A DNA stretch of 64,000 nt from an alpha proteobacterium AAP38 (GTDB lineage Bacteria > Pseudomonadota > Alphaproteobacteria > Azospirillales > Azospirillaceae): assembly GCA_001296005.1 (NCBI GenBank), contig LJHR01000026.1:62001-126000 (forward strand), given 5' to 3'. Numbering within the stretch: the first letter of the stretch is position 1; the number at the start of each line of letters is the position of its first letter. Position numbers and translations under genes: made by a program. Shown here in pieces: positions 1 through 64,000 of this stretch. The notes under the pieces are model-generated. The model did not search any database and was not told where the DNA came from. It was given only the letters and a program-made list of their open reading frames with translations.

Positions 1-1
1 G

Positions 2-1741
2 GCACAGGCCGAACAGGCCTATCGGCAGGTGCTGACCATCGATCCGCGCAATCCCGACGCCTGGCAGCTTCTGGGCCTGCTGGCGAAAAATGCGGGCCGA
101 CCCGACCTTGCCGTGGATTACATGCGCCGCTCGCTCGACGCCAATCCACGACAGCCGGGGGTGTGGAGCAATCTGGGCAATCTGCATCTGGGCGAGCAGC
201 GGGCCGCCGATGCCCTGACCTGTTACGACCGGGCCATCTCCCTCATGCCGGGAAATGCGGAGTTTCAGTATCATCGGGCCAAGGCACTGCATGCGATGCG
301 GCGCCTGGACGAGGCGCAGAAGGTCTGTGCCGCCGCCCTGAAACTCTCGCCCCAGCATCTGCCCAGCTTATTGATGCTGGGCCTTATCCATGGCGATGCA
401 GAGCAGCTGGCAGAGGCGGAAGCGGCGCTGATCCGGGCCCGCACACTGGCGCCCGATCATCCCCTGGTTCTGATCAACCTTGCCTCCATCCTGCGCCGGC
501 AACATCGCTATGCCGATGCGGAGCCGCTTGTGCGGCGGGCTGTGGCGGTCGCCCCGCAATCAAAGGATGCCTGGCTGCTGCTGGGCAATCTGATGGGCGA
601 TTTGAGCCGGCATGAGGAAAGCATCCAGGCCTTCCAGACCGCGATCCAGCATGACCCGCTGGACCGGGATGCTCACCGCAACCTTGCCCGCCGCCTCTGG
701 ACCCTGGGGCGGCTGGATAATGTGTTCGACGCGATCTATGCCGTCGTGCGGGCCCAGCCTAAATCGGCCCGCGCCCTGGATATCGCCGCGGAACTGCAAG
801 CCGAGTTCGGCTTCGTCGATGCCGCGATGCAGAATTGTGCCCTGGCCCTGTCGCTGGCCCCAACCGATCCGTCGGTGCTGCGCCGTCAGTCCAGCCTGCT
901 GCTGCGGGCCGACCGGCCCTCAGAAGCCATCCCGCTGCTGCGGCAGTTGCTGGGGGCGCATCCCGACAATCTGTCCCTGCATAATGACCTTGCCCTGGCC
1001 CTGTTGCGGTCCGGCGACCGGTCGGGTGCGCGCGACGCGGCGCGGCGCACGCTGACGGCCTTTCCCTATGACCAGTATAGCTTGGCCCTGCTCGGCACGC
1101 TCGGGCGGCTGGATGGCGATAGCGATGATGGCGAGATCGATGACTGTGTCGCCGTGTTCGACTTGCCCGCCCCCCAGGGTTGGGCCGATCTGGACAGGTT
1201 TGTGGCCGAAACACTGACGCTGCTGGACCGGCTGCACGATACGGTCAACGAGCCGATCCATCTAACCCTGCGCAAGGGTACGCAGACCAGCGCCAATCTG
1301 TTCGCGCAACGCGACGACGCACCCATCGTGGCCCTGCGTGAACAGATTCTGGCTACTGTGCGGGCTTATGTCGACGCGATGCCCGACAGCCCGGAGCACA
1401 GCTATTTCGGGCGACGGGGCAAGGGGCTGGCCTTTGCCGGCTCCTGGTCGTCACGCCTGCGCGATGGTGGTTTCCATACCCACCATATCCATCCCGAAGG
1501 CTGGATCAGCGGCGTCTATTACCTGCAGGTACCGCCAGCTGCCGACGCGGGTGACCAGTCGGGGTGGCTGACCTTTGGCGTTCCCAATCTGGGACCGGAG
1601 GTCAGCCTGCCCGCCCTGCACGCCGTACAGCCAAAGCCGGGCCGGCTGGTGCTGTTCCCATCCTATTTCTGGCACGGGACCGTACCGTTTCAAGATGAGA
1701 TACCGCGCATCACCATCGCCTTTGATCTGGTCCCGGCCTGA
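2..1741 (+). CDS. TPR-repeat protein with C-terminal 2OG-Fe(II) oxygenase domain, 5' truncated
   Basis: The reading frame is open from base 2, and the residues encoded before the GTG at 29 already look like a TPR helix, so the true start lies left of the window. The first ~350 residues are a chain of tetratricopeptide repeats (recurring A-x-x-x-x-R-A-x-x-x-x-P patterns), a protein-interaction solenoid. The last ~190 residues resemble the 2OG-FeII_Oxy_5 family: a HIHP-E-GWISGVYY block encoded at about 1475-1515, then FPSYFWHGTVPF and an RITIAFD block close to the end, which would supply the distal iron-binding His and the 2-oxoglutarate-binding Arg. Probably a peptide or protein hydroxylase whose substrate is presented by the TPRs; the substrate is unknown. 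It ends 3 bp from the stop of the convergent His-rich gene. Confidence 0.85.
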   Translation, partial: AQAEQAYRQVLTIDPRNPDAWQLLGLLAKNAGRPDLAVDYMRRSLDANPRQPGVWSNLGNLHLGEQRAADALTCYDRAISLMPGNAEFQYHRAKALHAMRRLDEAQKVCAAALKLSPQHLPSLLMLGLIHGDAEQLAEAEAALIRARTLAPDHPLVLINLASILRRQHRYADAEPLVRRAVAVAPQSKDAWLLLGNLMGDLSRHEESIQAFQTAIQHDPLDRDAHRNLARRLWTLGRLDNVFDAIYAVVRAQPKSARALDIAAELQAEFGFVDAAMQNCALALSLAPTDPSVLRRQSSLLLRADRPSEAIPLLRQLLGAHPDNLSLHNDLALALLRSGDRSGARDAARRTLTAFPYDQYSLALLGTLGRLDGDSDDGEIDDCVAVFDLPAPQGWADLDRFVAETLTLLDRLHDTVNEPIHLTLRKGTQTSANLFAQRDDAPIVALREQILATVRAYVDAMPDSPEHSYFGRRGKGLAFAGSWSSRLRDGGFHTHHIHPEGWISGVYYLQVPPAADAGDQSGWLTFGVPNLGPEVSLPALHAVQPKPGRLVLFPSYFWHGTVPFQDEIPRITIAFDLVPA

Positions 1742-1744
1742 ACA

Positions 1745-2050
1745 TCAGCGCCGGCGCCCGATCTCAACATCCAGAACCAGCGACGGGCCACGGCCATAGT
1801 CGCGGTAGATGATGGTGGCCGGCGGACGCGGCGGCGGCGCGTAGTAATGGTAATATACCGGCGGCGGGGGCGGCCGGTGATAATGGTGGTGGTGATGTCG
1901 ACCACCCCGATGATCATACCCGCGTTCATAATAATGATGGTGGTGATGGTGCCGATCACGGTCGTGACGGCCACCTGCCAGCGCGTCCCCAGCCGGGGTC
2001 AGGGACATCAGGGCTGCCGCCAGGGCGGCCAGGGAAAGCATGCGTTTCAT
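1745..2050 (-). CDS. Histidine-rich secreted protein
   Basis: About 101 residues. A clear signal peptide (MKRMLSLAALAAALMSL, cleavage near DALA-GG) is followed by a run of His, Arg, Tyr and Asp with a six-His stretch and a second five-His stretch, a five-Pro run and a Y-H-Y-Y segment. The C-terminal ~25 residues are ordinary and end in several Arg. I chose the ATG at 2050 because AGGA lies 7 bases upstream; an in-frame ATG at 2056 is too close to it. The His clusters suggest periplasmic metal binding (Ni, Zn, Co or Cu), which is inference from composition. It has no named family that I recognise. It may follow the neighbouring receptor gene by read-in, but a terminator lies between them. Confidence 0.7.
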   Translation of the reverse strand: MKRMLSLAALAAALMSLTPAGDALAGGRHDRDRHHHHHHYYERGYDHRGGRHHHHHYHRPPPPPVYYHYYAPPPRPPATIIYRDYGRGPSLVLDVEIGRRR

Positions 2051-2177
2051 CTTCATATCCTATCCACTGCCATGGACATGAGGACACGCTGACGCCCGTT
2101 CACGGCTGGAATAGGGCGGCGGGGCGGCAGGAAAGCGCCAAACCCTGTGACCATTTCAGGCCGAAACCACAACTGAA

Positions 2178-2204
2178 AATGGCGGGGCCGAAGCCCCGCC
2201 ATTC
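2178..2204 (-). terminator. Intrinsic terminator of the TonB receptor gene
   Basis: A perfect stem (AATGGCGGGGC / GCCCCGCCATT) around a four-base loop, followed on the minus strand by a short T run, 28 bp after the receptor stop codon. Confidence 0.75.
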
Positions 2205-2231
2205 CCATACTCACATTCAGAGACGATCAGA

Positions 2232-5156
2232 TCAGAACTTGACCTGGGCGCCCATGAACACGTAACGGCCCATCGAGTCGTACACGCCCGGATAGGTGTT
2301 GCCGTTGCCGAACACGGCAGCCAGCACGCCCGACAGCGGCGGGTCCTTGTCGAACACGTTGTTCACGCCGAGCGACAGCGACAGGTTCTCGATCGGGCTG
2401 TAGGTCGCAGCCACGTCGATGTAGTTGTATGCGTCGAACTTGCGGTTCAGCGGGTTGACAGCAGCGCTCAGCAGCGGGTTCGGCGAAGCAGCCTGCGCCT
2501 TCACGCTGGAGATGTAGCGCCAGGAAACCGACAGGTTGGCATCCCAGGGGGTCGCCCAGGTGGTGCGCAGACGGTGACGCCATTCGGGGGTCGGCACGCC
2601 GCAGGTGGAGCCATGGTAGCCCACGCAGTCGTACACGCCTTCACCCGGCAGCGGCTCGCTCTTGGCGGTATCCATCCAGGTACCGACCATGCTGAAAGCC
2701 ACGGAGCCGGCATCGGCCAGACCCACGTCTTCCAGATCGAAGCGGTAGGCCAGATCGACGTCGATGCCCGAGGTGGACAGCGAGGCGATGTTGACGTTGG
2801 TCGCCTTGACGTTGGCGATGGTGCCGATCCACAGCGAACCGGAGGTCGGATCGCGGGTGATCAGCGAGCAGTAGGCGGCATTGCCGGTCGTGCCGCAGAG
2901 GTTGACAGCCAGATCAGGCGGAACGGTCGAGATGACGTCCTTGATCTTGATCTTGAAGTAGTCAACCGTCAGCGTCAGGCCTTCGATCACCGACGGGGTG
3001 GCCACGAAGCCGATCGAGTAGGTGTCGGAGGTTTCCGGCTGCAGGTTCGGGTTACCACCGTCCAGCGAGTTATACTGGCCAGCGGAGTTGTCCAGGATGC
3101 GGCCATACTGGGCAGCGGTCACGCCCATGTTGGCGCACTGGGCAGCCGTGAACTGCGGAGCCGTACCGGCGCAGGGATCCGTGTCCATGTTGAACAGGCC
3201 CAGGCCCTGCGGCGTGAACAGTTCCTGGACGTTCGGGGCGCGAACGGCGCGGTTGTAGCTACCACGGATACGCAGATCATCGATCGGCGCCCAGTCACCG
3301 GCCACCTTGTAGGTGTCGGTGCCACCGAAGTTCGAGTAATCCGAATAACGGTAGCCCAGGTCCAGGGTCAGCTGCTTGACGAAGGGAGCGTCTTCGATCA
3401 GCGGAACGCGCATTTCGCCGAACAGTTCCGTCACGTCGAAGCCGCCGGCAACGCCCAGCGTCGGGCCGCCCTGACCAGCCAGGTCGCCAGTGGCGAAGGC
3501 GCTGTCCACGGTGCGCTGCAGGTATTCTTCACGATATTCCGCACCCAGAGCGATGGCGACGCCCGTGGAAGCGGTCGGGAAGGTCAGGCCATAGTCGCCC
3601 AGGTCCTTCGAGATGCTGCCCGAGGCCAGCTTCTGCTCGGTGTAACCGCGCTGGAAGCCGGGGGTCTGCAGGAAGTCCAGAGCAGCCTGGTTCACGCCAC
3701 CCGGCGTGAAGATGTTGTACGGAGCGCAGCCGTTGCTGTCGTCGCGACAGACGATCTGGCCAGCGGCGTTGCGGACGGCGTCCAGCGACTGACCGATGCG
3801 GGAGATCGAGAAGTCGTTGTAGTAGGTCTGGGCAAAGTTGACACGGGCATACTGGCCATAGACGTCATAGTCCCAGCCGCCGACATCACCCTTGAAGCCG
3901 CCGGTCATGCGCCAGGAGGTGTGCTGCAGGTCGGACTGACGACCGCCACCTTCCGTGTTACGACGGAACAGCGTCATGTTGACGGTGTTGCTGGTGCCGG
4001 CCAGCGAGCCGCAATACTGCGTGCGCTGAGCGGCGGACAGCATGGCGTTGTCGCAACGGATGTTGAACGACTGGCCGAAGATACCCGACGGAGCGATCTG
4101 GGCAACCGTCTGGTTGTCCATGAACATCAGCTGCGTGTAGGCGGTGACGTTCTCGTTGATCTCGTACTTGCCAAACGCGCCCAGCGTGTAGCGCTCGTCC
4201 GGACGCTGATAGTAGTTCAGCGGGCCGAAATTGTAGGGCTGGTAGTACGGGACGAACACGCCGGCATCGTTCAGCTGGCCGTTGGCCGGGGCGGTGCCGC
4301 CGCCGACAGTGCCGGTGGTCAGAACGATACGGGTCGGGAAGGTGGTGCCGGAACCGGAGCAGTTCCACACGCCGGCGCCAGCGGCAACCGTACAAGCGGA
4401 ATAGTCACGCTCGGACTGCAGGATGGCATCGATCTTACGATAGCCGGCATACAGGGTCACATTGCCCTTGCCGTCTTCCGTGGAGGCGCCCATCACGACG
4501 GTGGCGTCGCGGGTGAAGCCGTCGGTCACGCTGTCGTCGGGCAGCGGGTACTTGCCACGGTTCACGGCATCGCGGGCCGGACCGTTGCCGTTATTGTGCT
4601 GGTAGAAGGAGAACTGATAGTCGAAGGCGACGCCTTCGAAATCGTCCTTCATGATGAAGTTCACAACGCCGGCGACGGCGTCGGAGCCGTACACGGCGGA
4701 GGCGCCGCCGGTGGCCACTTCAACACGCTCAATGAGAGCGCCGGGGATCTGGTTGATGTCGGGAGCGGAACCGCCCGAACCCGGGGAACCCGGCGGCAGA
4801 CGCTTGCCGTCGACCAGAACCAGCGTACGGGACGGACCCAGGTTACGCAGGTCGATGGTGGCGGTACCGGTCGAGCCGTTCGAGACCTGGCTGGTCTGGC
4901 TGGCGAAAGCCTGCGGCAGGCTGTTGACCAGGTCTTCGACGCGGGTCGTGCCCTGGTACTTGATTTCGTCCTGACCGACCACGGTGATCGGCGACGTCGA
5001 GACCAGGTTCGGCGACGCGATGCGCGAACCGGTCACAACGATCTCTTCAATCTCCTGGGCCATGGCCGGAGCGGCGGTCATGGCGACGGCGCTCACAGCG
5101 GCGCCGGCCATCAGAAGGCCGCGGATCGACCGCGCGGAATATACGGACTGCTTCAT
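2232..5156 (-). CDS. TonB-dependent outer-membrane receptor (large, sphingomonad type)
   Basis: 974 residues. A signal peptide ends at AMAQ around residue 34 and is followed directly by a TonB-box-like EEIVVTGSRI. The plug domain runs to about residue 170, with the typical LVLVDGKRLPPG and GGASAVYGSDAVAGVVNFI motifs. The remainder is the beta-barrel, ending in a C-terminal Phe (AQVKF) as expected for an outer-membrane protein folded by Bam. It imports a large ligand using TonB energy; the substrate cannot be read from the sequence. Receptors of this size class often serve carbohydrate, peptide or aromatic uptake in sphingomonads. No TonB/ExbBD genes or hydrolases flank it. An SD-like AAAGGGAAAGAGA precedes the ATG. 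Confidence 0.93.
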   Translation of the reverse strand: MKQSVYSARSIRGLLMAGAAVSAVAMTAAPAMAQEIEEIVVTGSRIASPNLVSTSPITVVGQDEIKYQGTTRVEDLVNSLPQAFASQTSQVSNGSTGTATIDLRNLGPSRTLVLVDGKRLPPGSPGSGGSAPDINQIPGALIERVEVATGGASAVYGSDAVAGVVNFIMKDDFEGVAFDYQFSFYQHNNGNGPARDAVNRGKYPLPDDSVTDGFTRDATVVMGASTEDGKGNVTLYAGYRKIDAILQSERDYSACTVAAGAGVWNCSGSGTTFPTRIVLTTGTVGGGTAPANGQLNDAGVFVPYYQPYNFGPLNYYQRPDERYTLGAFGKYEINENVTAYTQLMFMDNQTVAQIAPSGIFGQSFNIRCDNAMLSAAQRTQYCGSLAGTSNTVNMTLFRRNTEGGGRQSDLQHTSWRMTGGFKGDVGGWDYDVYGQYARVNFAQTYYNDFSISRIGQSLDAVRNAAGQIVCRDDSNGCAPYNIFTPGGVNQAALDFLQTPGFQRGYTEQKLASGSISKDLGDYGLTFPTASTGVAIALGAEYREEYLQRTVDSAFATGDLAGQGGPTLGVAGGFDVTELFGEMRVPLIEDAPFVKQLTLDLGYRYSDYSNFGGTDTYKVAGDWAPIDDLRIRGSYNRAVRAPNVQELFTPQGLGLFNMDTDPCAGTAPQFTAAQCANMGVTAAQYGRILDNSAGQYNSLDGGNPNLQPETSDTYSIGFVATPSVIEGLTLTVDYFKIKIKDVISTVPPDLAVNLCGTTGNAAYCSLITRDPTSGSLWIGTIANVKATNVNIASLSTSGIDVDLAYRFDLEDVGLADAGSVAFSMVGTWMDTAKSEPLPGEGVYDCVGYHGSTCGVPTPEWRHRLRTTWATPWDANLSVSWRYISSVKAQAASPNPLLSAAVNPLNRKFDAYNYIDVAATYSPIENLSLSLGVNNVFDKDPPLSGVLAAVFGNGNTYPGVYDSMGRYVFMGAQVKF

Positions 5157-5480
5157 CTATCTCTTTCCCTTTTCCAGGTGCCCGTTGGTGGACACCGATT
5201 GGGTTGCCCCAGACTCCAGACCCCCGTTCAGGGCCGGAACCACCCACCGTTTCCATCAGGTCTGGAGACCAAGGTCGCGATGAGCCGCATAGCTGCTGCC
5301 CGCAAATAACAATCTATTCTCTCGCGCTTGCAATAGGTGTTTCACATTGGTGACTCAACATTGCGGAGGACCGTTGCATCTTTGCACTTGTATAGGCCGA
5401 AAGGCAGAGATTCCGCGCCTCGGCGGCGCCGACCAGTGTGACAGCAGGGTACCGCCTTGTAACAGGCGGGTTTCAAGGGT
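5157..5480. promoter_or_regulatory. Non-coding gap with the TonB receptor leader and promoter
   Basis: About 320 bp with no credible gene. The half next to 5156 is the receptor leader. Read on the minus strand, a weak TTGCAA ... TTATTT pair around 5300-5335 is the best sigma-70-like candidate, with an AT-rich stretch at 5305-5345 that stands out from the local GC. No operator or riboswitch consensus is obvious. The half near 5480 follows the stop of the YihY-family gene. Confidence 0.35.
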
Positions 5481-6743
5481 TCAGGCCGCTTCCGGCGGGC
5501 CCTTCCGGTCATTTTGCGACGCAAAAATCGTTGCCAGCGAAACGTTCAGCATTTCGCGACCCGCTTGCTCGGCATTTGTGATCAATCCGGCCGTGTCGGC
5601 CGCCCAACCCGTATCCAGACGCTCCACCATGACATTCTCGCCACGAATCGCGAGGTCAAGTGCGAGGCGGAGATCGGCCAAACTGGCCCGGTTCAGATCA
5701 CGCGAAACCATCCAGGCGCCGCGTCCCGACCGCTCCACCCAGTGGGATTTTCGCAAGGATTCCAGCATGTCATCGATCACGGCCCCACCCACCGGAACCC
5801 GCCGCGACAGCGCCTCGCGCTTCAATCCCACCCCGTGCCGGCTGGCCTGATACAGGGCATCCAGCACGGCCAGCGCCACCATCAGGCGCTGCCCCGTGGC
5901 AAGCCCCCCTTCCTCCCCGTTCAGCCGCCCCGCCCGCCATTCCGGCAGCGACGCCGCAAGTTCGGCACCGAACAGCACCACGGACCAGAGCAGGTAGAGC
6001 CACAGCAGGAAGGTCGGCACCACCGACAGGGCGCCATAGATCGCCTCATATGTCGGAAACAGGGTCAGGTAGAAGGAGAAGCCGGTCTTTGCAAGCTCTG
6101 TCGCCAGCCCGGCCACAGCCCCGCCGGCCAGCGCATCCTTCCAGGCCACCTCCCGGTTGGGGATGGCCACATACATCAAGGTGAAAGCCGCCGTTTCAAA
6201 CAGGAACGGCACCAGGGACAGGGCAAAGGCCAGTCCCGGATCGCCATCCGCCTTCATCCGGGCCAGGGCGCCCAGACCCAGCGACAGGCTGGCCCCCAGC
6301 AGCAGCGGCGCCATGGTCAGCACGGCCCAGAAGGACAGAAGCCGTGTCAGCAGCGGGCGCGGTTCCGCGGCCCGCCAGATGGAATTCAGCGCCCCTTCGA
6401 TGGAGAAGAACAGCAGGATGGCCGTGATGGTCAGACCGACCACGCCCAGGCCCGTCAGGGCGCCCGCCTTGGCCACGAACGTGCCGGCATAGGATTGGAT
6501 CTGATCGCCCACCTGCGGCACCAGATTCTGGAACAGCAGGGTTTCCGCCTGCTGCCGCAGCCGCCGATAGGCGGGAAAGGCCGTGAAGATGGCGAACACC
6601 ACCGTCAGCAGCGGCACCAGGGCCAGCAGCGTCGTATAGGTCAGGGCGGACGCCGACACGAAGCCCTTGTCGCGCGCAAAGCGGCGGGCAGCATGGGCCA
6701 GGATGGTGTGCCCGTCACGCAGCAGCCGCAACAGGTTGCGCAT
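5481..6743 (-). CDS. YihY/BrkB-family inner-membrane protein
   Basis: About 420 residues. The N-terminal ~290 residues form the YihY/BrkB domain with around six membrane helices; the hallmark A-L-T-Y-T-T-LLALVPLL segment near residue 35 and the SFYLTLFPTYEAIYGALSV region are both present. The C-terminal ~130 residues are soluble and look like a winged-helix module, as in the longer members of this family. The start at 6743 is preferred because AGGGA sits 5 bases upstream; an ATG at 6776 has no SD. The molecular function of the family is unsettled; it was once misnamed ribonuclease BN. It is divergent from fabI with a ~110 bp shared promoter region. Confidence 0.85.
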   Translation of the reverse strand: MRNLLRLLRDGHTILAHAARRFARDKGFVSASALTYTTLLALVPLLTVVFAIFTAFPAYRRLRQQAETLLFQNLVPQVGDQIQSYAGTFVAKAGALTGLGVVGLTITAILLFFSIEGALNSIWRAAEPRPLLTRLLSFWAVLTMAPLLLGASLSLGLGALARMKADGDPGLAFALSLVPFLFETAAFTLMYVAIPNREVAWKDALAGGAVAGLATELAKTGFSFYLTLFPTYEAIYGALSVVPTFLLWLYLLWSVVLFGAELAASLPEWRAGRLNGEEGGLATGQRLMVALAVLDALYQASRHGVGLKREALSRRVPVGGAVIDDMLESLRKSHWVERSGRGAWMVSRDLNRASLADLRLALDLAIRGENVMVERLDTGWAADTAGLITNAEQAGREMLNVSLATIFASQNDRKGPPEAA

Positions 6744-6851
6744 CTTTGTCCCTGAAAACCCTGACCCGCCTGCCATGCGTTTGACCCTCGACTTCGTTCG
6801 TGTAGGATGCGCCCCGATTTATGGCCGACCGGCCATGGCGGAGAGAAGAGA

Positions 6852-7706
6852 ATGACGAATAACGCCACCACCCAGATCAGCAGCGGCCTGATGGCCGGCA
6901 AGCGCGGCCTCATCATGGGTGTCGCCAATGACCGTTCCATCGCCTGGGGCATCGCCCAGGTTGCCGCCCAGCACGGGGCCCAACTGGCCTTCACCTATCA
7001 GGGCGACGCCCTTCTGAAGCGCGTGAAGCCGCTGGCCGATCAGGTTGGTTCCGATATCCTGCTGCCCTGTGACGTGACGGATGAAGCCAGCATTGACGCG
7101 GCCTTCGAAACGATCAAGGAAAAGTGGGGCGGCCTGGATTTCGTGGTGCATGCCATCGCCTTTTCCGACAAGAACGAGTTGGACGGGCTGTACCTCAATA
7201 CCACGCGCGGCAACTTCCTGAAGAGCCTGGATATTTCCTGCTACTCCTTCACCGCCGTGGCCCAGCGCGCGGTGCCGCTGATGAAGGAAGGCGGCAGCCT
7301 GCTGACCCTGTCCTATTACGGGGCGGAAAAGGTGATGCCGCATTATAATGTGATGGGCGTGGCCAAGGCGGCGCTGGAAACCAGCGTCAAGTATCTGGCC
7401 AACGACCTGGGCCCGCAGGGCATCCGCGTCAATTCCATCTCCGCAGGCCCAATCAAGACGCTGGCCGCCAGCGGCATCGGTGATTTCCGCTATATCCTGA
7501 AGTGGAACGAGCTGAATTCGCCGCTGCGCCGCAACGTCACCATCACGGAGGTCGGCAATGCCGGCCTGTTCCTGCTGTCCGATCTGGGCAGCGGCGTGAC
7601 GGGTGAAAACCTGCATGTCGACAGCGGCTATCACACCGTGGGCATGGTGCAGGTCGACGCCGCCGTGGAGACGGGCAAGCTGCTGGCCGGCATGGGCGAG
7701 GGCTGA
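6852..7706 (+). CDS. fabI: Enoyl-[acyl-carrier-protein] reductase (NADH)
   Basis: 284 residues, usual FabI length. It catalyses the last reduction of each fatty-acid elongation cycle in the cytoplasm. The N-terminal [20 protein letters not shown] is the divergent Rossmann motif of FabI, and the catalytic Tyr...Lys pair lies in the [21 protein letters not shown] region around residues 155-175. The start at 6852 is set by the purine-rich GAGAGAAGAG just upstream; upstream in-frame ATG at 6807 would add 15 unrelated residues. aroC begins 7 bp after its stop, so the two are probably co-transcribed. FabI is the target of triclosan and isoniazid-like inhibitors in other bacteria. Confidence 0.95.
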
Positions 7707-7713
7707 TTTCAAA

Positions 7714-8799
7714 ATGGCGGGCAACAGCTTCGGTACCCTGTTCCGGTTCACCACCTTCGGCGAAAGCCATGGCCCGGCCATCGGCTGCATCGTGGATGGG
7801 GTGCCGTCGCGCCTGCCCCTGGATGAGGCGTTCATCCAGACCTTTCTGGACAAGCGCAAGCCCGGCCAGAGCAAATATGTCACGCAGCGGCGCGAGCCGG
7901 ACAGCGTGCAAATCAAATCTGGCGTGTTCGAGGGAATGACCACGGGCACGCCCATCATGCTGTTCATCGAGAACGAGGATCAGCGGTCCAAGGATTACGG
8001 GGACATCAAGGACAAGTTCCGCCCCGGCCATGCCGACTTCACCTATGATGCCAAATACGGCATCCGGGATTATCGCGGCGGCGGCCGTTCATCCGCCCGC
8101 GAAACGGCCAGCCGCGTAGCCGCCGGCGCCGTTGCCCGCCGCGTGCTGGAAACCGCGCCCGGTGGCGGCATCAGTATCCGCGCCGCTATGGTGCGGATGG
8201 GACCGCTGAAGATTGACCGGTCGCGCTGGGACTGGACACAAGTGGACCAGAACCCGTTCTTCTGCCCCGATCCCGTGATGGCCGAACAATGGGCCGAGTA
8301 TCTGGACGGCATCCGCAAGGCCGGGTCCTCGGTCGGTGCGGTGATCGAGGTCGTGGCCAGCGGCGTCCCCGCCGGCTGGGGCGAGCCGATCTATGACAAG
8401 CTGGACAGCGATCTGGCCCAGGCCATGATGACCATCAATGCCGTCAAGGGCGTGGAAATCGGCGCCGGGTTCGACGCCGCGTCCCTGACCGGCGAGGAAA
8501 ACGCCGATCAGATGCGGGTCGGCCCGGACGGCAAGCCGCATTTCCTGTCCAACCATGCCGGCGGCATTCTGGGCGGCATCTCCACGGGCCAGGATATCGT
8601 GGTTCGTTTCGCTGTCAAACCGACGTCCTCCATTCTGACACCTCGTCAGACGGTGGATCGTTTCGGTAACGAAGCGGATATCCTGACCAAGGGCCGCCAC
8701 GATCCCTGCGTCGGTATCCGCGCGGTACCGGTGGGTGAGGCCATGATGGCGACCGTCCTGGCCGACCATTTCCTGCGCGCCCGCGCTTTGGGGCAGTAA
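7714..8799 (+). CDS. aroC: Chorismate synthase
   Basis: 361 residues, normal length. It converts EPSP to chorismate, the last common step toward aromatic amino acids, using reduced FMN. The family signatures are visible: [20 protein letters not shown] at the N-terminus, the [20 protein letters not shown] block near residue 105, and [17 protein letters not shown] immediately after. The ATG at 7714 gives the canonical MAGNSFG start; an in-frame extension back to 7603 lies inside fabI and is not real. It provides chorismate for the phenylalanine route whose pheA and aminotransferase genes are elsewhere in this window. Confidence 0.96.
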
Positions 8800-8866
8800 C
8801 CTCTTCCAGACAGGGCGCGTGCGGCCACCGGTTTCCTGTATCATCCCCGCACAATAAACGACGGGG

Positions 8867-9304
8867 ATGATGATAATGCGTGCTGCCGCCCTTCTGCTGA
8901 CCGGATTGCTGCTTTCGCCGGCCACCGCACTCGCCGATGCCACCGGCCTGACGGCGCAGACATTGCTGGACACTGTCACCACCGGTGACGGCAAGCCCCT
9001 GAAATACCCAGACGGGCAGGCCCGTATCTCCGCCCTGCTGGTGGAACTGGCGCCTGGCGGGGAGACGGGCTTGCACCGCCACCCCATGCCCGTCGTCGGC
9101 TATATCGTATCCGGGGAGGTGACAGTGTCGGCGCAGGGGCTGCCGGACCGTGTGTTCAAGGCGGGGGATGCCTTTGTGGAAACCATCGTCTGGCACAATG
9201 GCCGCAACCTGGGGAAGAACCCGGTGAAAATCCTGGCCATCTATCTGGGGGCCGACGGTCAGATGCGGGTGGAAAAGCCGCAGAACAGCGATGGGCATTA
9301 TTGA
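8867..9304 (+). CDS. Secreted cupin-domain protein
   Basis: About 145 residues. A signal peptide (AAALLLTGLLLSPATALA) precedes a single small cupin barrel. The first cupin motif is recognisable as GGETGLHRHPMPVVGYIVSGE, with two His that could hold a metal, and the second as VETIVWHNGRNLG. Three start codons cluster (8867, 8870, 8876) after a weak GGGG; the ATG at 8876 gives the cleanest signal peptide. The function is unknown. Stand-alone periplasmic cupins may bind small ligands or act as dioxygenases or isomerases, but nothing here decides. It is separated from aroC by 67 bp. Confidence 0.75.
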   Translation: MMIMRAAALLLTGLLLSPATALADATGLTAQTLLDTVTTGDGKPLKYPDGQARISALLVELAPGGETGLHRHPMPVVGYIVSGEVTVSAQGLPDRVFKAGDAFVETIVWHNGRNLGKNPVKILAIYLGADGQMRVEKPQNSDGHY

Positions 9305-9374
9305 GGATTGCCGGTACCGGGTGACCATGCGCTAGGATGCGGCAACCGTTCCAACCACCACCGATGACCCCGCC

Positions 9375-10232
9375 ATGCCGCACCTGACCCAAGACCAGAT
9401 CGACGCCTATCACCGGGACGGGTTCCTGGTGCTGCCGGGCTTTGCCAGCGATGCCGCCTGTGACACGCTGATGGCGCAGGCGGGACGGCTGGTCGAGGGG
9501 TTCGACGCCGACGCGCATGCCTCCATCTTCTCCACCGTGAACCAGCAGAAGACGTCCGACGATTATTTCATGTCATCGGGCAACCAGATCCGCTTCTTCT
9601 TTGAGGAAGAGGCGTTTGATGCGGCGGGCCGTCTGCGTCAGGAAAAACATCTGTCGATCAACAAGATCGGCCATGCCATGCATGACCGTGACCCCGTCTT
9701 CGACGGCTTTTCTCGCGATGCCCGCCTGGGCGCGATTGCCGGCGATATCGGCATGGAAAGGCCCCTGCTCATGCAGTCCATGTATATCTTCAAGCAACCG
9801 CATATCGGCGGCGAGGTGGTCTGCCATCAGGACAGCACCTTCCTTTACACCGAACCGATGAGCGTGGTCGGCTTCTGGTTCGCGATGCAGGATGCGACCC
9901 TGGATAATGGCTGCATGTGGGCCCTGCCCGGCGGGCACAAGGCTGGGCTGAAGAAGCGCTTCAACCGTGCCGCCGATGGCGGGGTGTCGATGGAGGTGCT
10001 GGATGACAGCCCCTGGCCCGACTGCACACCCGAAAACGGCTATGTCCCGCTGCCGGCCACACGCGGAACCCTGATCCTGCTGCACGGCCTGCTGCCGCAT
10101 TTGTCCGGGCCGAACCGGTCCGACCGGTCACGCCATGCCTATACGATCCATGTGGTGGATGGCGCCTGCGACTACCCGGCCAGCAACTGGCTGCAACGCC
10201 CCGCCCACGACCCGGCGCGCGGCTTCGCCTGA
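9375..10232 (+). CDS. Phytanoyl-CoA dioxygenase (PhyH) family protein
   Basis: 285 residues. It opens with the family-typical QIDAYHRDGFLVLPGF. The iron-binding HxD is CHQDSTFLY near residue 155, the distal His is in LLPHLSGPNRS near residue 243, and the 2-oxoglutarate-binding Arg follows in SDRSRHAYTIH. The sequence pattern is closest to the PHYHD1-like branch, which is Fe(II)/2OG dependent but has no settled natural substrate. Cytoplasmic. It sits alone between the cupin gene and the ArsR operon, so context gives no substrate clue. Confidence 0.85.
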   Translation: MPHLTQDQIDAYHRDGFLVLPGFASDAACDTLMAQAGRLVEGFDADAHASIFSTVNQQKTSDDYFMSSGNQIRFFFEEEAFDAAGRLRQEKHLSINKIGHAMHDRDPVFDGFSRDARLGAIAGDIGMERPLLMQSMYIFKQPHIGGEVVCHQDSTFLYTEPMSVVGFWFAMQDATLDNGCMWALPGGHKAGLKKRFNRAADGGVSMEVLDDSPWPDCTPENGYVPLPATRGTLILLHGLLPHLSGPNRSDRSRHAYTIHVVDGACDYPASNWLQRPAHDPARGFA

Positions 10233-10269
10233 TCCTTCCCGCTTTTGACAGGGGGCGACACAGCCCCCT

Positions 10270-10305
10270 TGACTCGCATCCAAATATGTAACCTAATGGT
10301 TACCT
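10270..10305 (+). promoter_or_regulatory. Promoter and inverted-repeat operator of the ArsR-type gene
   Basis: GTAACC-TAAT-GGTTAC at 10288-10303 is a 6-bp perfect inverted repeat that ends 2 bp before the ATG at 10306. A TTGACT lies at 10270-10275. Dyads of the form GTAAC-N-GTTAC overlapping the start region are typical autoregulatory sites of SdpR/ArsR-type repressors. There is no Shine-Dalgarno sequence before the ATG, so the message may be leaderless. Confidence 0.6.
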
Positions 10306-10653
10306 ATGAGGGATGATCTGTACCAGCTTGATGAGGCGGCGACCGATGCGGTGTTCCAGGCTTTGGCCAGCCGGGAACGGCGGCGGTTGCTTGACCTGAT
10401 CCGGGGCAACCCCGGCTGCATCGTCGCCGACCTTCTGTCCGCGTTCGAGATGAGCCGGATTGGCGTGCTGAAGCATCTGCGCGTTCTGGAAGAGGCGGAT
10501 CTGGTCGTATCGGAAAAGGCGGGGCGGGAGCGGCGGCTTTACGTCAACACCCTGCCGCTGCGCGCCATCCACCGTCGCTGGTCGGATGAGTTTGATGATT
10601 TCTGGGCCGGCAAGCTGCTGGACCTGAAGGACAAGATCGAAACGGGTTCATGA
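10306..10653 (+). CDS. ArsR/SdpR-type winged-helix repressor
   Basis: 115 residues, typical for the family. The helix-turn-helix is FQALASRERRRLLDLI ... GCIVADLLSAFEMSRIGVLKHLRVLEEA (residues ~20-65), followed by the wing VVSEKAGRERRLY. No metal-binding Cys pairs are present, so it belongs to the non-metal SdpR-like branch. Such regulators are usually encoded with an SRPBCC/AHSA1 protein, as here: the next gene starts 14 bp downstream. It probably represses its own operon through the dyad overlapping its start. Confidence 0.88.
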   Translation: MRDDLYQLDEAATDAVFQALASRERRRLLDLIRGNPGCIVADLLSAFEMSRIGVLKHLRVLEEADLVVSEKAGRERRLYVNTLPLRAIHRRWSDEFDDFWAGKLLDLKDKIETGS

Positions 10654-10667
10654 CAGGGGGAGATATC

Positions 10668-11201
10668 ATGGGGGATGAGAACAAGAAGGTATTCCGTACC
10701 AAAATCAAAGGCTCGGTAGAGGCCATCTGGCGGGAACTGACCAAGACCGACAGTCCGCAGCAGGCGGTGTTCAACGCCCTGATGGTCAATACCGGCTTTC
10801 ACACCGGTGCGGCGGTACAGATGCGCACCGCCGACCGCCGCCGCACCCTGGTGGTGGGGGAGGTGTTGGAATATGACCCGCCCCGCCGCTTTGCCCACAC
10901 GTTCCGCTTCACACAGTTCGACGATGCCCCCTGTACCGTCATCTATGAACTGTTCCCGCAAGGAGACGGCGTCGTGGAGGTCACCCTGACCGTGGAGAAC
11001 ATTCCCCACGGCACCCGTACGGCCAAGGAAATGGACCAGGGTGGCACCAACATCCTGGCCAACCTGAAATCCGTGGTGGAAACGGGCACCGTGCCCTTCG
11101 GCACGCGGGTGATGTACGCGATGTTCGGCGTGATGGGCTTCGTCCTGCCCAAGCGCACCCTGGCGGAAAACTGGCCCTTGCAGGACCGTGACGCCGGCTG
11201 A
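10668..11201 (+). CDS. SRPBCC / AHSA1-type START-like domain protein
   Basis: 177 residues. A START-like helix-grip fold: FRTKIKGSVEAIWRELTKTD at the N-terminus, a central beta region (LVVGEVLEYDPPRRFAHTF) and the long C-terminal helix that normally closes a hydrophobic cavity. The ATG at 10668 is preferred because AGGGGGAG sits 5 bases upstream; an ATG at 10650 overlaps the repressor stop. Family members bind hydrophobic small molecules or act as Hsp90 co-chaperone-like proteins. Its pairing with an ArsR repressor suggests a ligand-induced operon; the ligand is unknown. Confidence 0.8.
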   Translation: MGDENKKVFRTKIKGSVEAIWRELTKTDSPQQAVFNALMVNTGFHTGAAVQMRTADRRRTLVVGEVLEYDPPRRFAHTFRFTQFDDAPCTVIYELFPQGDGVVEVTLTVENIPHGTRTAKEMDQGGTNILANLKSVVETGTVPFGTRVMYAMFGVMGFVLPKRTLAENWPLQDRDAG

Positions 11202-11235
11202 AACCCCAATAACAACCAAAGACAGGGAGAAAGAC

Positions 11236-11778
11236 ATGACCATGCGCAACTGGCTGGCCGCCTTCGGCCTGATCCTCGCCATGCTGCTGGGCCACGCCCC
11301 GGCACAGGCGGCGGATGCCGATCCTTTCGCCGATATTGCCGGCATCGTCGGCAAAAGCTGGCGGGGCGAAGGCACCGGCCCCGATGGCAAGCCGATGGTG
11401 GATCAGTCGCGCTGGGAATGGGCGCTGGGCGGCAAGGCGGTGCGCATCACCCACATTCTGGGCGACCTTTCCTATGGCGGGGAAACCCTGGTTTTCTGGG
11501 ACAAGGGCGCCAAGACCATGATCTATCACTATTTCACGACCGCCGGTTTCCACACCCAGGGCGTGATGCGCGCCGACGGGCCAGGCAAGCTGGTGGCCGA
11601 GGAGGATGTGGCCGGCCATCCCAAGATCAGCAAGGTACGCTCCACCCTGACCCTGAAGGATGGCGTCCTGACCAATCAGGCGGAGTTCCTGTCCGACGGA
11701 AAATGGACGCCGGGCCACACCATCAGCTATCGCGAGGCGGCGACGGCGGACTTGCCGCCCTTCCCCAAGGCCCGGTAA
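11236..11778 (+). CDS. Secreted protein of unknown function
   Basis: 180 residues. A signal peptide (NWLAAFGLILAMLLG, cleavage at AQA-AD) precedes a ~150-residue domain rich in beta strands, with W-R-G-E-G-T-G-P-D-G near the start and repeated G-x-x-W and D-G turns. It loosely resembles lipocalin-like or DUF1579-type barrels, which bind small hydrophobic ligands, but I cannot assign a family with confidence. AGGGAGAAAG precedes the ATG. It follows the SRPBCC gene by 34 bp and is probably the third gene of that operon. Confidence 0.65.
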   Translation: MTMRNWLAAFGLILAMLLGHAPAQAADADPFADIAGIVGKSWRGEGTGPDGKPMVDQSRWEWALGGKAVRITHILGDLSYGGETLVFWDKGAKTMIYHYFTTAGFHTQGVMRADGPGKLVAEEDVAGHPKISKVRSTLTLKDGVLTNQAEFLSDGKWTPGHTISYREAATADLPPFPKAR

Positions 11779-11785
11779 CGGGCGG

Positions 11786-12826
11786 TCACCGGCTGTCGAG
11801 CTTCAACTCGATCCGCCGGTTGAGCGCCAGGGAGGCCGGGCTGTTGCCCGGCTCCAGCGGCTGGAACTCGCCAAAGCCCGTGGCGGCCAGCCGTTCCGGC
11901 GGCACCCCCATCTCGACCAGGAAGTTCACGACGGAGATGGCGCGCGCCGTCGACAGTTCCCAATTGCTGGCCCAGCGTCCGGACTTGACCGGCACCATAT
12001 CGGTGTGCCCATCGACGCGCAGGATCCAGTTGATCTCCGGCGGCATCTGCGCCGCCAGTTCCATCAGGGTTTTGGCCAACCGGCCCAACTGCACCTGCCC
12101 CGCTTCGCCCAGCTCTGCCGAGCCGCTGTCGAACAACACTTCCGACTGGAACACGAACCGGTCGCCCACGATGCGCACATCATCGCGGTTGCCCAGGATC
12201 TCCCGCAGACGGCCAAAGAATTCAGACCGGAACCGTGCCAGTTCCGCCACCTTGCCGGCCAGGGCGGCATTCAGGCGCTTGCCCAGCTCGGCAATCTGCA
12301 CCTCCTGCTCCTTGGCTTTCGCTTCCGATGCATCCAGGCTGGTCACCAGCTGTTGCAACTGGGCACGCAGGGCGGCGATCTGCTGGTTCAGCAACGCCAC
12401 CTCGTTGCGGGCCGCAGCACTGATCTTGCGTTCTTCCTCCAGGTCCCTGGTCAGGCCGGCGACACGTTCATCCGCCGTGGCCGCGGCATCCGCCGTCCCG
12501 CCCATGGCAGCAAGACGGGCCTGCAGCGCCTCCTTCTCCGCCAGGGTTGCGCGCAACCGGTCGGTCAGCTGCCCGAAATCGGCCTGCATGCGGGCGTTGC
12601 TGTCGCGCTCAAGGGCCAGGGCGTCGGCCAGCTGTGCCACCCGGCTTTGCAGATCGGCCAATTGCCTGTCGCGGCCCTGCAAGGCGCTGGTCAGATAGAA
12701 CTGACCCAGCACGAACACCATCAGCAGGAAAATCACCACCATGGTCAGGCTGGACAGCGCGTCCACCCAGCCGGGCCAGATGTCCACCTGTTCCCCGCGT
12801 GACCCGCGTCGCCGGACATAGGCCAT
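11786..12826 (-). CDS. MotB-like stator subunit with OmpA peptidoglycan-binding domain
   Basis: 346 residues. A short cytoplasmic start is followed by one membrane helix, WPGWVDALSSLTMVVIFLLM, with an Asp at residue 22 in the position of the proton-carrying Asp of MotB/TolR proteins. A long coiled coil (~residues 50-190, heptad-like LADLQSRVAQLADAL repeats) leads to an OmpA-like domain with the DGHTD and LAATGFGEFQPL motifs that anchors to peptidoglycan. It starts 3 bp after the MotA-like gene stop. This is not the flagellar MotB: no flagellar genes are near. It likely forms an ion-driven 5:2-type complex with its upstream partner, transmitting force or signals through the periplasm. Confidence 0.85.
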   Translation of the reverse strand: MAYVRRRGSRGEQVDIWPGWVDALSSLTMVVIFLLMVFVLGQFYLTSALQGRDRQLADLQSRVAQLADALALERDSNARMQADFGQLTDRLRATLAEKEALQARLAAMGGTADAAATADERVAGLTRDLEEERKISAAARNEVALLNQQIAALRAQLQQLVTSLDASEAKAKEQEVQIAELGKRLNAALAGKVAELARFRSEFFGRLREILGNRDDVRIVGDRFVFQSEVLFDSGSAELGEAGQVQLGRLAKTLMELAAQMPPEINWILRVDGHTDMVPVKSGRWASNWELSTARAISVVNFLVEMGVPPERLAATGFGEFQPLEPGNSPASLALNRRIELKLDSR

Positions 12827-12829
12827 GGA

Positions 12830-14014
12830 TCAGCGCTCCGTATCGCCCAATGCCGCCACCGTCCGGGCGAGGATCTTGATCTCGCTGCGCAATTCCTGGG
12901 TGGACTGGATGCGCCCCTGTGTCGTCTCCTCCAGCAGGCGAGCGGTGTAAAGTTCCAGATTGCGGATATGGGCGCGCGTCGCCTCGTCAAGACCCAGGCC
13001 GCCGCCATTGGACAGGCTTTCAGCCAGCCGCAGCATCACCTGCTGCTCGGTCCGCATCTGGTCGGTCAGGGCGGCGATGCGCTCCGTCAGTTGCACCAGT
13101 TGCTGATTCTGGAGCTTCCGCCCCTCCTCCGCCCCGGCCATGGTGAATTGCAGCCGTTCGATATTCTCCGCCGTCTGTTCCAGCAGGGCCTGGATATAGA
13201 CGGGAACCGACGCACCCCCACCGGACCCACCACCCGCTTCCACATCGCCCAGCGCCCCGCTGGACAGCCGGGTAATGCCGGCCAGCCAATCCTCCAGCTC
13301 TGTATAGAACCGGTTCTGCGCCTGCCCTGCCTGCAACTCCAGGAACCCCAGCACCAGCGATCCGGCCAACCCGAACAGGGAGGAGGAGAAGGCCATGCCC
13401 ATCCCCGACAGCGGGGCCGACAGGCCCGCCTGCAAATTGCCGAACACACCCGCCACGTCGGCATTGTCGAAACTCAGGCCGGAAATGACGGTGCCGATGG
13501 AGGAGACGGTCTGCAAAAGGCCCCAGAAGGTGCCCAGCAATCCTAAGAAGATCAGCAGCCCGATCAGGTATTTGGAAATCTCCCGCCCTTCATCCAGTCG
13601 CGTGCCGACCCCGTCCAGCAGGGACCGGCTGGCCACCGTCGACAGGGTGAAGCGTCCGCCCTGGCGTTCACCCAGCATGCGGGCCATGGGGGCCAGCAGC
13701 CGGGGCTGCGTATCCGGCGCGCGGTTGGCCGTAAACGCCTCCAGCCACGCTACCTCTGGCCCCAGCATCGTGACCTGCCGGAAGATGAACCAGATCCCCA
13801 GCAGCAGCGTGAACAGGATCAGACCATTCAGGGCCGGGTTGGCCAGAAACGCCTGGATCAAGGAAGGCAGCAGGACCGCCGCGATCAGTGCCACGGCCAG
13901 GGTGAACAGCGCCATGCGCGTCAGGAACCGGCGTGGCCGGCTGGCCGGCGGTTCCATGGCGGACGGACGGTCGGGCGGGGCGGCAGGCGTGCGACGGTCA
14001 GCGGAAAGCGTCAT
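12830..14014 (-). CDS. MotA/TolQ/ExbB-type proton-channel subunit
   Basis: 394 residues. Four membrane helices fit the MotA/TolQ fold: around residues 29-56, 60-80, 140-175 (LLIFLGLLGTFWGLLQTVSS, the conserved LGLLGTxxG core) and 190-225 (LSGMGMAFSSSLFGLAGSL). The C-terminal ~150 residues form a helical coiled-coil cytoplasmic tail longer than in TolQ. With the downstream MotB-like partner it should form a proton-motive-force-powered stator in the inner membrane. Its ATG overlaps the stop of the upstream OmpA-like gene (ATGA), so translation is probably coupled. Function is unassigned; related gene pairs occur widely in alphaproteobacteria. Confidence 0.85.
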   Translation of the reverse strand: MTLSADRRTPAAPPDRPSAMEPPASRPRRFLTRMALFTLAVALIAAVLLPSLIQAFLANPALNGLILFTLLLGIWFIFRQVTMLGPEVAWLEAFTANRAPDTQPRLLAPMARMLGERQGGRFTLSTVASRSLLDGVGTRLDEGREISKYLIGLLIFLGLLGTFWGLLQTVSSIGTVISGLSFDNADVAGVFGNLQAGLSAPLSGMGMAFSSSLFGLAGSLVLGFLELQAGQAQNRFYTELEDWLAGITRLSSGALGDVEAGGGSGGGASVPVYIQALLEQTAENIERLQFTMAGAEEGRKLQNQQLVQLTERIAALTDQMRTEQQVMLRLAESLSNGGGLGLDEATRAHIRNLELYTARLLEETTQGRIQSTQELRSEIKILARTVAALGDTER

Positions 14015-14619
14015 GGGCGGATCACCAGATCGACACGATCAGGGGCCGTTGCCGGGGCGGCCGTACCCGCCGCCGCTATCGATACAGCCTCGGCGAAAAC
14101 CAGCAGGCGCAGCGGATCAAGGCCAAGCTGCACCAACCGGTCCCGCAGGGCGCGGGCGCGCAGCAGGGCGATGCGCCGTGCCTCCGTGGGGCGAGCCGTC
14201 TGGCTGCTGGCATAGGCGCGCAGCTCAAGCCGTTCTGCCGGATGGGCCTTCAGCCGCGCCACGATATCGGCCAGCACGGCATCGGTCCCCGATGGCAGGA
14301 TTTCCGCCCCCGGCGGGTAAAGCAGGGTGCTGCGCTCCGCCGGCATGCGCGCGGGCTCAGGTCCCGTGGCGGCACCGGGGAAGCGGGATGGCGGCAGTTC
14401 CGAAACCGGTGCTGTGGGGATGTCGCCCTGATCCGGCACGCCGGGCGTCGGCGGCAGCGTCAGGTCGGGGGTCGCCGGCACCGTGATGGGGGCACGCGCA
14501 GCGGCGGGCGGCGGGTTGGCCGGCAATGGCCCGATACTGTTCTGCGCCATGGCGCCGGACAGGGGTACCAGCGCCAGAAGCAGCGACAGGGTCGAAAGGG
14601 GGGGAATGCGCGTCATCAT
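14011..14619 (-). CDS. Secreted OmpA-like domain protein with Pro-rich linker
   Basis: 202 residues. A signal peptide (PLSTLSLLLALVPLSGAMA) is followed by ~65 residues rich in Pro and Ala, then a compact OmpA-like domain (LLYPPGAEILPSGTDAVLAD, LELRAYASSQ, and ARALRDRLVQLGLDPLRL). The domain keeps the general helix-strand pattern but lacks the canonical DGHTD, with LRAYAS in its place, so peptidoglycan binding is uncertain. It is the first gene of a coupled operon with the MotA-like and MotB-like genes, which suggests it is a periplasmic third component of that stator. Confidence 0.75.
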   Translation of the reverse strand: MMTRIPPLSTLSLLLALVPLSGAMAQNSIGPLPANPPPAAARAPITVPATPDLTLPPTPGVPDQGDIPTAPVSELPPSRFPGAATGPEPARMPAERSTLLYPPGAEILPSGTDAVLADIVARLKAHPAERLELRAYASSQTARPTEARRIALLRARALRDRLVQLGLDPLRLLVFAEAVSIAAAGTAAPATAPDRVDLVIRP

Positions 14620-14723
14620 GCCGGCCAGGAAAGCGGAGGATTATGGCTGCGCCATGTCACAGGCACCACAGCAACCGGCAGAACGATAGCGGACGAAAGC
14701 GGCCCCGGCCACCCTTGATAAGG

Positions 14724-15728
14724 TCATTCGCCTCTGGATGGCGACGCAGGCGGAGGCGGCGGTGATGCGGCATGGGCGGGCGCCACCTGCTTTACCAACC
14801 CGCCGGCCAGTTCCATCAACCGGTCGGCGGGCGCGCCGTCCTTGATGGCCTGATGCAGGGCCACAAGGTCCCCCGCCATGGACAGCCTATGCTGTTCCAC
14901 ACGCTGGTCGGCCCTGGCACGGGCAATGGCCTCATTGGCAGCGGCGGTATCGGCGGCACCGCCCTTGAACATGGCCTGCACGGTTTCCACCAGCCTTTGC
15001 AGCACGGAATTGACCATGCTGGCCGAATAGCCACCCAGCAGGGCCAGAAGCGGCTTGCCCAGGGTGGCGGTGCTGCCGCCCATGGGATTGCCCTGGGCGT
15101 CCAGCGTTTCCGGCCCGCCCAGCGGCACCAGCTGCGAGATCAGAAGGCCCGCGATGATGCCCAGCACGATGCGAATCCAATAGGAACTGTCCAGTCTGGG
15201 ATCATAGGTCCCGGCCTGGATGAACCAGTACGCCGTGGACAGGGCATTGAAACAGGCCCCCAGCCCCGCCGCACTCATCAGGAAGATCAGCACATGCAGC
15301 AGATGTTCGGAATCAATCGTGTAGATGTCCTGCCGGATGGTGGTGGCGTTAATATGCTCCGACAGGCTGGCCATGATGAAACAGGCCAGGAAGAAAATGG
15401 CCGCCAGCAGCAACCGCCGGATATTCGGCAGGGGACCGAAGCTGGACCAGAATCGCCCCGCAAACGGGTCATCGGCCAACAGGCGGATGGTACGCGGACT
15501 GGCCGGCGCCACCAGCGACGCCAGCTGATTATGCAGTTTCGCCAGATCGGCCAGCGGCGGCGGTGCGTCCCCATCCAGAATCGACAGCCGGGCGATCACA
15601 TCCGCCGGCATCGACGTTCCATTCCCCAGGATATAGCGGACCATCGCATCCACTTCCCGGCGCAATGACACCCCGATATCCGTCGCCGAGGCGCCTGCCG
15701 AACCAGCCATATCCTCGCCACTCATCAT
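14724..15728 (-). CDS. Unrecognised multi-pass membrane protein
   Basis: About 334 residues. The first ~100 residues are soluble and helical. Three to four membrane helices follow: LLLAAIFFLACFIMASL (~residue 125), HLLHVLIFLMSAAGLGACF (~160), IRIVLGIIAGLLISQLVPLG (~205) and a weaker LGKPLLALLGGYSASMV. The C-terminal ~80 residues are helical and charged, ending in a Pro-rich tail. I know no family for it. The start is chosen among clustered ATGs (15737, 15728, 15725) after GGGGG. It lies 104 bp upstream of the OmpA-like/stator operon on the same strand and may belong to the same envelope module. Confidence 0.7.
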   Translation of the reverse strand: MMSGEDMAGSAGASATDIGVSLRREVDAMVRYILGNGTSMPADVIARLSILDGDAPPPLADLAKLHNQLASLVAPASPRTIRLLADDPFAGRFWSSFGPLPNIRRLLLAAIFFLACFIMASLSEHINATTIRQDIYTIDSEHLLHVLIFLMSAAGLGACFNALSTAYWFIQAGTYDPRLDSSYWIRIVLGIIAGLLISQLVPLGGPETLDAQGNPMGGSTATLGKPLLALLGGYSASMVNSVLQRLVETVQAMFKGGAADTAAANEAIARARADQRVEQHRLSMAGDLVALHQAIKDGAPADRLMELAGGLVKQVAPAHAASPPPPPASPSRGE

Positions 15729-15813
15729 TACCCCCATCCAGTGATAGGGTAATTTATCTGTTTAGTTGAATATCTGGAAGATGCGGGTACGGCACTCGAT
15801 CTATGAGCCCCGC

Positions 15814-15846
15814 AAAAAGGGCGATGGAAGGCCTCCATCGCCCTTT
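15814..15846 (-). terminator. Intrinsic terminator of the charged lipoprotein gene
   Basis: A perfect 10-bp stem (GGGCGATGGA / TCCATCGCCC) with a 5-base loop and a T run on the minus strand, 27 bp past the lipoprotein stop codon. Confidence 0.85.
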
Positions 15847-15873
15847 CTCAGCTCTTAAAACGAACCCCGACTA

Positions 15874-17142
15874 TCAGGGGATCTGCGTTTCAACACCAGT
15901 CTGGTTGCGCGGTGGCGGGGGGGTTTCCCGCTCACGCCGTGCTTCCTCCTGTGCCTGACGACGCTGCTCCTGCATACGGCGGGCATTCTCCTCGGCAGCT
16001 TGGCGGCGATCATCGTCGGCCTGACGGCGGGCATCTTCCGCCTGACGACGTGCATCGCTCTCGGCCTGACGCCGCTGTTCCTCCATTTGGCGCGCACCCT
16101 CCTCGGCGGCCCGACGGCGATCATCATCCGCCTGACGGCGTGCGTCGCCTTCAGCCTGACGCCGCTGTTCCTCTACCCGGCGGCGTTGTTCTTCCAGACG
16201 GCGACCTGCATCCTCGGCCTCGCGGCGGCGGTCGTCGTCGCGGCCACGCACTTCTTCCTGTGCCCGGCGGCGCTGATCTTCCAGGCGGCGGGCGGCCTCT
16301 TCGGCATCCCGGCGACGGCGCATGTCGTCATCGGACGGACGCGGCGGCGGCTGCACGATGGGCGGACGTTCGTAGCGGCGGCGTTCATCCTCAGCCCGGC
16401 GGCGTTCCTCTTCCGCACGACGGCGGGCATCCTCCGCCCGGCGACGATCCTGTTCGGCGCGGGCCCGATCCCGGTCGCGGTCCCGTTCCCAGCGCGCCCG
16501 GTCACGCTCCCATTCGCGGCGGCGACGCTCATGTTCCCAATAAAGTTCGCGGCGGCGCTGTTCCCACAGATAGGCATCCCACCGGGCCCGGTCGCGCTCC
16601 AGCTCCCAGATCATCCGGTCATAGTCGGGATCGCGGTAGGTTTCCTCATAATAGCCCCCGCCGGAGCCGCCAGCACCGCTATCGCTCCAGATGATGGCAC
16701 CCGCCGATCCGCCCCCGCTGCCGCGCACCGCCGGAAGGGTAGCAGGTGTGCTGACCATCAAGGACAGCAGTTCCTTGCGCTCGTCAGGGGTCAGGGCGCG
16801 GGCCGGGGTGTTGGTGGCCGGGTCACCGGCGCAGATGCGGCGGAATTCCTCCACACGCGGGCTGGACAGCGGAACATTGGGCCAGATGTCCGGGGCCAGG
16901 GACGACAGTTCCAGAACCAGCCGCAGCTGTTCCGCCGCCTCATCCGCCGTCAGGGCGCGGCCCGGAATCCCGGCATCGGGATTGCCCATGCAGACCAGGC
17001 GCAGTTCCGACAGGCGCCAGGAACCGGCGGCAATCTGGCGGTTGCGCACCTCCCCTTCCTTTATGGCAGGATCGGCGGCACAGGCACCAAGCCCCAGCAA
17101 CAGGGCAGCGGCGAACGAAACAGGCAGAAAACGGCTTCGCAT
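15874..17142 (-). CDS. Lipoprotein with long Arg/Glu/Asp-rich coiled-coil region
   Basis: 422 residues. A lipoprotein signal peptide ends in the lipobox LGAC-A near residue 20. Next come two related ~35-residue modules: RLVCMGNPDAGIPGRALTADE (~48-70) and RRICAGDPATNTPARALTPDE (~102-123), each with one Cys, which could bond with each other. A Gly/Ser linker and Tyr-rich stretch lead to ~250 residues of almost pure Arg, Glu, Asp, Gln and Ala built from tandem units of the form RRQAEDARRQADDD / RRAAEEGARQMEEQ. A Pro-rich end finishes the protein. It probably forms a long helix tethered to the outer membrane. The repeats make the DNA at about 15900-16500 internally repetitive. No named family recognised. 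Confidence 0.75.
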   Translation of the reverse strand: MRSRFLPVSFAAALLLGLGACAADPAIKEGEVRNRQIAAGSWRLSELRLVCMGNPDAGIPGRALTADEAAEQLRLVLELSSLAPDIWPNVPLSSPRVEEFRRICAGDPATNTPARALTPDERKELLSLMVSTPATLPAVRGSGGGSAGAIIWSDSGAGGSGGGYYEETYRDPDYDRMIWELERDRARWDAYLWEQRRRELYWEHERRRREWERDRARWERDRDRDRARAEQDRRRAEDARRRAEEERRRAEDERRRYERPPIVQPPPRPSDDDMRRRRDAEEAARRLEDQRRRAQEEVRGRDDDRRREAEDAGRRLEEQRRRVEEQRRQAEGDARRQADDDRRRAAEEGARQMEEQRRQAESDARRQAEDARRQADDDRRQAAEENARRMQEQRRQAQEEARRERETPPPPRNQTGVETQIP

Positions 17143-17257
17143 GATTATTGGCCCCGGAAGGCAGTCACCGGCGCCATCCGCCGGCTACCCCATTTGGCGT
17201 GCCACGAATGGCGGAATTGAGACGGAACAGCAGCGTTTCCGGGACGGCACCGAAAAA

Positions 17258-17503
17258 TCACGGATTGAGCCAGTAAAGCCCCAGATATACAGCTTCCATC
17301 AGCAATAGAACGGCCCCCGCGACCCGCAGAACCTGCGGGTTGCGCTGCCATGGATAGGCCCGGTAGGAGCGCTGTTCATCCAGGTAACGGTCATCCCCTG
17401 CCCGCATGCGGCGTTCGATATGCCGGGCCTGCCATTGCGGTGCAAACAGCAAGACAAGGGCCGTCATCGTCGGCGCGATCAGCAGAATCAGGTGGGTGTC
17501 CAT
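17258..17503 (-). CDS. Small two-helix membrane protein
   Basis: 81 residues. An N-terminal membrane helix (LILLIAPTMTALVLLFAP) and a C-terminal one (VLRVAGAVLLLMEAVYLGLYW) flank a basic and acidic loop of ~35 residues rich in Arg and Tyr. GGGGAGAGATT precedes the ATG, a good Shine-Dalgarno context. No family recognised and no functional clue from the neighbours; it lies between the lipoprotein gene and pheA on the same strand. Confidence 0.65.
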   Translation of the reverse strand: MDTHLILLIAPTMTALVLLFAPQWQARHIERRMRAGDDRYLDEQRSYRAYPWQRNPQVLRVAGAVLLLMEAVYLGLYWLNP

Positions 17504-17557
17504 AATCTCTCCCCGGCTGGTACCAACAGGTTAAGGCACCAGCCGTCATTCCCGCAA

Positions 17558-18418
17558 TCAGATACCGCCGCCCATCTGCTGCTGTTCACGGCGGAACGGA
17601 TGGGCCGGATAGACGCCCAGGAACTTCACCTCACTGGCGAAGAAGCCCAGCTCCTCCATGGCCAGCCGCAGGGAGCGTTCCTCCGGATGGCCTTCAACGT
17701 CGATATAGAACTGCGCCGCCGTGAAACGGCCATCCACCAGATAGCTTTCCAGCTTGGTGATGTTCACGCCATTGGTCGCAAACCCGCCCAGCGCCTTGTA
17801 GAGGGCTGCCGGACGTGACCGGACGCGGAAGACAAAGGTGGTGACGCTGTCGGTGCCGCGTTCCGGCACGCTGGGCTCCCGCGCCAGGATCAGGAAGCGG
17901 GTGGTGTTGTGGGTCGCATCCTCGATCCCCTTGGCCAGCACCTGCAAACCATAGATCTCGGCGGCCAGATCAGACGAGATGGCCCCCTTGGTCGGGTCGT
18001 TCCAGCGGGCCACATCAGCAGCCGCACCCGCCGTATCGGCGTTATTCACGGGCTTCAGGCCACGTTCGCGCAGGTAATTGCGGCACTGGGACAGGGCCTG
18101 GATATGGGAGTGAACTTCGGTCAGCCCCTCCATCGTCGCGCCCTGCGGTGCGACCAGGCAGTGGACCACGCGCTGGTAATGCTCACCAATGATATGCAGC
18201 CCGCCATGTGGCAGCAGGTGGTGGATATCGGCGACGCGGCCCGCGACCGAATTCTCCACCGGGATCATGGCCAGTTTGGCCTTACCCTCATGCACCGCGG
18301 AAAACGCATCCTCAAACGAGGCGCAGGGCAGCGTGACCATGTCGGGAAATACGCTGCGGCAGGCCAGGTCGGAATTGGCACCGGGTGCGCCCTGATAAGC
18401 GATGGTGGAGGCGGGCAT
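17558..18418 (-). CDS. pheA: Prephenate dehydratase
   Basis: 286 residues, the monofunctional length seen in alphaproteobacteria, without a chorismate mutase domain. It converts prephenate to phenylpyruvate. The catalytic domain (residues ~5-185) shows AYQGAPGANSDLA, the MIPVENSVAGRV motif and HNTTRFLILARE, where the Thr-Arg-Phe signature lies. The ACT domain follows (~197-275: TTFVFRVRSRPAALYKALGG and NITKLESYLV, the Phe-binding ESRP-like region), so feedback inhibition by phenylalanine is expected. It is 45 bp downstream of kdsB on the same strand, an arrangement I recognise from related genomes. Confidence 0.95.
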   Translation of the reverse strand: MPASTIAYQGAPGANSDLACRSVFPDMVTLPCASFEDAFSAVHEGKAKLAMIPVENSVAGRVADIHHLLPHGGLHIIGEHYQRVVHCLVAPQGATMEGLTEVHSHIQALSQCRNYLRERGLKPVNNADTAGAAADVARWNDPTKGAISSDLAAEIYGLQVLAKGIEDATHNTTRFLILAREPSVPERGTDSVTTFVFRVRSRPAALYKALGGFATNGVNITKLESYLVDGRFTAAQFYIDVEGHPEERSLRLAMEELGFFASEVKFLGVYPAHPFRREQQQMGGGI

Positions 18419-18463
18419 GAGGGGCTCTGTCTGTCGATGAGGCGATGGGCGGGATGCCGTGGA

Positions 18464-19246
18464 TCACGGCGTGGGCGATGGGGCCAGCATATGGCGAGCG
18501 CGGTCAAGGTCTTCGATGGTATCCACCCCCAGCGGCACGATGTCCACCCGCGCCAGCGCAATGGTCATGCCATTGGCCAGCGCGCGCAGCTGCTCCAGCT
18601 TTTCGCGCTGCTCCAGCTGTGCCGGGGCCAAGGAGACGAACCGTTCCAGCGCGGCGCGGCGATAGGCGTACAGTCCGATATGGTGGAACAATGGCCCATC
18701 GCCCCAGGGGGCGGTGGCGCGGGTGAAATACAGCGCGCGTCCCGTATCGGCACCCGGCGGCATTTCCACCACCGCCTTCACCACATTGGGATTCGTGCGC
18801 TCCGCCGCCTCGGTAATCACGGCACCCAGCGTGGCGATATCCACGCCGGGGTCGGACAGGGGGCCGAACACGGCGCGGATGGCGGCAGGGTCAATGGTGG
18901 GCAGGTCACCCTGCACATTGACGATGGCGTCGTACCGCCCCTCGGGATCGATGCGCCGCACCGCCTCCCACACCCGGTCAGAGCCTGACGGATGGTCCGG
19001 GTCGGTCAGGACAGCGGTGCCGCCGGCCTGGATCACGGCATCGACGATGGCCTGTTCCGCCGCCGCGACAATCACGGGGCCGATTCCCGCCTCCATGGCG
19101 CGGCGCCAGACATGTACGATCATCGGCGCACCGTGAATGTCGGCCAGCGGCTTGTCTGGCAGGCGCGTGGAGCCAAGCCGGGCGGGGATTACCACCAGCG
19201 GATGGGCGACGGAAGCGGCGGTCAGGGGACGGTTCGGATCGATCAT
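18464..19246 (-). CDS. kdsB: 3-deoxy-manno-octulosonate cytidylyltransferase
   Basis: About 260 residues. It activates Kdo as CMP-Kdo for lipopolysaccharide inner-core synthesis. The nucleotide-binding start [20 protein letters not shown] is diagnostic, followed by [20 protein letters not shown] and [12 protein letters not shown], which carry the metal- and CTP-binding residues. In most KdsB proteins the second motif reads T-x-x-x-H-x-S-G-T-D-R; here the Thr of GTD is Ser. The ATG at 19246 is preferred; a start at 19294 adds a short unrelated leader. Divergent from the cytochrome c gene. Confidence 0.94.
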
Positions 19247-19414
19247 GGTTTTCCCGTGCGACATTTGGTCCGCCGGGTCAAGGCGGAAAGCCATGTGCGT
19301 TCTTGCATCCTTACGCTAAGTATCGCGCATGGATTCACGTCAAGGCGGGCATGGACGTGCCCGCTTCTTGGCGTTATTGTGCCCGCGCTTGGCGAACCCA
19401 AGGGATTAGGACTG

Positions 19415-19954
19415 ATGGCGAGCAGCACCTTCAATAAGATTTTCATGGCGATCCTGACGGCGACGCTGATCGCTCTCCTGGCGGGTTTCGTCTCCAAGAA
19501 GCTGGTTCACCCGAACTTCCCGGCCGAACGCGCCTATAAGGTGGAAGTGCCGGAGACTGAGACCGCCGCCACCGACGCGCCCGCCGCTCCGGCAGAGCCG
19601 GATCCGGTGACGCCGCTGATGGCCGCCGCCGATCCGGCGGCCGGTCAGAAGCTGGTCAAGGCCTGCGCGGCCTGCCACAGCTTCGAGAAGGGCGGCGCCA
19701 ACAAGGTCGGGCCGAACCTGTGGGGTATCGTGGGCAACAAGCATGCCCATGCCGAAGGCTTTGCCTATTCCGACGCCATGAAGGCGCAGGAAGGCCCCTG
19801 GGACTACGAGCACCTGAACAAGTTCCTGGCGAACCCCAAGGCGACCATTCCAGGCACGAAGATGAACTTCGCTGGCATGAAGAAGGTCGAAGATCGCGCC
19901 GCGCTGATCGCTTATCTGCGCACGCTGGCCGATAGCCCGGTGCCGCTGCCGTAA
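19415..19954 (+). CDS. Membrane-anchored c-type cytochrome (CycM-like)
   Basis: 179 residues. A single uncleaved N-terminal helix (IFMAILTATLIALLAGFVS) anchors it in the inner membrane, then an acidic Ala/Pro linker (~45-72) leads to a class I cytochrome c domain. The haem site is CAACH (Cys84, Cys87, His88) and the sixth ligand is Met in PGTKMNFAGM. It carries electrons in the periplasm, probably between the bc1 complex and a terminal oxidase, as CycM-type proteins do. The ATG at 19415 is set by the hydrophobic helix and an AGGA upstream; the frame stays open far upstream but that part is antisense to kdsB. Confidence 0.92.
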   Translation: MASSTFNKIFMAILTATLIALLAGFVSKKLVHPNFPAERAYKVEVPETETAATDAPAAPAEPDPVTPLMAAADPAAGQKLVKACAACHSFEKGGANKVGPNLWGIVGNKHAHAEGFAYSDAMKAQEGPWDYEHLNKFLANPKATIPGTKMNFAGMKKVEDRAALIAYLRTLADSPVPLP

Positions 19955-19980
19955 TCGGCACGTCACCCGGAATATGGTAT

Positions 19981-20011
19981 AAAGGGGCGGCAGCGGTGCC
20001 GCCCCTTTTCC
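19981..20011 (+). terminator. Intrinsic terminator of the cytochrome c gene
   Basis: An 8-bp GC stem (GGGGCGGC / GCCGCCCC) with a 6-base loop followed by TTTT, 26 bp after the stop codon. Confidence 0.85.
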
Positions 20012-20050
20012 TTTTCAGGGGCAAAACCGCATATTCCGGAGTCGTCTGAT

Positions 20051-20818
20051 ATGTCTGCCGTTCCCGATTTCCTGGTCGATCTTGCCCTGCGTTGCGCCGA
20101 TGCGGCGGGTGTCGTTGCCCGTCGCCATTACCGCACGCGGGTGGATGTCGATGTGAAGGCCGACGCCTCGCCCGTCACCATCGCCGACCGCGAGGTGGAA
20201 AGCGCCATCCGCGCCATCCTGACCGTGGAGCGGCCCGATGACGGCATACTGGGAGAAGAACATGGCAGCCAGGATCTGAATGCCGAATATGTCTGGGTCA
20301 TCGACCCGATCGACGGCACCAAATCCTTCATCACGGGCCGCCCGCTTTTCACGACCCTGATCGCCCTGCTGCATCGGGGTGTGCCCGTTCTGGGCATCAT
20401 CGACCAGCCGGTGATCGGCGACCGCTGGCTGGGCATTGCCGGTCGTCCCACCACATTGAATGGCGCGCCCATCACGACGCGGCCCTGCGCCGATATCGCC
20501 ATGGCGACGCAGGCGGCCACCATGCCGTTCCATCAGGTCGAATTCGCCATGACCCAGGCGTCGAGCCGCTACATGGTCTGGGGCGGCGATGCCTATGCGT
20601 TCGGTCTGCTGGCCGGCGGTTTCATCGACCTGATGGTGGAGGCGGGGCTGCAACCCTATGACTGGGCAGCCCTGGTCGCCGTGATCGAGGGGGCCGGTGG
20701 TCTGATCACCGACTGGGAAGGGCAGCCGTTGCGCCTGGGCTGCAACGGCAATGTGGTCGCCGCTGGCGATCCGGCCCTGCACGCGCAGGTCCTGGCCATG
20801 TTCCGGGACCGTCGGTAA
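20051..20818 (+). CDS. hisN: Inositol-phosphatase-family histidinol-phosphatase
   Basis: 255 residues. A Mg-dependent, Li-sensitive phosphatase fold. Metal ligands are visible as GEEHG (Glu69/70), WVIDPIDGTKSF (Asp85, Asp88) and the C-terminal LQPYDWAALVAVIEGAGG. Within the family the sequence fits the HisN-type histidinol-phosphate phosphatase of alphaproteobacteria and actinobacteria, which makes histidinol in place of the bifunctional HisB; hisC lies elsewhere in this window. An inositol monophosphatase role cannot be excluded from sequence alone. It ends 7 bp from the convergent sensor kinase stop. Confidence 0.85.
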   Translation: MSAVPDFLVDLALRCADAAGVVARRHYRTRVDVDVKADASPVTIADREVESAIRAILTVERPDDGILGEEHGSQDLNAEYVWVIDPIDGTKSFITGRPLFTTLIALLHRGVPVLGIIDQPVIGDRWLGIAGRPTTLNGAPITTRPCADIAMATQAATMPFHQVEFAMTQASSRYMVWGGDAYAFGLLAGGFIDLMVEAGLQPYDWAALVAVIEGAGGLITDWEGQPLRLGCNGNVVAAGDPALHAQVLAMFRDRR

Positions 20819-20825
20819 GCCCGAA

Positions 20826-22868
20826 TCAGCCCTCAATGGGGGCCAACGCCACCCGGCTGGCGGGCAGGCGCACGGTAACGGTGGTGCCGACCGCCGGGGT
20901 GCTTTGCATGGTCAGCGAACCGCCATGCGCCTCGGCATAGCCGCGGGCCAGCGGCAGGCCCAGCCCGGCCCCCGGCTGGCGCCGGTTATGCCCGCCTTCC
21001 ACCTGGGAGAAGGGTTCCAGGGCGATACGCATGGCATCCACATTCATGCCGATGCCATGATCGGCAACCTCGATCAGCACATCGCCCGTGGGCCCATCCA
21101 ACCGTACAATGACGGCAACGGGCTGGCCGGCTTCGGAGAATCGGACGGCGTTACCCAGCAGATTGACCACGATCTGCTTCAGCCGCACCTCGTCGGCCAG
21201 CACGCGCAGCCCCTGCGGTGACACATCCAGCTTGACCGGCACGCCCCGTTCCGCCGCCTTCTGCCGTAGCAGGCGCTCGCACCGGTCGATCAACGGGGCA
21301 ATATCGACCCAGCCTTCACGCAATTCCAATGTCCCTGCATCCATGCGCGCAATATCCAGTAGGTCATTGACCAGCCGCAGCAGATGCAGCCCGCCCTCAT
21401 GGATATCGACTGCATATTCCTTGTATTGCGGCACGCCCAGGCTACCCAGCAGCTCATCCCGCAATATTTCCGAAAAGCCGATGATGGCGTTCAGCGGGGT
21501 GCGCAGCTCATGGCTGATATTGGCCAGGAACTGGCCCTTGGCGCGGTCGGCCACGGCGGCCCGCGTCTCCGCCGCACGCAAGGTTTCACGCCGCGCCAGT
21601 TCGGGCCGCCGGTCGCGGGCCACCAGCGTCATCTCGCCCAGCGGCTCCCCCGTTACGGGTAGCACCGCCAGTTCGATGGGCACGATGGTCCCATCCGCCG
21701 CCTGGATCCGCAGCGTCGCCCATTCGATCCCGCCCCTTCCCCGCATCTGCATCACGCGGTGAAAGATCAGACGGTCGGCATCCACGACCAGATCAAGGTA
21801 GGGGCGCCCCACCACCCGTCCGGCATCAGCCGGCGATATACCCAGCATCGACAGGCCCGCCGCATTGATCAGCGATACGCGACCGTCGGCCAGCAGGCAG
21901 ACCATATCCGGCAAGGCATCGATCAGGGCGCGATACCGCTCGGATAATTGCCGCAGGGCATCGTTCATTTCGGCTTCCCGCCGGGCCGCCCGCTGCACCC
22001 GGGTCAGGACCTGGGCCGTCAGCGCGAACAGGGCCAGCAGCACACCCCCCAGGACCCAATAGACACTGGACAGGAAATCCAGGGCCGGGCGCGGGACACG
22101 CCATGTCAGCCAACCTGCCGGCGGACTGTCAGGTGCGGCACCAAATTCCACCAGGGGCAGCAACCCGACATCAAGCGGCAATTGCCGGGTGGAAATGTCG
22201 ACATTCTCCAGCAGCAAGGGGTCCAGCAGGCGGGCCACGGCCACGCGATCCAGCCTTTGCAGGAACGCCAGGGACATGCCATCCGGTCGGGCAGCACCCC
22301 CCTGGCTGAGCCGGATATCGGCCACGGAGGCCAGAAAAAGCTGGTCACCCCAACGCACCACCCCCGCAACAGCTTCGGTTGTGCCGGGCAGGGCGGCAAT
22401 GGATTTCTCCATCATACGGCCCAGGGCCGGCGGCGGCTGGATTTCGCGCATCCGGTTGTCGGTCAGGCGTTTGCCATCCTCCATCCCATAGATGACGCGG
22501 CCCTGCCGATCGATCACCAGACTCATCGACAGGCGATAGCCGCCGCTGAGATAGATGCCGATATTCTCGTCCGCCCAGGGCAGGTCAAACCGATCCACAA
22601 CGTGCGTGACGGCAGCATCCCAGCCCGCGTAATCGCGCATGACAACGGCCAGGGAATTTTCCGCACCCGCCATCAGACGGGCGACGCGCTGCTCAGAGCG
22701 CTGTGCCTCGCCGGCATCAAAATGCCGTGCCGTGGTGAACAGAATGGCCGCCACCGCCAGTACCGCGAAGGCCAGCAGCAGCAGTACGGGCACCGTTGCC
22801 AATGGCAAAGGATGCCGGCCCGCGCCGGCGGGCTGTATCAGGTCTGGGGCTGGTTGCGGGTCGTGCAT
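20826..22868 (-). CDS. CHASE4-PAS sensor histidine kinase
   Basis: 680 residues. TM1 ~25-45; a periplasmic CHASE4-type domain with the hallmark RDYAGWDAAV near residue 77; TM2 ~268-290; a PAS domain ~305-425 (ALIDALPDMVCLLADGRVSL); HisKA with FLANISHELRTPLNAIIGF, phospho-acceptor His453; and HATPase_c with the VVNLLGNAVRFSEAG N-box, IEVADHGIGM and GAGLGLPLARGYAEAHGG. It should autophosphorylate in response to an extracytoplasmic signal. No response regulator gene is adjacent, so its partner is encoded elsewhere. A Pho-box-like direct repeat lies on its strand ~120 bp upstream of the start codon. Confidence 0.92.
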   Translation of the reverse strand: MHDPQPAPDLIQPAGAGRHPLPLATVPVLLLLAFAVLAVAAILFTTARHFDAGEAQRSEQRVARLMAGAENSLAVVMRDYAGWDAAVTHVVDRFDLPWADENIGIYLSGGYRLSMSLVIDRQGRVIYGMEDGKRLTDNRMREIQPPPALGRMMEKSIAALPGTTEAVAGVVRWGDQLFLASVADIRLSQGGAARPDGMSLAFLQRLDRVAVARLLDPLLLENVDISTRQLPLDVGLLPLVEFGAAPDSPPAGWLTWRVPRPALDFLSSVYWVLGGVLLALFALTAQVLTRVQRAARREAEMNDALRQLSERYRALIDALPDMVCLLADGRVSLINAAGLSMLGISPADAGRVVGRPYLDLVVDADRLIFHRVMQMRGRGGIEWATLRIQAADGTIVPIELAVLPVTGEPLGEMTLVARDRRPELARRETLRAAETRAAVADRAKGQFLANISHELRTPLNAIIGFSEILRDELLGSLGVPQYKEYAVDIHEGGLHLLRLVNDLLDIARMDAGTLELREGWVDIAPLIDRCERLLRQKAAERGVPVKLDVSPQGLRVLADEVRLKQIVVNLLGNAVRFSEAGQPVAVIVRLDGPTGDVLIEVADHGIGMNVDAMRIALEPFSQVEGGHNRRQPGAGLGLPLARGYAEAHGGSLTMQSTPAVGTTVTVRLPASRVALAPIEG

Positions 22869-22988
22869 CGCGTAGGCGGTGGCGCTCCGTCGGATTGGGC
22901 ACCCATCCTCTACCCGAATGGGGTAGGTTGCAACCTTGTTCGCGCAGGGCCATCTCTGCGTCCGGTCGGCATCGGCACAAAAGTTTCA

Positions 22989-23006
22989 TGACAATATCAT
23001 GACAAA
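22989..23006 (-). promoter_or_regulatory. Pho-box-like direct repeat
   Basis: Read on the minus strand: TTGTCAT-GATA-TTGTCAT, two identical heptamers 11 bp apart. The PhoB consensus is two CTGTCAT-like heptamers at that spacing, so this matches at 6 of 7 positions in each half. It lies ~120 bp upstream of the sensor kinase start on the kinase's strand, and ~210 bp from the porin. Confidence 0.6.
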
Positions 23007-23059
23007 ATGCAGTGAAACTGACGCTGCGATTGCCGTGCCCATAATGCAACAGGTCTAGC

Positions 23060-23077
23060 TTGTCATAAAGACGTAAT
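23060..23077 (+). promoter_or_regulatory. Weaker Pho-box-like element facing the porin
   Basis: TTGTCAT-AAAG-ACGTAAT on the plus strand. The first heptamer matches the PhoB half-site at 6 of 7 positions, the second at 4 of 7. Its distance of ~135 bp from the porin ATG and its orientation fit activation of the porin. Confidence 0.45.
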
Positions 23078-23212
23078 AAAACCGCATCAAATCGGCAATA
23101 CCCCTCTGTTAGCCCTCCGCCGGGGCCTGAGGCACTGTCGAGACATACCCGGTGATGGGGATCGGCACGCTGACAGGCTTTGTCGCCCGCGAGATCCCAC
23201 CGGAGAACAACA

Positions 23213-24634
23213 ATGAGCCTCAAGTCCACCCTGCTGGTCGGCGCCGCCGTCGCCGTTCTGGCCGCCGGCCCGGCCGTGGCCCAGTCCGCCGCCCCGTCCC
23301 AGACCCAGATCGACGCCCTGGCCGCCCAGATCCAGGCCCTGCAGGGCCAGCTGACCTCACTGAAGGACTCGGTCGCCAAGGAAAACGCCGCGACCAAGAA
23401 GGCGATGGACGCTATGCCGAAGGTGAGCGCCGATGGTGGCCGCATCCGCGTCCAGACCGCCGACAAGGCCTTTGACGCCGCCATCCGCGCCCGCGTGCAC
23501 ATGGATTACGGTTTCGGCAACGGTGGCAAGAACTTCACCGCCGACGGCACCGACGGCTTCGGCATCCGCCGCGCCTTCCTGGGCGTGGCCGGCAAGGTCT
23601 ACACCGACTGGACCTATGAAGTGACCGCCAACTTCGCCGGCAACCGTGGCGGCGGGGCGCAGATCCAGGCCGCGAATATCGGCTATACCGGCATCCCCGG
23701 CTGGACCCTCGTGGCCGGCGTGATGCAGCCGAAATTCACGCTGGATGACAGCACGTCCTCCAACGACATCGCCTTCATGGAACGCGCGCCCATCGGCAAC
23801 ATCGTCGTCGGCATCGGCGGTTCCGACAGCCGCACTGCCATCGGCGTGACCAACAAGGGCACCAGCCACTTCGTGGCCGCCTATGTGACCGGCAATTCCA
23901 CCAACACCACCGGCAGCTTCGACGATCAGGTCAACCTGCTGGGCCGCGCCGCCTATGCCTTCTGGCAGGCCAATGAAGGCTCCGCCGGTATCGGTGTGTC
24001 GGGCGTTCTGCAGACCACCCCGCAGGCGACCGCCCGCCCGGTGGCCGCCGGCACCGCCACCACCAGCATCGGCTTCGGCGACCGTCCGGGTCTGCGCATC
24101 GGTGGCACCGACACGTCCTACCGCCTGACCAACGTCACGGTGAACCAGATCGACAGCGCCTACGCCTATGGCGCCGACCTGGGCGTGAACTTCAAGAGCT
24201 TCTGGGCCGCCGCCGAATATTACAATTTCGGCGCTGAATATGCCGACCGCACCGCCTCGGGCGCCGTGCAGACGCTGGCCGATCCGGAATTCAGCGGTTA
24301 CTACGTGTCCGCTGGTTACATCCTGACGGGTGAGCGCCGTAACTACAATATCGGTGAATGGACCACCGTGAAGCCCTCCTGGCCCGTCGGCCAGAACGGC
24401 ATGGGCGCCTGGGAAATCGCCGCTCGTTACAGTCAGGTCGACCTGATCGACCGCGCCGCCGGCATCAGCACCGGCACGGCCGGCAAGGAAACCAACTGGA
24501 CGCTGGGCCTGAACTGGTACATCAACCCGGCCATCCGCCTGATGCTGAACCATGTCATCAGCAAGACCGAACGCGCCAACGGCCAGGAAGTCGAACTCGA
24601 CCTGACCGCCATGCGCATGCAGTTCCAGTTCTGA
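23213..24634 (+). CDS. Phosphate-selective-type porin (OprP/OprO family)
   Basis: 473 residues. The signal peptide ends at AVAQ-SAA (~residue 24); a coiled-coil segment (QTQIDALAAQIQALQGQLTS) follows, as in OprP-family trimeric porins. The barrel begins with IRARVHMDYGFGN and the family-typical FGIRRAFLGVAGKVYTDWTY, and the protein ends in a C-terminal Phe (RMQFQF). It should form an anion- or phosphate-preferring channel in the outer membrane, although the selectivity Lys/Arg ladder cannot be judged here. The ATG at 23213 follows CGGAGAAC. Pho-box-like elements upstream support phosphate-starvation control. Confidence 0.88.
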   Translation: MSLKSTLLVGAAVAVLAAGPAVAQSAAPSQTQIDALAAQIQALQGQLTSLKDSVAKENAATKKAMDAMPKVSADGGRIRVQTADKAFDAAIRARVHMDYGFGNGGKNFTADGTDGFGIRRAFLGVAGKVYTDWTYEVTANFAGNRGGGAQIQAANIGYTGIPGWTLVAGVMQPKFTLDDSTSSNDIAFMERAPIGNIVVGIGGSDSRTAIGVTNKGTSHFVAAYVTGNSTNTTGSFDDQVNLLGRAAYAFWQANEGSAGIGVSGVLQTTPQATARPVAAGTATTSIGFGDRPGLRIGGTDTSYRLTNVTVNQIDSAYAYGADLGVNFKSFWAAAEYYNFGAEYADRTASGAVQTLADPEFSGYYVSAGYILTGERRNYNIGEWTTVKPSWPVGQNGMGAWEIAARYSQVDLIDRAAGISTGTAGKETNWTLGLNWYINPAIRLMLNHVISKTERANGQEVELDLTAMRMQFQF

Positions 24635-24698
24635 TCCAGGCTCCGGTTCCACCCTGTTCCAGTTGGGGTGGAACCGGCTTCAGGCTCAGGCAGCTACC

Positions 24699-24737
24699 AA
24701 CCCACCGGCTCCCACAAGGGCCGGTGGGTTTCCTTTT
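24699..24737 (+). terminator. Intrinsic terminator of the porin gene
   Basis: An 11-bp stem (AACCCACCGGC / GCCGGTGGGTT) followed by TTCCTTTT. A second hairpin (CCGGTTCCACCC / GGGTGGAACCGG, 24643-24677) sits between it and the stop codon and may add to termination. Confidence 0.85.
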
Positions 24738-25019
24738 GTGCCCAACAATTAATCGCACGCGCATAAATACAGCGCTGGCTAACACAGAAATCAAATTTGT
24801 TTAGAAAGTACTAATAAGGTAATTCGGACACAGAACCTATCCTTAGGTATATTTATGGTTACGATAATATGTTGCCCTAATATCACATGCCCCAAAAGTC
24901 GTGGTTTTTATTTGGAAACCTAACCAGACGGATTATATCAGACATAGTGACGCTCTTATTCTTTGGTCGTACGCATTGCTGAAGGAGTTATTCCTTCCTC
25001 CTGCCACACCGGAGACATA
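24738..25019 (+). promoter_or_regulatory. AT-rich leader and promoter region of the YfiR-TonB receptor-MCP run
   Basis: About 280 bp that are strikingly AT-rich compared with the surrounding genes. The best sigma-70-like pair is TTGGAA (24912-24917), a 16-bp spacer and TATATC (24934-24939). GAAGGA-N5-TCCTTC (about 24981-24997) is a small inverted repeat in the leader. No coding sequence is convincing here; a TTG at 24963 is in frame with the next gene but adds no signal peptide. Confidence 0.45.
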
Positions 25020-25517
25020 ATGCGCGATCTGCGTTCACCGGCACGGCGCGGCCTGATGGCCGGGCTGCTGATGCCAATACTCGTCTATACCGCTCCTGCC
25101 ATGGCAGCGGTCGATGGCCCCACCGCCACGGTCGCCGTTAAGGCCCTGAATTTCATTCAGCCCAAGCCGGCCAAGCCGACGCCCGTTACCATTGTGACGG
25201 CCAGCGGCCAGGCAGCCGCGGGCGATGCCGTCAAATCCGCCCTCGGCGCCGATGTTACGGCTAAGGTGGTTGACAGCGCTGGCGACCTGTCCGGCGCCGT
25301 CGCGATCATCGTGGTCGGTGGCGCGGATGTTTCCGGCAAGGCTGCTGTCGGCCAGCTGGTGATCGGCGATATGGCCTGCATGGAAGCGGGAAAATGCGCA
25401 CTCGCCGTCGAACGGCAAGCCTCGGGCGCCGCCAAATATCATGTCAACACGGCAGCCCTGGCCAAGGCCGGCGTCAGTTTCGACAAGAATTTTCAAATGC
25501 TCGTGACCGCGCACTAA
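25020..25517 (+). CDS. YfiR-like (DUF4154) periplasmic protein
   Basis: 165 residues. The signal peptide (GLMAGLLMPILVYTAPAMAA) is followed by a ~130-residue domain. Its features match the YfiR/DUF4154 family: an early VKALNFIQ-like strand, a central AIIVVGG strand, the G-K-C-A-L-A-V-E strand and the diagnostic C-terminal pattern YHVNTAALAKAGVSFDKNFQ. Family members are periplasmic regulators: YfiR inhibits the diguanylate cyclase YfiN, and others partner with sensor kinases and receptors. Here it precedes a TonB receptor by 32 bp, so I infer a shared signalling role. The assignment is by pattern, and some core residues differ from well-known members. Confidence 0.7.
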   Translation: MRDLRSPARRGLMAGLLMPILVYTAPAMAAVDGPTATVAVKALNFIQPKPAKPTPVTIVTASGQAAAGDAVKSALGADVTAKVVDSAGDLSGAVAIIVVGGADVSGKAAVGQLVIGDMACMEAGKCALAVERQASGAAKYHVNTAALAKAGVSFDKNFQMLVTAH

Positions 25518-25549
25518 GCCGTCGCCAAGACCACCAGGAGTCCTCGTAA

Positions 25550-27541
25550 ATGAAGAAATCTATTCTGCTCGGCGCGACCGCCCTTTTTGCCGTTGGCGCA
25601 CAGGCCCAGACCATCAACTATACCGCCCTTCAGGACGCTTTCGGCCAGCCGGTCACCACCAGCGCCACAGGCAAGCCGCAGGTGGCCTCTGATGCGCCGG
25701 CTGCGTTACGCATCATCACTGCGACCGAGATCAAGGCGAGCGGCCTGGACAACCTTCCCGATGTCTTGAACCGCTATAGCGGCATGGACCTTTTGCGCTG
25801 GGGCAGCGGCAGCGCCGATGTGGCCGTCAGGGGCTACAACCAGGGCAGCTACCCGCGTCTGTTGGTCCTGGTCAATGGACGTCAGGTCTATAATGACCAC
25901 TTCGCCATGGTTGTTTGGAACACCATTCCGGTGCAGCTGCCGGAGATCAAGCAGATCGAGATCGTCAAGGGTCCGGTCGGCGCGATCTATGGCTTCAATG
26001 CCGTTGCCGGCGTGGTCAATATCATCACCGTAAACCCGCTTTATGACGAGACAGGGACGGCGACGGTACGCGGCGGTACGGATGGCAAGCGCGAAGCCAA
26101 CATGGTCAAGACGCTGAAGCTGGGCGACCGCGTCGGCGTAAAGCTGTCTGCCGGTTACAAGGAGCAGGATGAGTTCGACAAGGGTAATCTGACCGCTGTC
26201 GAACGTTCACGCCTGACGGGCCCCGAAGCGAACTATGTCTCCCTGTCGGGTCTGACGCAGGTCAGCGACAACATCCAGTGGGGTGTGGAACTGTCGCGGA
26301 GCTATTCCTTCCAGACCAATTACAACACCACCAACAGCTACCTTGCCATCAAGTATGTCGCCGAGTCCGCGAAGACCGATCTGACCATCGATGCGGGCTC
26401 CGTCGGCTTGGTGAACCTCATGGCCTACCGCAACAAGATGGATTTCAACTATCTTGCTTTCGGCGCCTCTGACGTGACAACGACCGTCGTTCAACTGTCC
26501 GATCTTCTTCAGGTCGGGTCTGACCACACGCTGAAGTTCACGGGTGAATATCGGCGCGCCGAAATGGGCCGCTGGCCGACGCCCGGGGCCACGATCGGGT
26601 ATGATGTCTTCGCGGGCTCCACCATGTGGGACTGGAAAGTCTCCGATACGGTGTCGTTCACCAACGCCGTTCGCCTGGACATGTTCAGCCTTGATTATTC
26701 CGGTGGCCTTTCATCGCCCTGGACGCTGGCTGACTACGACCGCGACATGACCAAGATCAGCTACAATAGCGGCCTGGTCTTCAAGCCCGATGCCGTCAAT
26801 ACCCTGCGCGCCACCTTCGGGATGGCCAATCAGCTGCCCAGCCTGCTGGAGCTGGGGGGATATTACGTCGCCGGTGCCATCCCCACCGTCGGCAACCCGG
26901 GTATCGATCCGTCCCGGATCACCAGCTTCGAGCTGGGCTATGACCGCGCCATTGAGGCCATCAATGGCCGCTTCGGCATCACCGCCTATCGTCAGCACAC
27001 GAAGGACCTGAAGACCTTCACGGGTGGTGTGGCCGACCGGGTCACCATCAACAGGGTTCTGACCCAGACGATGGTGAACGCCGGCAGTTCGTCATCCTGG
27101 GGCCTGGAGGCGGACGTGAATGGCGCCCTGGTCGGTGGCTTGACCTACTCCGCCTCTTACACCTGGACGCAGATTGATGATGATCTGACCGTGAACCGGG
27201 GCGCAAATGCGACCCGCCCGATCAAGTTCGAAGACGCGACGCCCGAGCACAAGCTGCGTGGCGGCCTCGGCTGGTCTAAGGACGGCTTCTCGGCTGACCT
27301 GGGCCTGACCTGGCAGTCTGATCGCTATCTGCTGCGCCCGGGCACGGGCACCCTGACTGGTTTCCAGGTACCGACGAAGGTCGACTCCTTCGTCACCGGC
27401 ACGGCGACCGTCGCCTATACCTTCTCCACAGGGACCGAGCTGCGCGCGACCGCATCCGACTTCCTTCGGTCCAGCACCGCTGCAACGGCGGCGCTGGAGA
27501 CCGAACGCCGCCTCTACGTGTCATTGTCGCAGTCGTTCTAA
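25550..27541 (+). CDS. TonB-dependent outer-membrane receptor linked to YfiR-like and MCP genes
   Basis: 663 residues. The signal peptide ends near residue 20 (GAQAQ). The plug (about 45-155) shows LPDVLNRYSGMDLLRWGSG, VRGYNQGSYPRLLVLVNGRQVY and IEIVKGPVGAIYGFNAVAGVVNII. The barrel fills residues ~165-663 and ends in SQSF with a terminal Phe. No classical TonB box is obvious at the N-terminus. The substrate is unknown. Receptors of this group commonly sit beside a DUF4154 protein and a membrane signalling protein in gammaproteobacteria, and this cluster matches that layout with a chemoreceptor in the signalling slot. Confidence 0.9.
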   Translation: MKKSILLGATALFAVGAQAQTINYTALQDAFGQPVTTSATGKPQVASDAPAALRIITATEIKASGLDNLPDVLNRYSGMDLLRWGSGSADVAVRGYNQGSYPRLLVLVNGRQVYNDHFAMVVWNTIPVQLPEIKQIEIVKGPVGAIYGFNAVAGVVNIITVNPLYDETGTATVRGGTDGKREANMVKTLKLGDRVGVKLSAGYKEQDEFDKGNLTAVERSRLTGPEANYVSLSGLTQVSDNIQWGVELSRSYSFQTNYNTTNSYLAIKYVAESAKTDLTIDAGSVGLVNLMAYRNKMDFNYLAFGASDVTTTVVQLSDLLQVGSDHTLKFTGEYRRAEMGRWPTPGATIGYDVFAGSTMWDWKVSDTVSFTNAVRLDMFSLDYSGGLSSPWTLADYDRDMTKISYNSGLVFKPDAVNTLRATFGMANQLPSLLELGGYYVAGAIPTVGNPGIDPSRITSFELGYDRAIEAINGRFGITAYRQHTKDLKTFTGGVADRVTINRVLTQTMVNAGSSSSWGLEADVNGALVGGLTYSASYTWTQIDDDLTVNRGANATRPIKFEDATPEHKLRGGLGWSKDGFSADLGLTWQSDRYLLRPGTGTLTGFQVPTKVDSFVTGTATVAYTFSTGTELRATASDFLRSSTAATAALETERRLYVSLSQSF

Positions 27542-27548
27542 CAGCTTG

Positions 27549-27588
27549 TCAGGCTGGATTTCCTGGGTCACCGGGAAGTCCAGCCTGA
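27549..27588 (+). repeat. Intercistronic hairpin
   Basis: TCAGGCTGGA pairs perfectly with TCCAGCCTGA, with a further TTTCC/GGGAA extension and a 9-base loop, 8 bp after the receptor stop. There is no U run, so it is more likely an RNA-stabilising or partial attenuator hairpin between the receptor and the MCP gene than a terminator. Confidence 0.55.
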
Positions 27589-27642
27589 GATTGGTTGGCC
27601 GTAAATACGTTCGTATGAACCGATCCAGAAGGAACTGGCTGA

Positions 27643-29343
27643 ATGTTATCTGAGATATTCTCCCGGTTGGACCGGTTGTCACTGCTGGCAAAGCTGATGA
27701 CCGGCCCCGTGGTCGCCGCACTTGCCATGCTGGTGCTGGGCGGCATCTCCATTGTCGAACTTCGTTCTCAGGCGGCGGAAACCCGCGTGCTGGTGGATGA
27801 GAAACTGGCGCGTGCCGCGGAAATGCAGAGTTTGGTCACGGAGCTGAAAGGCAGCCTGGGCTCGGCCTATTTTGCTGTCCTGTCTGTGGCGGGTGGCAAT
27901 CCGGCGGCCGGGGCTATCAAGGAACTTGAGAGCGTTAAGGCCGCTATCGCGAAAGAGGCAAAGCGGCTGGAGTCCATTTCTGCGAACATCGTCGACCCAG
28001 CCTTGAAGGCAGCGGTCAAAAGCTCGGCGACGGAGTTGGAGGGATTTAGCGGCGCCGTCGATGTTGTGTCGACCATGCTTGAGGTCGATCTGGCCACAGC
28101 GGCCGGCGCGGTCCTGCCCTTCAATGAGAAGGTTCAAACCATCGTGCTGGCGCTGGATAAGGCTGCGGCCCAGATCCAGGCCGATGCCCGTGCCAGTGTT
28201 GAGCGCCAAGCTCAAAGTGCTGTGACGGCCTCATGGCTTCTGGTTGTCGGCCTCTTGATTGCCCTGGCAATCGTGTCGCTGCTGGTGTTCTTCATCACCC
28301 GTCTGGTCCGCAATGGGATTGATGGGATCGCACAGGCGATGGGCAGGCTTGCCGCCAACGACCTGACCGTCGATCCTGCGCCGCTGGTCCGAGAAGACGA
28401 GTTGAACAGCCTTGTCGATGGCCTGTTCTCGTTCAAGAACGCTCTGCAGGAGGCCTCACGCCTTTCGGCTGAACGGATCGAGGCGGACAACCGCGCCCGG
28501 CAGGCGCTTCTGGCGCTGGCGGACAGTTTCGAAGCTACGGTGCTGGGTTCCGTCCGCACGGTGGGTGACACGGCGGGTACGGTGTTGAGCGAAGCGGAAC
28601 GTCTGGGCTTGGTGGCAGAGGACGGACGGACCGCCGCCAGCCACGTCTCCCGCGCCGCCGAAAGTTCGGATCAGGGCGTGCAGTCGGTCGCCAGCGCTGC
28701 GGAAGAACTGGCCGTCAGCTTCAACGATGTCGCCCGTCAGGTGGAAGGCGTCACAGGCAGCACGCGCCAGGCCTCTGCGGCGGTTGAACGGTCCGACGGC
28801 CTTGTCCGCAATCTCAGCAGCGAGGCCGAGGGCATCAAGAATGTCGTCGACCTGATCTCCGCCATCGCCAGCCAGACCAATCTGCTGGCGCTGAACGCGA
28901 CCATTGAGGCAGCTCGCGCCGGTGAGGCCGGCAAAGGTTTCGCCGTCGTGGCATCGGAGGTCAAGCAGCTGGCCGGTCAGACCGCGAAGGCAACCGAAGA
29001 GATTGAGCGTCGGATCAGTGCCGTTCGCCACGCCGCCAACGCCGTCGTCGGCGCCCTGACCGAAATCACCGACCGGATCGGCGACGTGTCCAGCGTCAGC
29101 ACGACGGTAGCGGCGGCGGTGGAACAGCAACGGATGGCGACCCAGGAAATCGCACGCTCGGTGCAGTCCGCCTCCACTGCCAGCCGTGAGGCCGCCAGCG
29201 AGGTGCAGTCATTGGCACAGGTGGCCGCCGGCACCGGTGACGCCGCCCGTGGTCTGCGCGAGGCGGCAACAGGGCTGACCAACGGGGCCGCCCGCCTGCG
29301 TCAAGAGGTGGATGGCTTCCTGCAGCGGGTCCGCGCCGGCTGA
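27643..29343 (+). CDS. Methyl-accepting chemotaxis protein
   Basis: 566 residues. TM1 ~20-42, a periplasmic helical domain (~43-195, four-helix-bundle-like, rich in Ala, Glu and Lys), TM2 ~195-218, HAMP (~219-275: [20 protein letters not shown]) and the signalling domain with the invariant hairpin tip [20 protein letters not shown] and [18 protein letters not shown]. It should signal through CheW/CheA to the flagellar motor or another Che system; no che genes are in the window. Lying 101 bp after the receptor gene on the same strand, it may report receptor occupancy through the YfiR-like protein. Confidence 0.93.
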
Positions 29344-29363
29344 TCGGGGGCCAAACGGCCAAC

Positions 29364-29396
29364 AAAAAAGGGCGCTCCCTGTGGAGCGCCCTTTTC
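29364..29396. terminator. Bidirectional intrinsic terminator
   Basis: A 9-bp stem (GGGCGCTCC / GGAGCGCCC) with a 4-base loop, flanked by an A run on the left and TTTT on the right. It serves the convergent MCP and NlpC/P60 genes. Confidence 0.88.
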
Positions 29397-29412
29397 GTTT
29401 CTGTACAGCCGG

Positions 29413-30267
29413 TTAGCCCGGTCGCTTGACGGCATTGATGCCCTTAGCCCCTGCCCGCGCCACCACATCGGCCAGCGGTTCGGCCACTACCGCCATGTGG
29501 AAGGCGTTGGCATGCAGCAGGGTGGTGGCGTCCTTCATGATGCCGACATGGCCGGGGAAGAACACCAGATCGCCCCGGCGATACTCCACGCCCACCCCAT
29601 CGGCGGAGATCAGGGCACCGACCGAAGCCGCCTGCTGATCGCTGTCGCGCGGGCAATCGACCCCGGCGGCCAGCAGGGCCAGTTGCACCAGTCCGGAACA
29701 ATCGATGCCAATGCTGGTGCGTCCGCCCCAGAGATAGGGCGTGCCCACAAACCGTTCCGCCACGGCCACAAAGTCCGATGCATAATCATCCACGGGCGCC
29801 AGATGGCGTGCATGCACCCAGCCACCGCTCTCGACCTGGCACCAGTCACCCTGGTTGCCCGTCACGACGACGCAGGCACCCATCGGCAACAGGTCCAGAA
29901 ATGGCAGCTTCAGGTCAGCCTCGGGCTGCAAAAAGGTCCGAAGGGCCGTAACCTTGTGCGTGGCCTCTGTCAGCCCGGCTTCCAGCGCCTCAACCCGTAG
30001 CCAGCCGACATAGCCATCGGTTTCATTCTGGCCCCAGGCCCAGCCATCATGCTCGTCCAGCACGGTGAAGCCTTCACCCAGCAGCAACTCGGTGGATTGC
30101 CGCGCCTCGAAGGACGGCTTCTCCTTCAGGGCGGTGAAGCCGCTGTTTATCTGGCAGGGCACACCATCGATGAAACGGGCGGCGGTCACACGGCCACGCA
30201 GATAGCTGGCGGCAAGGTCATCCCGGAAGGGATGGATACGGGGGTCGAGCTTTTCTTGGTCGGTCAT
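29413..30267 (-). CDS. NlpC/P60 cell-wall peptidase with SH3-like domains
   Basis: 284 residues. Residues ~25-160 hold two bacterial SH3-like segments (ELLLGEGFTVLDEHDGWAWG and a second ending GDWCQVESGGWVHARHL). The C40 peptidase domain follows: Cys190 in GIDCSGLVQL, His240 in FPGHVGIM, and His252 in LLHANAFH, the expected triad. It should cut gamma-D-Glu-diamino-acid bonds in peptidoglycan peptides, as dipeptidyl-peptidase VI does. No signal peptide is present, so it probably acts in the cytoplasm on recycled muropeptides. Its ATG overlaps the stop of the upstream regulator (ATGA). Confidence 0.9.
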   Translation of the reverse strand: MTDQEKLDPRIHPFRDDLAASYLRGRVTAARFIDGVPCQINSGFTALKEKPSFEARQSTELLLGEGFTVLDEHDGWAWGQNETDGYVGWLRVEALEAGLTEATHKVTALRTFLQPEADLKLPFLDLLPMGACVVVTGNQGDWCQVESGGWVHARHLAPVDDYASDFVAVAERFVGTPYLWGGRTSIGIDCSGLVQLALLAAGVDCPRDSDQQAASVGALISADGVGVEYRRGDLVFFPGHVGIMKDATTLLHANAFHMAVVAEPLADVVARAGAKGINAVKRPG

Positions 30268-30710
30268 GCCGAAGGGGCCAGGGCTTCCGTACGGGCGCCA
30301 TCCACCATCACGGGTGGGACGACACCACTGATATCCAGGGCGGGATCGGCAACGATCCCGCCTTCCTCACCGACCGGGGGCGCCTTTTCCGCATCGATCA
30401 CCATCTGGCCGAATTCAGCCAGGAAGACGGACCCTTTGACAGTCCGCTGGACCAGCACGTTACGGCGATCCTCCTGATCGCGCTTGCGCTTGATGTAGCC
30501 CAGCCGGCCCAGCCGGTCCAGCGCGCGCGTGATAGCGGGCTTTGACACGTTCAGGGTCGCGGCCAGCCCGCGCACCGTGTGCGGCGGCGGCGTCAGAAAC
30601 ACGGTGAGCAACAGCGCCAGCTGCCGTGCGGACAGGTCAGGCCCATCCTTGCGCACGCTGGCGACCAATGCGCGTCGCCACAGTTGCAGCGCCTCTAGGT
30701 TACGTGACAT
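30264..30710 (-). CDS. MarR-like winged-helix regulator
   Basis: 148 residues from the ATG at 30710; an upstream ATG at 30770 would add a Gly/Arg-rich leader that looks artificial. The DNA-binding part is LSARQLALLLTVFLTPPPHTVRGLAATLNVSKPAITRALDRLGRLGYIKRKRDQEDRR (residues ~30-85), with a recognition helix and a basic wing. The C-terminal ~40 residues are Pro/Val-rich and not family-typical. Translation is coupled to the NlpC/P60 gene downstream, so it may regulate that hydrolase or a nearby pathway. The SD is weak. Confidence 0.8.
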   Translation of the reverse strand: MSRNLEALQLWRRALVASVRKDGPDLSARQLALLLTVFLTPPPHTVRGLAATLNVSKPAITRALDRLGRLGYIKRKRDQEDRRNVLVQRTVKGSVFLAEFGQMVIDAEKAPPVGEEGGIVADPALDISGVVPPVMVDGARTEALAPSA

Positions 30711-30826
30711 GCCCCGCCCCCCGAACCCGCGTCCCATACCCGGCACCATGCGACATCCGCAGCCGGGCACGGGAAGCGAGTGTGCCGAAGATCAGGCCCT
30801 TCGGCAAGCCGGGACAGCAAGGATTG

Positions 30827-32212
30827 TTACTGTTTCGAACCAAAACGGTTAGCGATCACCGCGAACATGGCGCGCAAGGTCATGGCCTCACCCCCTTCCG
30901 GGCGGCCCGGACGGTTGGACTGGTTCCAGGAAAACAGGTCGACATGGGCCCAAACCGTGTCCTTTGACACGAACTGTTCCAGATACAGCGCCGCCGTAAT
31001 GGCGCCCGCCATGCCGCCGCCGGGCGCGTTGTTCAGATCGGCAATCTTGCTGTCCAGCTGCGCGCGGTAGCCCTGCCAAAGCGGCAGGCGCCACAGCGGA
31101 TCGTCCGTGGCGGTACCTGCGACCAGGATTTCCGACGCCAGCGCGTCATTGTTGGAGAAAAGCGCCGGCAGGTCGGGCCCCAGCGCCACCCGCGCCGCAC
31201 CCGTCAGGGTCGCGAAATCCAGCAGCAGGGCCGGCTTCTCGCTGTCGGCCTCGGCCAGGGCATCGCACAGGATCAGGCGGCCCTCGGCGTCGGTATTGCC
31301 GATCTCCACCGTCAGGCCCTTGCGGGTGGGGATGATGTCCATGGGGCGGAAGGCGTTGCCGGCAATGGAATTCTCCACCGCCGGGACCAGCACGCGCAGC
31401 CGCACCGGCAGCTTCGCCGCCATGATCAGCCGCGCCAGACCCAGTGCATGCGCGGCCCCACCCATATCCTTCTTCATCAACAGCATGCCGGTGGACGGCT
31501 TGATATCCAGACCGCCGGTATCAAAGCACACGCCCTTGCCGACCAGCGTCACCAGCGGGTGCGCCGCGTCACCCCAGCGCAATTCGATCAGGCGCGGCGG
31601 GCGCGCGGCGGCGCGGCCCACGGCATGGATCATGGGATAATTCTGGGTCAGCAGATCATCACCGACGATGGCGCTGAAGGTGGCACCAAACTCCGCCGCC
31701 AGTTTCTGCGCGGCCTCAGCCAGTTGCGGCGGCCCCATATCCTCGCACGGCGTGTTCACCAGATCACGGACCAGGAAGGCCGCCTTGGCAAACCGTTCCA
31801 CCGCCGCGGCATCGGCCTTGGCCGGCAGGACAAGGCTGGCAAATTCCTTGGAGGACTTCTTGTAGCGGGTGAACTGATACGTCGCCAGGACCCAGCCCGT
31901 GGCCACCGCCGTGGCCGTGTCGGCGTCCAGATCGGCCTCAATCGCGTAGGAGCCGGCGGGCAGGCTGCCCGGCAGACCGGCCAGCGACCAGATATCGATC
32001 CGGTCGGCCACCCCGGCCAGCACCCGCGCAATCTGTCCATCGGCGCCCGGCAAGATGGCCGTGGCGCCGGGGGCGGCCTTGAAGCCCAGACGCTTCACCC
32101 AGGCGGCATCCGCCGGGGACGCGGCGGCCAGCCAGGCATCCAGCCCGGCCTTGGTCACCAGCGTCAGGGGAACGGTATCGGCAGCGGCGGCGGTCAAGAG
32201 ATGGTCGATCAC
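30827..32212 (-). CDS. Leucyl aminopeptidase family (M17) metallopeptidase
   Basis: 461 residues. A cytoplasmic dizinc aminopeptidase that removes N-terminal residues from peptides. The catalytic half shows LVGKGVCFDTGGLDIKPS, MLLMKKDMGGAAHALGLA and the signature NTDAEGRLIL, holding the metal-binding Asp and Glu and the catalytic Lys/Arg. The N-terminal ~160 residues form the variable domain. I place the start at the GTG at 32212 because AAGGACGAG sits just upstream; an ATG at 32272 adds an unrelated leader. It resembles the shorter PepA-like branch. Divergent from the GST gene. Confidence 0.92.
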   Translation of the reverse strand: MIDHLLTAAAADTVPLTLVTKAGLDAWLAAASPADAAWVKRLGFKAAPGATAILPGADGQIARVLAGVADRIDIWSLAGLPGSLPAGSYAIEADLDADTATAVATGWVLATYQFTRYKKSSKEFASLVLPAKADAAAVERFAKAAFLVRDLVNTPCEDMGPPQLAEAAQKLAAEFGATFSAIVGDDLLTQNYPMIHAVGRAAARPPRLIELRWGDAAHPLVTLVGKGVCFDTGGLDIKPSTGMLLMKKDMGGAAHALGLARLIMAAKLPVRLRVLVPAVENSIAGNAFRPMDIIPTRKGLTVEIGNTDAEGRLILCDALAEADSEKPALLLDFATLTGAARVALGPDLPALFSNNDALASEILVAGTATDDPLWRLPLWQGYRAQLDSKIADLNNAPGGGMAGAITAALYLEQFVSKDTVWAHVDLFSWNQSNRPGRPEGGEAMTLRAMFAVIANRFGSKQ

Positions 32213-32350
32213 GAAATCTCGTCCTTGGGCTGTAGCGGTCGTGCATGGGTGCCGCGATTGTCCCCGTGCCAAGTTGGGGCTTTGCGGTCATTCGCCAACA
32301 GCCCTACTCTCCCGTCCTCCTCTCCGCAACGGTGAAGCAGAGCCAACGCG

Positions 32351-33019
32351 ATGTCCGACAGAAACTCCGCCCCCCTTACGCTGGTCATGGGCAACAAGGC
32401 CTATTCATCCTGGTCGCTGCGCCCCTGGTTGGCCCTGCGCCATGCCGGCGCCGACTTCGCGGAGGTGGTGGTGCCGCTGCGCCAGCCTGAAACCAAGGCC
32501 ACGCTGCTGTCCTTTGCCCCCAGCGGCAAGGCGCCGTCACTGCGCCACGGCGATCTGGTGGTCTGGGACAGCCTGGCCATCTGCGAATATGTGAATGAGC
32601 TGTTCCCGGCGGCACAGCTCTGGCCCGCCGACGCATCGGTGCGGGCCGTGGCCCGCGCGGTGTCGGCGGAGATGCATTCGGGGTTCCCGGACCTGCGGAA
32701 GAACCTGTTCATGGATGTGCGCAGCCGCTTTGACCGGCCCGACCGCGTGGCGGCGGCCCAGGCCGATATCGACCGGGTCCAGGCCATCTGGACCGACTGC
32801 CGCGCCCGATTCGGCGCGGCTGGCCCGTTCCTGTTCGGCGCCTTCAGCATTGCCGACGCTATGTTCGCGCCTGTTGCCACCCGGTTGCGCAGCTGGAACG
32901 TACCGCTGGACCCTGTATCTGCTGCCTATGTTGAAACCATCCACACCATGCCCGCCATGGTGGACTGGGTCGATGCGGCGAAGGCGGAGCCCTGGATGGT
33001 GCAATTCGACGGGATGTGA
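32351..33019 (+). CDS. Glutathione S-transferase family protein
   Basis: 222 residues, the usual cytosolic GST length. An N-terminal thioredoxin-like domain (LVMGNKAYSSWSLRPWLALR) carries a Ser-rich catalytic loop; the cis-Pro/Ser glutathione-binding segment KAPSLRHGDLVVWDSLAIC lies around residue 55-75 and an all-helical domain follows. Probable glutathione conjugation or isomerisation; the substrate cannot be read. It stands alone between the M17 peptidase and the binding-protein gene. Confidence 0.88.
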   Translation: MSDRNSAPLTLVMGNKAYSSWSLRPWLALRHAGADFAEVVVPLRQPETKATLLSFAPSGKAPSLRHGDLVVWDSLAICEYVNELFPAAQLWPADASVRAVARAVSAEMHSGFPDLRKNLFMDVRSRFDRPDRVAAAQADIDRVQAIWTDCRARFGAAGPFLFGAFSIADAMFAPVATRLRSWNVPLDPVSAAYVETIHTMPAMVDWVDAAKAEPWMVQFDGM

Positions 33020-33125
33020 CATCACCAGATTTACCCCGTTCGGCCTATTGCTTTGGTGTGTAACTTGCCGGACAGTGCACGGCCTGCTTCGGAGCATGGT
33101 TTCTTCAGTCTGAACGGGGTCTGGT

Positions 33126-34727
33126 TTGGCGGGACCGGGTTTTCTGAACACCGTGCGGGGGCTGCTGCTGGCGGCGCTGGTCGCATCGGTACCGGTCACG
33201 GCCATTGCCGCCGACCTGCGTCTGGGCGTCATGAACCTTGCGCAAAGCACCGATCCGCATGTCGGTGCCAACCGCAACGAATATATGCTGCATGATCAGG
33301 TCTATGAGGGGCTGGCGCAGGCCGACGCACGGTTCCAGCCCTCGCCCCGGCTGGCCGAAAGCTGGGAGATGCAGTCCGATGGGTCCTGGCTGTTCCGCCT
33401 GCGCCGGGATGTGCGGTTCCAGAATGGCCGACCGCTGACCCCGCGTGACGTGATCTACAGTTTCTGCCGCACGGGCAAGGTCGGACCGGAACCGCGCCCC
33501 TTCGCCGCACGGCTGGCAGAGGTTGCATCGGTGACGGCCCCGGACGCGCACAGCATCCTGGTGCGGCACCGCAGCAAGGTCACCATCTTCCCCAGCGATG
33601 TCGCCAATATCCCCATCATCCCCGCCCCCGGCGAGCCCAGCAGCCGCGCGCCTGTCAGCTACAGCGCGGAAGGCTGTGCGGCCTTCACCGACTGGCTTGA
33701 TGATGGAAAATTCGGGTCCGCCGGCTCGCGGGCGGGCACCGGCCCGTTCCGGCTGGTCAGTTTCGGGGACAAGGAAATCCTGCTGGAACGCAATCCCGAC
33801 TATTGGGGCCGGTCGGCGGATTGGGACCATGTCCGGCTGATCCGACTGGCCGAGAATGAGCGCGTGCCCGCCATGCTGGAGGGGCGGATCGACGTGCTGG
33901 ACGGGGTATCACTGGAAGCCCTGCCCTTCTTCGCCAGCCAGCAGGCTATGCAGGTCGTGGAAGGGCCGTCCGCCGCCGTCACCTATCTTCAATCCAATCA
34001 GCATGTGCCGGGCGACGGCAGCGCCAACAGGTTCCGGGATGTGCGCGTGCGCCGCGCCCTGATGCTGGCCATTCCGGCCCGGCTGCTGGCCGACCGGATC
34101 GTTCCCGGCTATGGCACGGCGACGGGCCAGATGGCCATGCAAGGCATGGCGGGCTACACGCCGGGTATTCCCGACGATGTCTATGATCCGCAGGAAGCCA
34201 AACGCCTTCTGGCCGAGGCGGGACTGGCCGGCGGTTTCGACACGACCCTGATGGTCACGCCCCTGCAATCCAAGATCGGCGACGCCATCGCCTATTTCCT
34301 GGACAAGGTGGGGGTGCGCGTCAAGGTGCAGGTCGAACCGATGGAACGCTACATCGAACGGCTGCGCACCGGCGATTTTCAGCTGTTCTATGGCGGCTGG
34401 ATTTTCAATCCGGCCAATATGCCGGACTCGCTGCGGGCCCTGCTGGGCACCAGCAGCGGCGGACCCAGCCGGGGCGCCCATAATTATGCCGGCTACTGCA
34501 ACGCCGATATCGACCGCCTGCTGCGGGCAGCCCTGGGGGAACCTGATCCCACCAAACGGGACAGCATGCTGCAATCGGCAACCCGCGCCTTCTTCGACGA
34601 TGTCGCCTGGATCCCCGTGATGCATGCCCAGGGCCGGTGGGTGGTACGCAAGGGCGTAAAGCTGGACCCGCGCCTGGACCGGCTGCTTCTGGCGAGCGAG
34701 ATCAGGCTGGAAACTGCAACCCGTTGA
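33126..34727 (+). CDS. Oligopeptide/dipeptide-type ABC substrate-binding protein (SBP family 5)
   Basis: 533 residues from a TTG start (33126), with no ATG in a better place. A signal peptide (GLLLAALVASVPVTAIAA) precedes the mature protein; there is no lipobox, so it is soluble. The family 5 pattern is clear: ADLRLGVMNLAQSTDPHVG, then RLAESWEMQSDGSWLFRLRRDVRFQNG and LLERNPDYWG further on. These proteins capture peptides, nickel complexes or opines for an ABC importer. No permease or ATPase genes follow, so it is an orphan here or works with a distant transporter. Confidence 0.85.
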   Translation: MAGPGFLNTVRGLLLAALVASVPVTAIAADLRLGVMNLAQSTDPHVGANRNEYMLHDQVYEGLAQADARFQPSPRLAESWEMQSDGSWLFRLRRDVRFQNGRPLTPRDVIYSFCRTGKVGPEPRPFAARLAEVASVTAPDAHSILVRHRSKVTIFPSDVANIPIIPAPGEPSSRAPVSYSAEGCAAFTDWLDDGKFGSAGSRAGTGPFRLVSFGDKEILLERNPDYWGRSADWDHVRLIRLAENERVPAMLEGRIDVLDGVSLEALPFFASQQAMQVVEGPSAAVTYLQSNQHVPGDGSANRFRDVRVRRALMLAIPARLLADRIVPGYGTATGQMAMQGMAGYTPGIPDDVYDPQEAKRLLAEAGLAGGFDTTLMVTPLQSKIGDAIAYFLDKVGVRVKVQVEPMERYIERLRTGDFQLFYGGWIFNPANMPDSLRALLGTSSGGPSRGAHNYAGYCNADIDRLLRAALGEPDPTKRDSMLQSATRAFFDDVAWIPVMHAQGRWVVRKGVKLDPRLDRLLLASEIRLETATR

Positions 34728-34781
34728 CGCTGGCGCCCAACATTCTACACTACGCCCGGACAAACGGGGGTAAGGGCGCTG

Positions 34782-36033
34782 ATGTCAACAGAATGGTGGT
34801 ATGTACGCGATGGGGCCGTCCTGGGACCAACCTCGACATTCCACCTGACCGGCATGCTTCGGCATGGGATGCTGCATACCGGTGACTGGGCATGGCAGCC
34901 GTCATTGCCCGGCTGGACCCGGATAGGGGACATCGCCGCCCTGCAGTCAGGCCTGCCCCTCCTATCTGAAGCGGACGTGTCTGACATCGGCCCCGATATC
35001 CCCCTGCCCGAGCACGGTGCCGACCGACCGGCCAGCCCCCTGTCGCGGCTATTGGCCCAGGGGATCGACTTTACGGTGGGCGTGATTCTGGCTGGGTTCG
35101 TCCTGGGTGTGCATTACGCGCTCAAGCCACCGGGTAAGATCGGTATCAACCTCGCTGATTTCACCCTGGCCTTCTGGCTGCTTCCTGCCACGCTTCTGCC
35201 GCAGGCCTTAATGGTGACCCTGTTCGGCAACACGATCGGAAAGCGCTCCATGGGCCTGCGCATCCGGCGTGGCGATGGCGGCAGGCCGGGGCTGCTTACC
35301 ATGTTGATACGGCAAGTCAGGGTGTGGATTGAAGGCTTCGGACTGGGCCTGCACCTGATCGCCCCCTTCACCATGGCCCAAAGCCGTCGCCGTCTGGTCC
35401 GGGGGCAGCGGACACGCTGGGATCAGGCACTGGACCTTGTGGTGGTGCAGGATGGGACCGGATGGTCGCGCCACCCGTTTGGCCCCGTCATCTACAGCTT
35501 GGCCGCCAGCATGCTGCTGGCCCTGCCCAACCCGCTGCGCGCCTTCGCACCCGAACCGGTGGTGGACTATTCCTCCGCCTACAGCATGCCGCAGACGACA
35601 TCCGCCATCTGGCGCAATCCCGTCACGGGCAAGGAAGCAAGGCTGGTGACCGGCTGGGAGATGGAGGTCGAACCACGGGAAAGCGGCGGCAACAGGCATT
35701 GGTTCTGGAAAACTGGTCGGGACGGGCGCGGGATGATCGAACGCGATTTCCTGAAAGAGCCCTTCCCGGAATTCTACACCGCCTTGATGAAGGATATTGG
35801 ACAGACGGTGCCGGCCACCCTGCCGATACCCGCGCCGGGACAGCCGGTCTGCATGCACCATGTCATGCAGCCATCCGACACCTCTGATCAGGACATGTTG
35901 GAGGAACAGCGGGTCTGCGCCCTGTCATCGGGGGATAATCTGGCGCATCCACGGTTGGTGGCCAGCGGGGGACGAGGCGGAGCAATCACGCGTCAGAAGC
36001 CTGCTGGACGGGTTGGAAACCTCCATCCGTTGA
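34782..36033 (+). pseudogene. GYF_2-RDD membrane protein, broken by a 1-bp frameshift
   Basis: The N-terminus (EWWYVRDGAVLGPTSTFHL, residues 4-60) is a GYF_2 domain; an RDD domain follows (~85-225), with two or three membrane helices (FTVGVILAGFVLGVHY; TLAFWLLPATLLPQALMVTLFG) and the LFGNTIGKRSMGLRIRR segment. The C-terminal soluble part runs to residue ~395. At a run of five G (35967-35971) the frame slips: deleting one G gives 21 more sensible residues (GDEAEQSRVRSLLDG...) and a stop at 36031-36033, total ~416 residues. Unshifted, the frame reads on to 36338 through nonsense into the EamA gene. This is either a sequencing error or a real mutation; the role of RDD proteins is poorly known (some are ion transporters). 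Confidence 0.75.
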
Positions 36034-36162
36034 GCAACCTGCTTGGGACCCTCTTACATCCTCGTGGGGCTTCCCGCCGCTGCTCCTGCTGCGTATCCCG
36101 GTCAGCATCTATTTCTGATCTGAGGCTTGGCAACGCCACTATGTCAGCCTATAGCCGCATCC

Positions 36163-37062
36163 ATGCCCCACCGCCCCTCACTCTTCTCCTGGTTCCTGCT
36201 GCTGGCCGCCTCGCCCCTGCTGTTCGGGTCGAACGTGCTGACGGCCCGCTTTGTGGCGGGGGAGATACCGGCGGTGGCCATGGCGTTTTGGCGCTGGGCC
36301 CTGGCCCTGCTGATCCTGGCCCCGTTCATCCGCCATGAGTTGATCGCCGGCTGGCCGGAGTTGCGGCGTGACTGGCGCGGGTTCCTGCTGCTTGGTGCGC
36401 TCGGCATGGGCATCTGCGGCGCGCCCGTCTATCTGGCGGGACAGACGACGACGGCCACCAATATCAGCCTGATCTATGCTTCCGCGCCTGTGCTGATCGT
36501 GCTCTATGGCCGCCTGTTCTGGCGGGAGAGGGTCAGCGACATTCAGGCCACGGGCGTGGCGGTCAGTCTGGCCGGCGTCGTCACCGTCATTGCCAAGGGC
36601 GATCCCAAGGCACTGCTGCATCTGCATTTCACGGCGGGCGATCTCTGGATCGTGCTGGCCGCCAATGGCTGGGCCTTTTACTCCCTGCTGCTGCGCCATC
36701 GCGCCAGCGGCCTGACGCCCTTTGCCCGCTTCTCCGGCATCTGTGCCGGCGGGGTGGTAGCGATGCTGCCTTTCTACGGGCTGGAAATTGGCGTGGGACA
36801 GGTGGTCGATGGGTCGGTCCGCACCATCGCCACCCTGTTCTTCCTGGCCCTGGTGCCGGGGCTGGCTTCCTACCTTGTCTATGGGCGGCTGGTGACGGTA
36901 TTCGGGCCGGGTCGCGCCGGCATGACGCTCTACCTCACCCCGCTCTACAACGCCGCCCTGGCGGCCCTGCTGCTGGGGGAGCGGCTGGAGGGGTTCCATC
37001 TGGCCGGCATGGCCCTGGTGCTGCCCGGCATCTGGCTGGCGACCCGCCGGCCCGCGCAATAA
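36163..37062 (+). CDS. EamA/DMT-family transporter
   Basis: 299 residues from the ATG at 36163; a TTG at 36127 adds an unlikely leader. Ten membrane helices in two EamA repeats are readable, starting with LFSWFLLLAASPLLFGSNVL and ending with LAGMALVLPGIWLATRR. The conserved P-L-x-x-A-x-x-x-G-E-x-x motif appears as LTPLYNAALAALLLGERLEG. Drug/metabolite transporters of this type export amino acids or other small metabolites; the substrate is unknown. It lies between the broken RDD gene and the aminotransferase. Confidence 0.88.
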   Translation: MPHRPSLFSWFLLLAASPLLFGSNVLTARFVAGEIPAVAMAFWRWALALLILAPFIRHELIAGWPELRRDWRGFLLLGALGMGICGAPVYLAGQTTTATNISLIYASAPVLIVLYGRLFWRERVSDIQATGVAVSLAGVVTVIAKGDPKALLHLHFTAGDLWIVLAANGWAFYSLLLRHRASGLTPFARFSGICAGGVVAMLPFYGLEIGVGQVVDGSVRTIATLFFLALVPGLASYLVYGRLVTVFGPGRAGMTLYLTPLYNAALAALLLGERLEGFHLAGMALVLPGIWLATRRPAQ

Positions 37063-37185
37063 TTTGTTAGCCAAACCGCCCGGGCAAGGCAGATCAGCGC
37101 TTCCCAGCCCCCACTTCGCACAGTAATTGCGCAGGCGAAAGCCTATCCTGTGCGCACTGCCTTTCCCCGCCCACCCGAGGTTCCG

Positions 37186-38355
37186 ATGTCCTTCTTTCAG
37201 CCGCTGGCCCAACAGCCCGCCGATGCCCTTCTGGCCCTGATCGGCATGTTCCGCAACGATCCCCGTCCCGGAAAGATCGACCTGGGCGTGGGCGTGTTCC
37301 GTGACGATGCCGGCCATACGCCCGTCATGCGCTCGGTCAAGGCGGCGGAACGCAAGCTGTGGGAAAGCCAGGACAGCAAGTCCTATCTGGGACCGGAGGG
37401 CAATGTCGCCTTCGCCCGCCACATGGCGCGTCTGGCCCTGGGCGATGTCGAGCTGGGTGGCCGCCTGACGGGCGTGCAGACACCGGGCGGCACCGGTGCC
37501 CTGCGTCTGGGCGCCGAACTGATCGCCGCCAGCCGGCCCGGCGTCACCGTCTGGGTGGGCACGCCCACCTGGCCCAACCATCCGCCCATCCTGGCCGCTG
37601 CCGGTCTTAAGGCCCAGACCTACAAGCATTTCAACCCGGCCAGCCAGACACTGACCTTCGATACCGTCATGGACGCGCTGAACCGGGCACAGCCGGGCGA
37701 CGTGGCCCTGCTGCATGGCTGCTGCCATAACCCGACCGGGGCGGATTTCAGCCTGGAACAGTGGCGGGTGATTGCCGACACCCTGTCCACGCGCGGCATC
37801 CTGCCCTTCCTGGATCTGGCCTATCAGGGTCTGGGCCTGGGCATGGAACAGGATGCCGCCGGCATCCGCATGGTGATGGATGCCTGCCCGGAGGCGGTGC
37901 TGGCCTATTCCTGCGACAAGAATTTCGGCGTCTACCGCGACCGTGTCGGCGCCCTGTTCGTGCAGACGGGCAATGCTGCCGACACCGACCGTGTGGCCTC
38001 CAACATGCTGGCGCTCGCACGCGCCAACTGGTCCATGCCGCCCGACCATGGCGGGGCCGTCATCGCCACCCTGATGGATGATGCCGCCCTGGTGGCCGAC
38101 TGGACGCTGGAACTGAACACAATGCGCGACCGCCTGCTGGGCATCCGCGCGGCCCTTGCCGCCCATGGCGGCGTGCTGGGCCGGGTGGATCAGCAGCGGG
38201 GAATGTTCTCCCTGCTGCCGCTGTCGCCCGATGTGGTGAAGCGTCTGCGCGAAGAACACGCAGTCTATATGGCCGGCTCCGGCCGCATCAACGTCGCCGG
38301 CCTGTCGGTGGAGACGGCGGGCCGGTTTGCGGCGGCCCTGAACGCCTGCCTCTGA
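37186..38355 (+). CDS. Class I aromatic amino acid aminotransferase (AspC/TyrB type)
   Basis: 389 residues. The start MSFFQPLAQQPADALLALIG and KIDLGVGVFRDDAG are typical of this group, and the PLP Lys is in CDKNFGVYRDRVGAL near residue 250. HGCCHNPTGADFS holds the Asn-Pro motif; the C-terminal SGRINVAG contains the substrate-binding Arg. It should transaminate aromatic keto acids (phenylpyruvate, 4-hydroxyphenylpyruvate) or aspartate with glutamate. Together with pheA it could complete phenylalanine synthesis. The ATG at 37186 is preferred over an in-frame GTG/ATG region at 37150. Confidence 0.9.
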   Translation: MSFFQPLAQQPADALLALIGMFRNDPRPGKIDLGVGVFRDDAGHTPVMRSVKAAERKLWESQDSKSYLGPEGNVAFARHMARLALGDVELGGRLTGVQTPGGTGALRLGAELIAASRPGVTVWVGTPTWPNHPPILAAAGLKAQTYKHFNPASQTLTFDTVMDALNRAQPGDVALLHGCCHNPTGADFSLEQWRVIADTLSTRGILPFLDLAYQGLGLGMEQDAAGIRMVMDACPEAVLAYSCDKNFGVYRDRVGALFVQTGNAADTDRVASNMLALARANWSMPPDHGGAVIATLMDDAALVADWTLELNTMRDRLLGIRAALAAHGGVLGRVDQQRGMFSLLPLSPDVVKRLREEHAVYMAGSGRINVAGLSVETAGRFAAALNACL

Positions 38356-38395
38356 CGCGCCAATCAGGGTTGCGCGGGGCGGCCTGCCAACGGGT

Positions 38396-38424
38396 TTGAC
38401 AGGCCCCCCGCCATCCTCTATACC
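38396..38424 (+). promoter_or_regulatory. Strong sigma-70 promoter of rpsD
   Basis: TTGACA (38396-38401), a 17-bp spacer and TATACC (38419-38424), a near-consensus housekeeping promoter, ~145 bp before the rpsD ATG. Confidence 0.75.
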
Positions 38425-38437
38425 CGCCACCATTCCT

Positions 38438-38480
38438 GGGAAGGCGGGCGCCGGTCATTTGGCGCCCCGTCCCTGTTTTT
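38438..38480 (+). promoter_or_regulatory. Attenuator-like hairpin in the rpsD leader
   Basis: GGGCGCC (38446-38452) pairs with GGCGCCC (38461-38467) around an 8-base loop; an outer GGGA/TCCC pair extends the stem. A TTTTT run follows at 38476-38480. It lies between promoter and gene, so it could act as a leader terminator sensitive to ribosomal protein S4. Confidence 0.5.
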
Positions 38481-38569
38481 GTCTTTTGGAACCGTCCAGC
38501 GGTCAAAGGGCAGGGAACTACCGGGACAACAAAGCTGTCTGATCATCGGGCAGCATAACGGAGTTTGTG

Positions 38570-39184
38570 ATGAGCAAGCGTCAAGAAGCCAAGTATAAGA
38601 TTGACCGCCGCCTCGGCGTGAACCTGTGGGGCCGTGCCAAGTCCCCGGTCAACAAGCGTGAATATGGCCCCGGCCAGCATGGTCAGCGCCGCAAGAAGCC
38701 GTCGGACTTCGGTCTGCAGCTGATGGCCAAGCAGAAGCTGAAGGGCTACTACGGCAATATCGGTGAGAAGCAGTTCCGCAAGCTGTACCAGGAAGCCGTT
38801 CGCCGCAAGGGTGACTCGGGCGAGAACCTGATCCAGCTGCTGGAGCGCCGCCTGGACGCCGTCGTCTACCGCATGAAGTTCGCCCCGACCCCGTTCTCGG
38901 CTCGCCAGATCATCAACCATGGTCACATCCTGGTGAACGGCAAGCGCGTCAACATCCCCTCCTTCCAGGTGAAGGACAATGACGTTGTCGAGGTTCGCGC
39001 CAAGGCCAAGAACTTCGCCATCATCATGGAATCGATCCAGTCCGGCGAGCGTGACTTCCCGGATTACGTGACCGTCGACACCGGCAACTTCAAGGGCACC
39101 TACCTGCGCGCCCCGAACCTGGCCGACGTTCCGTACCCGACCCAGATGGAACCGAACCTGGTCGTCGAATTCTATTCGCGCTAA
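38570..39184 (+). CDS. rpsD: 30S ribosomal protein S4
   Basis: 204 residues from the ATG at 38570 ([20 protein letters not shown]), with ACGGAG a few bases upstream. The conserved [20 protein letters not shown] and the S4 RNA-binding domain ([23 protein letters not shown] and [17 protein letters not shown]) are intact. It nucleates 30S assembly on 16S rRNA and in many bacteria represses its own operon. As in other alphaproteobacteria it is a stand-alone transcription unit here, outside the alpha operon, with its own promoter and terminator. Confidence 0.98.
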
Positions 39185-39211
39185 GGGTTTCGGCCCTGCG
39201 GGCACAGATCA

Positions 39212-39242
39212 GGCCGCATCCTTCGGGATGCGGCCTTTTTTG
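39212..39242 (+). terminator. Intrinsic terminator of rpsD
   Basis: A stem of AGGCCGCATCC with GGATGCGGCCT-type pairing around a TTC loop, followed by TTTTTT, 27 bp after the stop codon. Confidence 0.92.
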
Positions 39243-39249
39243 TCGCTAT

Positions 39250-39272
39250 ATTGTCCTGTTTTTCAGGACAAT
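39250..39272. promoter_or_regulatory. 9-bp perfect inverted repeat upstream of doxX
   Basis: ATTGTCCTG-TTTTT-CAGGACAAT: two perfect 9-bp arms with a 5-base spacer, 115-137 bp before the doxX-like ATG and just past the rpsD terminator. It looks like the binding site of a dimeric repressor, of the kind that often controls DoxX genes. The regulator is not encoded nearby. Confidence 0.6.
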
Positions 39273-39386
39273 TAATCGTATTCAGCGCGCATTGTCGCAA
39301 TGGTTCGGTGGGTGTAGCTTTCATCTCAAGACGACGGCGCCCCTTGCCGGCGCCCCTCTCCCAAGAGATCTGAAAGGTTTACGACC

Positions 39387-39818
39387 ATGAACACCCTGAT
39401 CGCCAACAATGCCAAGTTCTTGCCCGTCGCCGGCCGTGTGCTGCTGGCCGCCATCTTCATCTCTTCCGGCCTGTCGAAGGTGACCGGTTGGGAAGGCAGC
39501 CTCGCCTATGTCGGCTCCGCTGGTCTGCCGCTGCCGTCCGAACTGCTGCTGCTGGCCGCCATCGTGACGGAACTGGTGGGTGGCGCCCTCGTTGTGGTGG
39601 GCTTCCAGACGCGGGCCGCAGCATTGGCGCTGGCCGGCTTCTCCATCGTGTCCGCCATCCTGTTCCATAATTACTGGGCCGTGACGGACGCGCAGTTGGC
39701 CTATATCCAGTCCATCATGTTCTGGAAGAACCTGTCGATGGCCGGTGGCTTCCTGGTTCTGGCCGGCCATGGTGCAGGTGCCCTGGCGGTGGACAATCTG
39801 CTGGCCAAGAAGGCCTGA
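39387..39818 (+). CDS. DoxX-family membrane protein
   Basis: 143 residues, four membrane helices (VAGRVLLAAIFISSGLSKV; LLLLAAIVTELVGGALVVVG; AALALAGFSIVSAILFH; NLSMAGGFLVLAGHGAGAL). The F-I-S-S-G-L-S-K-x-x-G motif and FHNYW are typical of the family. DoxX proteins associate with thiol/redox or quinone stress responses; the exact activity is unknown. Monocistronic, with its own terminator and a striking upstream inverted repeat. Confidence 0.88.
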   Translation: MNTLIANNAKFLPVAGRVLLAAIFISSGLSKVTGWEGSLAYVGSAGLPLPSELLLLAAIVTELVGGALVVVGFQTRAAALALAGFSIVSAILFHNYWAVTDAQLAYIQSIMFWKNLSMAGGFLVLAGHGAGALAVDNLLAKKA

Positions 39819-39843
39819 TCGTCCGGCAGCACCGCTGCAAAGC

Positions 39844-39877
39844 AAAAGGGCCGCTCCATCCGGGGCGGCCCTTTGTC
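39844..39877 (+). terminator. Intrinsic terminator of the doxX-like gene
   Basis: AAAGGGCCGC pairs with GCGGCCCTTT around a 10-base loop, 27 bp after the stop; the stem itself ends in TTT. Confidence 0.8.
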
Positions 39878-39900
39878 ATGCCAGCAATGTCCGGCGCCTA

Positions 39901-40191
39901 TCACGAAGACGGCAGCGGGTTGGCCGGCGTCTGCTTTGAATATTCGTTAAGCTGCTTATTGGTGTTGAGACGCATATCGTCCCATTCCTGCTTGGTCTTG
40001 CAGACCTTGTTGCGCTTCACGCGCGACCCGGTTTCCTTTTCCGTCTTGCAGATCAGCCGGCCACCATCATTGTCGGCCGGTGCCGTCTGGACAATGGCTT
40101 CGGTCGCCGGCTTCGCCTGTTCCTGGGCCCCCGCCGAAGCAACCCCAAGCAAAAGCAAAGCCGCGATCATTGCAACATTACGCATTTCCAA
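39901..40191 (-). CDS. Small secreted protein with ICKTEKETGSR / CKTxxEW motif
   Basis: 96 residues (94 from the second ATG at 40185). A signal peptide (NVAMIAALLLLGVASAGA) precedes ~70 residues containing LICKTEKETGSRVKRNKVC and KTKQEWDDMR. This two-Cys pattern occurs in small alphaproteobacterial and sphingomonad proteins of unknown function. The Cys pair may form a disulfide. It faces the doxX-like gene (convergent) and has an AT-rich upstream region. Confidence 0.7.
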   Translation of the reverse strand: MEMRNVAMIAALLLLGVASAGAQEQAKPATEAIVQTAPADNDGGRLICKTEKETGSRVKRNKVCKTKQEWDDMRLNTNKQLNEYSKQTPANPLPSS

Positions 40192-40328
40192 CTCCAGCTT
40201 GATTATTATTCGCCCCGAGACGAGATATTAACCAATCCGGAAATGCTGTATAGTAAATAGATTGCAACGATTACAGTTTGTGCAATCATTTGCTAAATTG
40301 AAATCAACGACACCTTAAGTACAGACAA

Positions 40329-40366
40329 CAAAAAAGGGCCTTCCCTTTCGGAAAGGCCCTTTTCTT
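40329..40366 (-). terminator. Intrinsic terminator of grxD
   Basis: AAGGGCCTT pairs with AAGGCCCTT; on the minus strand the stem is followed by TTTTTT. Found 17 bp past the grxD stop. Confidence 0.88.
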
Positions 40367-40382
40367 TGCCAATCCTGACGGA

Positions 40383-40721
40383 TCAGGCGGCGTCGGCGGT
40401 GGCCACGCCCTTCTCACGCAGCAGGTCCTGCAACTCACCCGCTTCATACATTTCGCGGATGATGTCACAACCGCCCACGAACTCGCCCTTCACATAGAGC
40501 TGCGGGATGGTCGGCCAGTTGGTGAATTCCTTGATGCCCTGGCGCAGGGCCGGGTCGACCAGGATGTCGATACCCTTGAACTTGACGCCCAGGTGGCTCA
40601 ACACCTGCACCACAGCAGCGGAGAAGCCGCACTGCGGGAACACGGGCGTCCCCTTCATGTACAACACGACGTCATTGTCGGCGATATCGCGCTTGATGCG
40701 CTCGGCAACCGTCTGGTCCAT
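40383..40721 (-). CDS. grxD: Monothiol glutaredoxin (Grx4 type)
   Basis: 112 residues. The CGFS active site is at residues 31-34 (FPQCGFSAA), with the cis-Pro WPTIPQLYVKGEFVGG and GGCDI glutathione-binding motifs. CGFS glutaredoxins bind and deliver [2Fe-2S] clusters, often together with BolA. bolA lies 115 bp upstream on the same strand, the standard alphaproteobacterial pairing. Confidence 0.96.
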   Translation of the reverse strand: MDQTVAERIKRDIADNDVVLYMKGTPVFPQCGFSAAVVQVLSHLGVKFKGIDILVDPALRQGIKEFTNWPTIPQLYVKGEFVGGCDIIREMYEAGELQDLLREKGVATADAA

Positions 40722-40836
40722 CTTTCACATTTCCTCAAGTCCACACCACAGCGCCGCCCCTGCGGTCCCGTGGGAAATCCATCGACATATAGCGCCGAAC
40801 CGTTTCCCTTAACAGGGGGTTCGTTCGGCAGGCCAA

Positions 40837-41076
40837 TCATGCGTCCTTGGGTGCCGCCGTGGTCAGCATCAGGGCGTGCAGTTCATTACCCATACGGCCC
40901 TTCAGTGCAGCATAGACGGCCTGATGCTGGGCCACGCGGCTTTTGCCCTTGAAGCTCGGGCTTTCCACATAGGCGGCGTAATGGTCGCCGTCGCCGCGCA
41001 GATCGTCGATGCGGACGACAGCGTCGGGGAAGGCCTCGCGCAGCAGATCCTCAATTTCGGAAGCGTGCATCGCCAT
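40837..41076 (-). CDS. bolA: BolA-family protein
   Basis: 79 residues from the ATG at 41076, with AAGGA 8 bases upstream; an ATG at 41121 lies in the terminator hairpin. The sequence (ASEIEDLLREAFPDAVVRI; FKGKSRVAQHQAVYAAL; ELHALMLTT) is the BolA fold with the conserved C-terminal His of H-x-L-x-L. It partners with monothiol glutaredoxin in Fe-S handling or iron signalling. Confidence 0.93.
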   Translation of the reverse strand: MAMHASEIEDLLREAFPDAVVRIDDLRGDGDHYAAYVESPSFKGKSRVAQHQAVYAALKGRMGNELHALMLTTAAPKDA

Positions 41077-41099
41077 GGGTCGGGTCCTTACATGAAAAC

Positions 41100-41136
41100 G
41101 CCCGCCATTCCGGATGGGCACCGGGATGGCGGGCCT
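41100..41136 (-). terminator. Terminator between purL and bolA
   Basis: GCCCGCCAT (41102-41110) pairs with ATGGCGGGC (41128-41136); on the minus strand the stem is followed by GTTTTC. It follows purL by 14 bp and would limit read-through into bolA-grxD. Confidence 0.65.
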
Positions 41137-41149
41137 GGAACGGGTGAAA

Positions 41150-43372
41150 TCAGTTCACCTTGCCATTCATATAGTTCGGCAGCCAAGCCTCGTTCGCTTC
41201 AATCAGGTCCGCGACCGAAATAATGGCGCCCGACGCACCCGTCAGGGCGTCGCCGCCGACGGTACCGATGCGCGACAGGGTGACACCGGCTTCTGCCGCC
41301 TTGGCTTCCACCGCGTCCAGATTGGCAGCGGTGACGGTCAGGACGTAACGGCCCTGATCCTCGCCGAACAGTTCAGCCACGTGCCAGCCGTCCAGGCCCG
41401 ACAGGTCCGCGCCCTTGTTGCCGGCCATGGCCATTTCGGCCAGCGCCACCTGCAGACCACCATCCGACACGTCATGCGACGCGGTGATCAGGCCAGCCTG
41501 GATGGCCTCGCGCACGAAGGTGCCGTGACGCTTCTCGGTTTCCAGATCAACCGCCGGGGCCGGACCTTCCTCCAGCCCCAGGATCTCGCGCAGATACAGA
41601 CTCTGACCCAGATGCCCCTCGGTTTCCCCCACCAGCAGAATGACGTCGCCGTCATTCTTGAAGCCCAGACCCACGGCCTTGTGCCCATCGGCCAGCAGGC
41701 CGACGCCACCCACCGTCGGGGTCGGCAGGATGCCAACGCCGTTGGTCTCGTTGTACAGCGACACGTTGCCCGACACGACCGGGTAATCCAGCACGCGGCA
41801 AGCCTCGGCCATGCCTTCGACGCAGCCGGCGAACTGCCCCATGATCCGGGGCTTTTCGGGATTGCCGAAATTCATGTTGTCGGTGATGGCCAGCGGCAGG
41901 GCACCAACGGCGGAGACATTGCGATAGCTCTCGGCCACGGCCTGACGCCCGCCCTGCACCGGATCAGCGAAGCAGTAACGCGGGGTCACGTCGGACGACA
42001 TGGCCAGCGCCTTGTTCGTGCCATGCACACGCACGACCGCCGCATCGGCCTGGCCCGACAGGAAGCGGGTATCCGCGCCCACCTGGCTATCGTACTGCTG
42101 CCAGATCCAGCGCTTGGAGGCCAGATCGGGGCAGGAGACCAGCTTGGTCAGGATATCGCCCAGCGACAAATCTTCCGGCCACAACTCATCCTCGTCCAGG
42201 TCGAGCGGCGGCTGGGCCGGCGTCTCTTCGGTCGGACGGTGATAGAGCGGGGCCGCATCGAACAGCGGGGCCAGTTCCAGATCGCAATAGGTGTCGCCGT
42301 TCATCTTCAGGACGAAACGGCCCGTGTCGGTCAGGTGGCCGATCACGGCGAAATCCAGTTCCCACTTCTCGAAGATGGCGCGGGCCACATCCTCCGAGCC
42401 GGGCTTCAGGATCATCAGCATGCGTTCCTGGCTCTCCGACAGCATGATCTCATAGGGCGTCATCCCCGTCTCACGCTGCGGCACCTTTTCCAGATGCAGC
42501 TCGATCCCCAGACCGCCCTTGCCCGCCATTTCGACCGACGAGGAGGTCAGGCCGGCGGCACCCATGTCCTGGATGGACTGGATGGCGTCGGTGTTCATCA
42601 GCTCCAGGCAGGCTTCGATCAGCAGCTTTTCCGTGAACGGATCGCCGACCTGCACCGTGGGGCGCTTGGCCTCGCTGTCCTCGGTGAACTCAGCCGAGGA
42701 CATGGTGGCGCCGTGGATGCCGTCGCGGCCCGTCTTGGACCCAACATAGACGACCGGGTTACCAACGCCTGCGGCCTTGGAATAGAAAATCTTGTCCTGG
42801 TCGGCGATGCCGACGGTCATGGCATTGACCAGACAATTGCCGTTATAGGCCTTGTGGAAATTGGTCTCGCCGCCCACGGTGGGGACGCCGACGCAATTGC
42901 CATAATGGCCGATGCCTGACACCACGCCCGCGACCAACTGGCGGGTCTTGGGATGGTCCGGCTCGCCAAAGCGCAGCGCGTTCAGGTTGGCGATGGGGCG
43001 CGCGCCCATGGTGAACACGTCGCGCAGGATGCCGCCCACGCCCGTCGCCGCGCCCTGGAAGGGCTCGATATAGGACGGGTGGTTATGGCTTTCCATCTTG
43101 AAGATGGCGGCCTGATTGTCACCAATATCGATGACGCCGGCATTCTCGCCCGGACCACAGATGACCCAGGGGGCCGTGGTCGGGAACTTCTTCAGCCAGA
43201 CGCGCGATGACTTGTAGGAGCAATGCTCCGACCACATCACGGAATAGATGCCCAACTCGGTAAAGCTCGGCTGACGGCCGACGATTTCCAGCAGGCGGAC
43301 GTACTCATCGGCCTTGATGCCGTGTTCGGCAGCCAGGGCCTCGTTCACAACGGGTTCCTTGCGGGCGCTCAC
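41150..43372 (-). CDS. purL: Phosphoribosylformylglycinamidine synthase subunit II
   Basis: 740 residues, the small bacterial PurL. It converts FGAR to FGAM with ATP and ammonia supplied by PurQ. The start ([19 protein letters not shown]), [20 protein letters not shown] and the ATP site ([34 protein letters not shown]) are characteristic, and [19 protein letters not shown] is conserved. Its ATG overlaps the purQ stop (ATGA), so the two are co-translated. PurS, the third small subunit, is not encoded next to them and must lie elsewhere. Confidence 0.97.
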
Positions 43373-44058
43373 GACAGGGTCTCCACCAGACTATCGAAGA
43401 AGGCACGGCCATCGGTGTTGCCGTGCAGCGGATCGAAGGCGCGCTCCGGATGCGGCATCATGCCCAGCACGTTGCGCTGGGCGTTGAAGATGCCGGCAAT
43501 GTCGTTGGTCGCGCCATTGGGGTTGGCCTGATCGGCGCTCTGGCCCGGCAATGCTGTATAGCGGAACGCCACCAGCCCTTCGCCTTCCAGACGCTTCAGC
43601 GTCTCGTCGTCGGCGACGTAATTGCCCTCGCCATGGCCGACCGGAATGCCGATCACCTGGCCCTTGGCATATTTGCGGGTAAAGTCGCTGTCGTTGTTCT
43701 CAACGCGCAGGCCGACCGTGCGGCAGACATATTTCAGCGACTTGTTGCGGATCAGGGCACCCGGCAGCAGACCCGCCTCGGTGATGATCTGAAAGCCGTT
43801 GCAGATGCCAACAACGCGCACGCCCTTGGCGGCCCGTTCCTTCACCACCTTCATGATGGGCGAATGGGCGGCCATGGCCCCACAGCGCAGATAGTCGCCA
43901 TAGGAAAAGCCGCCAGGGACGGCGATGACATCGACGTCCGGCAGATCATTGTCCTTGTGGAAGGCCATGTGGGGCTTCTTGCCGGAAGCCTGTTCCAAGG
44001 CCACCGCAATATCGCGGTCGCAGTTGGAACCAGGGAAGACGATGACGGCGGACTTCAT
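43369..44058 (-). CDS. purQ: Phosphoribosylformylglycinamidine synthase glutaminase subunit
   Basis: 229 residues, a class I glutamine amidotransferase that feeds ammonia to PurL. The nucleophile is Cys86 in [17 protein letters not shown], and the His-Glu pair is in [11 protein letters not shown] near residue 205. The N-terminal [11 protein letters not shown] and [15 protein letters not shown] are family signatures. First gene of the purQ-purL operon. Confidence 0.97.
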
Positions 44059-44200
44059 CCCGCGTTACCCGTTCCGTTGTGGGTGGGAAGGCGGCAGACC
44101 GTCACCGGGACGGCCCCCCGATGCGGCGGGACCCTAATGCCGACAGGGTTTCAATGCAAGATCAGGGGCCACCCGGCGGGGCCATGGCAGGGCGGCGTTA

Positions 44201-44236
44201 TCGGCGGGTGGGGCCGACACGCCCCACCCCCCGCCA
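44201..44236 (-). terminator. Possible terminator of the S9 peptidase gene
   Basis: A GC-rich inverted repeat (GGGTGGGGC / GCCCCACCC) directly after the peptidase stop, without a clear U run. It could act as a Rho-assisted or stabilising hairpin. Confidence 0.35.
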
Positions 44237-44240
44237 CCCT

Positions 44241-46214
44241 CTACTTCTGCCCGAACACCTTCTGGAAAAACTGCGCCTGGGCCATCTGCGCCACGAACTG
44301 GTTCGACTTCTTCCTAAAGCCGTGACCTTCGTCCATGGCCAGGACATAGCCGACCTCGCCGCCATTCTTGCGGATGGCGGCCACCATCTGCTCCGCCTCG
44401 CCCACGGGCACACGCGGATCGTTATAGCCCTGGATGACCAGCATGGGCTTGGTGATCTTCGACGCGTTGGTCAGGGGCGAGATTTTCTGCAGGAAGGCGC
44501 GCATCTCCGGATCACGCTCATCACCATATTCCGGGCGGCGCAGGTCGCGGCGATATTCCGCCGTGGCCTCCAGGAAGGTGATGAAATTGGAGATGCCGAC
44601 CGTGTCGGCGCCGCCGGCAAGCTTGTCATTATAATGGGTCATGGCCGCCAGCGTGGCATACCCGCCGTATGACCCACCGGCCACCACGATCTTGTCCTTG
44701 TCCAGGTCCGACTGCGTCGCGACCCAATCGATCAGGGCGCCGATATCCTTGATGCTATCCTCACGCTTGAAGCCGTTATCCAGGCCCAGATAGGTCTTCC
44801 CATAGCCTTCCGAGCCACGGATATTGGGCAGCAGCACCGCCGCGCCCAGCTCATTGGCCCAGAACTGCACCGTCGCGCTGAAATTGGGGCGGCTCTGCCC
44901 CTCCGGCCCGCCATGGATCAGCATGATGACCGGCAGCTTGCCCGTGGCGTTCTTCGGCTTGAACAGGAAGGCCGGGATCTGCCGCTGATCAAAGGTCGGG
45001 AACTGGATCAGGCTGGCATCGGCGAAAGTCTCGGTGTTCAGACCGCCAACCTCGCTCTTGGTCCACTGTTCCACCTTGCCCTTGCTCATATCGACGACAT
45101 GCACATCGGCGGGTGCGGTAGGCGTGGTCAGCGACAGGGCCAGCTTCGACCCGTCGGGGCTGAACGACACGCCACCGATAATGCCCTTGGGCAGGGCGGG
45201 CAGCTTCACGGGTTTCAGGGTCTTGGTGTCGATCACCCGCACCGTGGACCAGCCGCCCTCGTTCAGGACATAGGCCAGACGCTTGCCGTCATGCGACAGC
45301 ACCGCCTCCTCCACGTCCCACGGGTCATCAGCGGTGATCCAGGTGGTCTTGCCCGACGCCAGATCATGCAGGCCCAGGCGCTTGAACTCGCCCTCCTCAT
45401 CCGACGTCAGGAACACGCCCTTGGCATCAGGCGTAAAGCCAACGCCGGTCAAGGCGATTGTGTCCTTGTCCGGCTTGATGCGGGTCAACTGGCCCGTGGC
45501 GACATCGACCACCGACAGGTAGGACTTGGTGATGGCGATATACTGCCCGACCAGCAGCTTGGCATCATCCTGGGAGAAGGCGACGGCACCCCACGACCCG
45601 GTCTGCGCCACCAAGGGCGCGACGGTCGCGGCATCCTTCAACCCGCCGACATAGACATCGGTGTTCTTGCCGTCGCGGCGCGTGCTGGAAAAGGCGAACT
45701 TGTCACCCTTGTGGTTCCAGACCAGCCCCTGGTTGCGCGACTTGCCATCGGTGACCAGCGTTGTCTTGCCCGTGGCGGTATCCAGGTGGAAGAACTGGAA
45801 ATTCTCCGACCCGCCCTTGTCCCAGACATAGACCAGATCGGTCGACCCCTTGGCCGGGCTGAAGGCGGCGCTGGTGATGGGTTCGGCGGCAAAGGTCAGC
45901 TGCTGGCGCGCCATCATCGGGCCGTTCACCAGATGCAGCTGTGACGTCTCCCCGAACCGGGTGGTGATCAGGATGCCCTTGCCGTCAGGCGTCCAGTCCA
46001 GCATGCCGGCCGACCGGGCAGACAGATAGGCCGACAGGCGCTCGCCCAGGGCCGCATCGACGGCGGGGATATTCTCGGTGACGATATTGCCGTTCTGGAC
46101 CCGCTCAATCTTGGTGGGCGCCGTCTGGGCCGACACGGCCCCGGCAGAAAGAGCCAGCACCAGCGCCAGGGCGCTGCCGCGCATGAAATGTCCGATGATC
46201 CGCACGTGTCCCAT
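44241..46214 (-). CDS. S9 family prolyl-oligopeptidase-type serine peptidase
   Basis: Up to 657 residues. A signal peptide (MRGSALALVLALSAGAVSAQ) suggests a periplasmic enzyme; the ATG at 46184 begins it directly, a GTG/ATG pair at 46205-46214 adds a short leader. A seven-bladed beta-propeller (~40-400) with repeated S-P-D-G-S/K and W-x-x-D motifs gates an alpha/beta-hydrolase domain: Ser515 in GGSYGGYA, Asp in GYNDPRVPVGEAE and His in MDEGHGF. It likely digests short peptides, possibly of the acylaminoacyl or dipeptidyl type. Divergent from the isochorismatase gene. Confidence 0.92.
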   Translation of the reverse strand: MGHVRIIGHFMRGSALALVLALSAGAVSAQTAPTKIERVQNGNIVTENIPAVDAALGERLSAYLSARSAGMLDWTPDGKGILITTRFGETSQLHLVNGPMMARQQLTFAAEPITSAAFSPAKGSTDLVYVWDKGGSENFQFFHLDTATGKTTLVTDGKSRNQGLVWNHKGDKFAFSSTRRDGKNTDVYVGGLKDAATVAPLVAQTGSWGAVAFSQDDAKLLVGQYIAITKSYLSVVDVATGQLTRIKPDKDTIALTGVGFTPDAKGVFLTSDEEGEFKRLGLHDLASGKTTWITADDPWDVEEAVLSHDGKRLAYVLNEGGWSTVRVIDTKTLKPVKLPALPKGIIGGVSFSPDGSKLALSLTTPTAPADVHVVDMSKGKVEQWTKSEVGGLNTETFADASLIQFPTFDQRQIPAFLFKPKNATGKLPVIMLIHGGPEGQSRPNFSATVQFWANELGAAVLLPNIRGSEGYGKTYLGLDNGFKREDSIKDIGALIDWVATQSDLDKDKIVVAGGSYGGYATLAAMTHYNDKLAGGADTVGISNFITFLEATAEYRRDLRRPEYGDERDPEMRAFLQKISPLTNASKITKPMLVIQGYNDPRVPVGEAEQMVAAIRKNGGEVGYVLAMDEGHGFRKKSNQFVAQMAQAQFFQKVFGQK

Positions 46215-46362
46215 TCCTTGATTTTTTGCCCGTCAAGGGCTTGTGGATTGCACGGGCAGCGTAGCGCATCCGCTTCCCGCTGCAAGGGTCCGGGCCCCTT
46301 TGAAATCATCCAGAAACAAATCTCCCATACCTCTGCGTGACCGGACAAACAGGAGCATGACA

Positions 46363-46926
46363 ATGCCCAACGCCAACGAAACCGCCATGATCGTCATCGA
46401 CGTGCAAAACGGCATCCTGCCCGCCGGCGACGGGCCGCGTAATGTCGCCGCCGCCAAGGCGCTGGACGGGGTCGTCGCTCGGCTGGCCGACCTGCAGGCG
46501 CGCGCGCGGGCCGCCGGTGCCACCTTGATCCATGTGCAGCATGATGCCGCTGACGATCACCGTCTGGCCAAGGGCACACCCGGCTGGGAAATCCGCCGCG
46601 AGCTGACGCCGCAGCCGGGCGAGCTTGTGGTGCACAAGACCACCTGCGACAGTTTCCTGGAGACGGGCCTGAAGCAGGCCCTGCTGGATGGCGGCATTCG
46701 CCATGTCATCATCGGCGGCTGCATGACGCCTTTCTGTATCGACACCTCGGTGCGCAGCGCCATCGCCCATGGCTTCGATGTCACGCTGGTCGGTGATGGC
46801 CACACGACCTGCGATATGGGCGACCTGACCTTCGAACAGATCATCGACCACCACAACATTGTCCTGGGCTGGTTCGGCACGGCGCAGAACAAGGTGACGG
46901 TGAAGAAGGCGGCAGACGCGCTGTGA
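46363..46926 (+). CDS. Isochorismatase-family cysteine hydrolase
   Basis: 187 residues from the ATG at 46363, 7 bases after AGGAG. The catalytic triad is visible: Asp13 (VIDVQNG), Lys92 (VHKTTCDSF) and Cys125 (MTPFCIDTSV), with the cis-peptide GGCMTP before the Cys. The triad is that of amidases such as nicotinamidase-like or carbamoylsarcosine-type hydrolases; true isochorismatase activity is unlikely without siderophore genes nearby. Substrate unknown. Cytoplasmic. Confidence 0.9.
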   Translation: MPNANETAMIVIDVQNGILPAGDGPRNVAAAKALDGVVARLADLQARARAAGATLIHVQHDAADDHRLAKGTPGWEIRRELTPQPGELVVHKTTCDSFLETGLKQALLDGGIRHVIIGGCMTPFCIDTSVRSAIAHGFDVTLVGDGHTTCDMGDLTFEQIIDHHNIVLGWFGTAQNKVTVKKAADAL

Positions 46927-46949
46927 TCAGCGCTCCGGGGGCGGGCGGG

Positions 46950-47558
46950 CTACCACCCGCCCCGACGCAGCCACTCCTCGATCCGGTCCATGCGGTCGGC
47001 ACCCCAGAACGGTTCCCCATCGACGAAGAAGAACGGCGCGCCGAACACGCCCCGGCTGATGGCCGTCTCCGTCTCCACCCGCAACCGTTCCTTCACGGCA
47101 GGCTCCGCGATCCCGGCCTCCACCGCATCCCGGTCCAGGCCCAGGCTGGCGGCGACATCCAACACATTCTCCGGCATGGCCATGTCGCGCCCCTCCGCCC
47201 AATGGGCATGGAACAGGGCGCGGGCCAGGGCCGCCGGGCTGTGTTCCCCACCGACCTGATCCAGCCAGTAGAAGGCGCGCGACGCCGCCAGTGACGGGAA
47301 CGGCGCCGGTAAGGGCTGATGCAGCGGCACACCCCACAGGCGGGCACAGCGGGGCACGTCGTGGCGCAGATAGTCGCCCTGCAACGGCTTGTTCAGGTTG
47401 GGCACACCGCCACTGATCTTGAAAACCGCCCCCAGCAGGATGGGCCGCCACCGCACCGCCCGGCCCCAGCGCTCGGCCAGCGCATCAATGCGGGCCGAGG
47501 CCAGATAGGCATAGGGGGAGGCGAAGTCGAAATAGAAATCGATGGGATTGCCGCTCAT
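46950..47558 (-). CDS. 2-hydroxychromene-2-carboxylate isomerase-like DsbA-fold protein
   Basis: 202 residues. The family start IDFYFDFASPYAYLAS carries a Ser in place of the DsbA CxxC, as in the glutathione-dependent isomerase of naphthalene degradation (NahD) and kappa-class GSTs. The C-terminal RGVFGAPFFFVDGEPFWGADR is the conserved cis-Pro region. It probably isomerises an aromatic or glutathione-linked intermediate. No aromatic-degradation genes accompany it. Last gene of a tightly packed minus-strand series (24 bp to the SDR gene). Confidence 0.9.
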   Translation of the reverse strand: MSGNPIDFYFDFASPYAYLASARIDALAERWGRAVRWRPILLGAVFKISGGVPNLNKPLQGDYLRHDVPRCARLWGVPLHQPLPAPFPSLAASRAFYWLDQVGGEHSPAALARALFHAHWAEGRDMAMPENVLDVAASLGLDRDAVEAGIAEPAVKERLRVETETAISRGVFGAPFFFVDGEPFWGADRMDRIEEWLRRGGW

Positions 47559-47582
47559 CTCCGCACCTCCCGACCCTGGCTA

Positions 47583-48263
47583 TCACCAGGGGATACGGCG
47601 TCCATCATAGGCGAAGAAGGCGCCGCTGTCGCCCGGCCCCGCCGCCGCGATGACACGGCGCATGCCGGCCACACTGTCGGTCGGCGTCACGGGCGCCTTC
47701 GGCCCGCCCATATCGGTCTGCACCCAGCCGGGATGCATCACGATACAGGTGATACCGTCGTCGCGCCAATCGGCGGCCAGGGTGCGGTTGCCCATGTTGA
47801 TGGCGGCCTTTGACGCGCGATAGGCATACATGCCGCCGCTTTCCGTCTCGGTAATGGAACCCAGCTGGCTGGACACCGTCGCCACCTTCGCACCCGCCGA
47901 CAACAGCGGACGCAGGGCGAGTGACACCAGGATCGGGGCCAGGCCATTGACCTTCAATGTCTCCAGCCAGCCTTCGGCATCAACACCGTCTTTGGACTGC
48001 GCGGCCAGATCCGGCCCCATGATGCCGGCATTATTGATCAGCAGATCGATGGAGTGGCCCTTCAACGCGCCTGCAAAGGCCTTGATGGAGGCCGGGTCAT
48101 CGACCGACAGGGCAAACAGTTCCACCGCCGCCACATCGGCCAGCCCACCGGGGTTCGACAGATCGCGACAGGTGGCGATGACTTTCCAGCCGTCGGCGGC
48201 ATATTGGCGGGCAAATTCAAGGCCGATACCGCGATTGGCGCCGGTAATGACGACAGTGGGCAT
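47583..48263 (-). CDS. Short-chain dehydrogenase/reductase
   Basis: 226 residues from the ATG at 48263, after GGGGAGGGGTGAT. The nucleotide-binding TGANRGIG motif is at residues ~7-14, NNAGIMG follows near residue 80, and the catalytic Tyr-x-x-x-Lys is AYRASKAAINMG. The C-terminus resembles the C-factor/sniffer-like SDR branch, which handles carbonyls in diverse pathways. Substrate unknown. Spacing to its neighbours (24 and 27 bp) indicates the same operon. Confidence 0.9.
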   Translation of the reverse strand: MPTVVITGANRGIGLEFARQYAADGWKVIATCRDLSNPGGLADVAAVELFALSVDDPASIKAFAGALKGHSIDLLINNAGIMGPDLAAQSKDGVDAEGWLETLKVNGLAPILVSLALRPLLSAGAKVATVSSQLGSITETESGGMYAYRASKAAINMGNRTLAADWRDDGITCIVMHPGWVQTDMGGPKAPVTPTDSVAGMRRVIAAAGPGDSGAFFAYDGRRIPW

Positions 48264-48289
48264 ATCACCCCTCCCCATCTGGTTTCAGA

Positions 48290-48811
48290 TCAGGCGGTCA
48301 GCGCCGCCGTTAATGCCTGAATGTTGTCCCCGCCCGTTGCAACAAACAAGACCTGATCCAGCGCATCGGGATGATCCGCGACGAAGGCACGCACGGTCGC
48401 CACGGCAACCTGCGCCGCCAAACCCTTGGGAAAGCGATAGGCACCGGTGGAGATGGCCGGCAAGGCGATGGACCGCCCCCCCTTCTCCACGCACAGTTCC
48501 AGCGCGCGGCGGTAACAGCGGGCCAGAACCTTGTCCTCTCCCATCTTGCCGGTGACATAGACGGGGCCGACGGCATGCACGACCCAGCGCGCCTTCAGCG
48601 CGAAACCCGGCGTGATCCCGGCATCGCCGCGGCCCACCGGGTCCAGCGCGGTGGCGGCGGCGAACAGGTCCGGACCGGCCGCATCATGGATGGCGCGCGA
48701 CACACCGGTGCCGCCACCCAGGCCGGGGGCCGCCGCATTGACAATGACATCAACATCCAGGGCCGTGATATCGCCCTGGTGAACCCGCAACTCGGTCAAT
48801 TCCTGCTCCAT
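48290..48811 (-). CDS. Macrodomain (O-acetyl-ADP-ribose deacetylase-like) protein
   Basis: 173 residues, a single macrodomain. The start VHQGDITALDVDVIVNAA and the GGGTGVSRAIHDAAG loop bind ADP-ribose, and ALPAISTGAYRFPKGLAAQ is the conserved phosphate-contact loop. Related to YmdB and MacroD-type hydrolases, which remove ADP-ribose or acetyl-ADP-ribose. It sits 24 bp downstream of the RsbW-like gene in a series of same-strand genes. Confidence 0.93.
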   Translation of the reverse strand: MEQELTELRVHQGDITALDVDVIVNAAAPGLGGGTGVSRAIHDAAGPDLFAAATALDPVGRGDAGITPGFALKARWVVHAVGPVYVTGKMGEDKVLARCYRRALELCVEKGGRSIALPAISTGAYRFPKGLAAQVAVATVRAFVADHPDALDQVLFVATGGDNIQALTAALTA

Positions 48812-48834
48812 AAAGCGTCGTTCTGAACGGGGCG

Positions 48835-49563
48835 TCAGACCATGAAGGCCAGCGTCGCCGTCCGCCCGCCATCGGTGACGGTCAGGCCCGCCGACATGAC
48901 GCGCATGATCTCCAGACCACGGCCAGACTTGGCCTCCACATTCACGGGCGGGCGGATGCTGTCGGGATCATAGCCGCCGCCCTGGTCAGCGATGCGGATA
49001 TGCAGCTTGCCATCCGCCACCCAGGCCGACAGGTCGATGCGGCGCGTCGCCCTGTCCGGGTCGGCCAGCGTCGATGTCAGCCGCTGACAGAAGGCATCGA
49101 ACTGGCTGGGATCATCGACCAGCGACCCGCCCATGGCCAGATTGCCATGCAGGACGGCATTGATGATCGCCTCATGCAGCGACAGTTCCGCATCATGGCG
49201 CACCGCCGCCGGCAACAGGCCCCGCACCAGCAGCCCCTCACAGAACTGCGCCGCCGTATCCAAGGTCCAGGCCAGCCGCGTGGTCAAGGAGACCAGCAGA
49301 TGCCCATCGGCCAGCGCCGCCGACAGCTTGGCCGCAGGCAGGGTCCCCGGCGGCCCCTGTTCTACGATGGCGGCACAGCCCGACCGCAGCGCGGCTATCA
49401 GATCGGGGGCCGCCCCTTCGGCGATCACCCGGACGATCGTGCCCTCGCCATGCGGACCGGCATCGGCAACGGGCAGTCCCAGCTCGGCGGCGATCCGGGT
49501 CCGTTCGGCCTTGTCCAGCGTTTCACCGGCCACCTGGAAATCCATCTTTCCCCCGCCCTTCAT
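48835..49563 (-). CDS. RsbW-like (GHKL) ATPase with unassigned N-terminal domain
   Basis: 242 residues. The C-terminal ~140 residues are an HATPase_c/RsbW-type domain: N-box LSLHEAIINAVLHGN, G1 IADQGGGYD, G2 KSGRGLEIMRVM. The N-terminal ~100 residues include alternating strand/helix motifs and may be a degenerate receiver or STAS-like module, which I cannot name. No HisKA domain is present, so it is an anti-sigma or switch-type kinase and not a sensor kinase. The ATG at 49563 overlaps the stop of the upstream coiled-coil gene; a second start at 49545 follows GGGGGAAAG. Partner sigma factors or STAS proteins are not adjacent. Confidence 0.8.
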   Translation of the reverse strand: MKGGGKMDFQVAGETLDKAERTRIAAELGLPVADAGPHGEGTIVRVIAEGAAPDLIAALRSGCAAIVEQGPPGTLPAAKLSAALADGHLLVSLTTRLAWTLDTAAQFCEGLLVRGLLPAAVRHDAELSLHEAIINAVLHGNLAMGGSLVDDPSQFDAFCQRLTSTLADPDRATRRIDLSAWVADGKLHIRIADQGGGYDPDSIRPPVNVEAKSGRGLEIMRVMSAGLTVTDGGRTATLAFMV

Positions 49564-50129
49564 CCAGCACCCTTTGACTGGTCTACCGCGTTCGACCCAC
49601 TGCCGTCATCCGCCAGATCAACGACCATGGGCGTCCCGAGCAGAAATCCGTCACCCGGCGAATATTCCGCCGCTACCCGTCTGGCAAGATCATCACCCGA
49701 TCGGGCGAAACCGTACAGTGTCTTTCCATCTGCCCAACCGCCGGCACCGCCATGGCCACCGCCAAGCGACGGGTTGGTGACCTTTACACACCACAGCCGG
49801 TCGAATCGGTTCCACTGCCTGTCCAACATGGAAACCACCCGGCGGGGCGAGGCACGCAGCCGCTCGATCCGGGTTTCCGCGGTGGTGATGACGCCCTGCA
49901 TCTGTGTGATATGGCGTTCCGCATCGTCCAGCGCCTGCCGGATGGCGGCGTCCTCCTTCTTGGCGTGGCGCAGGGCGGCGGCAACCATGTTCTTCTCATC
50001 GACGGCGCGCGACAGCTTGCGTTCCACCACGCGGATCACGGCCATCAGCCGGCGGCCCGCCAGCACCAGACCGGACCCGGCCAGCGCCAGCGCAAACAGG
50101 CTGATCAGGTTCATCCATGTCGCGATCAT
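49560..50129 (-). CDS. Membrane-anchored coiled-coil protein (paralogue B)
   Basis: 189 residues from the ATG at 50129, which overlaps the stop of the upstream gene (ATGA). One N-terminal membrane helix (LISLFALALAGSGLVLAGRR) is followed by a charged coiled coil (VVERKLSRAVDEKNMVAAAL ... DAERHITQMQGVITT) and a ~75-residue C-terminal domain containing FDRLWCVKVTN, ARRVAAEYSPGDGFLLGTP. That last motif is similar in layout to ARQMLNAEFSPDSGFAV in the upstream gene, so the two look like diverged paralogues. No known family recognised. A ~250-base in-frame extension upstream is antisense-like and not real. Confidence 0.72.
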   Translation of the reverse strand: MIATWMNLISLFALALAGSGLVLAGRRLMAVIRVVERKLSRAVDEKNMVAAALRHAKKEDAAIRQALDDAERHITQMQGVITTAETRIERLRASPRRVVSMLDRQWNRFDRLWCVKVTNPSLGGGHGGAGGWADGKTLYGFARSGDDLARRVAAEYSPGDGFLLGTPMVVDLADDGSGSNAVDQSKGAG

Positions 50130-50713
50130 GGCCCGTCCATGCTCCGCGCCGAGGTGACAAAGGTCAGTTCCTGTACCGCGAAACCCGAATCGGGCGAGAA
50201 CTCTGCATTCAGCATCTGGCGGGCGGGCCGTTCCCCCGCCGCCCAGATGCGGACATTGTTGGTGTAGCGCCAGATGCTGGGGGCGCTGTCGAAATCGCGG
50301 CCCGACTGGTCGGCAAGGATGCGGTTGGCAACGCGGGCGGTGTACAGGCTGTCGGCCACACCCTGCCGGCCCAGTTCGTGCCACACCTCCACCCGGTCGC
50401 GCTCCACGGCGGACAGCGTCATCTCCAGCCGGGCCAGCTGCGACTTCATGCGGAACCGTTCGGCGCTGCGGCGGTCACGCTGCGCTGCGTTCTCCCGGTT
50501 GACGGCCATCAGCCGCTCCAGGGCGGCCTGCCCCTCGCGCGTCTCCCGCTTCACCTTCGCGTGATCGGCCACCCATTCATAAACATCGGGAATGACAACC
50601 CGCAGCATCTCCAGCAGCACGATGGCGACAAGGCAGGCGGCAGCCGAAGACAGGATGATCACGTCGGACGTCGACAGTTCCAGATACATCCAGCCTCCAA
50701 ACCAGCCCCCCAT
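50126..50713 (-). CDS. Membrane-anchored coiled-coil protein (paralogue A)
   Basis: 195 residues (187 from the ATG at 50689). One N-terminal membrane helix (VIILSSAAACLVAIVLLEML), a basic coiled coil (KRETREGQAALERLMAVN ... RDRRSAERFRMKSQLARLE, residues ~50-105) and a C-terminal domain with SIWRYTNNVRIWAAGER and ARQMLNAEFSPDSGFAV. The same architecture recurs in the next gene, to which it is translationally coupled. The RsbW-like ATPase gene follows in the same coupled series, so the three proteins probably act together at the membrane. No database-recognisable family from sight. Confidence 0.75.
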   Translation of the reverse strand: MGGWFGGWMYLELSTSDVIILSSAAACLVAIVLLEMLRVVIPDVYEWVADHAKVKRETREGQAALERLMAVNRENAAQRDRRSAERFRMKSQLARLEMTLSAVERDRVEVWHELGRQGVADSLYTARVANRILADQSGRDFDSAPSIWRYTNNVRIWAAGERPARQMLNAEFSPDSGFAVQELTFVTSARSMDGP

Positions 50714-50854
50714 GGACCGGGGCGCTTTGTCGCTGCCGATGATACGAAGACAGGGGCCGCGCGACAGTGAAATTTTTCACCTGTCGCACCTGCCATTGTC
50801 CTATCCTGACCACCAGGGTGCGGATGGACGCGCCAAACCGTCTGATATTTAGGG

Positions 50855-53515
50855 ATGCTGGTCATGGACAAGGGTTCGCCGAAGGCCATCCTGTTGAAGG
50901 ATTACGCCGCACCGGCCTGGTGGATCGAAACGGTCGATCTGTCGTTCGATCTGCGCGACGGGGGTACGCTCGTTACCTCGCGCCTGGGCGTACGCCGCAA
51001 CCTGGATGTGGTCCATGCCCCCCTGGTCCTGGATGGGCAGGAACTGGAGCTGGTGTCCGTCACGGTAGGCGATCGCCCGCTGGGCCCCGATGATTACGCC
51101 ATCACACCCGACCACCTGACCATCCCCGACCTGTCCAGCGATCAGGTGGCGATTGAGATCGTCACCCGCATCCATCCGGAAAAGAACACGGCCCTGGAAG
51201 GCCTGTACAAATCATCCGGCAATTACTGCACCCAGTGCGAGGCCGAAGGCTTCCGCAAGATCACCTATTTCCAGGACCGGCCCGATGTGATGGCAAAATA
51301 CCGGGTGCGGGTGGAGGGCGACCGCGCCGCCTATCCCGTGCTGCTGTCCAACGGCAATCTGGTGGATCAGGGCGATGCCGAAGGGGGCCGCCATTGGGCG
51401 CTGTGGGAAGACCCCTGGCCGAAGCCCTGCTACCTGTTCGCGCTGGTCGCCGGCAATCTGGTCCATATCGAGGACCGGTTCCGCACCCGCTCGGCCCGCG
51501 ACGTCACCCTGCGCATCTATGTGGAGCCGGGGAACCAGGACAAGTGCGGCCACGCCATGGAAAGCCTGATCAAATCCATGAAGTGGGATGAGGATGTCTA
51601 TGGTCTGGAATATGACCTGGATATTTTCAATATCGTCGCCGTCGGCGATTTCAACATGGGGGCGATGGAGAACAAGTCTCTCAACGTCTTCAACACCAAA
51701 TACATCCTGGCCCGCCCCGACACGGCCACCGATACCGACTTCCTGGGTATCGAAGCCGTTGTGGCGCATGAATATTTCCATAATTGGACGGGCAACCGCG
51801 TCACCTGCCGCGACTGGTTCCAGTTGAGCCTGAAGGAAGGCCTGACCGTCTTCCGCGATCAGCAGTTCAGCGCCGACATGAACTCCGCCCCTGTGAAGCG
51901 CATCCAGGATGTGACGCGCCTGCGCCAGGTGCAGTTCGCCGAAGATGCCGGCCCCACGGCCCACCCCGTGCGGCCCGACAGCTATATCGAGATCAACAAT
52001 TTCTACACGCCCACTGTCTATGAAAAGGGGGCAGAAGTTCTGCGCATGTACCACACGCTGCTGGGTGCGGCGGGGTATCGGCGCGGTATCGATCTCTACT
52101 TCGCCCGCCATGATGGGCAGGCGGTGACCACCGACGATTTCCTGGCCGCCATGCGCGATGCCAACCCCGACAATAGCGTCGATTGGGAACAGTTCCGGCG
52201 CTGGTACGCACAGGCCGGGACGCCGGGCGTCAGCGGTGAGGGGTCTTACGACGCCGCCAGCCGCACCTATCGCCTGACCCTGCGCCAGACCCTGGCCCCC
52301 ACGCCGGGCCAGCCGGTGAAGCTACCCATGCTGATCCCCGTTTCCCTGGGTCTGGTCGGGCCGGATGGCAAGGATCAGGCCCTGAAACTGGCCGGTGAAG
52401 ACAGTGCCACCACCGGCACCCGCGTCCTGGCCCTTAACGCGGCAGAACAGAGCTTCACCTTCACTGACGTGCCGGCGGCCCCCGTGCCGTCGCTGTTCCG
52501 AGGTTTCTCCGCCCCCATTAAACTGTCCTTTGATTATTCCGACGCCGACCTGACCTTCCTGATGGCGAACGACAGCGATCCGTTCAACCGCTGGGAAGCC
52601 GGACAGACCCTGGCCTCGCGCCTGCTGCTGGGGCTGGTCGCCGACCGGGCGGCGGGCCGTGACATGGCCGTGCCCAAGGGCTTCATCGACGCCATGGGCG
52701 CCACACTGTCCCGCGCGGCCGAAGACCCGGCCTTCGCGGCTCTGGCCCTGACCCTGCCGTCGGAAAACTATCTGGGACAGTTGATGGAGGTGATTGATGT
52801 GGACGGCATCCATGCCGCCCGCAATCTGGTCCGCGCCGCCATCGGCCGTACCCATCGCGACGCCCTGCTGTCGGCCTACCGCGCCAATGCCGAACAGGGC
52901 GAATTCAGCGTCAGCCCCGAGGCCATTGGCCGCCGCGCGCTGAAGAATGCCGCGCTGGCCTATCTGCTGGCCGCCGACGATGCCGATGGCAAGGCGATGG
53001 CCCTGGCACAGTACCGCACCGCCACCGGCATGACCGATGTGATCACGGCCCTGGCCCTGATCGCCGACAGCGATATGCCGGAACGGGCGGACGCCCTGGC
53101 CGCCTTCGCCGCCAAATGGAAGGATGAGGCGCTGGTCATGGATAAGTGGTTCATGATCCAGGCCGCCTCGTCGCGCCCCGACACGCTGGCCAATGTCACG
53201 GCCCTGCTGTCCCATCCCGGCTTCAACATCCGCAATCCGAACAAGGTCTATTCCCTGATCGGCGGTTTCACCGGCAATGCCGTGGCCTTCCACGCCGCCG
53301 ACGGGTCGGGCTATGAATTCCTGGCCGACCGGGTGATTGAGCTGAACAAGCTGAACCCGCAGGTTGCCAGCCGGATGGCCAAATCCTTCGCCCGCTGGCG
53401 CAAATATGATGGCGAACGGCAGGCGGCGGCCAAGGTGGCGCTGGAACGTGTGGCCCACACGCCCGACCTGTCGCGCGATGTCTATGAAATCATCGCGCGC
53501 AGCCTGGAGGGTTGA
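50855..53515 (+). CDS. pepN: Aminopeptidase N (M1)
   Basis: 886 residues, normal for the PepN group. The exopeptidase motif is GAMEN (in FNMGAMENKSLNVF) and the zinc site is HEYFHNW: His305, His309 and Glu328 with catalytic Glu306. DUF3458-type middle and C-terminal helical domains follow. It is the main broad-specificity cytoplasmic aminopeptidase and completes peptide breakdown. A second in-frame ATG at 50864 is possible. Divergent from the coiled-coil operon with a ~140 bp spacer. Confidence 0.97.
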   Translation: MLVMDKGSPKAILLKDYAAPAWWIETVDLSFDLRDGGTLVTSRLGVRRNLDVVHAPLVLDGQELELVSVTVGDRPLGPDDYAITPDHLTIPDLSSDQVAIEIVTRIHPEKNTALEGLYKSSGNYCTQCEAEGFRKITYFQDRPDVMAKYRVRVEGDRAAYPVLLSNGNLVDQGDAEGGRHWALWEDPWPKPCYLFALVAGNLVHIEDRFRTRSARDVTLRIYVEPGNQDKCGHAMESLIKSMKWDEDVYGLEYDLDIFNIVAVGDFNMGAMENKSLNVFNTKYILARPDTATDTDFLGIEAVVAHEYFHNWTGNRVTCRDWFQLSLKEGLTVFRDQQFSADMNSAPVKRIQDVTRLRQVQFAEDAGPTAHPVRPDSYIEINNFYTPTVYEKGAEVLRMYHTLLGAAGYRRGIDLYFARHDGQAVTTDDFLAAMRDANPDNSVDWEQFRRWYAQAGTPGVSGEGSYDAASRTYRLTLRQTLAPTPGQPVKLPMLIPVSLGLVGPDGKDQALKLAGEDSATTGTRVLALNAAEQSFTFTDVPAAPVPSLFRGFSAPIKLSFDYSDADLTFLMANDSDPFNRWEAGQTLASRLLLGLVADRAAGRDMAVPKGFIDAMGATLSRAAEDPAFAALALTLPSENYLGQLMEVIDVDGIHAARNLVRAAIGRTHRDALLSAYRANAEQGEFSVSPEAIGRRALKNAALAYLLAADDADGKAMALAQYRTATGMTDVITALALIADSDMPERADALAAFAAKWKDEALVMDKWFMIQAASSRPDTLANVTALLSHPGFNIRNPNKVYSLIGGFTGNAVAFHAADGSGYEFLADRVIELNKLNPQVASRMAKSFARWRKYDGERQAAAKVALERVAHTPDLSRDVYEIIARSLEG

Positions 53516-53524
53516 CGATTGACG

Positions 53525-53559
53525 CCGGCAACCCAGCCTTAAGCGGATTGGGTTGCCGG
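53525..53559 (+). repeat. Hairpin downstream of pepN
   Basis: CCGGCAACCCA (53525-53535) pairs perfectly with TGGGTTGCCGG (53549-53559). There is no U run after it, so it may be a 3'-end stabiliser or a weak terminator. Confidence 0.55.
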
Positions 53560-53590
53560 TGCCCCGGACCGGAATGGCGATGAGGCCGCC

Positions 53591-54370
53591 TTGAATTTCC
53601 TGCGCAAGATCCTGGCCCCCAAGGCAGCACCCGTGAAGAAACGGGTGCCTCCGGCCCTGCCCCCGCCGCGCTTGATGGCGGTGGAAGGCGTGCCGGTGCC
53701 GGTAGAGGTGCGAGTATCGGCGCGGGCGCGGCGCCTGTCCATGCGGGTGGATGCCGCGCGCAACATCGTGCGCATCTCCACGCCGCCGCGCGTACCGGAT
53801 AAAGATCTGCACCTGTTCGTGGGCCGGCACCGCGACTGGCTGGAACAGCGCCTGTCGGCGGTGCCGGACAAGGTGGCCTTCGTTCCCGGAGCCATCGTGC
53901 CCATCCTGGGCATCGACCATGTCATCCGCCATGCCCCCACGGGCCGCCGCACGCCCCAGCCCGCGACTCTGCCGGACGGCACACACGAATTGCGTGTGGG
54001 CGGAGAGTTGGAATTCGTGCCCCGCCGCGTAGCCGATTTCCTGAAGGCGGAGGCGCACCGGCTTCTGGCCGCGCGGTCACAGGAAAAGGCCGCCCGCCTG
54101 GGCGCCCGCATCACCGGCATCACGGTGCGCGACACCCGCTCCCGCTGGGGAAGCTGCTCCCCCGACGGGCGGCTGTCCTATTGCTGGCGGCTGGTGATGG
54201 CGCCCGACCCGGTGTTCGACTATGTCGTGGCGCATGAGGTGGCGCATTTGCGCGAAATGAACCATTCCGCGCGTTTCTGGGCGCTGTGCGCCAGCCTGAC
54301 GGACGGTGTGACCGAACATCGTGACTGGTTGCGCGCCAACGGCGCCCGGCTGCACCGCTATGGCGCTTAA
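53591..54370 (+). CDS. YgjP-like (DUF45) metallopeptidase
   Basis: 259 residues from a TTG start, with no better ATG. The C-terminal half is the YgjP/SprT-like zinc domain: VAHEVAHLREMNHSARFW with HExxH (His215, Glu216, His219) and the third His225 six residues on, preceded by TRSRWGSCSPDGRLSY. The N-terminal ~100 residues are the usual beta-rich part with basic RRLSMRVDAA. Function is unclear; relatives are DNA/protein-processing peptidases. It overlaps the next gene by 11 bp. Confidence 0.85.
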   Translation: MNFLRKILAPKAAPVKKRVPPALPPPRLMAVEGVPVPVEVRVSARARRLSMRVDAARNIVRISTPPRVPDKDLHLFVGRHRDWLEQRLSAVPDKVAFVPGAIVPILGIDHVIRHAPTGRRTPQPATLPDGTHELRVGGELEFVPRRVADFLKAEAHRLLAARSQEKAARLGARITGITVRDTRSRWGSCSPDGRLSYCWRLVMAPDPVFDYVVAHEVAHLREMNHSARFWALCASLTDGVTEHRDWLRANGARLHRYGA

Positions 54371-55952
54371 GGCCGTCGGCAGTGCGCTGATCGGGCTGGC
54401 CGCCTTGCTGGCCCTGTCGCTGCTGCTGGGCCTGCCCGCCATACCGGGCGACATGCTGACGCCCGAACATCGCGGTCCCCTGCTGGAACTGTCGGTTCTA
54501 TTCGCCGCCACCCTGCTGCTGGCCCGCCGGCCCGGACCGCGCGCCATCTGGGCCCTGGCCGTGTTCTGCTGGCTGATCCTGCTGCTGCGGTTGGCCGATC
54601 TAGTCAGCATCCTGACGGCGGGCCGCCTGTTCGAACCGGCCTTCGACCCCGCTCTGGTGCCGGCCTTGTGGGATGTGCTGGCGCGCGGGCCGGGTGGGTT
54701 GCTGGTGGGGGCCGCCTTGCTGGCCGCCCTGGCCGGCCTGCTCTGCCTGTGTCGCTGGCTGATGGGCCTGATGCTGCGCGCATCCCCGCCGGCCCTGCCG
54801 ACGCTCGCCATCCTGGCCCCGCTGACCATGCTGACCATGCAGCCGCTGACCCACGGCCCCATCGGTGTCCTGTGGGACCAGGGCAAGCGATGGCAGGCGG
54901 CAGCACAGCTGGAGGCCGGGATGGCCGAGGCGCTGTCCCACGACCCCGCCGCCGCCCTGCCGGATGATCAGATCTTCGCCGCCTTGCGGGGCAGGCCCCT
55001 CATCCTGGCCTGGGTCGAATCCTATGGCCAGTCTGCCCTGACCGATCCGCGACAGGCGGGTCCGGTGGGCGACCGTCTGCGCATGATGCAGCGGTCCCTG
55101 ACGGAGGCCGGTTTTCATATCCGCTCCGGTCTGGTGGAAAGCCCGGTGATCGGCGGACGCTCCTGGCTGGCCCATGGCACGCTGCGCGCCGGCATCCGCC
55201 AGGATCAGCCCCTGGCCCAGCGCATGGTGCTGTCGTCCAACCGCTGTGGTCTGGTCTGTGCGCTGAACCGGGCTGGCTGGCGCACCCAGGCGGCGATGCC
55301 GGGCCTGACCCTGCCCTGGCTGGAAGGGCCGGCCTGGGGCTTTGACAAGGTCATGAACCGCCCCACCTTTGCCTATGCAGGCCCTTCCTATGGCTGGTCG
55401 CCCATCCCGGATCAGGCGATGCTGGCCAGCCTGTCACCGGACTGGTCCGGTCCCCGCCCGCTCTATCTGGAAATCGTCCTGACCAGCAGCCACGCCCCCT
55501 GGAGCCCGCTACCCGCCTGGAAGCCCTACAGCCAGGGCCTGATCGACGGGTCGGCCTATGCCGGCGATGACCTGACCGCCGATTATACTGACATGGCCGC
55601 CTCCTATGGCTGGTCCCTGGATTACAGCCTGCGTGCACTTGGCGACTGGGTGATGCAGGAGGTGCCGGAAGACGCCCTGATCATCATCCTGGGCGACCAT
55701 CCCGCCCTGGACTGGATTTCCAGCGGCCAGGGCGATCGCGTGCCGATCCATATCCTGTCCCGCGATGCCACCCTGTTAGACCGTCTGGCAGGATTGGACC
55801 TGACCCCCGGCATGCTGCCCACCGCCAATGCCAGACCCCTGCCCATGTGGGAGGTTTTCCCTGAACTGCTGTCCCGCTTCGGCCCCCTGCCCTTGCAAAG
55901 CCCGCCGATCCATGCCGACATGCACGAAAAGGCGGGGGAGGCAGGGCCATGA
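54360..55952 (+). CDS. Membrane sulfatase/alkaline-phosphatase-superfamily protein
   Basis: About 530 residues from the ATG at 54360, inside the end of the previous gene. Five membrane helices occupy residues ~5-165 (ALIGLAALLALSLLLGLPAI; LSVLFAATLLLARRPG; IWALAVFCWLILLL; LLVGAALLAALAGLLCLC; ILAPLTMLTMQ). The extracytoplasmic remainder resembles the lipoteichoic-acid-synthase/OpgB-type sulfatase fold: LILAWVESYGQSAL (putative nucleophile region) and IIILGDHPALDWIS for metal ligands. It may transfer phospho-glycerol or phosphoethanolamine groups to envelope glycans. Several canonical residues are not conserved, so activity is uncertain. Confidence 0.75.
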   Translation: MALKAVGSALIGLAALLALSLLLGLPAIPGDMLTPEHRGPLLELSVLFAATLLLARRPGPRAIWALAVFCWLILLLRLADLVSILTAGRLFEPAFDPALVPALWDVLARGPGGLLVGAALLAALAGLLCLCRWLMGLMLRASPPALPTLAILAPLTMLTMQPLTHGPIGVLWDQGKRWQAAAQLEAGMAEALSHDPAAALPDDQIFAALRGRPLILAWVESYGQSALTDPRQAGPVGDRLRMMQRSLTEAGFHIRSGLVESPVIGGRSWLAHGTLRAGIRQDQPLAQRMVLSSNRCGLVCALNRAGWRTQAAMPGLTLPWLEGPAWGFDKVMNRPTFAYAGPSYGWSPIPDQAMLASLSPDWSGPRPLYLEIVLTSSHAPWSPLPAWKPYSQGLIDGSAYAGDDLTADYTDMAASYGWSLDYSLRALGDWVMQEVPEDALIIILGDHPALDWISSGQGDRVPIHILSRDATLLDRLAGLDLTPGMLPTANARPLPMWEVFPELLSRFGPLPLQSPPIHADMHEKAGEAGP

Positions 55953-56842
55953 TCGACAAGCTGGAACTGTTCCTGGCGCTGGCCCGTGCCCGCCATTTCG
56001 GGCGCGCGGCGGAAGAGGCCGGGGTGTCGCAGCCCACGCTTTCCGCCGGCGTGAAACATCTGGAGGATATGCTGGGCGTACCCCTGGTGGTACGCGGATC
56101 GCGGTTTCAGGGTTTCACGGCAGAGGGGGAGCGGCTGCTGGAATGGTCGCGCCGGCTGGTCGGCGACTGGCGATCCATGCGCCAAGATATCGAGGCGCTG
56201 CGCAAGACGGTCTGCGGTCATTTCCGGCTGGCCGCCGTGCCGACCGCCCTGGCCATGGTGCCGAAACTGACCATCGCGGTGATCGACAAGCATCCGGGCG
56301 TGGATTTCCTGATCCTGGCGTCGAACTCCCAGAAGATCATCGAACAGGTGGAAAATCTGGCCATCGATGCCGGCCTGACCTATCTGGACAATGAACCGGT
56401 TGGGAACTTCATCCAGATCCCGCTGTACCGGGAGCGGTATCACCTGATCACCGGACCCGACAGCCGGTTTTCAGGCCGCACGGAGGTACGCTGGGCGGAG
56501 CTGCAGGGGGTGCCGCTGTGCCTGTTATCACCCGACATGCAGAACCGCCGCATCATTGACCGCGCCCTGCACCAGGTGGGGGTGAAGGCGGAGGTGGCGG
56601 TGGAAAGCAATTCCATGACCGCGCTCGCCGCCCATGTCCGCACGGGCCGCTGGACCAGCATCATGCCAACGGTGCTGATGGAGGCGCTGGGCCTGCCGGC
56701 GGAACTGGCCGCCATTCCCCTGATCGACCCCGTGATCGAACATACGATCGGGCTGGTGATGATGGACCGCGAACCCCATTCCCCCATGGCCGCCGCCATG
56801 ATCGCGGCGGCCCGGAAATTGTCGCAGAAACAGGGGATGTAG
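55949..56842 (+). CDS. LysR-type transcriptional regulator, resembling the fds-associated regulator
   Basis: 297 residues. HTH: LELFLALARARHFGRAAEEA and VSQPTLSAGVKHLEDMLGVP (~residues 5-50); the effector domain follows. Segments such as AGLTYLDNEPVG, LCLLSPDMQNRRIIDRALHQ and HVRTGRWTSIMP recall the LysR regulators (FdsR-like) that sit next to NAD-linked formate dehydrogenase operons. Here the fds operon starts 1.4 kb downstream with hisC and a repeat element between. Its ATG overlaps the stop of the sulfatase-like gene, an unusual operon position for a LysR gene. Role as fds regulator is inference. Confidence 0.88.
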   Translation: MIDKLELFLALARARHFGRAAEEAGVSQPTLSAGVKHLEDMLGVPLVVRGSRFQGFTAEGERLLEWSRRLVGDWRSMRQDIEALRKTVCGHFRLAAVPTALAMVPKLTIAVIDKHPGVDFLILASNSQKIIEQVENLAIDAGLTYLDNEPVGNFIQIPLYRERYHLITGPDSRFSGRTEVRWAELQGVPLCLLSPDMQNRRIIDRALHQVGVKAEVAVESNSMTALAAHVRTGRWTSIMPTVLMEALGLPAELAAIPLIDPVIEHTIGLVMMDREPHSPMAAAMIAAARKLSQKQGM

Positions 56843-56850
56843 GCGACGTT

Positions 56851-56965
56851 CCCTCACCCTCCCCTCCCTCTCCCACTTTCGTGGGCGAGGGATGAAATTT
56901 TTGCCCCTCGCCCGCTTGCGGGAGAGGGAGGGGCCCAAGACCGTCAGGGCTTGGGAGGGTGAGGG
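56851..56965. repeat. Nested cruciform-forming repeat element
   Basis: An outer pair of 13-bp perfect arms (CCCTCACCCTCCC, 56851-56863; GGGAGGGTGAGGG, 56953-56965) encloses a 14-bp perfect inner pair (56861-56874 with 56920-56933), plus two short hairpins (CCCAC..GTGGG and CCCGC..GCGGG) in the middle. This resembles the GC-rich interspersed palindromes scattered through alphaproteobacterial genomes. It lies between convergent lysR and hisC and may terminate both. Confidence 0.75.
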
Positions 56966-56972
56966 TACAGAC

Positions 56973-58031
56973 TCACCCCAAAATCTCCCCCAGCGCCGTC
57001 AACAGCTTGTCCGTCTCGCCATCCGTCCCGATGCTGATCCGCAGGAAGTCGCTGATCCGGGCCTTGTTGAAATGCCGGACCAGGATGGCCTTGGCCCTCA
57101 ATGCTGCCGCCAGTTCCCCACCCGAATGCCCAGGATGGCGTGCAAAGACGAAGTTGGCGGATGACGGCAGCACCTCGAACCCCAGCGCGCGCAGGGCACC
57201 GGTCAACCGTTCGCGCGTGGCGATGATCATGTCGCGGTGACGCTCAAACCATTCCTGATCCTGCCACGCGGCAAGCGCGCCCGCCTGGGCCAGCCGGTCC
57301 AGCGGGTAGGAATTGAAGCTGTCCTTCACCCGCTCCAGCGCATCGATCAGATGCCGCTGCCCTACGGCAAAGCCGACGCGCAGACCGGCCAGCCCGCGCG
57401 ATTTGGACAGCGTATGGACCACCAGCAGGTTGGGATATTTCTTCACAAGCGGGATGGCCGTCTCCGCCCCGAAATCAACATAGGCCTCATCAATCACCAC
57501 CACCTGATCGGGATGTTCGGCGACCAGCGCCTCAATCCAGTCCAGCGGCTTGGCGATGCCCGTGGGCGCATTGGGGTTGGCCAGGATGATGGCGCCGCAC
57601 GGCTGCCGGTAATCCTCCAGCCGGATCTCGAACCCGTCATCCAGCGGCACCAGCACCGACTTGATGCCATAGAGCCGGCAGTAAGTCGGGTAAAAGCTGT
57701 AGGTGATATCCGGGTAGAGCAGCGGCAGCTCATGGTTCAGCAGCCCCTGGAACACATGGGCCAGCACCTCGTCCGAGCCATTGCCAACGAATACCTCGCC
57801 CGCATCCAGCCCGTAGGTCTCTGCCACCGCCTTGCGCAGATGGATGCCCGTGGGTTCGGGGTACAGGCGCAGCGCCTCGCCATTGGCCGCCGCAATGGCG
57901 GCGGTGGCGTGGGGCGACGGGCCATAGGGGCTTTCATTGGTGTTCAGCTTCACCAGCCCCGAAATCTGGGGCTGCTCCCCCGCCACATAGGGGCTGAGGG
58001 TGTGGACGATGGGACTCCAGAAACGGCTCAT
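56973..58031 (-). CDS. hisC: Histidinol-phosphate aminotransferase
   Basis: 352 residues. A class I/II PLP aminotransferase that converts imidazole-acetol phosphate to histidinol phosphate; the alphaproteobacterial type can also act on aromatic keto acids. The start ([20 protein letters not shown]), [16 protein letters not shown] and the PLP-Lys region [16 protein letters not shown] are typical, and [13 protein letters not shown] near the C-terminus contacts the phosphate. It supplies the substrate for the HisN-type phosphatase encoded at 20 kb. Divergent from the fds operon. Confidence 0.96.
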
Positions 58032-58209
58032 TCCAGTAACCTGGCTCGCGTGTCGGAAAGGGGTGACGCGGTGAAGATATGGGCTTCCACGGCCCGCCGC
58101 CCATGGCGAAATGCCAGCCCTACCATGCGTTTGGACGGTGTCGGTCCCCGGCGAATTTGTGCGCGTGCGAACGGTTTGATCGGGATGTGCAATCGCTCAA
58201 CAAAACAAT

Positions 58210-58224
58210 CCCATTGATCATGGG
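58210..58224. promoter_or_regulatory. Inverted repeat in the fds promoter region
   Basis: CCCAT-TGATC-ATGGG: two perfect 5-bp arms ~50-60 bp upstream of fdsG, in the 240-bp hisC/fdsG gap. It contains the T-N-A palindromic character of LysR boxes (TTGATCAT core) and is a candidate operator for the fds regulator. No strong sigma-70 pair is evident in the gap. Confidence 0.4.
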
Positions 58225-58271
58225 GTCGTTTGGGCAAAACCTGCATTCGTGATTGCTCGCTGGAGTTCCCA

Positions 58272-58748
58272 ATGACCCCCCCATTGCCTTGGGACGCGCG
58301 CCACGCCGCCGATATCATTGATCGGCATTTGCATCTGGAGGGTCCGACCCTTCCGATCCTGCATGCGTTGCAGGAGGCGTTTGGCCATATTCCCGACGAT
58401 GCCGTGCCCCTGCTGGCCGACGCGTTGAACCTGTCGCGCGCCGAAATCCATGGCGTCGTGACCTTCTACCATGATTTCCGCCACGAACCGGCAGGCCGCC
58501 ACATCATCAAGGTCTGCCGGGCAGAGGCGTGTCAGTCGCTGGGATCAGAACGGGCGGCAACGGCGCTGCTGGAACGGCTGGGTATCGGCTGGGGCGAAAC
58601 CACGGCGGACGGCACTGTCACGGTGCAAGCTGTCTATTGCCTGGGCCTGTGCGCCTGTGCCCCCGCCGCCCTGATTGATGGTGACCCGCTGGGCCGCCTG
58701 GACGGGGCAAAGCTGGCGGCGGCAGTGGAGGGGGTGCGCTGGTCATGA
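58272..58748 (+). CDS. fdsG: NAD-dependent formate dehydrogenase gamma subunit
   Basis: 158 residues. A NuoE-like [2Fe-2S] thioredoxin-fold protein; ligands are Cys82 and Cys87 (VCRAEACQSLG) and Cys123 and Cys127 (YCLGLCACAPA). The N-terminal helical part contains ALQEAFGHIPDDAVPLLADA. It passes electrons between FdsA and the FMN subunit FdsB in the soluble complex. The ATG at 58272 is preferred; an ATG at 58230 adds an unrelated leader. Its stop overlaps the fdsB start (ATGA). Confidence 0.95.
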   Translation: MTPPLPWDARHAADIIDRHLHLEGPTLPILHALQEAFGHIPDDAVPLLADALNLSRAEIHGVVTFYHDFRHEPAGRHIIKVCRAEACQSLGSERAATALLERLGIGWGETTADGTVTVQAVYCLGLCACAPAALIDGDPLGRLDGAKLAAAVEGVRWS

Positions 58749-60289
58749 CCCGGATTTTCATTCCCCAGGATGTGGCGGCCCTGGCCGTCGGCGCCGATGC
58801 GGTGGCACGGGCCATCGCGGCACAGGCCGGTGATGGCGTCACCATCATGCGCACCGGTTCACGCGGCCTGTTCTGGCTGGAACCGCTGGTGGAGGTGGAA
58901 ACGCCTGCCGGTCGCGTCGCCTATGGTCCCGTTGACCCCGCCGATGTGCCGGGCCTGCTGGCCGCCGGCATGCTGTCGGGTGCGGCCCATCCACTCTGTC
59001 TGGGCCTGACCGAACAGATCCCCTGGCTGGCGCGTCAGAACCGACTGACCTTCGCCCGCTGCGGCATCATCGATCCGCTGTCGGCGGCGGATTACCGCAG
59101 CCATGGCGGGTTCAAGGGCCTGGAACGCGCCCTGTCGCTAGGCCCCACCGAAACGGTGGAAGAGGTGGTGCGGTCGGGCTTGCGCGGGCGCGGCGGGGCC
59201 GGTTTTCCCACCGGCATCAAATGGCGCACGGTCGCGGCAGCACCCGCCGACCGCCGCTATATCATCTGTAACGCGGATGAGGGTGACAGCGGCACCTTTG
59301 CCGACCGGATGATGATGGAGGGCGACCCCCTGGCCCTGATCGAGGGGATGGTGATCGCCGGCTTCGCTGTCGGGGCCACCAAAGGCTATGTCTATTCGCG
59401 GTCTGAATATCCCCATGCCAACCGCACCTTCACCCGCGCCCTGGATGTGGCGCGTCAGGCGGGGCTGCTGGGTCCATCGGTGCTGGACAGCGATGTCAGT
59501 TTCGATATCGAACTGCGTGTCGGTGCCGGTGCCTATGTCTGCGGCGAAGAAACCGCCCTGCTGGAAAGCCTGGAGGGCAAACGCGGGGTGGTGCGGGCCA
59601 AGCCGCCCTTGCCCGCCATCAAGGGCCTGTTCGGCCGGCCAACCGTCGTCAACAACCTGCTGTCGCTGGCCACCATCCCGACCATCCTGGCCAACGGCGC
59701 GCAGGCCTATGCCGATTACGGCATGGGACGGTCGCGCGGGACCATGCCGATCCAGATCGCCGGCAATGTGAAATTCGGCGGCCTGTTCGAAACTGCCTTC
59801 GGAATCACGCTAGGCGAGTTGATCACCGATATCGGCGGCGGCACCCTGACGGGCCATCCCGTGAAGGCGGCGCAGTGCGGCGGCCCCCTGGGCGCCTATT
59901 TCCCACCCAGCCTGTTCGACACGGCTTATGACTACGAAGCCTTCACGGCACGCGGCGGCCTGATCGGCCATGGCGGCATCGTGGTCTTTGACGACAGCGT
60001 CGATTTGTCGGCCCAGGCCCGCTTCGCCATGGAATTCTGCGCCATCGAAAGCTGCGGCAAATGCACTCCCTGCCGCATCGGCTCCACCCGCGGCACGGAA
60101 GTGATCGACCGTATCCGCGCCGGGGTGGAGGTTGAGGCCAACATCGCCCTGGTCGAAGACCTCTGCCAGACCATGAAATTCGGCTCTCTGTGCGCCCTGG
60201 GCGGCTTCACCCCCTACCCGGTGCTCAGCGCCCTTCACCATTTCCCCGAGGATTTCCGGCGCGGGGCATGCCCCGTGGCGGCGGAATAA
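58745..60289 (+). CDS. fdsB: NAD-dependent formate dehydrogenase beta subunit (FMN/NAD site)
   Basis: 514 residues. NuoF-like diaphorase subunit. The FMN/NAD-binding segments are VVRSGLRGRGGAGFPTGIKW and ICNADEGDSGTFADRMMMEG, with YVCGEETALLESLEG; the [4Fe-4S] ligands are Cys437, Cys440, Cys443 (ESCGKCTPCRIGSTRG) and Cys483. The ~120-residue N-terminal extension is thioredoxin-like. It hands electrons from formate to NAD+. Coupled to fdsG by an ATGA overlap; fdsA starts 10 bp after its stop. Confidence 0.96.
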   Translation: MTRIFIPQDVAALAVGADAVARAIAAQAGDGVTIMRTGSRGLFWLEPLVEVETPAGRVAYGPVDPADVPGLLAAGMLSGAAHPLCLGLTEQIPWLARQNRLTFARCGIIDPLSAADYRSHGGFKGLERALSLGPTETVEEVVRSGLRGRGGAGFPTGIKWRTVAAAPADRRYIICNADEGDSGTFADRMMMEGDPLALIEGMVIAGFAVGATKGYVYSRSEYPHANRTFTRALDVARQAGLLGPSVLDSDVSFDIELRVGAGAYVCGEETALLESLEGKRGVVRAKPPLPAIKGLFGRPTVVNNLLSLATIPTILANGAQAYADYGMGRSRGTMPIQIAGNVKFGGLFETAFGITLGELITDIGGGTLTGHPVKAAQCGGPLGAYFPPSLFDTAYDYEAFTARGGLIGHGGIVVFDDSVDLSAQARFAMEFCAIESCGKCTPCRIGSTRGTEVIDRIRAGVEVEANIALVEDLCQTMKFGSLCALGGFTPYPVLSALHHFPEDFRRGACPVAAE

Positions 60290-60299
60290 GGGTGTCACC

Positions 60300-63167
60300 A
60301 TGACCCTCATCCACGAGACCGATTTCGGCACGCCAGCGTCAAAGTCGGAGAAGCTGGTCACCCTGACCATCGACGGGCAGCCGGTCACCGTGCCGGAGGG
60401 CACCTCCATCATGCGGGCGGCGATGGAGATGGGGACGAAAATCCCCAAGCTCTGTGCCACCGACATGGTGGATGCCTTTGGGTCCTGCCGCCTGTGTCTG
60501 GTGGAGATTGAGGGGCGGCCCGGCACGCCGGCCTCCTGCACCACGCCCGTGGCCCCCGGTCTGAATGTAAAGACCCAGACGCAACGCCTGAAGCAACTGC
60601 GCAAAGGGGTGATGGAGCTGTACATCTCAGACCACCCGCTGGACTGCCTGACCTGTGCGGCGAACGGTGACTGCGAGTTGCAGGACATGGCCGGGGCCGT
60701 GGGCCTGCGGGAGGTGCGCTATGGCATGGACGGGGCCAACCATTTCAAAGCCGACAGCCCGCTGGCCCTGCCCAAGGATGAAAGCAACCCCTACTTCACC
60801 TACGACCCCGCCAAATGCATCGTCTGTTCCCGCTGCGTGCGGGCGTGCGAGGAGGTGCAGGGCACCTTCGCCCTGACCATCGAGGGGCGTGGTTTCGACA
60901 GCCGCGTGTCACCCGGTCAGCATGACGCCTTTCTGGACAGCGATTGCGTGTCCTGCGGGGCCTGTGTCCAGGCCTGCCCCACAGCCACCTTGCAGGAAAA
61001 GTCGGTCATCGAGATCGGGCAGCCCGAACATTCCGTCGTCACCACCTGCGCATATTGCGGTGTGGGCTGCGCCTTCAAGGCGGAAATGCGCGGCGACGAA
61101 CTGGTTCGCATGGTCCCCTACAAGGATGGCAAGGCCAACCGGGGCCATTCCTGTGTGAAGGGACGTTTCGCCTGGGGCTATGCCACGCACAAGGAGCGCA
61201 TCCTGTCGCCCATGATCCGTGACAGCATTGACCAGCCCTGGCGGGAGGTGGGCTGGGACGAAGCCATCGGCTTCACCGCCAACCGCCTGAAAGCCATCCA
61301 GGCCAAGTATGGCAAGGATAGTATCGGCGGCATCACCTCGTCCCGCTGCACCAATGAGGAAACCTTCCTGGTGCAGAAGCTGATCCGCGCCGGATTCGGC
61401 ACCAACAATGTCGATACTTGCGCCCGCGTCTGCCATTCCCCCACCGGTTATGGCCTGAAAACCACCTTCGGTACCTCGGCCGGAACCCAGGATTTTGACT
61501 CTGTTGAGCATACCGATGTTGTCATCGTCATCGGTGCCAATCCCACCGATGGGCACCCCGTCTTTGCGTCGCGCCTGAAAAAGCGGTTGCGGCAGGGGGC
61601 GAAGCTGATTGTCATCGATCCGCGCCGCATCGATCTGGTGAAGTCCGCCCATATCAAGGCGGAAGTCCACCTGCCCCTGCTGCCGGGCACCAATGTCGCC
61701 ATCGTCACGGCACTGGCCCATGTCATCGTGAGCGAGGGGCTGGTGGATGAGGCGTTTGTGCGCGAACGCTGCGACTGGGCGGAATTCCAGGAATGGGCCG
61801 CCTTCGTCTCCGAACCCCGCAACAGTCCGGAGGTGGTGGGGCCGATGGCCGGTGTGGAACCGGACGGCATCCGCCGTGCCGCTCGCCTGTTCGCGACCGG
61901 CGGCAACGGGGCCATCTATTATGGCCTGGGCGTGACTGAACATTCCCAGGGCACGACCACGGTCATGGCCATCGCCAACCTCGCCATGGCGACCGGCAAT
62001 ATCGGGCGGCCCGGCGTGGGCGTGAACCCGCTGCGCGGGCAGAACAATGTCCAGGGCTCCTGCGACATGGGTTCGTTCCCGCATGAATTCTCCGGCTACC
62101 GCCATGTGTCGGACGATGCGACCCGGCAGATGTTTGAGGAGCTGTGGGGCGTGCCCCTGTCGGGCGAACCGGGCCTGCGCATCCCCAACATGCTGGACGC
62201 CGCCGTCGATGGCACGTTCAAGGGCCTGTATGTGCAGGGCGAGGATATCCTGCAATCCGATCCCAATACCCACCATGTCGCCGCCGGCCTGGCCGCCATG
62301 GAATGCGTCATCGTGCAGGACCTGTTCTTGAACGAGACGGCCAATTACGCCCATGTCTTCCTGCCCGGCTGCACTTTTTTGGAAAAGGACGGCACCTTCA
62401 CCAACGCTGAACGCCGCATCCAGCGGGTGCGCCGCGTGATGGCGCCCAAGAATGGCTACGCTGATTGGGAAGTGACCATGCTGCTGGCCCGTGCCATGGG
62501 CTTCACGATGGATTACGCCCATCCCAGCCAGATCATGGACGAGATTGCCAAGGTCACGCCCAGCTTCAAGGGCGTGTCCTATCAACGCCTTGAAGAAATG
62601 GGCTCCATCCAATGGCCCTGCAACGACAAGGCGCCCTTAGGCACGCCCGTCATGCATATAGACGGGTTCGTGCGTGGCAAGGGCAAGTTCGTGATCACCG
62701 AGTATATTCCGACGGAGGAACGCACCGGCGCCCGCTTCCCCCTGCTGCTGACCACGGGCCGCATCCTGTCGCAGTATAATGTCGGCGCCCAGACCCGCCG
62801 CACCGCCAATGTCGTCTGGCATGAGGAGGACCGGCTGGAAATCCACCCGCATGACGCGGAAAACCGAGGTATCCGGGATGGCGACTGGGTGAAGCTGCAA
62901 AGCCGGGCGGGGGAGACCAGCCTGCGTGCCCTGATCACCGACCGGGTAGCCCCCGGCGTGGTCTACACCACCTTCCACCACCCCGACACGCAGGCTAACG
63001 TCATCACCACCGACTATTCGGATTGGGCCACCAACTGTCCGGAATATAAGGTGACCGCCGTCCAGGTCGGCCATTCCAATGGCCCCACCCAGTGGCAGCA
63101 GGAGTATGAGGCCCAGGCCAAGCAATCCCGCCGGATTGAGGGCCACGCGGTCGAGGCCGCCGAATGA
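60300..63167 (+). CDS. fdsA: NAD-dependent formate dehydrogenase alpha (molybdenum) subunit
   Basis: 955 residues. NuoG-like N-terminus: [2Fe-2S] (GSCRLCLVEIEG), the His-Cys3 cluster (HPLDCLTCAANGDCELQD), two ferredoxin-type [4Fe-4S] sites (CIVCSRCVRACEE; CVSCGACVQACPTA). Then the Mo-bis-MGD part: CAYCGVGCAFKAE and a fourth Cys in GHSCVKGRF; the molybdenum ligand is Cys378 in CARVCHSPTG followed by His379, and the C-terminal molydop-binding domain ends the protein. Cys, not selenocysteine, is the metal ligand. It oxidises formate to CO2 (or reduces CO2). fdhD overlaps its stop. Confidence 0.97.
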   Translation: MTLIHETDFGTPASKSEKLVTLTIDGQPVTVPEGTSIMRAAMEMGTKIPKLCATDMVDAFGSCRLCLVEIEGRPGTPASCTTPVAPGLNVKTQTQRLKQLRKGVMELYISDHPLDCLTCAANGDCELQDMAGAVGLREVRYGMDGANHFKADSPLALPKDESNPYFTYDPAKCIVCSRCVRACEEVQGTFALTIEGRGFDSRVSPGQHDAFLDSDCVSCGACVQACPTATLQEKSVIEIGQPEHSVVTTCAYCGVGCAFKAEMRGDELVRMVPYKDGKANRGHSCVKGRFAWGYATHKERILSPMIRDSIDQPWREVGWDEAIGFTANRLKAIQAKYGKDSIGGITSSRCTNEETFLVQKLIRAGFGTNNVDTCARVCHSPTGYGLKTTFGTSAGTQDFDSVEHTDVVIVIGANPTDGHPVFASRLKKRLRQGAKLIVIDPRRIDLVKSAHIKAEVHLPLLPGTNVAIVTALAHVIVSEGLVDEAFVRERCDWAEFQEWAAFVSEPRNSPEVVGPMAGVEPDGIRRAARLFATGGNGAIYYGLGVTEHSQGTTTVMAIANLAMATGNIGRPGVGVNPLRGQNNVQGSCDMGSFPHEFSGYRHVSDDATRQMFEELWGVPLSGEPGLRIPNMLDAAVDGTFKGLYVQGEDILQSDPNTHHVAAGLAAMECVIVQDLFLNETANYAHVFLPGCTFLEKDGTFTNAERRIQRVRRVMAPKNGYADWEVTMLLARAMGFTMDYAHPSQIMDEIAKVTPSFKGVSYQRLEEMGSIQWPCNDKAPLGTPVMHIDGFVRGKGKFVITEYIPTEERTGARFPLLLTTGRILSQYNVGAQTRRTANVVWHEEDRLEIHPHDAENRGIRDGDWVKLQSRAGETSLRALITDRVAPGVVYTTFHHPDTQANVITTDYSDWATNCPEYKVTAVQVGHSNGPTQWQQEYEAQAKQSRRIEGHAVEAAE

Positions 63168-63982
63168 ACCAGCCCGCGAAACCCCTTCGGCGGCTGGCAT
63201 GGCACGACAGCGCTCTGCAGGATGGCACCCGCATGGTGGCGGACGAGGTGCCCGTGGCCATCGTGCATGACGGCGCCACCTATGCCGTGATGATGGCCAG
63301 CCCCGCCGATCTAACGGATTTCGCCATCGGGTTCAGCCTGACCGAGGGCATCATCGACACCCCCGACGAGGTGGACGATCTGGAACTGGTCGAGACCGAC
63401 CTGGGCTGGGTCGTGCGTCTCTGGCTCTCCAAACGCCCCCGCGCCGCCCTGACCACCCGCCGCCGCCGCCTGACCGGTCCCGCCGGCTGCGGCCTGTGCG
63501 GGGTGGAAAGCCTGGGGGAGGCGGTGAAGCCGGCGCGTCCCGTGGGTGCTGGCCGCCCCCTGACACCGCTTGCACTGGCAACCGCGTTCGATGCGATGTC
63601 GCAACAGCAGGCATTGGGCCGCCTGACCCGCGCCGCCCACGCCGCTGCCTTCCTGGCGCCTGATGGCAGCATGACGGTGCGCGAAGATGTGGGCCGCCAC
63701 AATGCGCTGGACAAGCTGATCGGCGCCCTGGCCCGCACCGGCATCGACGCGACACAGGGCGCCATCCTGATGACCAGCCGCGTGTCGGTGGAACTGGTGC
63801 AGAAGGCGGCGATGGCCTGTGCGCCCATCCTGGCCGCCGTCTCCGCCCCCTCCACGCTGGCCGTGAAACTGGCCGATGATGCTGGCATGACACTGGTGGC
63901 CGTGGCCCGCGCCGACGGGTTTGAGATTTTCAGCCACCCCCACCGCATCCACACCGAGCAGGAGCAGACCCGTGTCGCCTGA
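63164..63982 (+). CDS. fdhD: Formate dehydrogenase sulfurtransferase
   Basis: 272 residues. FdhD moves sulfur from a cysteine desulfurase to the molybdenum cofactor of FdsA, making the sulfido ligand essential for activity. The sulfur-carrying CGLC is Cys109-Cys112 in AGCGLCGVESLG, and the C-terminal MTVREDVGRHNALDKLIGAL and ILMTSRVSVELVQKAAM are family signatures. ATGA overlap with fdsA. Its last 11 bases overlap the start of the next gene. Confidence 0.96.
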   Translation: MNQPAKPLRRLAWHDSALQDGTRMVADEVPVAIVHDGATYAVMMASPADLTDFAIGFSLTEGIIDTPDEVDDLELVETDLGWVVRLWLSKRPRAALTTRRRRLTGPAGCGLCGVESLGEAVKPARPVGAGRPLTPLALATAFDAMSQQQALGRLTRAAHAAAFLAPDGSMTVREDVGRHNALDKLIGALARTGIDATQGAILMTSRVSVELVQKAAMACAPILAAVSAPSTLAVKLADDAGMTLVAVARADGFEIFSHPHRIHTEQEQTRVA

Positions 63983-64000
63983 CAAGCTGGTCATGATGGC
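63972..64000 (+). CDS. fdsD: Formate dehydrogenase delta subunit, 3' truncated by window end
   Basis: Only the first codons are inside the window. A GTG at 63972, with AGGAG about 8 bases upstream, begins MSPDKLVMMA, which matches the beginning I know for FdsD (M-S-x-x-K-L-V-x-M-A-N-Q). It overlaps fdhD by 11 bp and completes the fdsGBACD order. FdsD is a small (~70-residue) accessory subunit whose role is not well defined. Confidence 0.75.

Follow-up and report, generated by a model that had tools for sequence, protein, structure and literature searches.

To our knowledge, the chemoreceptors described so far respond, either directly or via a binding protein, to compounds that are already past the outer membrane. 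Tar with maltose-binding protein is a binding-protein-dependent four-helix receptor, and we know of no outer membrane receptor in either this pair or the XylFII-LytS pair. The TonB-dependent receptor FecA carries a signalling domain at its N-terminus and acts on an anti-sigma factor. In YfiBNR of Pseudomonas aeruginosa and in HmsCDE, a YfiR-fold periplasmic protein lies between outer and inner membrane partners; in the extracts of the YfiBNR literature on which we draw, the lipoprotein YfiB takes the outer position; it sequesters YfiR and relieves inhibition of the output protein, the diguanylate cyclase YfiN, which has a PAS-type domain. XfeA, a ferric-siderophore TonB-dependent receptor of Xanthomonas oryzae pv. 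oryzicola, has been linked with a chemotactic response; in the accessible part of that report MCPs are reported to bind the siderophore directly, chemotaxis gene expression is raised and a YfiR-like go-between is unmentioned (PMC8549721).

Here we analyse a 64,000-nucleotide stretch (the window) of the alphaproteobacterium AAP38, contig LJHR01000026.1, in which genes for a YfiR-like protein (P1), a TonB-dependent receptor (TBDT) and a methyl-accepting chemotaxis protein (MCP) lie in one run. Like YfiBNR and HmsCDE, the trio would place a YfiR-fold protein between outer and inner membrane partners, but these partners are a TBDT and an MCP. Like FecA, the receptor is proposed to signal across the envelope, and with XfeA the trio shares the tie between a TBDT (in XfeA, a ferric-siderophore receptor) and chemotaxis. 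The literature searched takes in a minority of subscription journals; within it no description of TBDT-P1-MCP wiring appeared among the matches listed, nothing paired DUF4154 with a TonB-dependent receptor, and DUF4154 was named in one paper. The sole match joining YfiR, methyl-accepting chemotaxis and TonB-dependent was unrelated, going by its title and the start of its abstract.

Layout of the locus

The three genes, which are the only ones in the run, lie on the + strand with gaps of 32 bp (P1-TBDT) and 101 bp (TBDT-MCP), and the open reading frames agree in this with a preliminary description of the locus. The P1 gene (25020..25517) encodes 165 aa from an ATG, with a signal-peptide-like start followed by a YfiR-fold domain; the mechanically called frame opens at a TTG at 24963, and the relatives at L024 and L025 start at the same ATG as 25020. 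It is followed by the TBDT gene (25550..27541, 663 aa), whose product has an N-terminal box (25610..25681, residues 21-44) after the signal peptide and ahead of the plug, and by the MCP gene (27643..29343, 566 aa). The periplasmic four-helix domain of the MCP (LBD) is encoded at 27763..28242 (residues 41-200).

The preliminary description placed one terminator at the end of the run. A terminator-like hairpin does lie 3' of the MCP gene in the terminator scan (29366..29395, + strand; positions 29341-29400 fold at -32.8 kcal/mol, z -4.7), and there is in addition a perfect 18-bp hairpin without a U-run in the TBDT-MCP gap (27549..27588, + strand; -36.5 kcal/mol, z -8.3). The count of terminator-like sites is no evidence in itself, since five were seen against 3.6 expected from shuffles. 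A search for known RNAs and riboswitches in 22800-30300 gave only three matches below gathering score, all at the terminator. The relatives L024, L025, L026, L027 and L029 have hairpins at the corresponding position, and L030 has one before its MCP gene; the sequences partly differ strongly from that of the window hairpin. The MCP gene is likely to be co-transcribed with those for P1 and the TBDT; we stop short of a firmer statement because of the hairpin in the TBDT-MCP gap, which may separate MCP expression from that of the upstream genes.

P1 and the YfiR fold

P1 on its own matched no Pfam or NCBIfam family at E<=1, and a PF13689 (DUF4154) search of its own genome did not recover it. Its relatives do make the connection: 14 of the 35 PF13689 rows in the host bacterial family are P1-family places, six of them above cut-off, and 10 of the 18 members of alignment A4 match PF13689 at E<=0.1, six of these 10 having been chosen via PF13689. 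A P1-family profile built without PF13689-chosen rows was tested on six bridge members, seven outside members and seven controls. Every one of the six bridge members was matched, with E values no higher than 1e-13. Of the seven ordinary DUF4154 controls none came below E 0.1, and four were unlisted even at E<=100. The P1 profile gave no link to the solved YfiR sequence, with two unrelated matches only, and a search of plasmids with the P1-family member L058 found no relatives.

The AlphaFold2 model of P1 (pLDDT 78.8) aligns with YfiR over 127 residues (Z 13.2, rmsd 3.0). C120 and C126 are invariant in the 18 rows of A4 and are a candidate counterpart of the YfiR disulfide, which is given as Cys145-Cys152 in the extract consulted. 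The DUF4154/YfiR-like label of the preliminary description thus fails for P1 taken singly in a profile search and holds for its family; the label rests on family members and fold, because P1 itself has no Pfam match. We conclude that the assignment of P1 as YfiR-like is supported by family and by predicted fold.

The same model also resembles solute-binding proteins. The Trp-binding protein 3lft (Z 12.7) ties with YfiR, 8wgl follows at Z 12.0, and Foldseek places Rhodothermus binding proteins at the top, with the YfiR fold at E about 5e-3. In the part of the paper available, YfiR crystals are reported to take up L-Trp as well as vitamin B6, although the Kd is tens of mmol/L (PMC4887326). These likenesses would suit a TBDT that is a mere importer of a porin-excluded ligand, which P1 or the MCP then binds free in the periplasm with no TBDT-P1 contact, so that taxis would operate as it does with maltose-binding protein and Tar. 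We take this to be a serious alternative with somewhat less than an even chance; against it, the P1 model is one lobe and not a two-lobed binding protein.

The YfiR fold equally lends itself to a reading by analogy, in which P1 would hold the MCP in a default state and the TBDT would sequester P1, as YfiB, in the extracts cited above, does YfiR. We consider this rather doubtful, the output domain here being a four-helix LBD and not the PAS-type domain of YfiN; the sign of YfiR action is not transferable to P1, because both the output partner and its domain differ.

The TonB-dependent receptor and its N-terminal box

The TBDT matches Plug (3.4e-17) and OMP_b-brl_3 (3e-9) in Pfam, and so has both plug and beta-barrel, as expected for the outer membrane TonB receptor first described. 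It reached no NCBIfam cut-off, so the receptor family gives no ligand, and naming one by this route was dropped. No N-terminal signalling domain of the FecA kind was found here: Plug begins at residue 47, and the profile search listed nothing else in the N-terminal part at E<=1.

What precedes the plug is the box. Its pattern is present in 42 of 44 P1-linked TBDTs and in none of 18 DUF4154-linked ones, a pattern drawn up after viewing the TBDT alignment and scored largely on the same sequences; the L027up TBDT stands at 55% identity. The restriction of the box to P1-linked receptors suggests, at the level of sequence, a contact with P1 beyond import, and thus argues against a TBDT that is importer only.

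Conservation of the cassette in the host bacterial family

All 42 P1 places of the family were counted, and 35 lie within 7 kb of an LBD transducer. Of the seven that do not (G070:C5, G056:C139, G047:C268, G067:C273, G058:C94, G058:C79 and G050:C87), G070:C5, G056:C139 and G058:C94 are near a contig end. Conversely, P1 adjoins 32 of 48 strong LBD places and none of nine weak ones. The outputs behind these 32 LBDs are 27 MCPs and five histidine kinases, and a TBDT is present at 29 of the loci, that of L037 being a fragment at a contig end. P1 with an LBD kinase stands without a TBDT at L116, L117 and L119, which favours the import alternative; at L124, from the same genus, a TBDT-P1 pair is found with a cyclase.

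At 27 loci, not independent because the species are related, genes for P1, a TBDT and an MCP stand together on the same strand, in the orders P1-TBDT-MCP (17), TBDT-P1-MCP (8) and MCP-P1-TBDT (2). We reject chance neighbourhood on account of this recurrence, the three gene orders and the swap of output. We conclude that by sequence P1, a boxed TBDT and an LBD transducer form a conserved cassette in this family of bacteria related to Azospirillum, with an MCP or a histidine kinase as the predicted output behind the LBD; the trio thus passed the neighbourhood survey proposed for it. Adjacency is nevertheless no proof of interaction, and in the P. aeruginosa cases tested, as given in the accessible part of that report, neighbouring binding-protein and kinase genes showed no interaction (PMC11113362). 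The three proteins might then respond to one condition without contact, which we hold to be quite improbable, as regulation alone would hardly account for the varied order of the genes, for one LBD being common to the MCPs and kinases next to P1, or for the box.

Ordinary DUF4154 genes of the family served as the control (21 of the 35 PF13689 rows, the other 14 being at P1 places). A kinase stands beside 20 of the 21, a TBDT beside 18 and an MCP in the run of none, in keeping with the earlier suggestion that a chemoreceptor takes the usual kinase slot. These TBDT-DUF4154-histidine kinase loci have the same kinds of outer membrane and periplasmic genes in one run as the trio, but with a kinase for the MCP and with receptors that lack the box (0/18).

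The MCP and its periplasmic domain

The MCP matches MCPsignal (4.6e-30; 105.1 bits against a cut-off of 34.6) and has two hydropathy peaks (residues 22-40 and 200-218), bearing out its description as a transmembrane MCP; HAMP, at 23.0 bits, falls just below its cut-off of 25. The LBD model (pLDDT 85.7) has four helices between the two predicted membrane segments. The domain stays under the Pfam four-helix cut-off (4HB_MCP_1, 13.0 bits against 27), and the relative L123 passes both TarH (37.5) and 4HB_MCP_1 (34.7). Structure comparison gave Z 12-15.6 against chemoreceptor LBDs, 13.7 against LytS-N and 12.1 against Tar, but designed bundles fit too.

Where a kinase takes the place of the MCP next to P1, its periplasmic domain is again this LBD: a profile built solely on the LBDs of 23 MCPs, run against nine sequences, matched HK_L111 (1.9e-41) and HK_L035 (2e-39). 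An LBD tree of 40 hand-chosen sequences has long branches, and its single placements are unsure. Where an LBD kinase stands without P1, an SBP_bac_5 gene immediately precedes it in 14 of 16 cases. The labels for kinases, in the counts given above as well, and for SBP_bac_5 come from small custom profiles (5 and 4 sequences) and were confirmed by Pfam only for the subset checked; two of the 14 loci, L223 and L216, supplied rows to the SBP_bac_5 profile. Company with SBP_bac_5 is a further point for import followed by binding of free ligand. RiPP peptide genes adjoin two separate LBD kinases and not the trio, and for that reason we do not claim a RiPP peptide as the trio's ligand.

Because either P1 or SBP_bac_5 accompanies the LBD, with an MCP or a kinase output behind it, the domain resembles a port on which binding proteins dock. 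Tar with maltose-binding protein and XylFII-LytS (from PDB titles) are like such a P1-LBD step in that a periplasmic binding protein docks on a four-helix sensor. P1 differs in being YfiR-like, and only the arrangement is common to them, because the designed bundle 6egc fits the LBD equally (Z 15.7).

A proposed trans-envelope pathway

On balance we favour the view that the TBDT, P1 and the MCP form one trans-envelope chemosensory pathway, running from TBDT to P1 to LBD to Che. The TBDT would bind a surface ligand and alter the state of P1 via the N-terminal box, via released imported ligand, or both. P1, whose modelled fold corresponds to a single lobe of a solute-binding protein, would then dock on the LBD, a step for which the folds alone were computed. 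From what is known of the MCP family, the MCP would signal to CheA/CheW, and thence to flagella or another Che output. More tentatively, the outer membrane receptor may steer chemotaxis directly: a relay with the YfiR fold would read TBDT occupancy from the box and dock on a dedicated four-helix port, an interchangeable one that is found on MCPs and kinases and serves YfiR-like or SBP_bac_5 proteins.

Over its 5.78 Mb the genome of the window gives 42 matches to the MCP domain. It also has six CheW-domain matches on two contigs, C31 and C42, and the presence of these genes speaks for the one-pathway view. With CheW-domain genes on both contigs, and with kinases, a cyclase and GGDEF-EAL proteins as other P1 partners, the MCP might feed a non-flagellar Che-like pathway with, for example, a c-di-GMP or transcriptional output. 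We think this unlikely, given the matching signalling domain of the MCP; nothing binds the protein to any one cluster.

If the one-pathway view holds, a dedicated TBDT-relay-MCP cassette would allow gradients of TonB substrates to be followed and would tie an outer membrane receptor to behaviour. Were occupancy itself relayed, cells could steer to ligands too large for porins, with the receptor varied and the relay and transducer kept. The cassette supplies a candidate partner for the periplasmic sensor domain of the window MCP, which goes unrecognised by Pfam in that protein. It would also explain the presence of one LBD on MCPs as well as kinases, and it gives a genome-level route for pairing orphan chemoreceptors with outer membrane receptors.

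Distribution outside the host bacterial family

Beyond the family the P1-LBD link appears looser by sequence. Counts at class and phylum level are lower bounds, because at most nine candidates were scored per genome; within them, at least three of nine LBD places above 80 bits adjoin P1, and the LBD trio occupies at least two of the 10 P1 places of the class sample (L128 and L131). The others pair P1 with a kinase (L134), GGDEF-EAL proteins (L130, L136) or an MCP without the LBD (L137), have a TBDT only or a TBDT plus a divergent kinase (L129, L132), or lack both TBDT and LBD (L133, L135). This looser link counts against one pathway, as do the L124 cyclase, the TBDT-less L116, L117 and L119, the hairpin and the P. 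aeruginosa cases in the portion of PMC11113362 cited above. The trio with the LBD was itself found in three other families, at L128, L131 and L265.

Organisation and conservation of the trio

In the window, P1, a 165-aa putative periplasmic YfiR-like protein (25020-25517), a TonB-dependent receptor (TBDT; 25550-27541) and a chemoreceptor (MCP; 27643-29343) are encoded by open frames on the + strand, and the single strand and the gaps of 32 and 101 bp given in the preliminary description are borne out by these frames. One terminator at the end of the run had also been proposed. A terminator-like hairpin does follow the MCP gene (29366-29395), with the gene beyond it on the opposite strand; however, a second, 18-bp perfect hairpin lies inside the TBDT-MCP gap (27549-27588; -36.5 kcal/mol, z -8.3, no U-run). 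Hairpins of partly different sequence are also found in this gap at loci L024, L025, L026, L027 and L029, and at L030 one sits between P1 and MCP. We conclude that the three genes probably form a single unit, with a step in expression ahead of the MCP gene. Upstream of P1 there is a porin gene (Porin_O_P) followed by a terminator-like hairpin (24699-24730). The stretch 5' of P1 (24880-25019) is AT-rich and is a possible promoter or operator; the segment around GGAAACCTAACCAGACGGATTATA is kept in L024, L025 and L026. The window's genome is of Azospirillaceae type: in the genome contigs searched, the TBDT has four close relatives, three from Niveispirillum (N. lacus belongs to the Azospirillaceae) and one from an organism named Azospirillum.

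Within the Azospirillaceae, BLAST-level relatives of P1 were found in 14 of 82 genomes, and the A4 profile of the P1 family gave 42 P1 places across 30 of the 82. A profile (A5) of the LBD, the predicted periplasmic four-helix domain of the MCP (residues 41-200), gave 48 strong places, scoring above 90 bits and spread over 30 of 81 genomes, plus 9 weak ones. An LBD place lies within 7 kb of 35 of the 42 P1 places, and P1 adjoins 32 of the strong LBD places and none of the weak. These 32 LBDs are carried by 27 MCPs and five kinases, and a TBDT is also present at 29 of the 32 loci (that of L037 being a contig-end fragment); at L116, L117 and L119, P1 adjoins a short histidine kinase that carries the LBD and is encoded on the opposite strand, and no TBDT was found within the 16 kb stretch. 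The order at the 27 MCP loci is P1-TBDT-MCP (17), TBDT-P1-MCP (8) or MCP-P1-TBDT (2). Conservation of the trio in related genomes is thus upheld by the neighbourhood survey, the loci being non-independent because related species inherit them by descent.

It had further been suggested that the MCP fills the slot of a kinase. Among 21 loci of ordinary DUF4154 genes in the same family, 18 have a neighbouring TBDT, 20 have a neighbouring kinase and none has an MCP within its run, in agreement with that suggestion; at one of these control loci, L245, an MCP is nearby on the other strand.

Some loci carry additional features. At L124 (203-4743, genome G067, same genus) TBDT-P1 is followed by a PAS adenylate/guanylate cyclase where the MCP would be expected. 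A gene for a 1694-aa ALTTAQ-repeat protein lies 3' of the MCP gene at L027 (30-5114), and at L029 the matching position is taken by a 1689-aa gene.

P1 is a predicted YfiR-type protein

P1 alone had no match in either Pfam or NCBIfam at E<=1, and PF13689 (Pfam DUF4154 / YfiR-HmsC-like) missed P1 in the window's own genome even at E<=10. Across 81 genomes of the family PF13689 gave 35 rows, 14 of them at P1-family places, where six exceed the Pfam cut-off. A profile built from P1 and its BLAST relatives only, excluding any row picked through PF13689 (A1), recovered each of the six bridge members put to it, at E 1e-13 to 7e-21 on a basis of 10,000 sequences, as well as seven outside members, none of them weaker than E 4e-7, while none of seven ordinary DUF4154 controls fell below E 0.1. 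PF13689 matched 10 of the 18 A4 members at E<=0.1, a partly circular count as six had been picked through PF13689. The profile-versus-profile match of the P1 family had E 8.6e-5 and a probability of 60% with the bridge members included, against E 0.0075 and 5% without them.

VIA-align placed YfiR chains best against the AlphaFold2 model of P1 (pLDDT 78.8; residues 1-28 poor), with Z 13.2, rmsd 3.0 and 127 aligned; the Trp-binding protein 3lft, which YfiR is described as resembling (PMC4655355), was tied at Z 12.7. Foldseek ranked Rhodothermus binding proteins first (6e-4) and YfiR next (5e-3). We conclude that P1 has a predicted YfiR-type fold and belongs to a divergent branch of the YfiR family. 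Its description as DUF4154/YfiR-like therefore stands on the family bridge to PF13689 and the predicted fold, but not on the Pfam test of P1 itself. At L127 (7374-7898, genome G081) a TAG stop interrupts P1, yet TBDT and MCP come after.

A motif specific to the P1-linked receptors

Between signal peptide and plug (residues 21-44), the TBDT has a box, roughly (D/N)YGxLExLFGEPVTTSATGKPQ, at the position expected of a TonB box. The pattern, drawn up after inspecting aligned TBDT sequences, is found in 42 of 44 P1-linked TBDTs and in none of 18 DUF4154-linked TBDTs. That the box is confined to P1-linked receptors points to a second partner, for which P1 would be the simplest candidate. The TBDT of L025 is 62% identical to that of the window, compared with 90% for P1 and 92% for MCP, and at L026 and L027 two P1-TBDT pairs with dissimilar TBDTs lie ahead of a single MCP. 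The TBDT varies while the core stays steadier.

The LBD is shared with kinases

In the output-swap test, a profile of 23 P1-linked MCP LBDs was searched against nine sequences, and matched the histidine kinases of L111 (HK_L111, 1.9e-41) and L035 (HK_L035, 2e-39) and none of the other seven. On a tree of 40 LBDs, parsimony needs three MCP/kinase changes, and the starred branches force at least one. The predicted LBD model is a four-helix bundle (pLDDT 85.7) that matches chemoreceptor LBDs (Vc1313 15.6, MCP2201 14.4, PcaY 14.3, Tar 12.1) and LytS-N of XylFII-LytS (13.7); since the top match is a designed bundle (6egc, 15.7), only the helix arrangement is shown. Pfam, at E<=0.01, found 4HB_MCP_1 in three and TarH in two of 23 LBD members.

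All 16 strong LBD places away from P1 are kinases, and 14 of them, in two genera, lie about 200 bp or less downstream of a same-strand SBP_bac_5 gene; no such upstream gene is present at L214 and L229. At L121 and L123, MCP, P1, TBDT and SBP_bac_5 occur all together. These arrangements fit a role for the LBD as a domain that would receive periplasmic binding proteins; however, neither P1 nor SBP_bac_5 was found at L231, L232, L233, L266, L267 and L269, which counts against it.

The window's own genome encodes a second LBD protein (L223:5797-10240, G000:C23), a GAF histidine kinase just 3' of an SBP_bac_5 gene, and this pair is present at 14 loci in two genera (L215-L228). RiPP-like surroundings were noted for two of these kinase loci, with subtilase and LanC-like genes at L223 (9757-12791), and a radical SAM protein and a TP_methylase that ends in a C-terminal tail of repeats, as borosin precursors do, at L216 (3282-11640).

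A candidate trans-envelope chemosensory pathway

We lean, with moderate confidence, towards a reading of P1, TBDT and MCP as a trans-envelope chemosensory pathway running from TBDT through P1 and LBD to Che; its support at the sequence level is the cassette, the shared LBD and the box, together with the predicted folds. The TBDT would alter P1, via box contact or ligand delivery, P1 would dock on the LBD and the MCP would pass the signal to CheA. CheW-domain genes sit on two contigs of the window's genome, so that the pathway could end either in swimming or in a different Che output. YfiR is a repressor that is sequestered by its outer-membrane partner; on this analogy P1 could act with either sign. 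Reported affinities of YfiR for L-Trp and vitamin B6 are only tens of mmol/L in Kd (PMC4887326), and, as a caution, the neighbouring binding proteins and kinases examined in P. aeruginosa are reported to show no interaction (PMC11113362).

The kinds of component are already known, namely TBDT signalling, YfiR-type relays and binding-protein chemoreceptors; none of the literature matches listed described a conserved cassette of TBDT, YfiR-type relay and MCP with a dedicated LBD. The nearest case is a Xanthomonas TBDT whose editing shifts chemotaxis gene expression, but there the MCPs are described as binding the siderophore directly (PMC8549721).

Distribution beyond the Azospirillaceae

In a sample of 385 genomes of the class, P1 was found at at least 10 places in at least eight genomes beyond the family. 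Two of ten such places (L128 and L131) have the LBD trio, L137 has P1-TBDT plus an MCP without LBD, and L134 a hybrid kinase. P1-TBDT runs with GGDEF-EAL proteins are present at L130 (2302-7961) and L136 (7748-12792), and therefore c-di-GMP outputs exist as well. L129 has a TBDT only, at L132 the TBDT is joined by a divergent kinase, and L133 and L135 have neither TBDT nor LBD. In a phylum sample of 398 genomes, P1 occurred in at least six, all of the same class among the matches listed; the trio is present again in one (G743, L265), and another (G777, L268) has P1-TBDT without the LBD trio. It can be seen from L128, L131 and L265 that the LBD trio occurs in three other families. Of at least nine LBD places above 80 bits beyond the Azospirillaceae, three adjoin P1, and the P1-LBD linkage is looser there.
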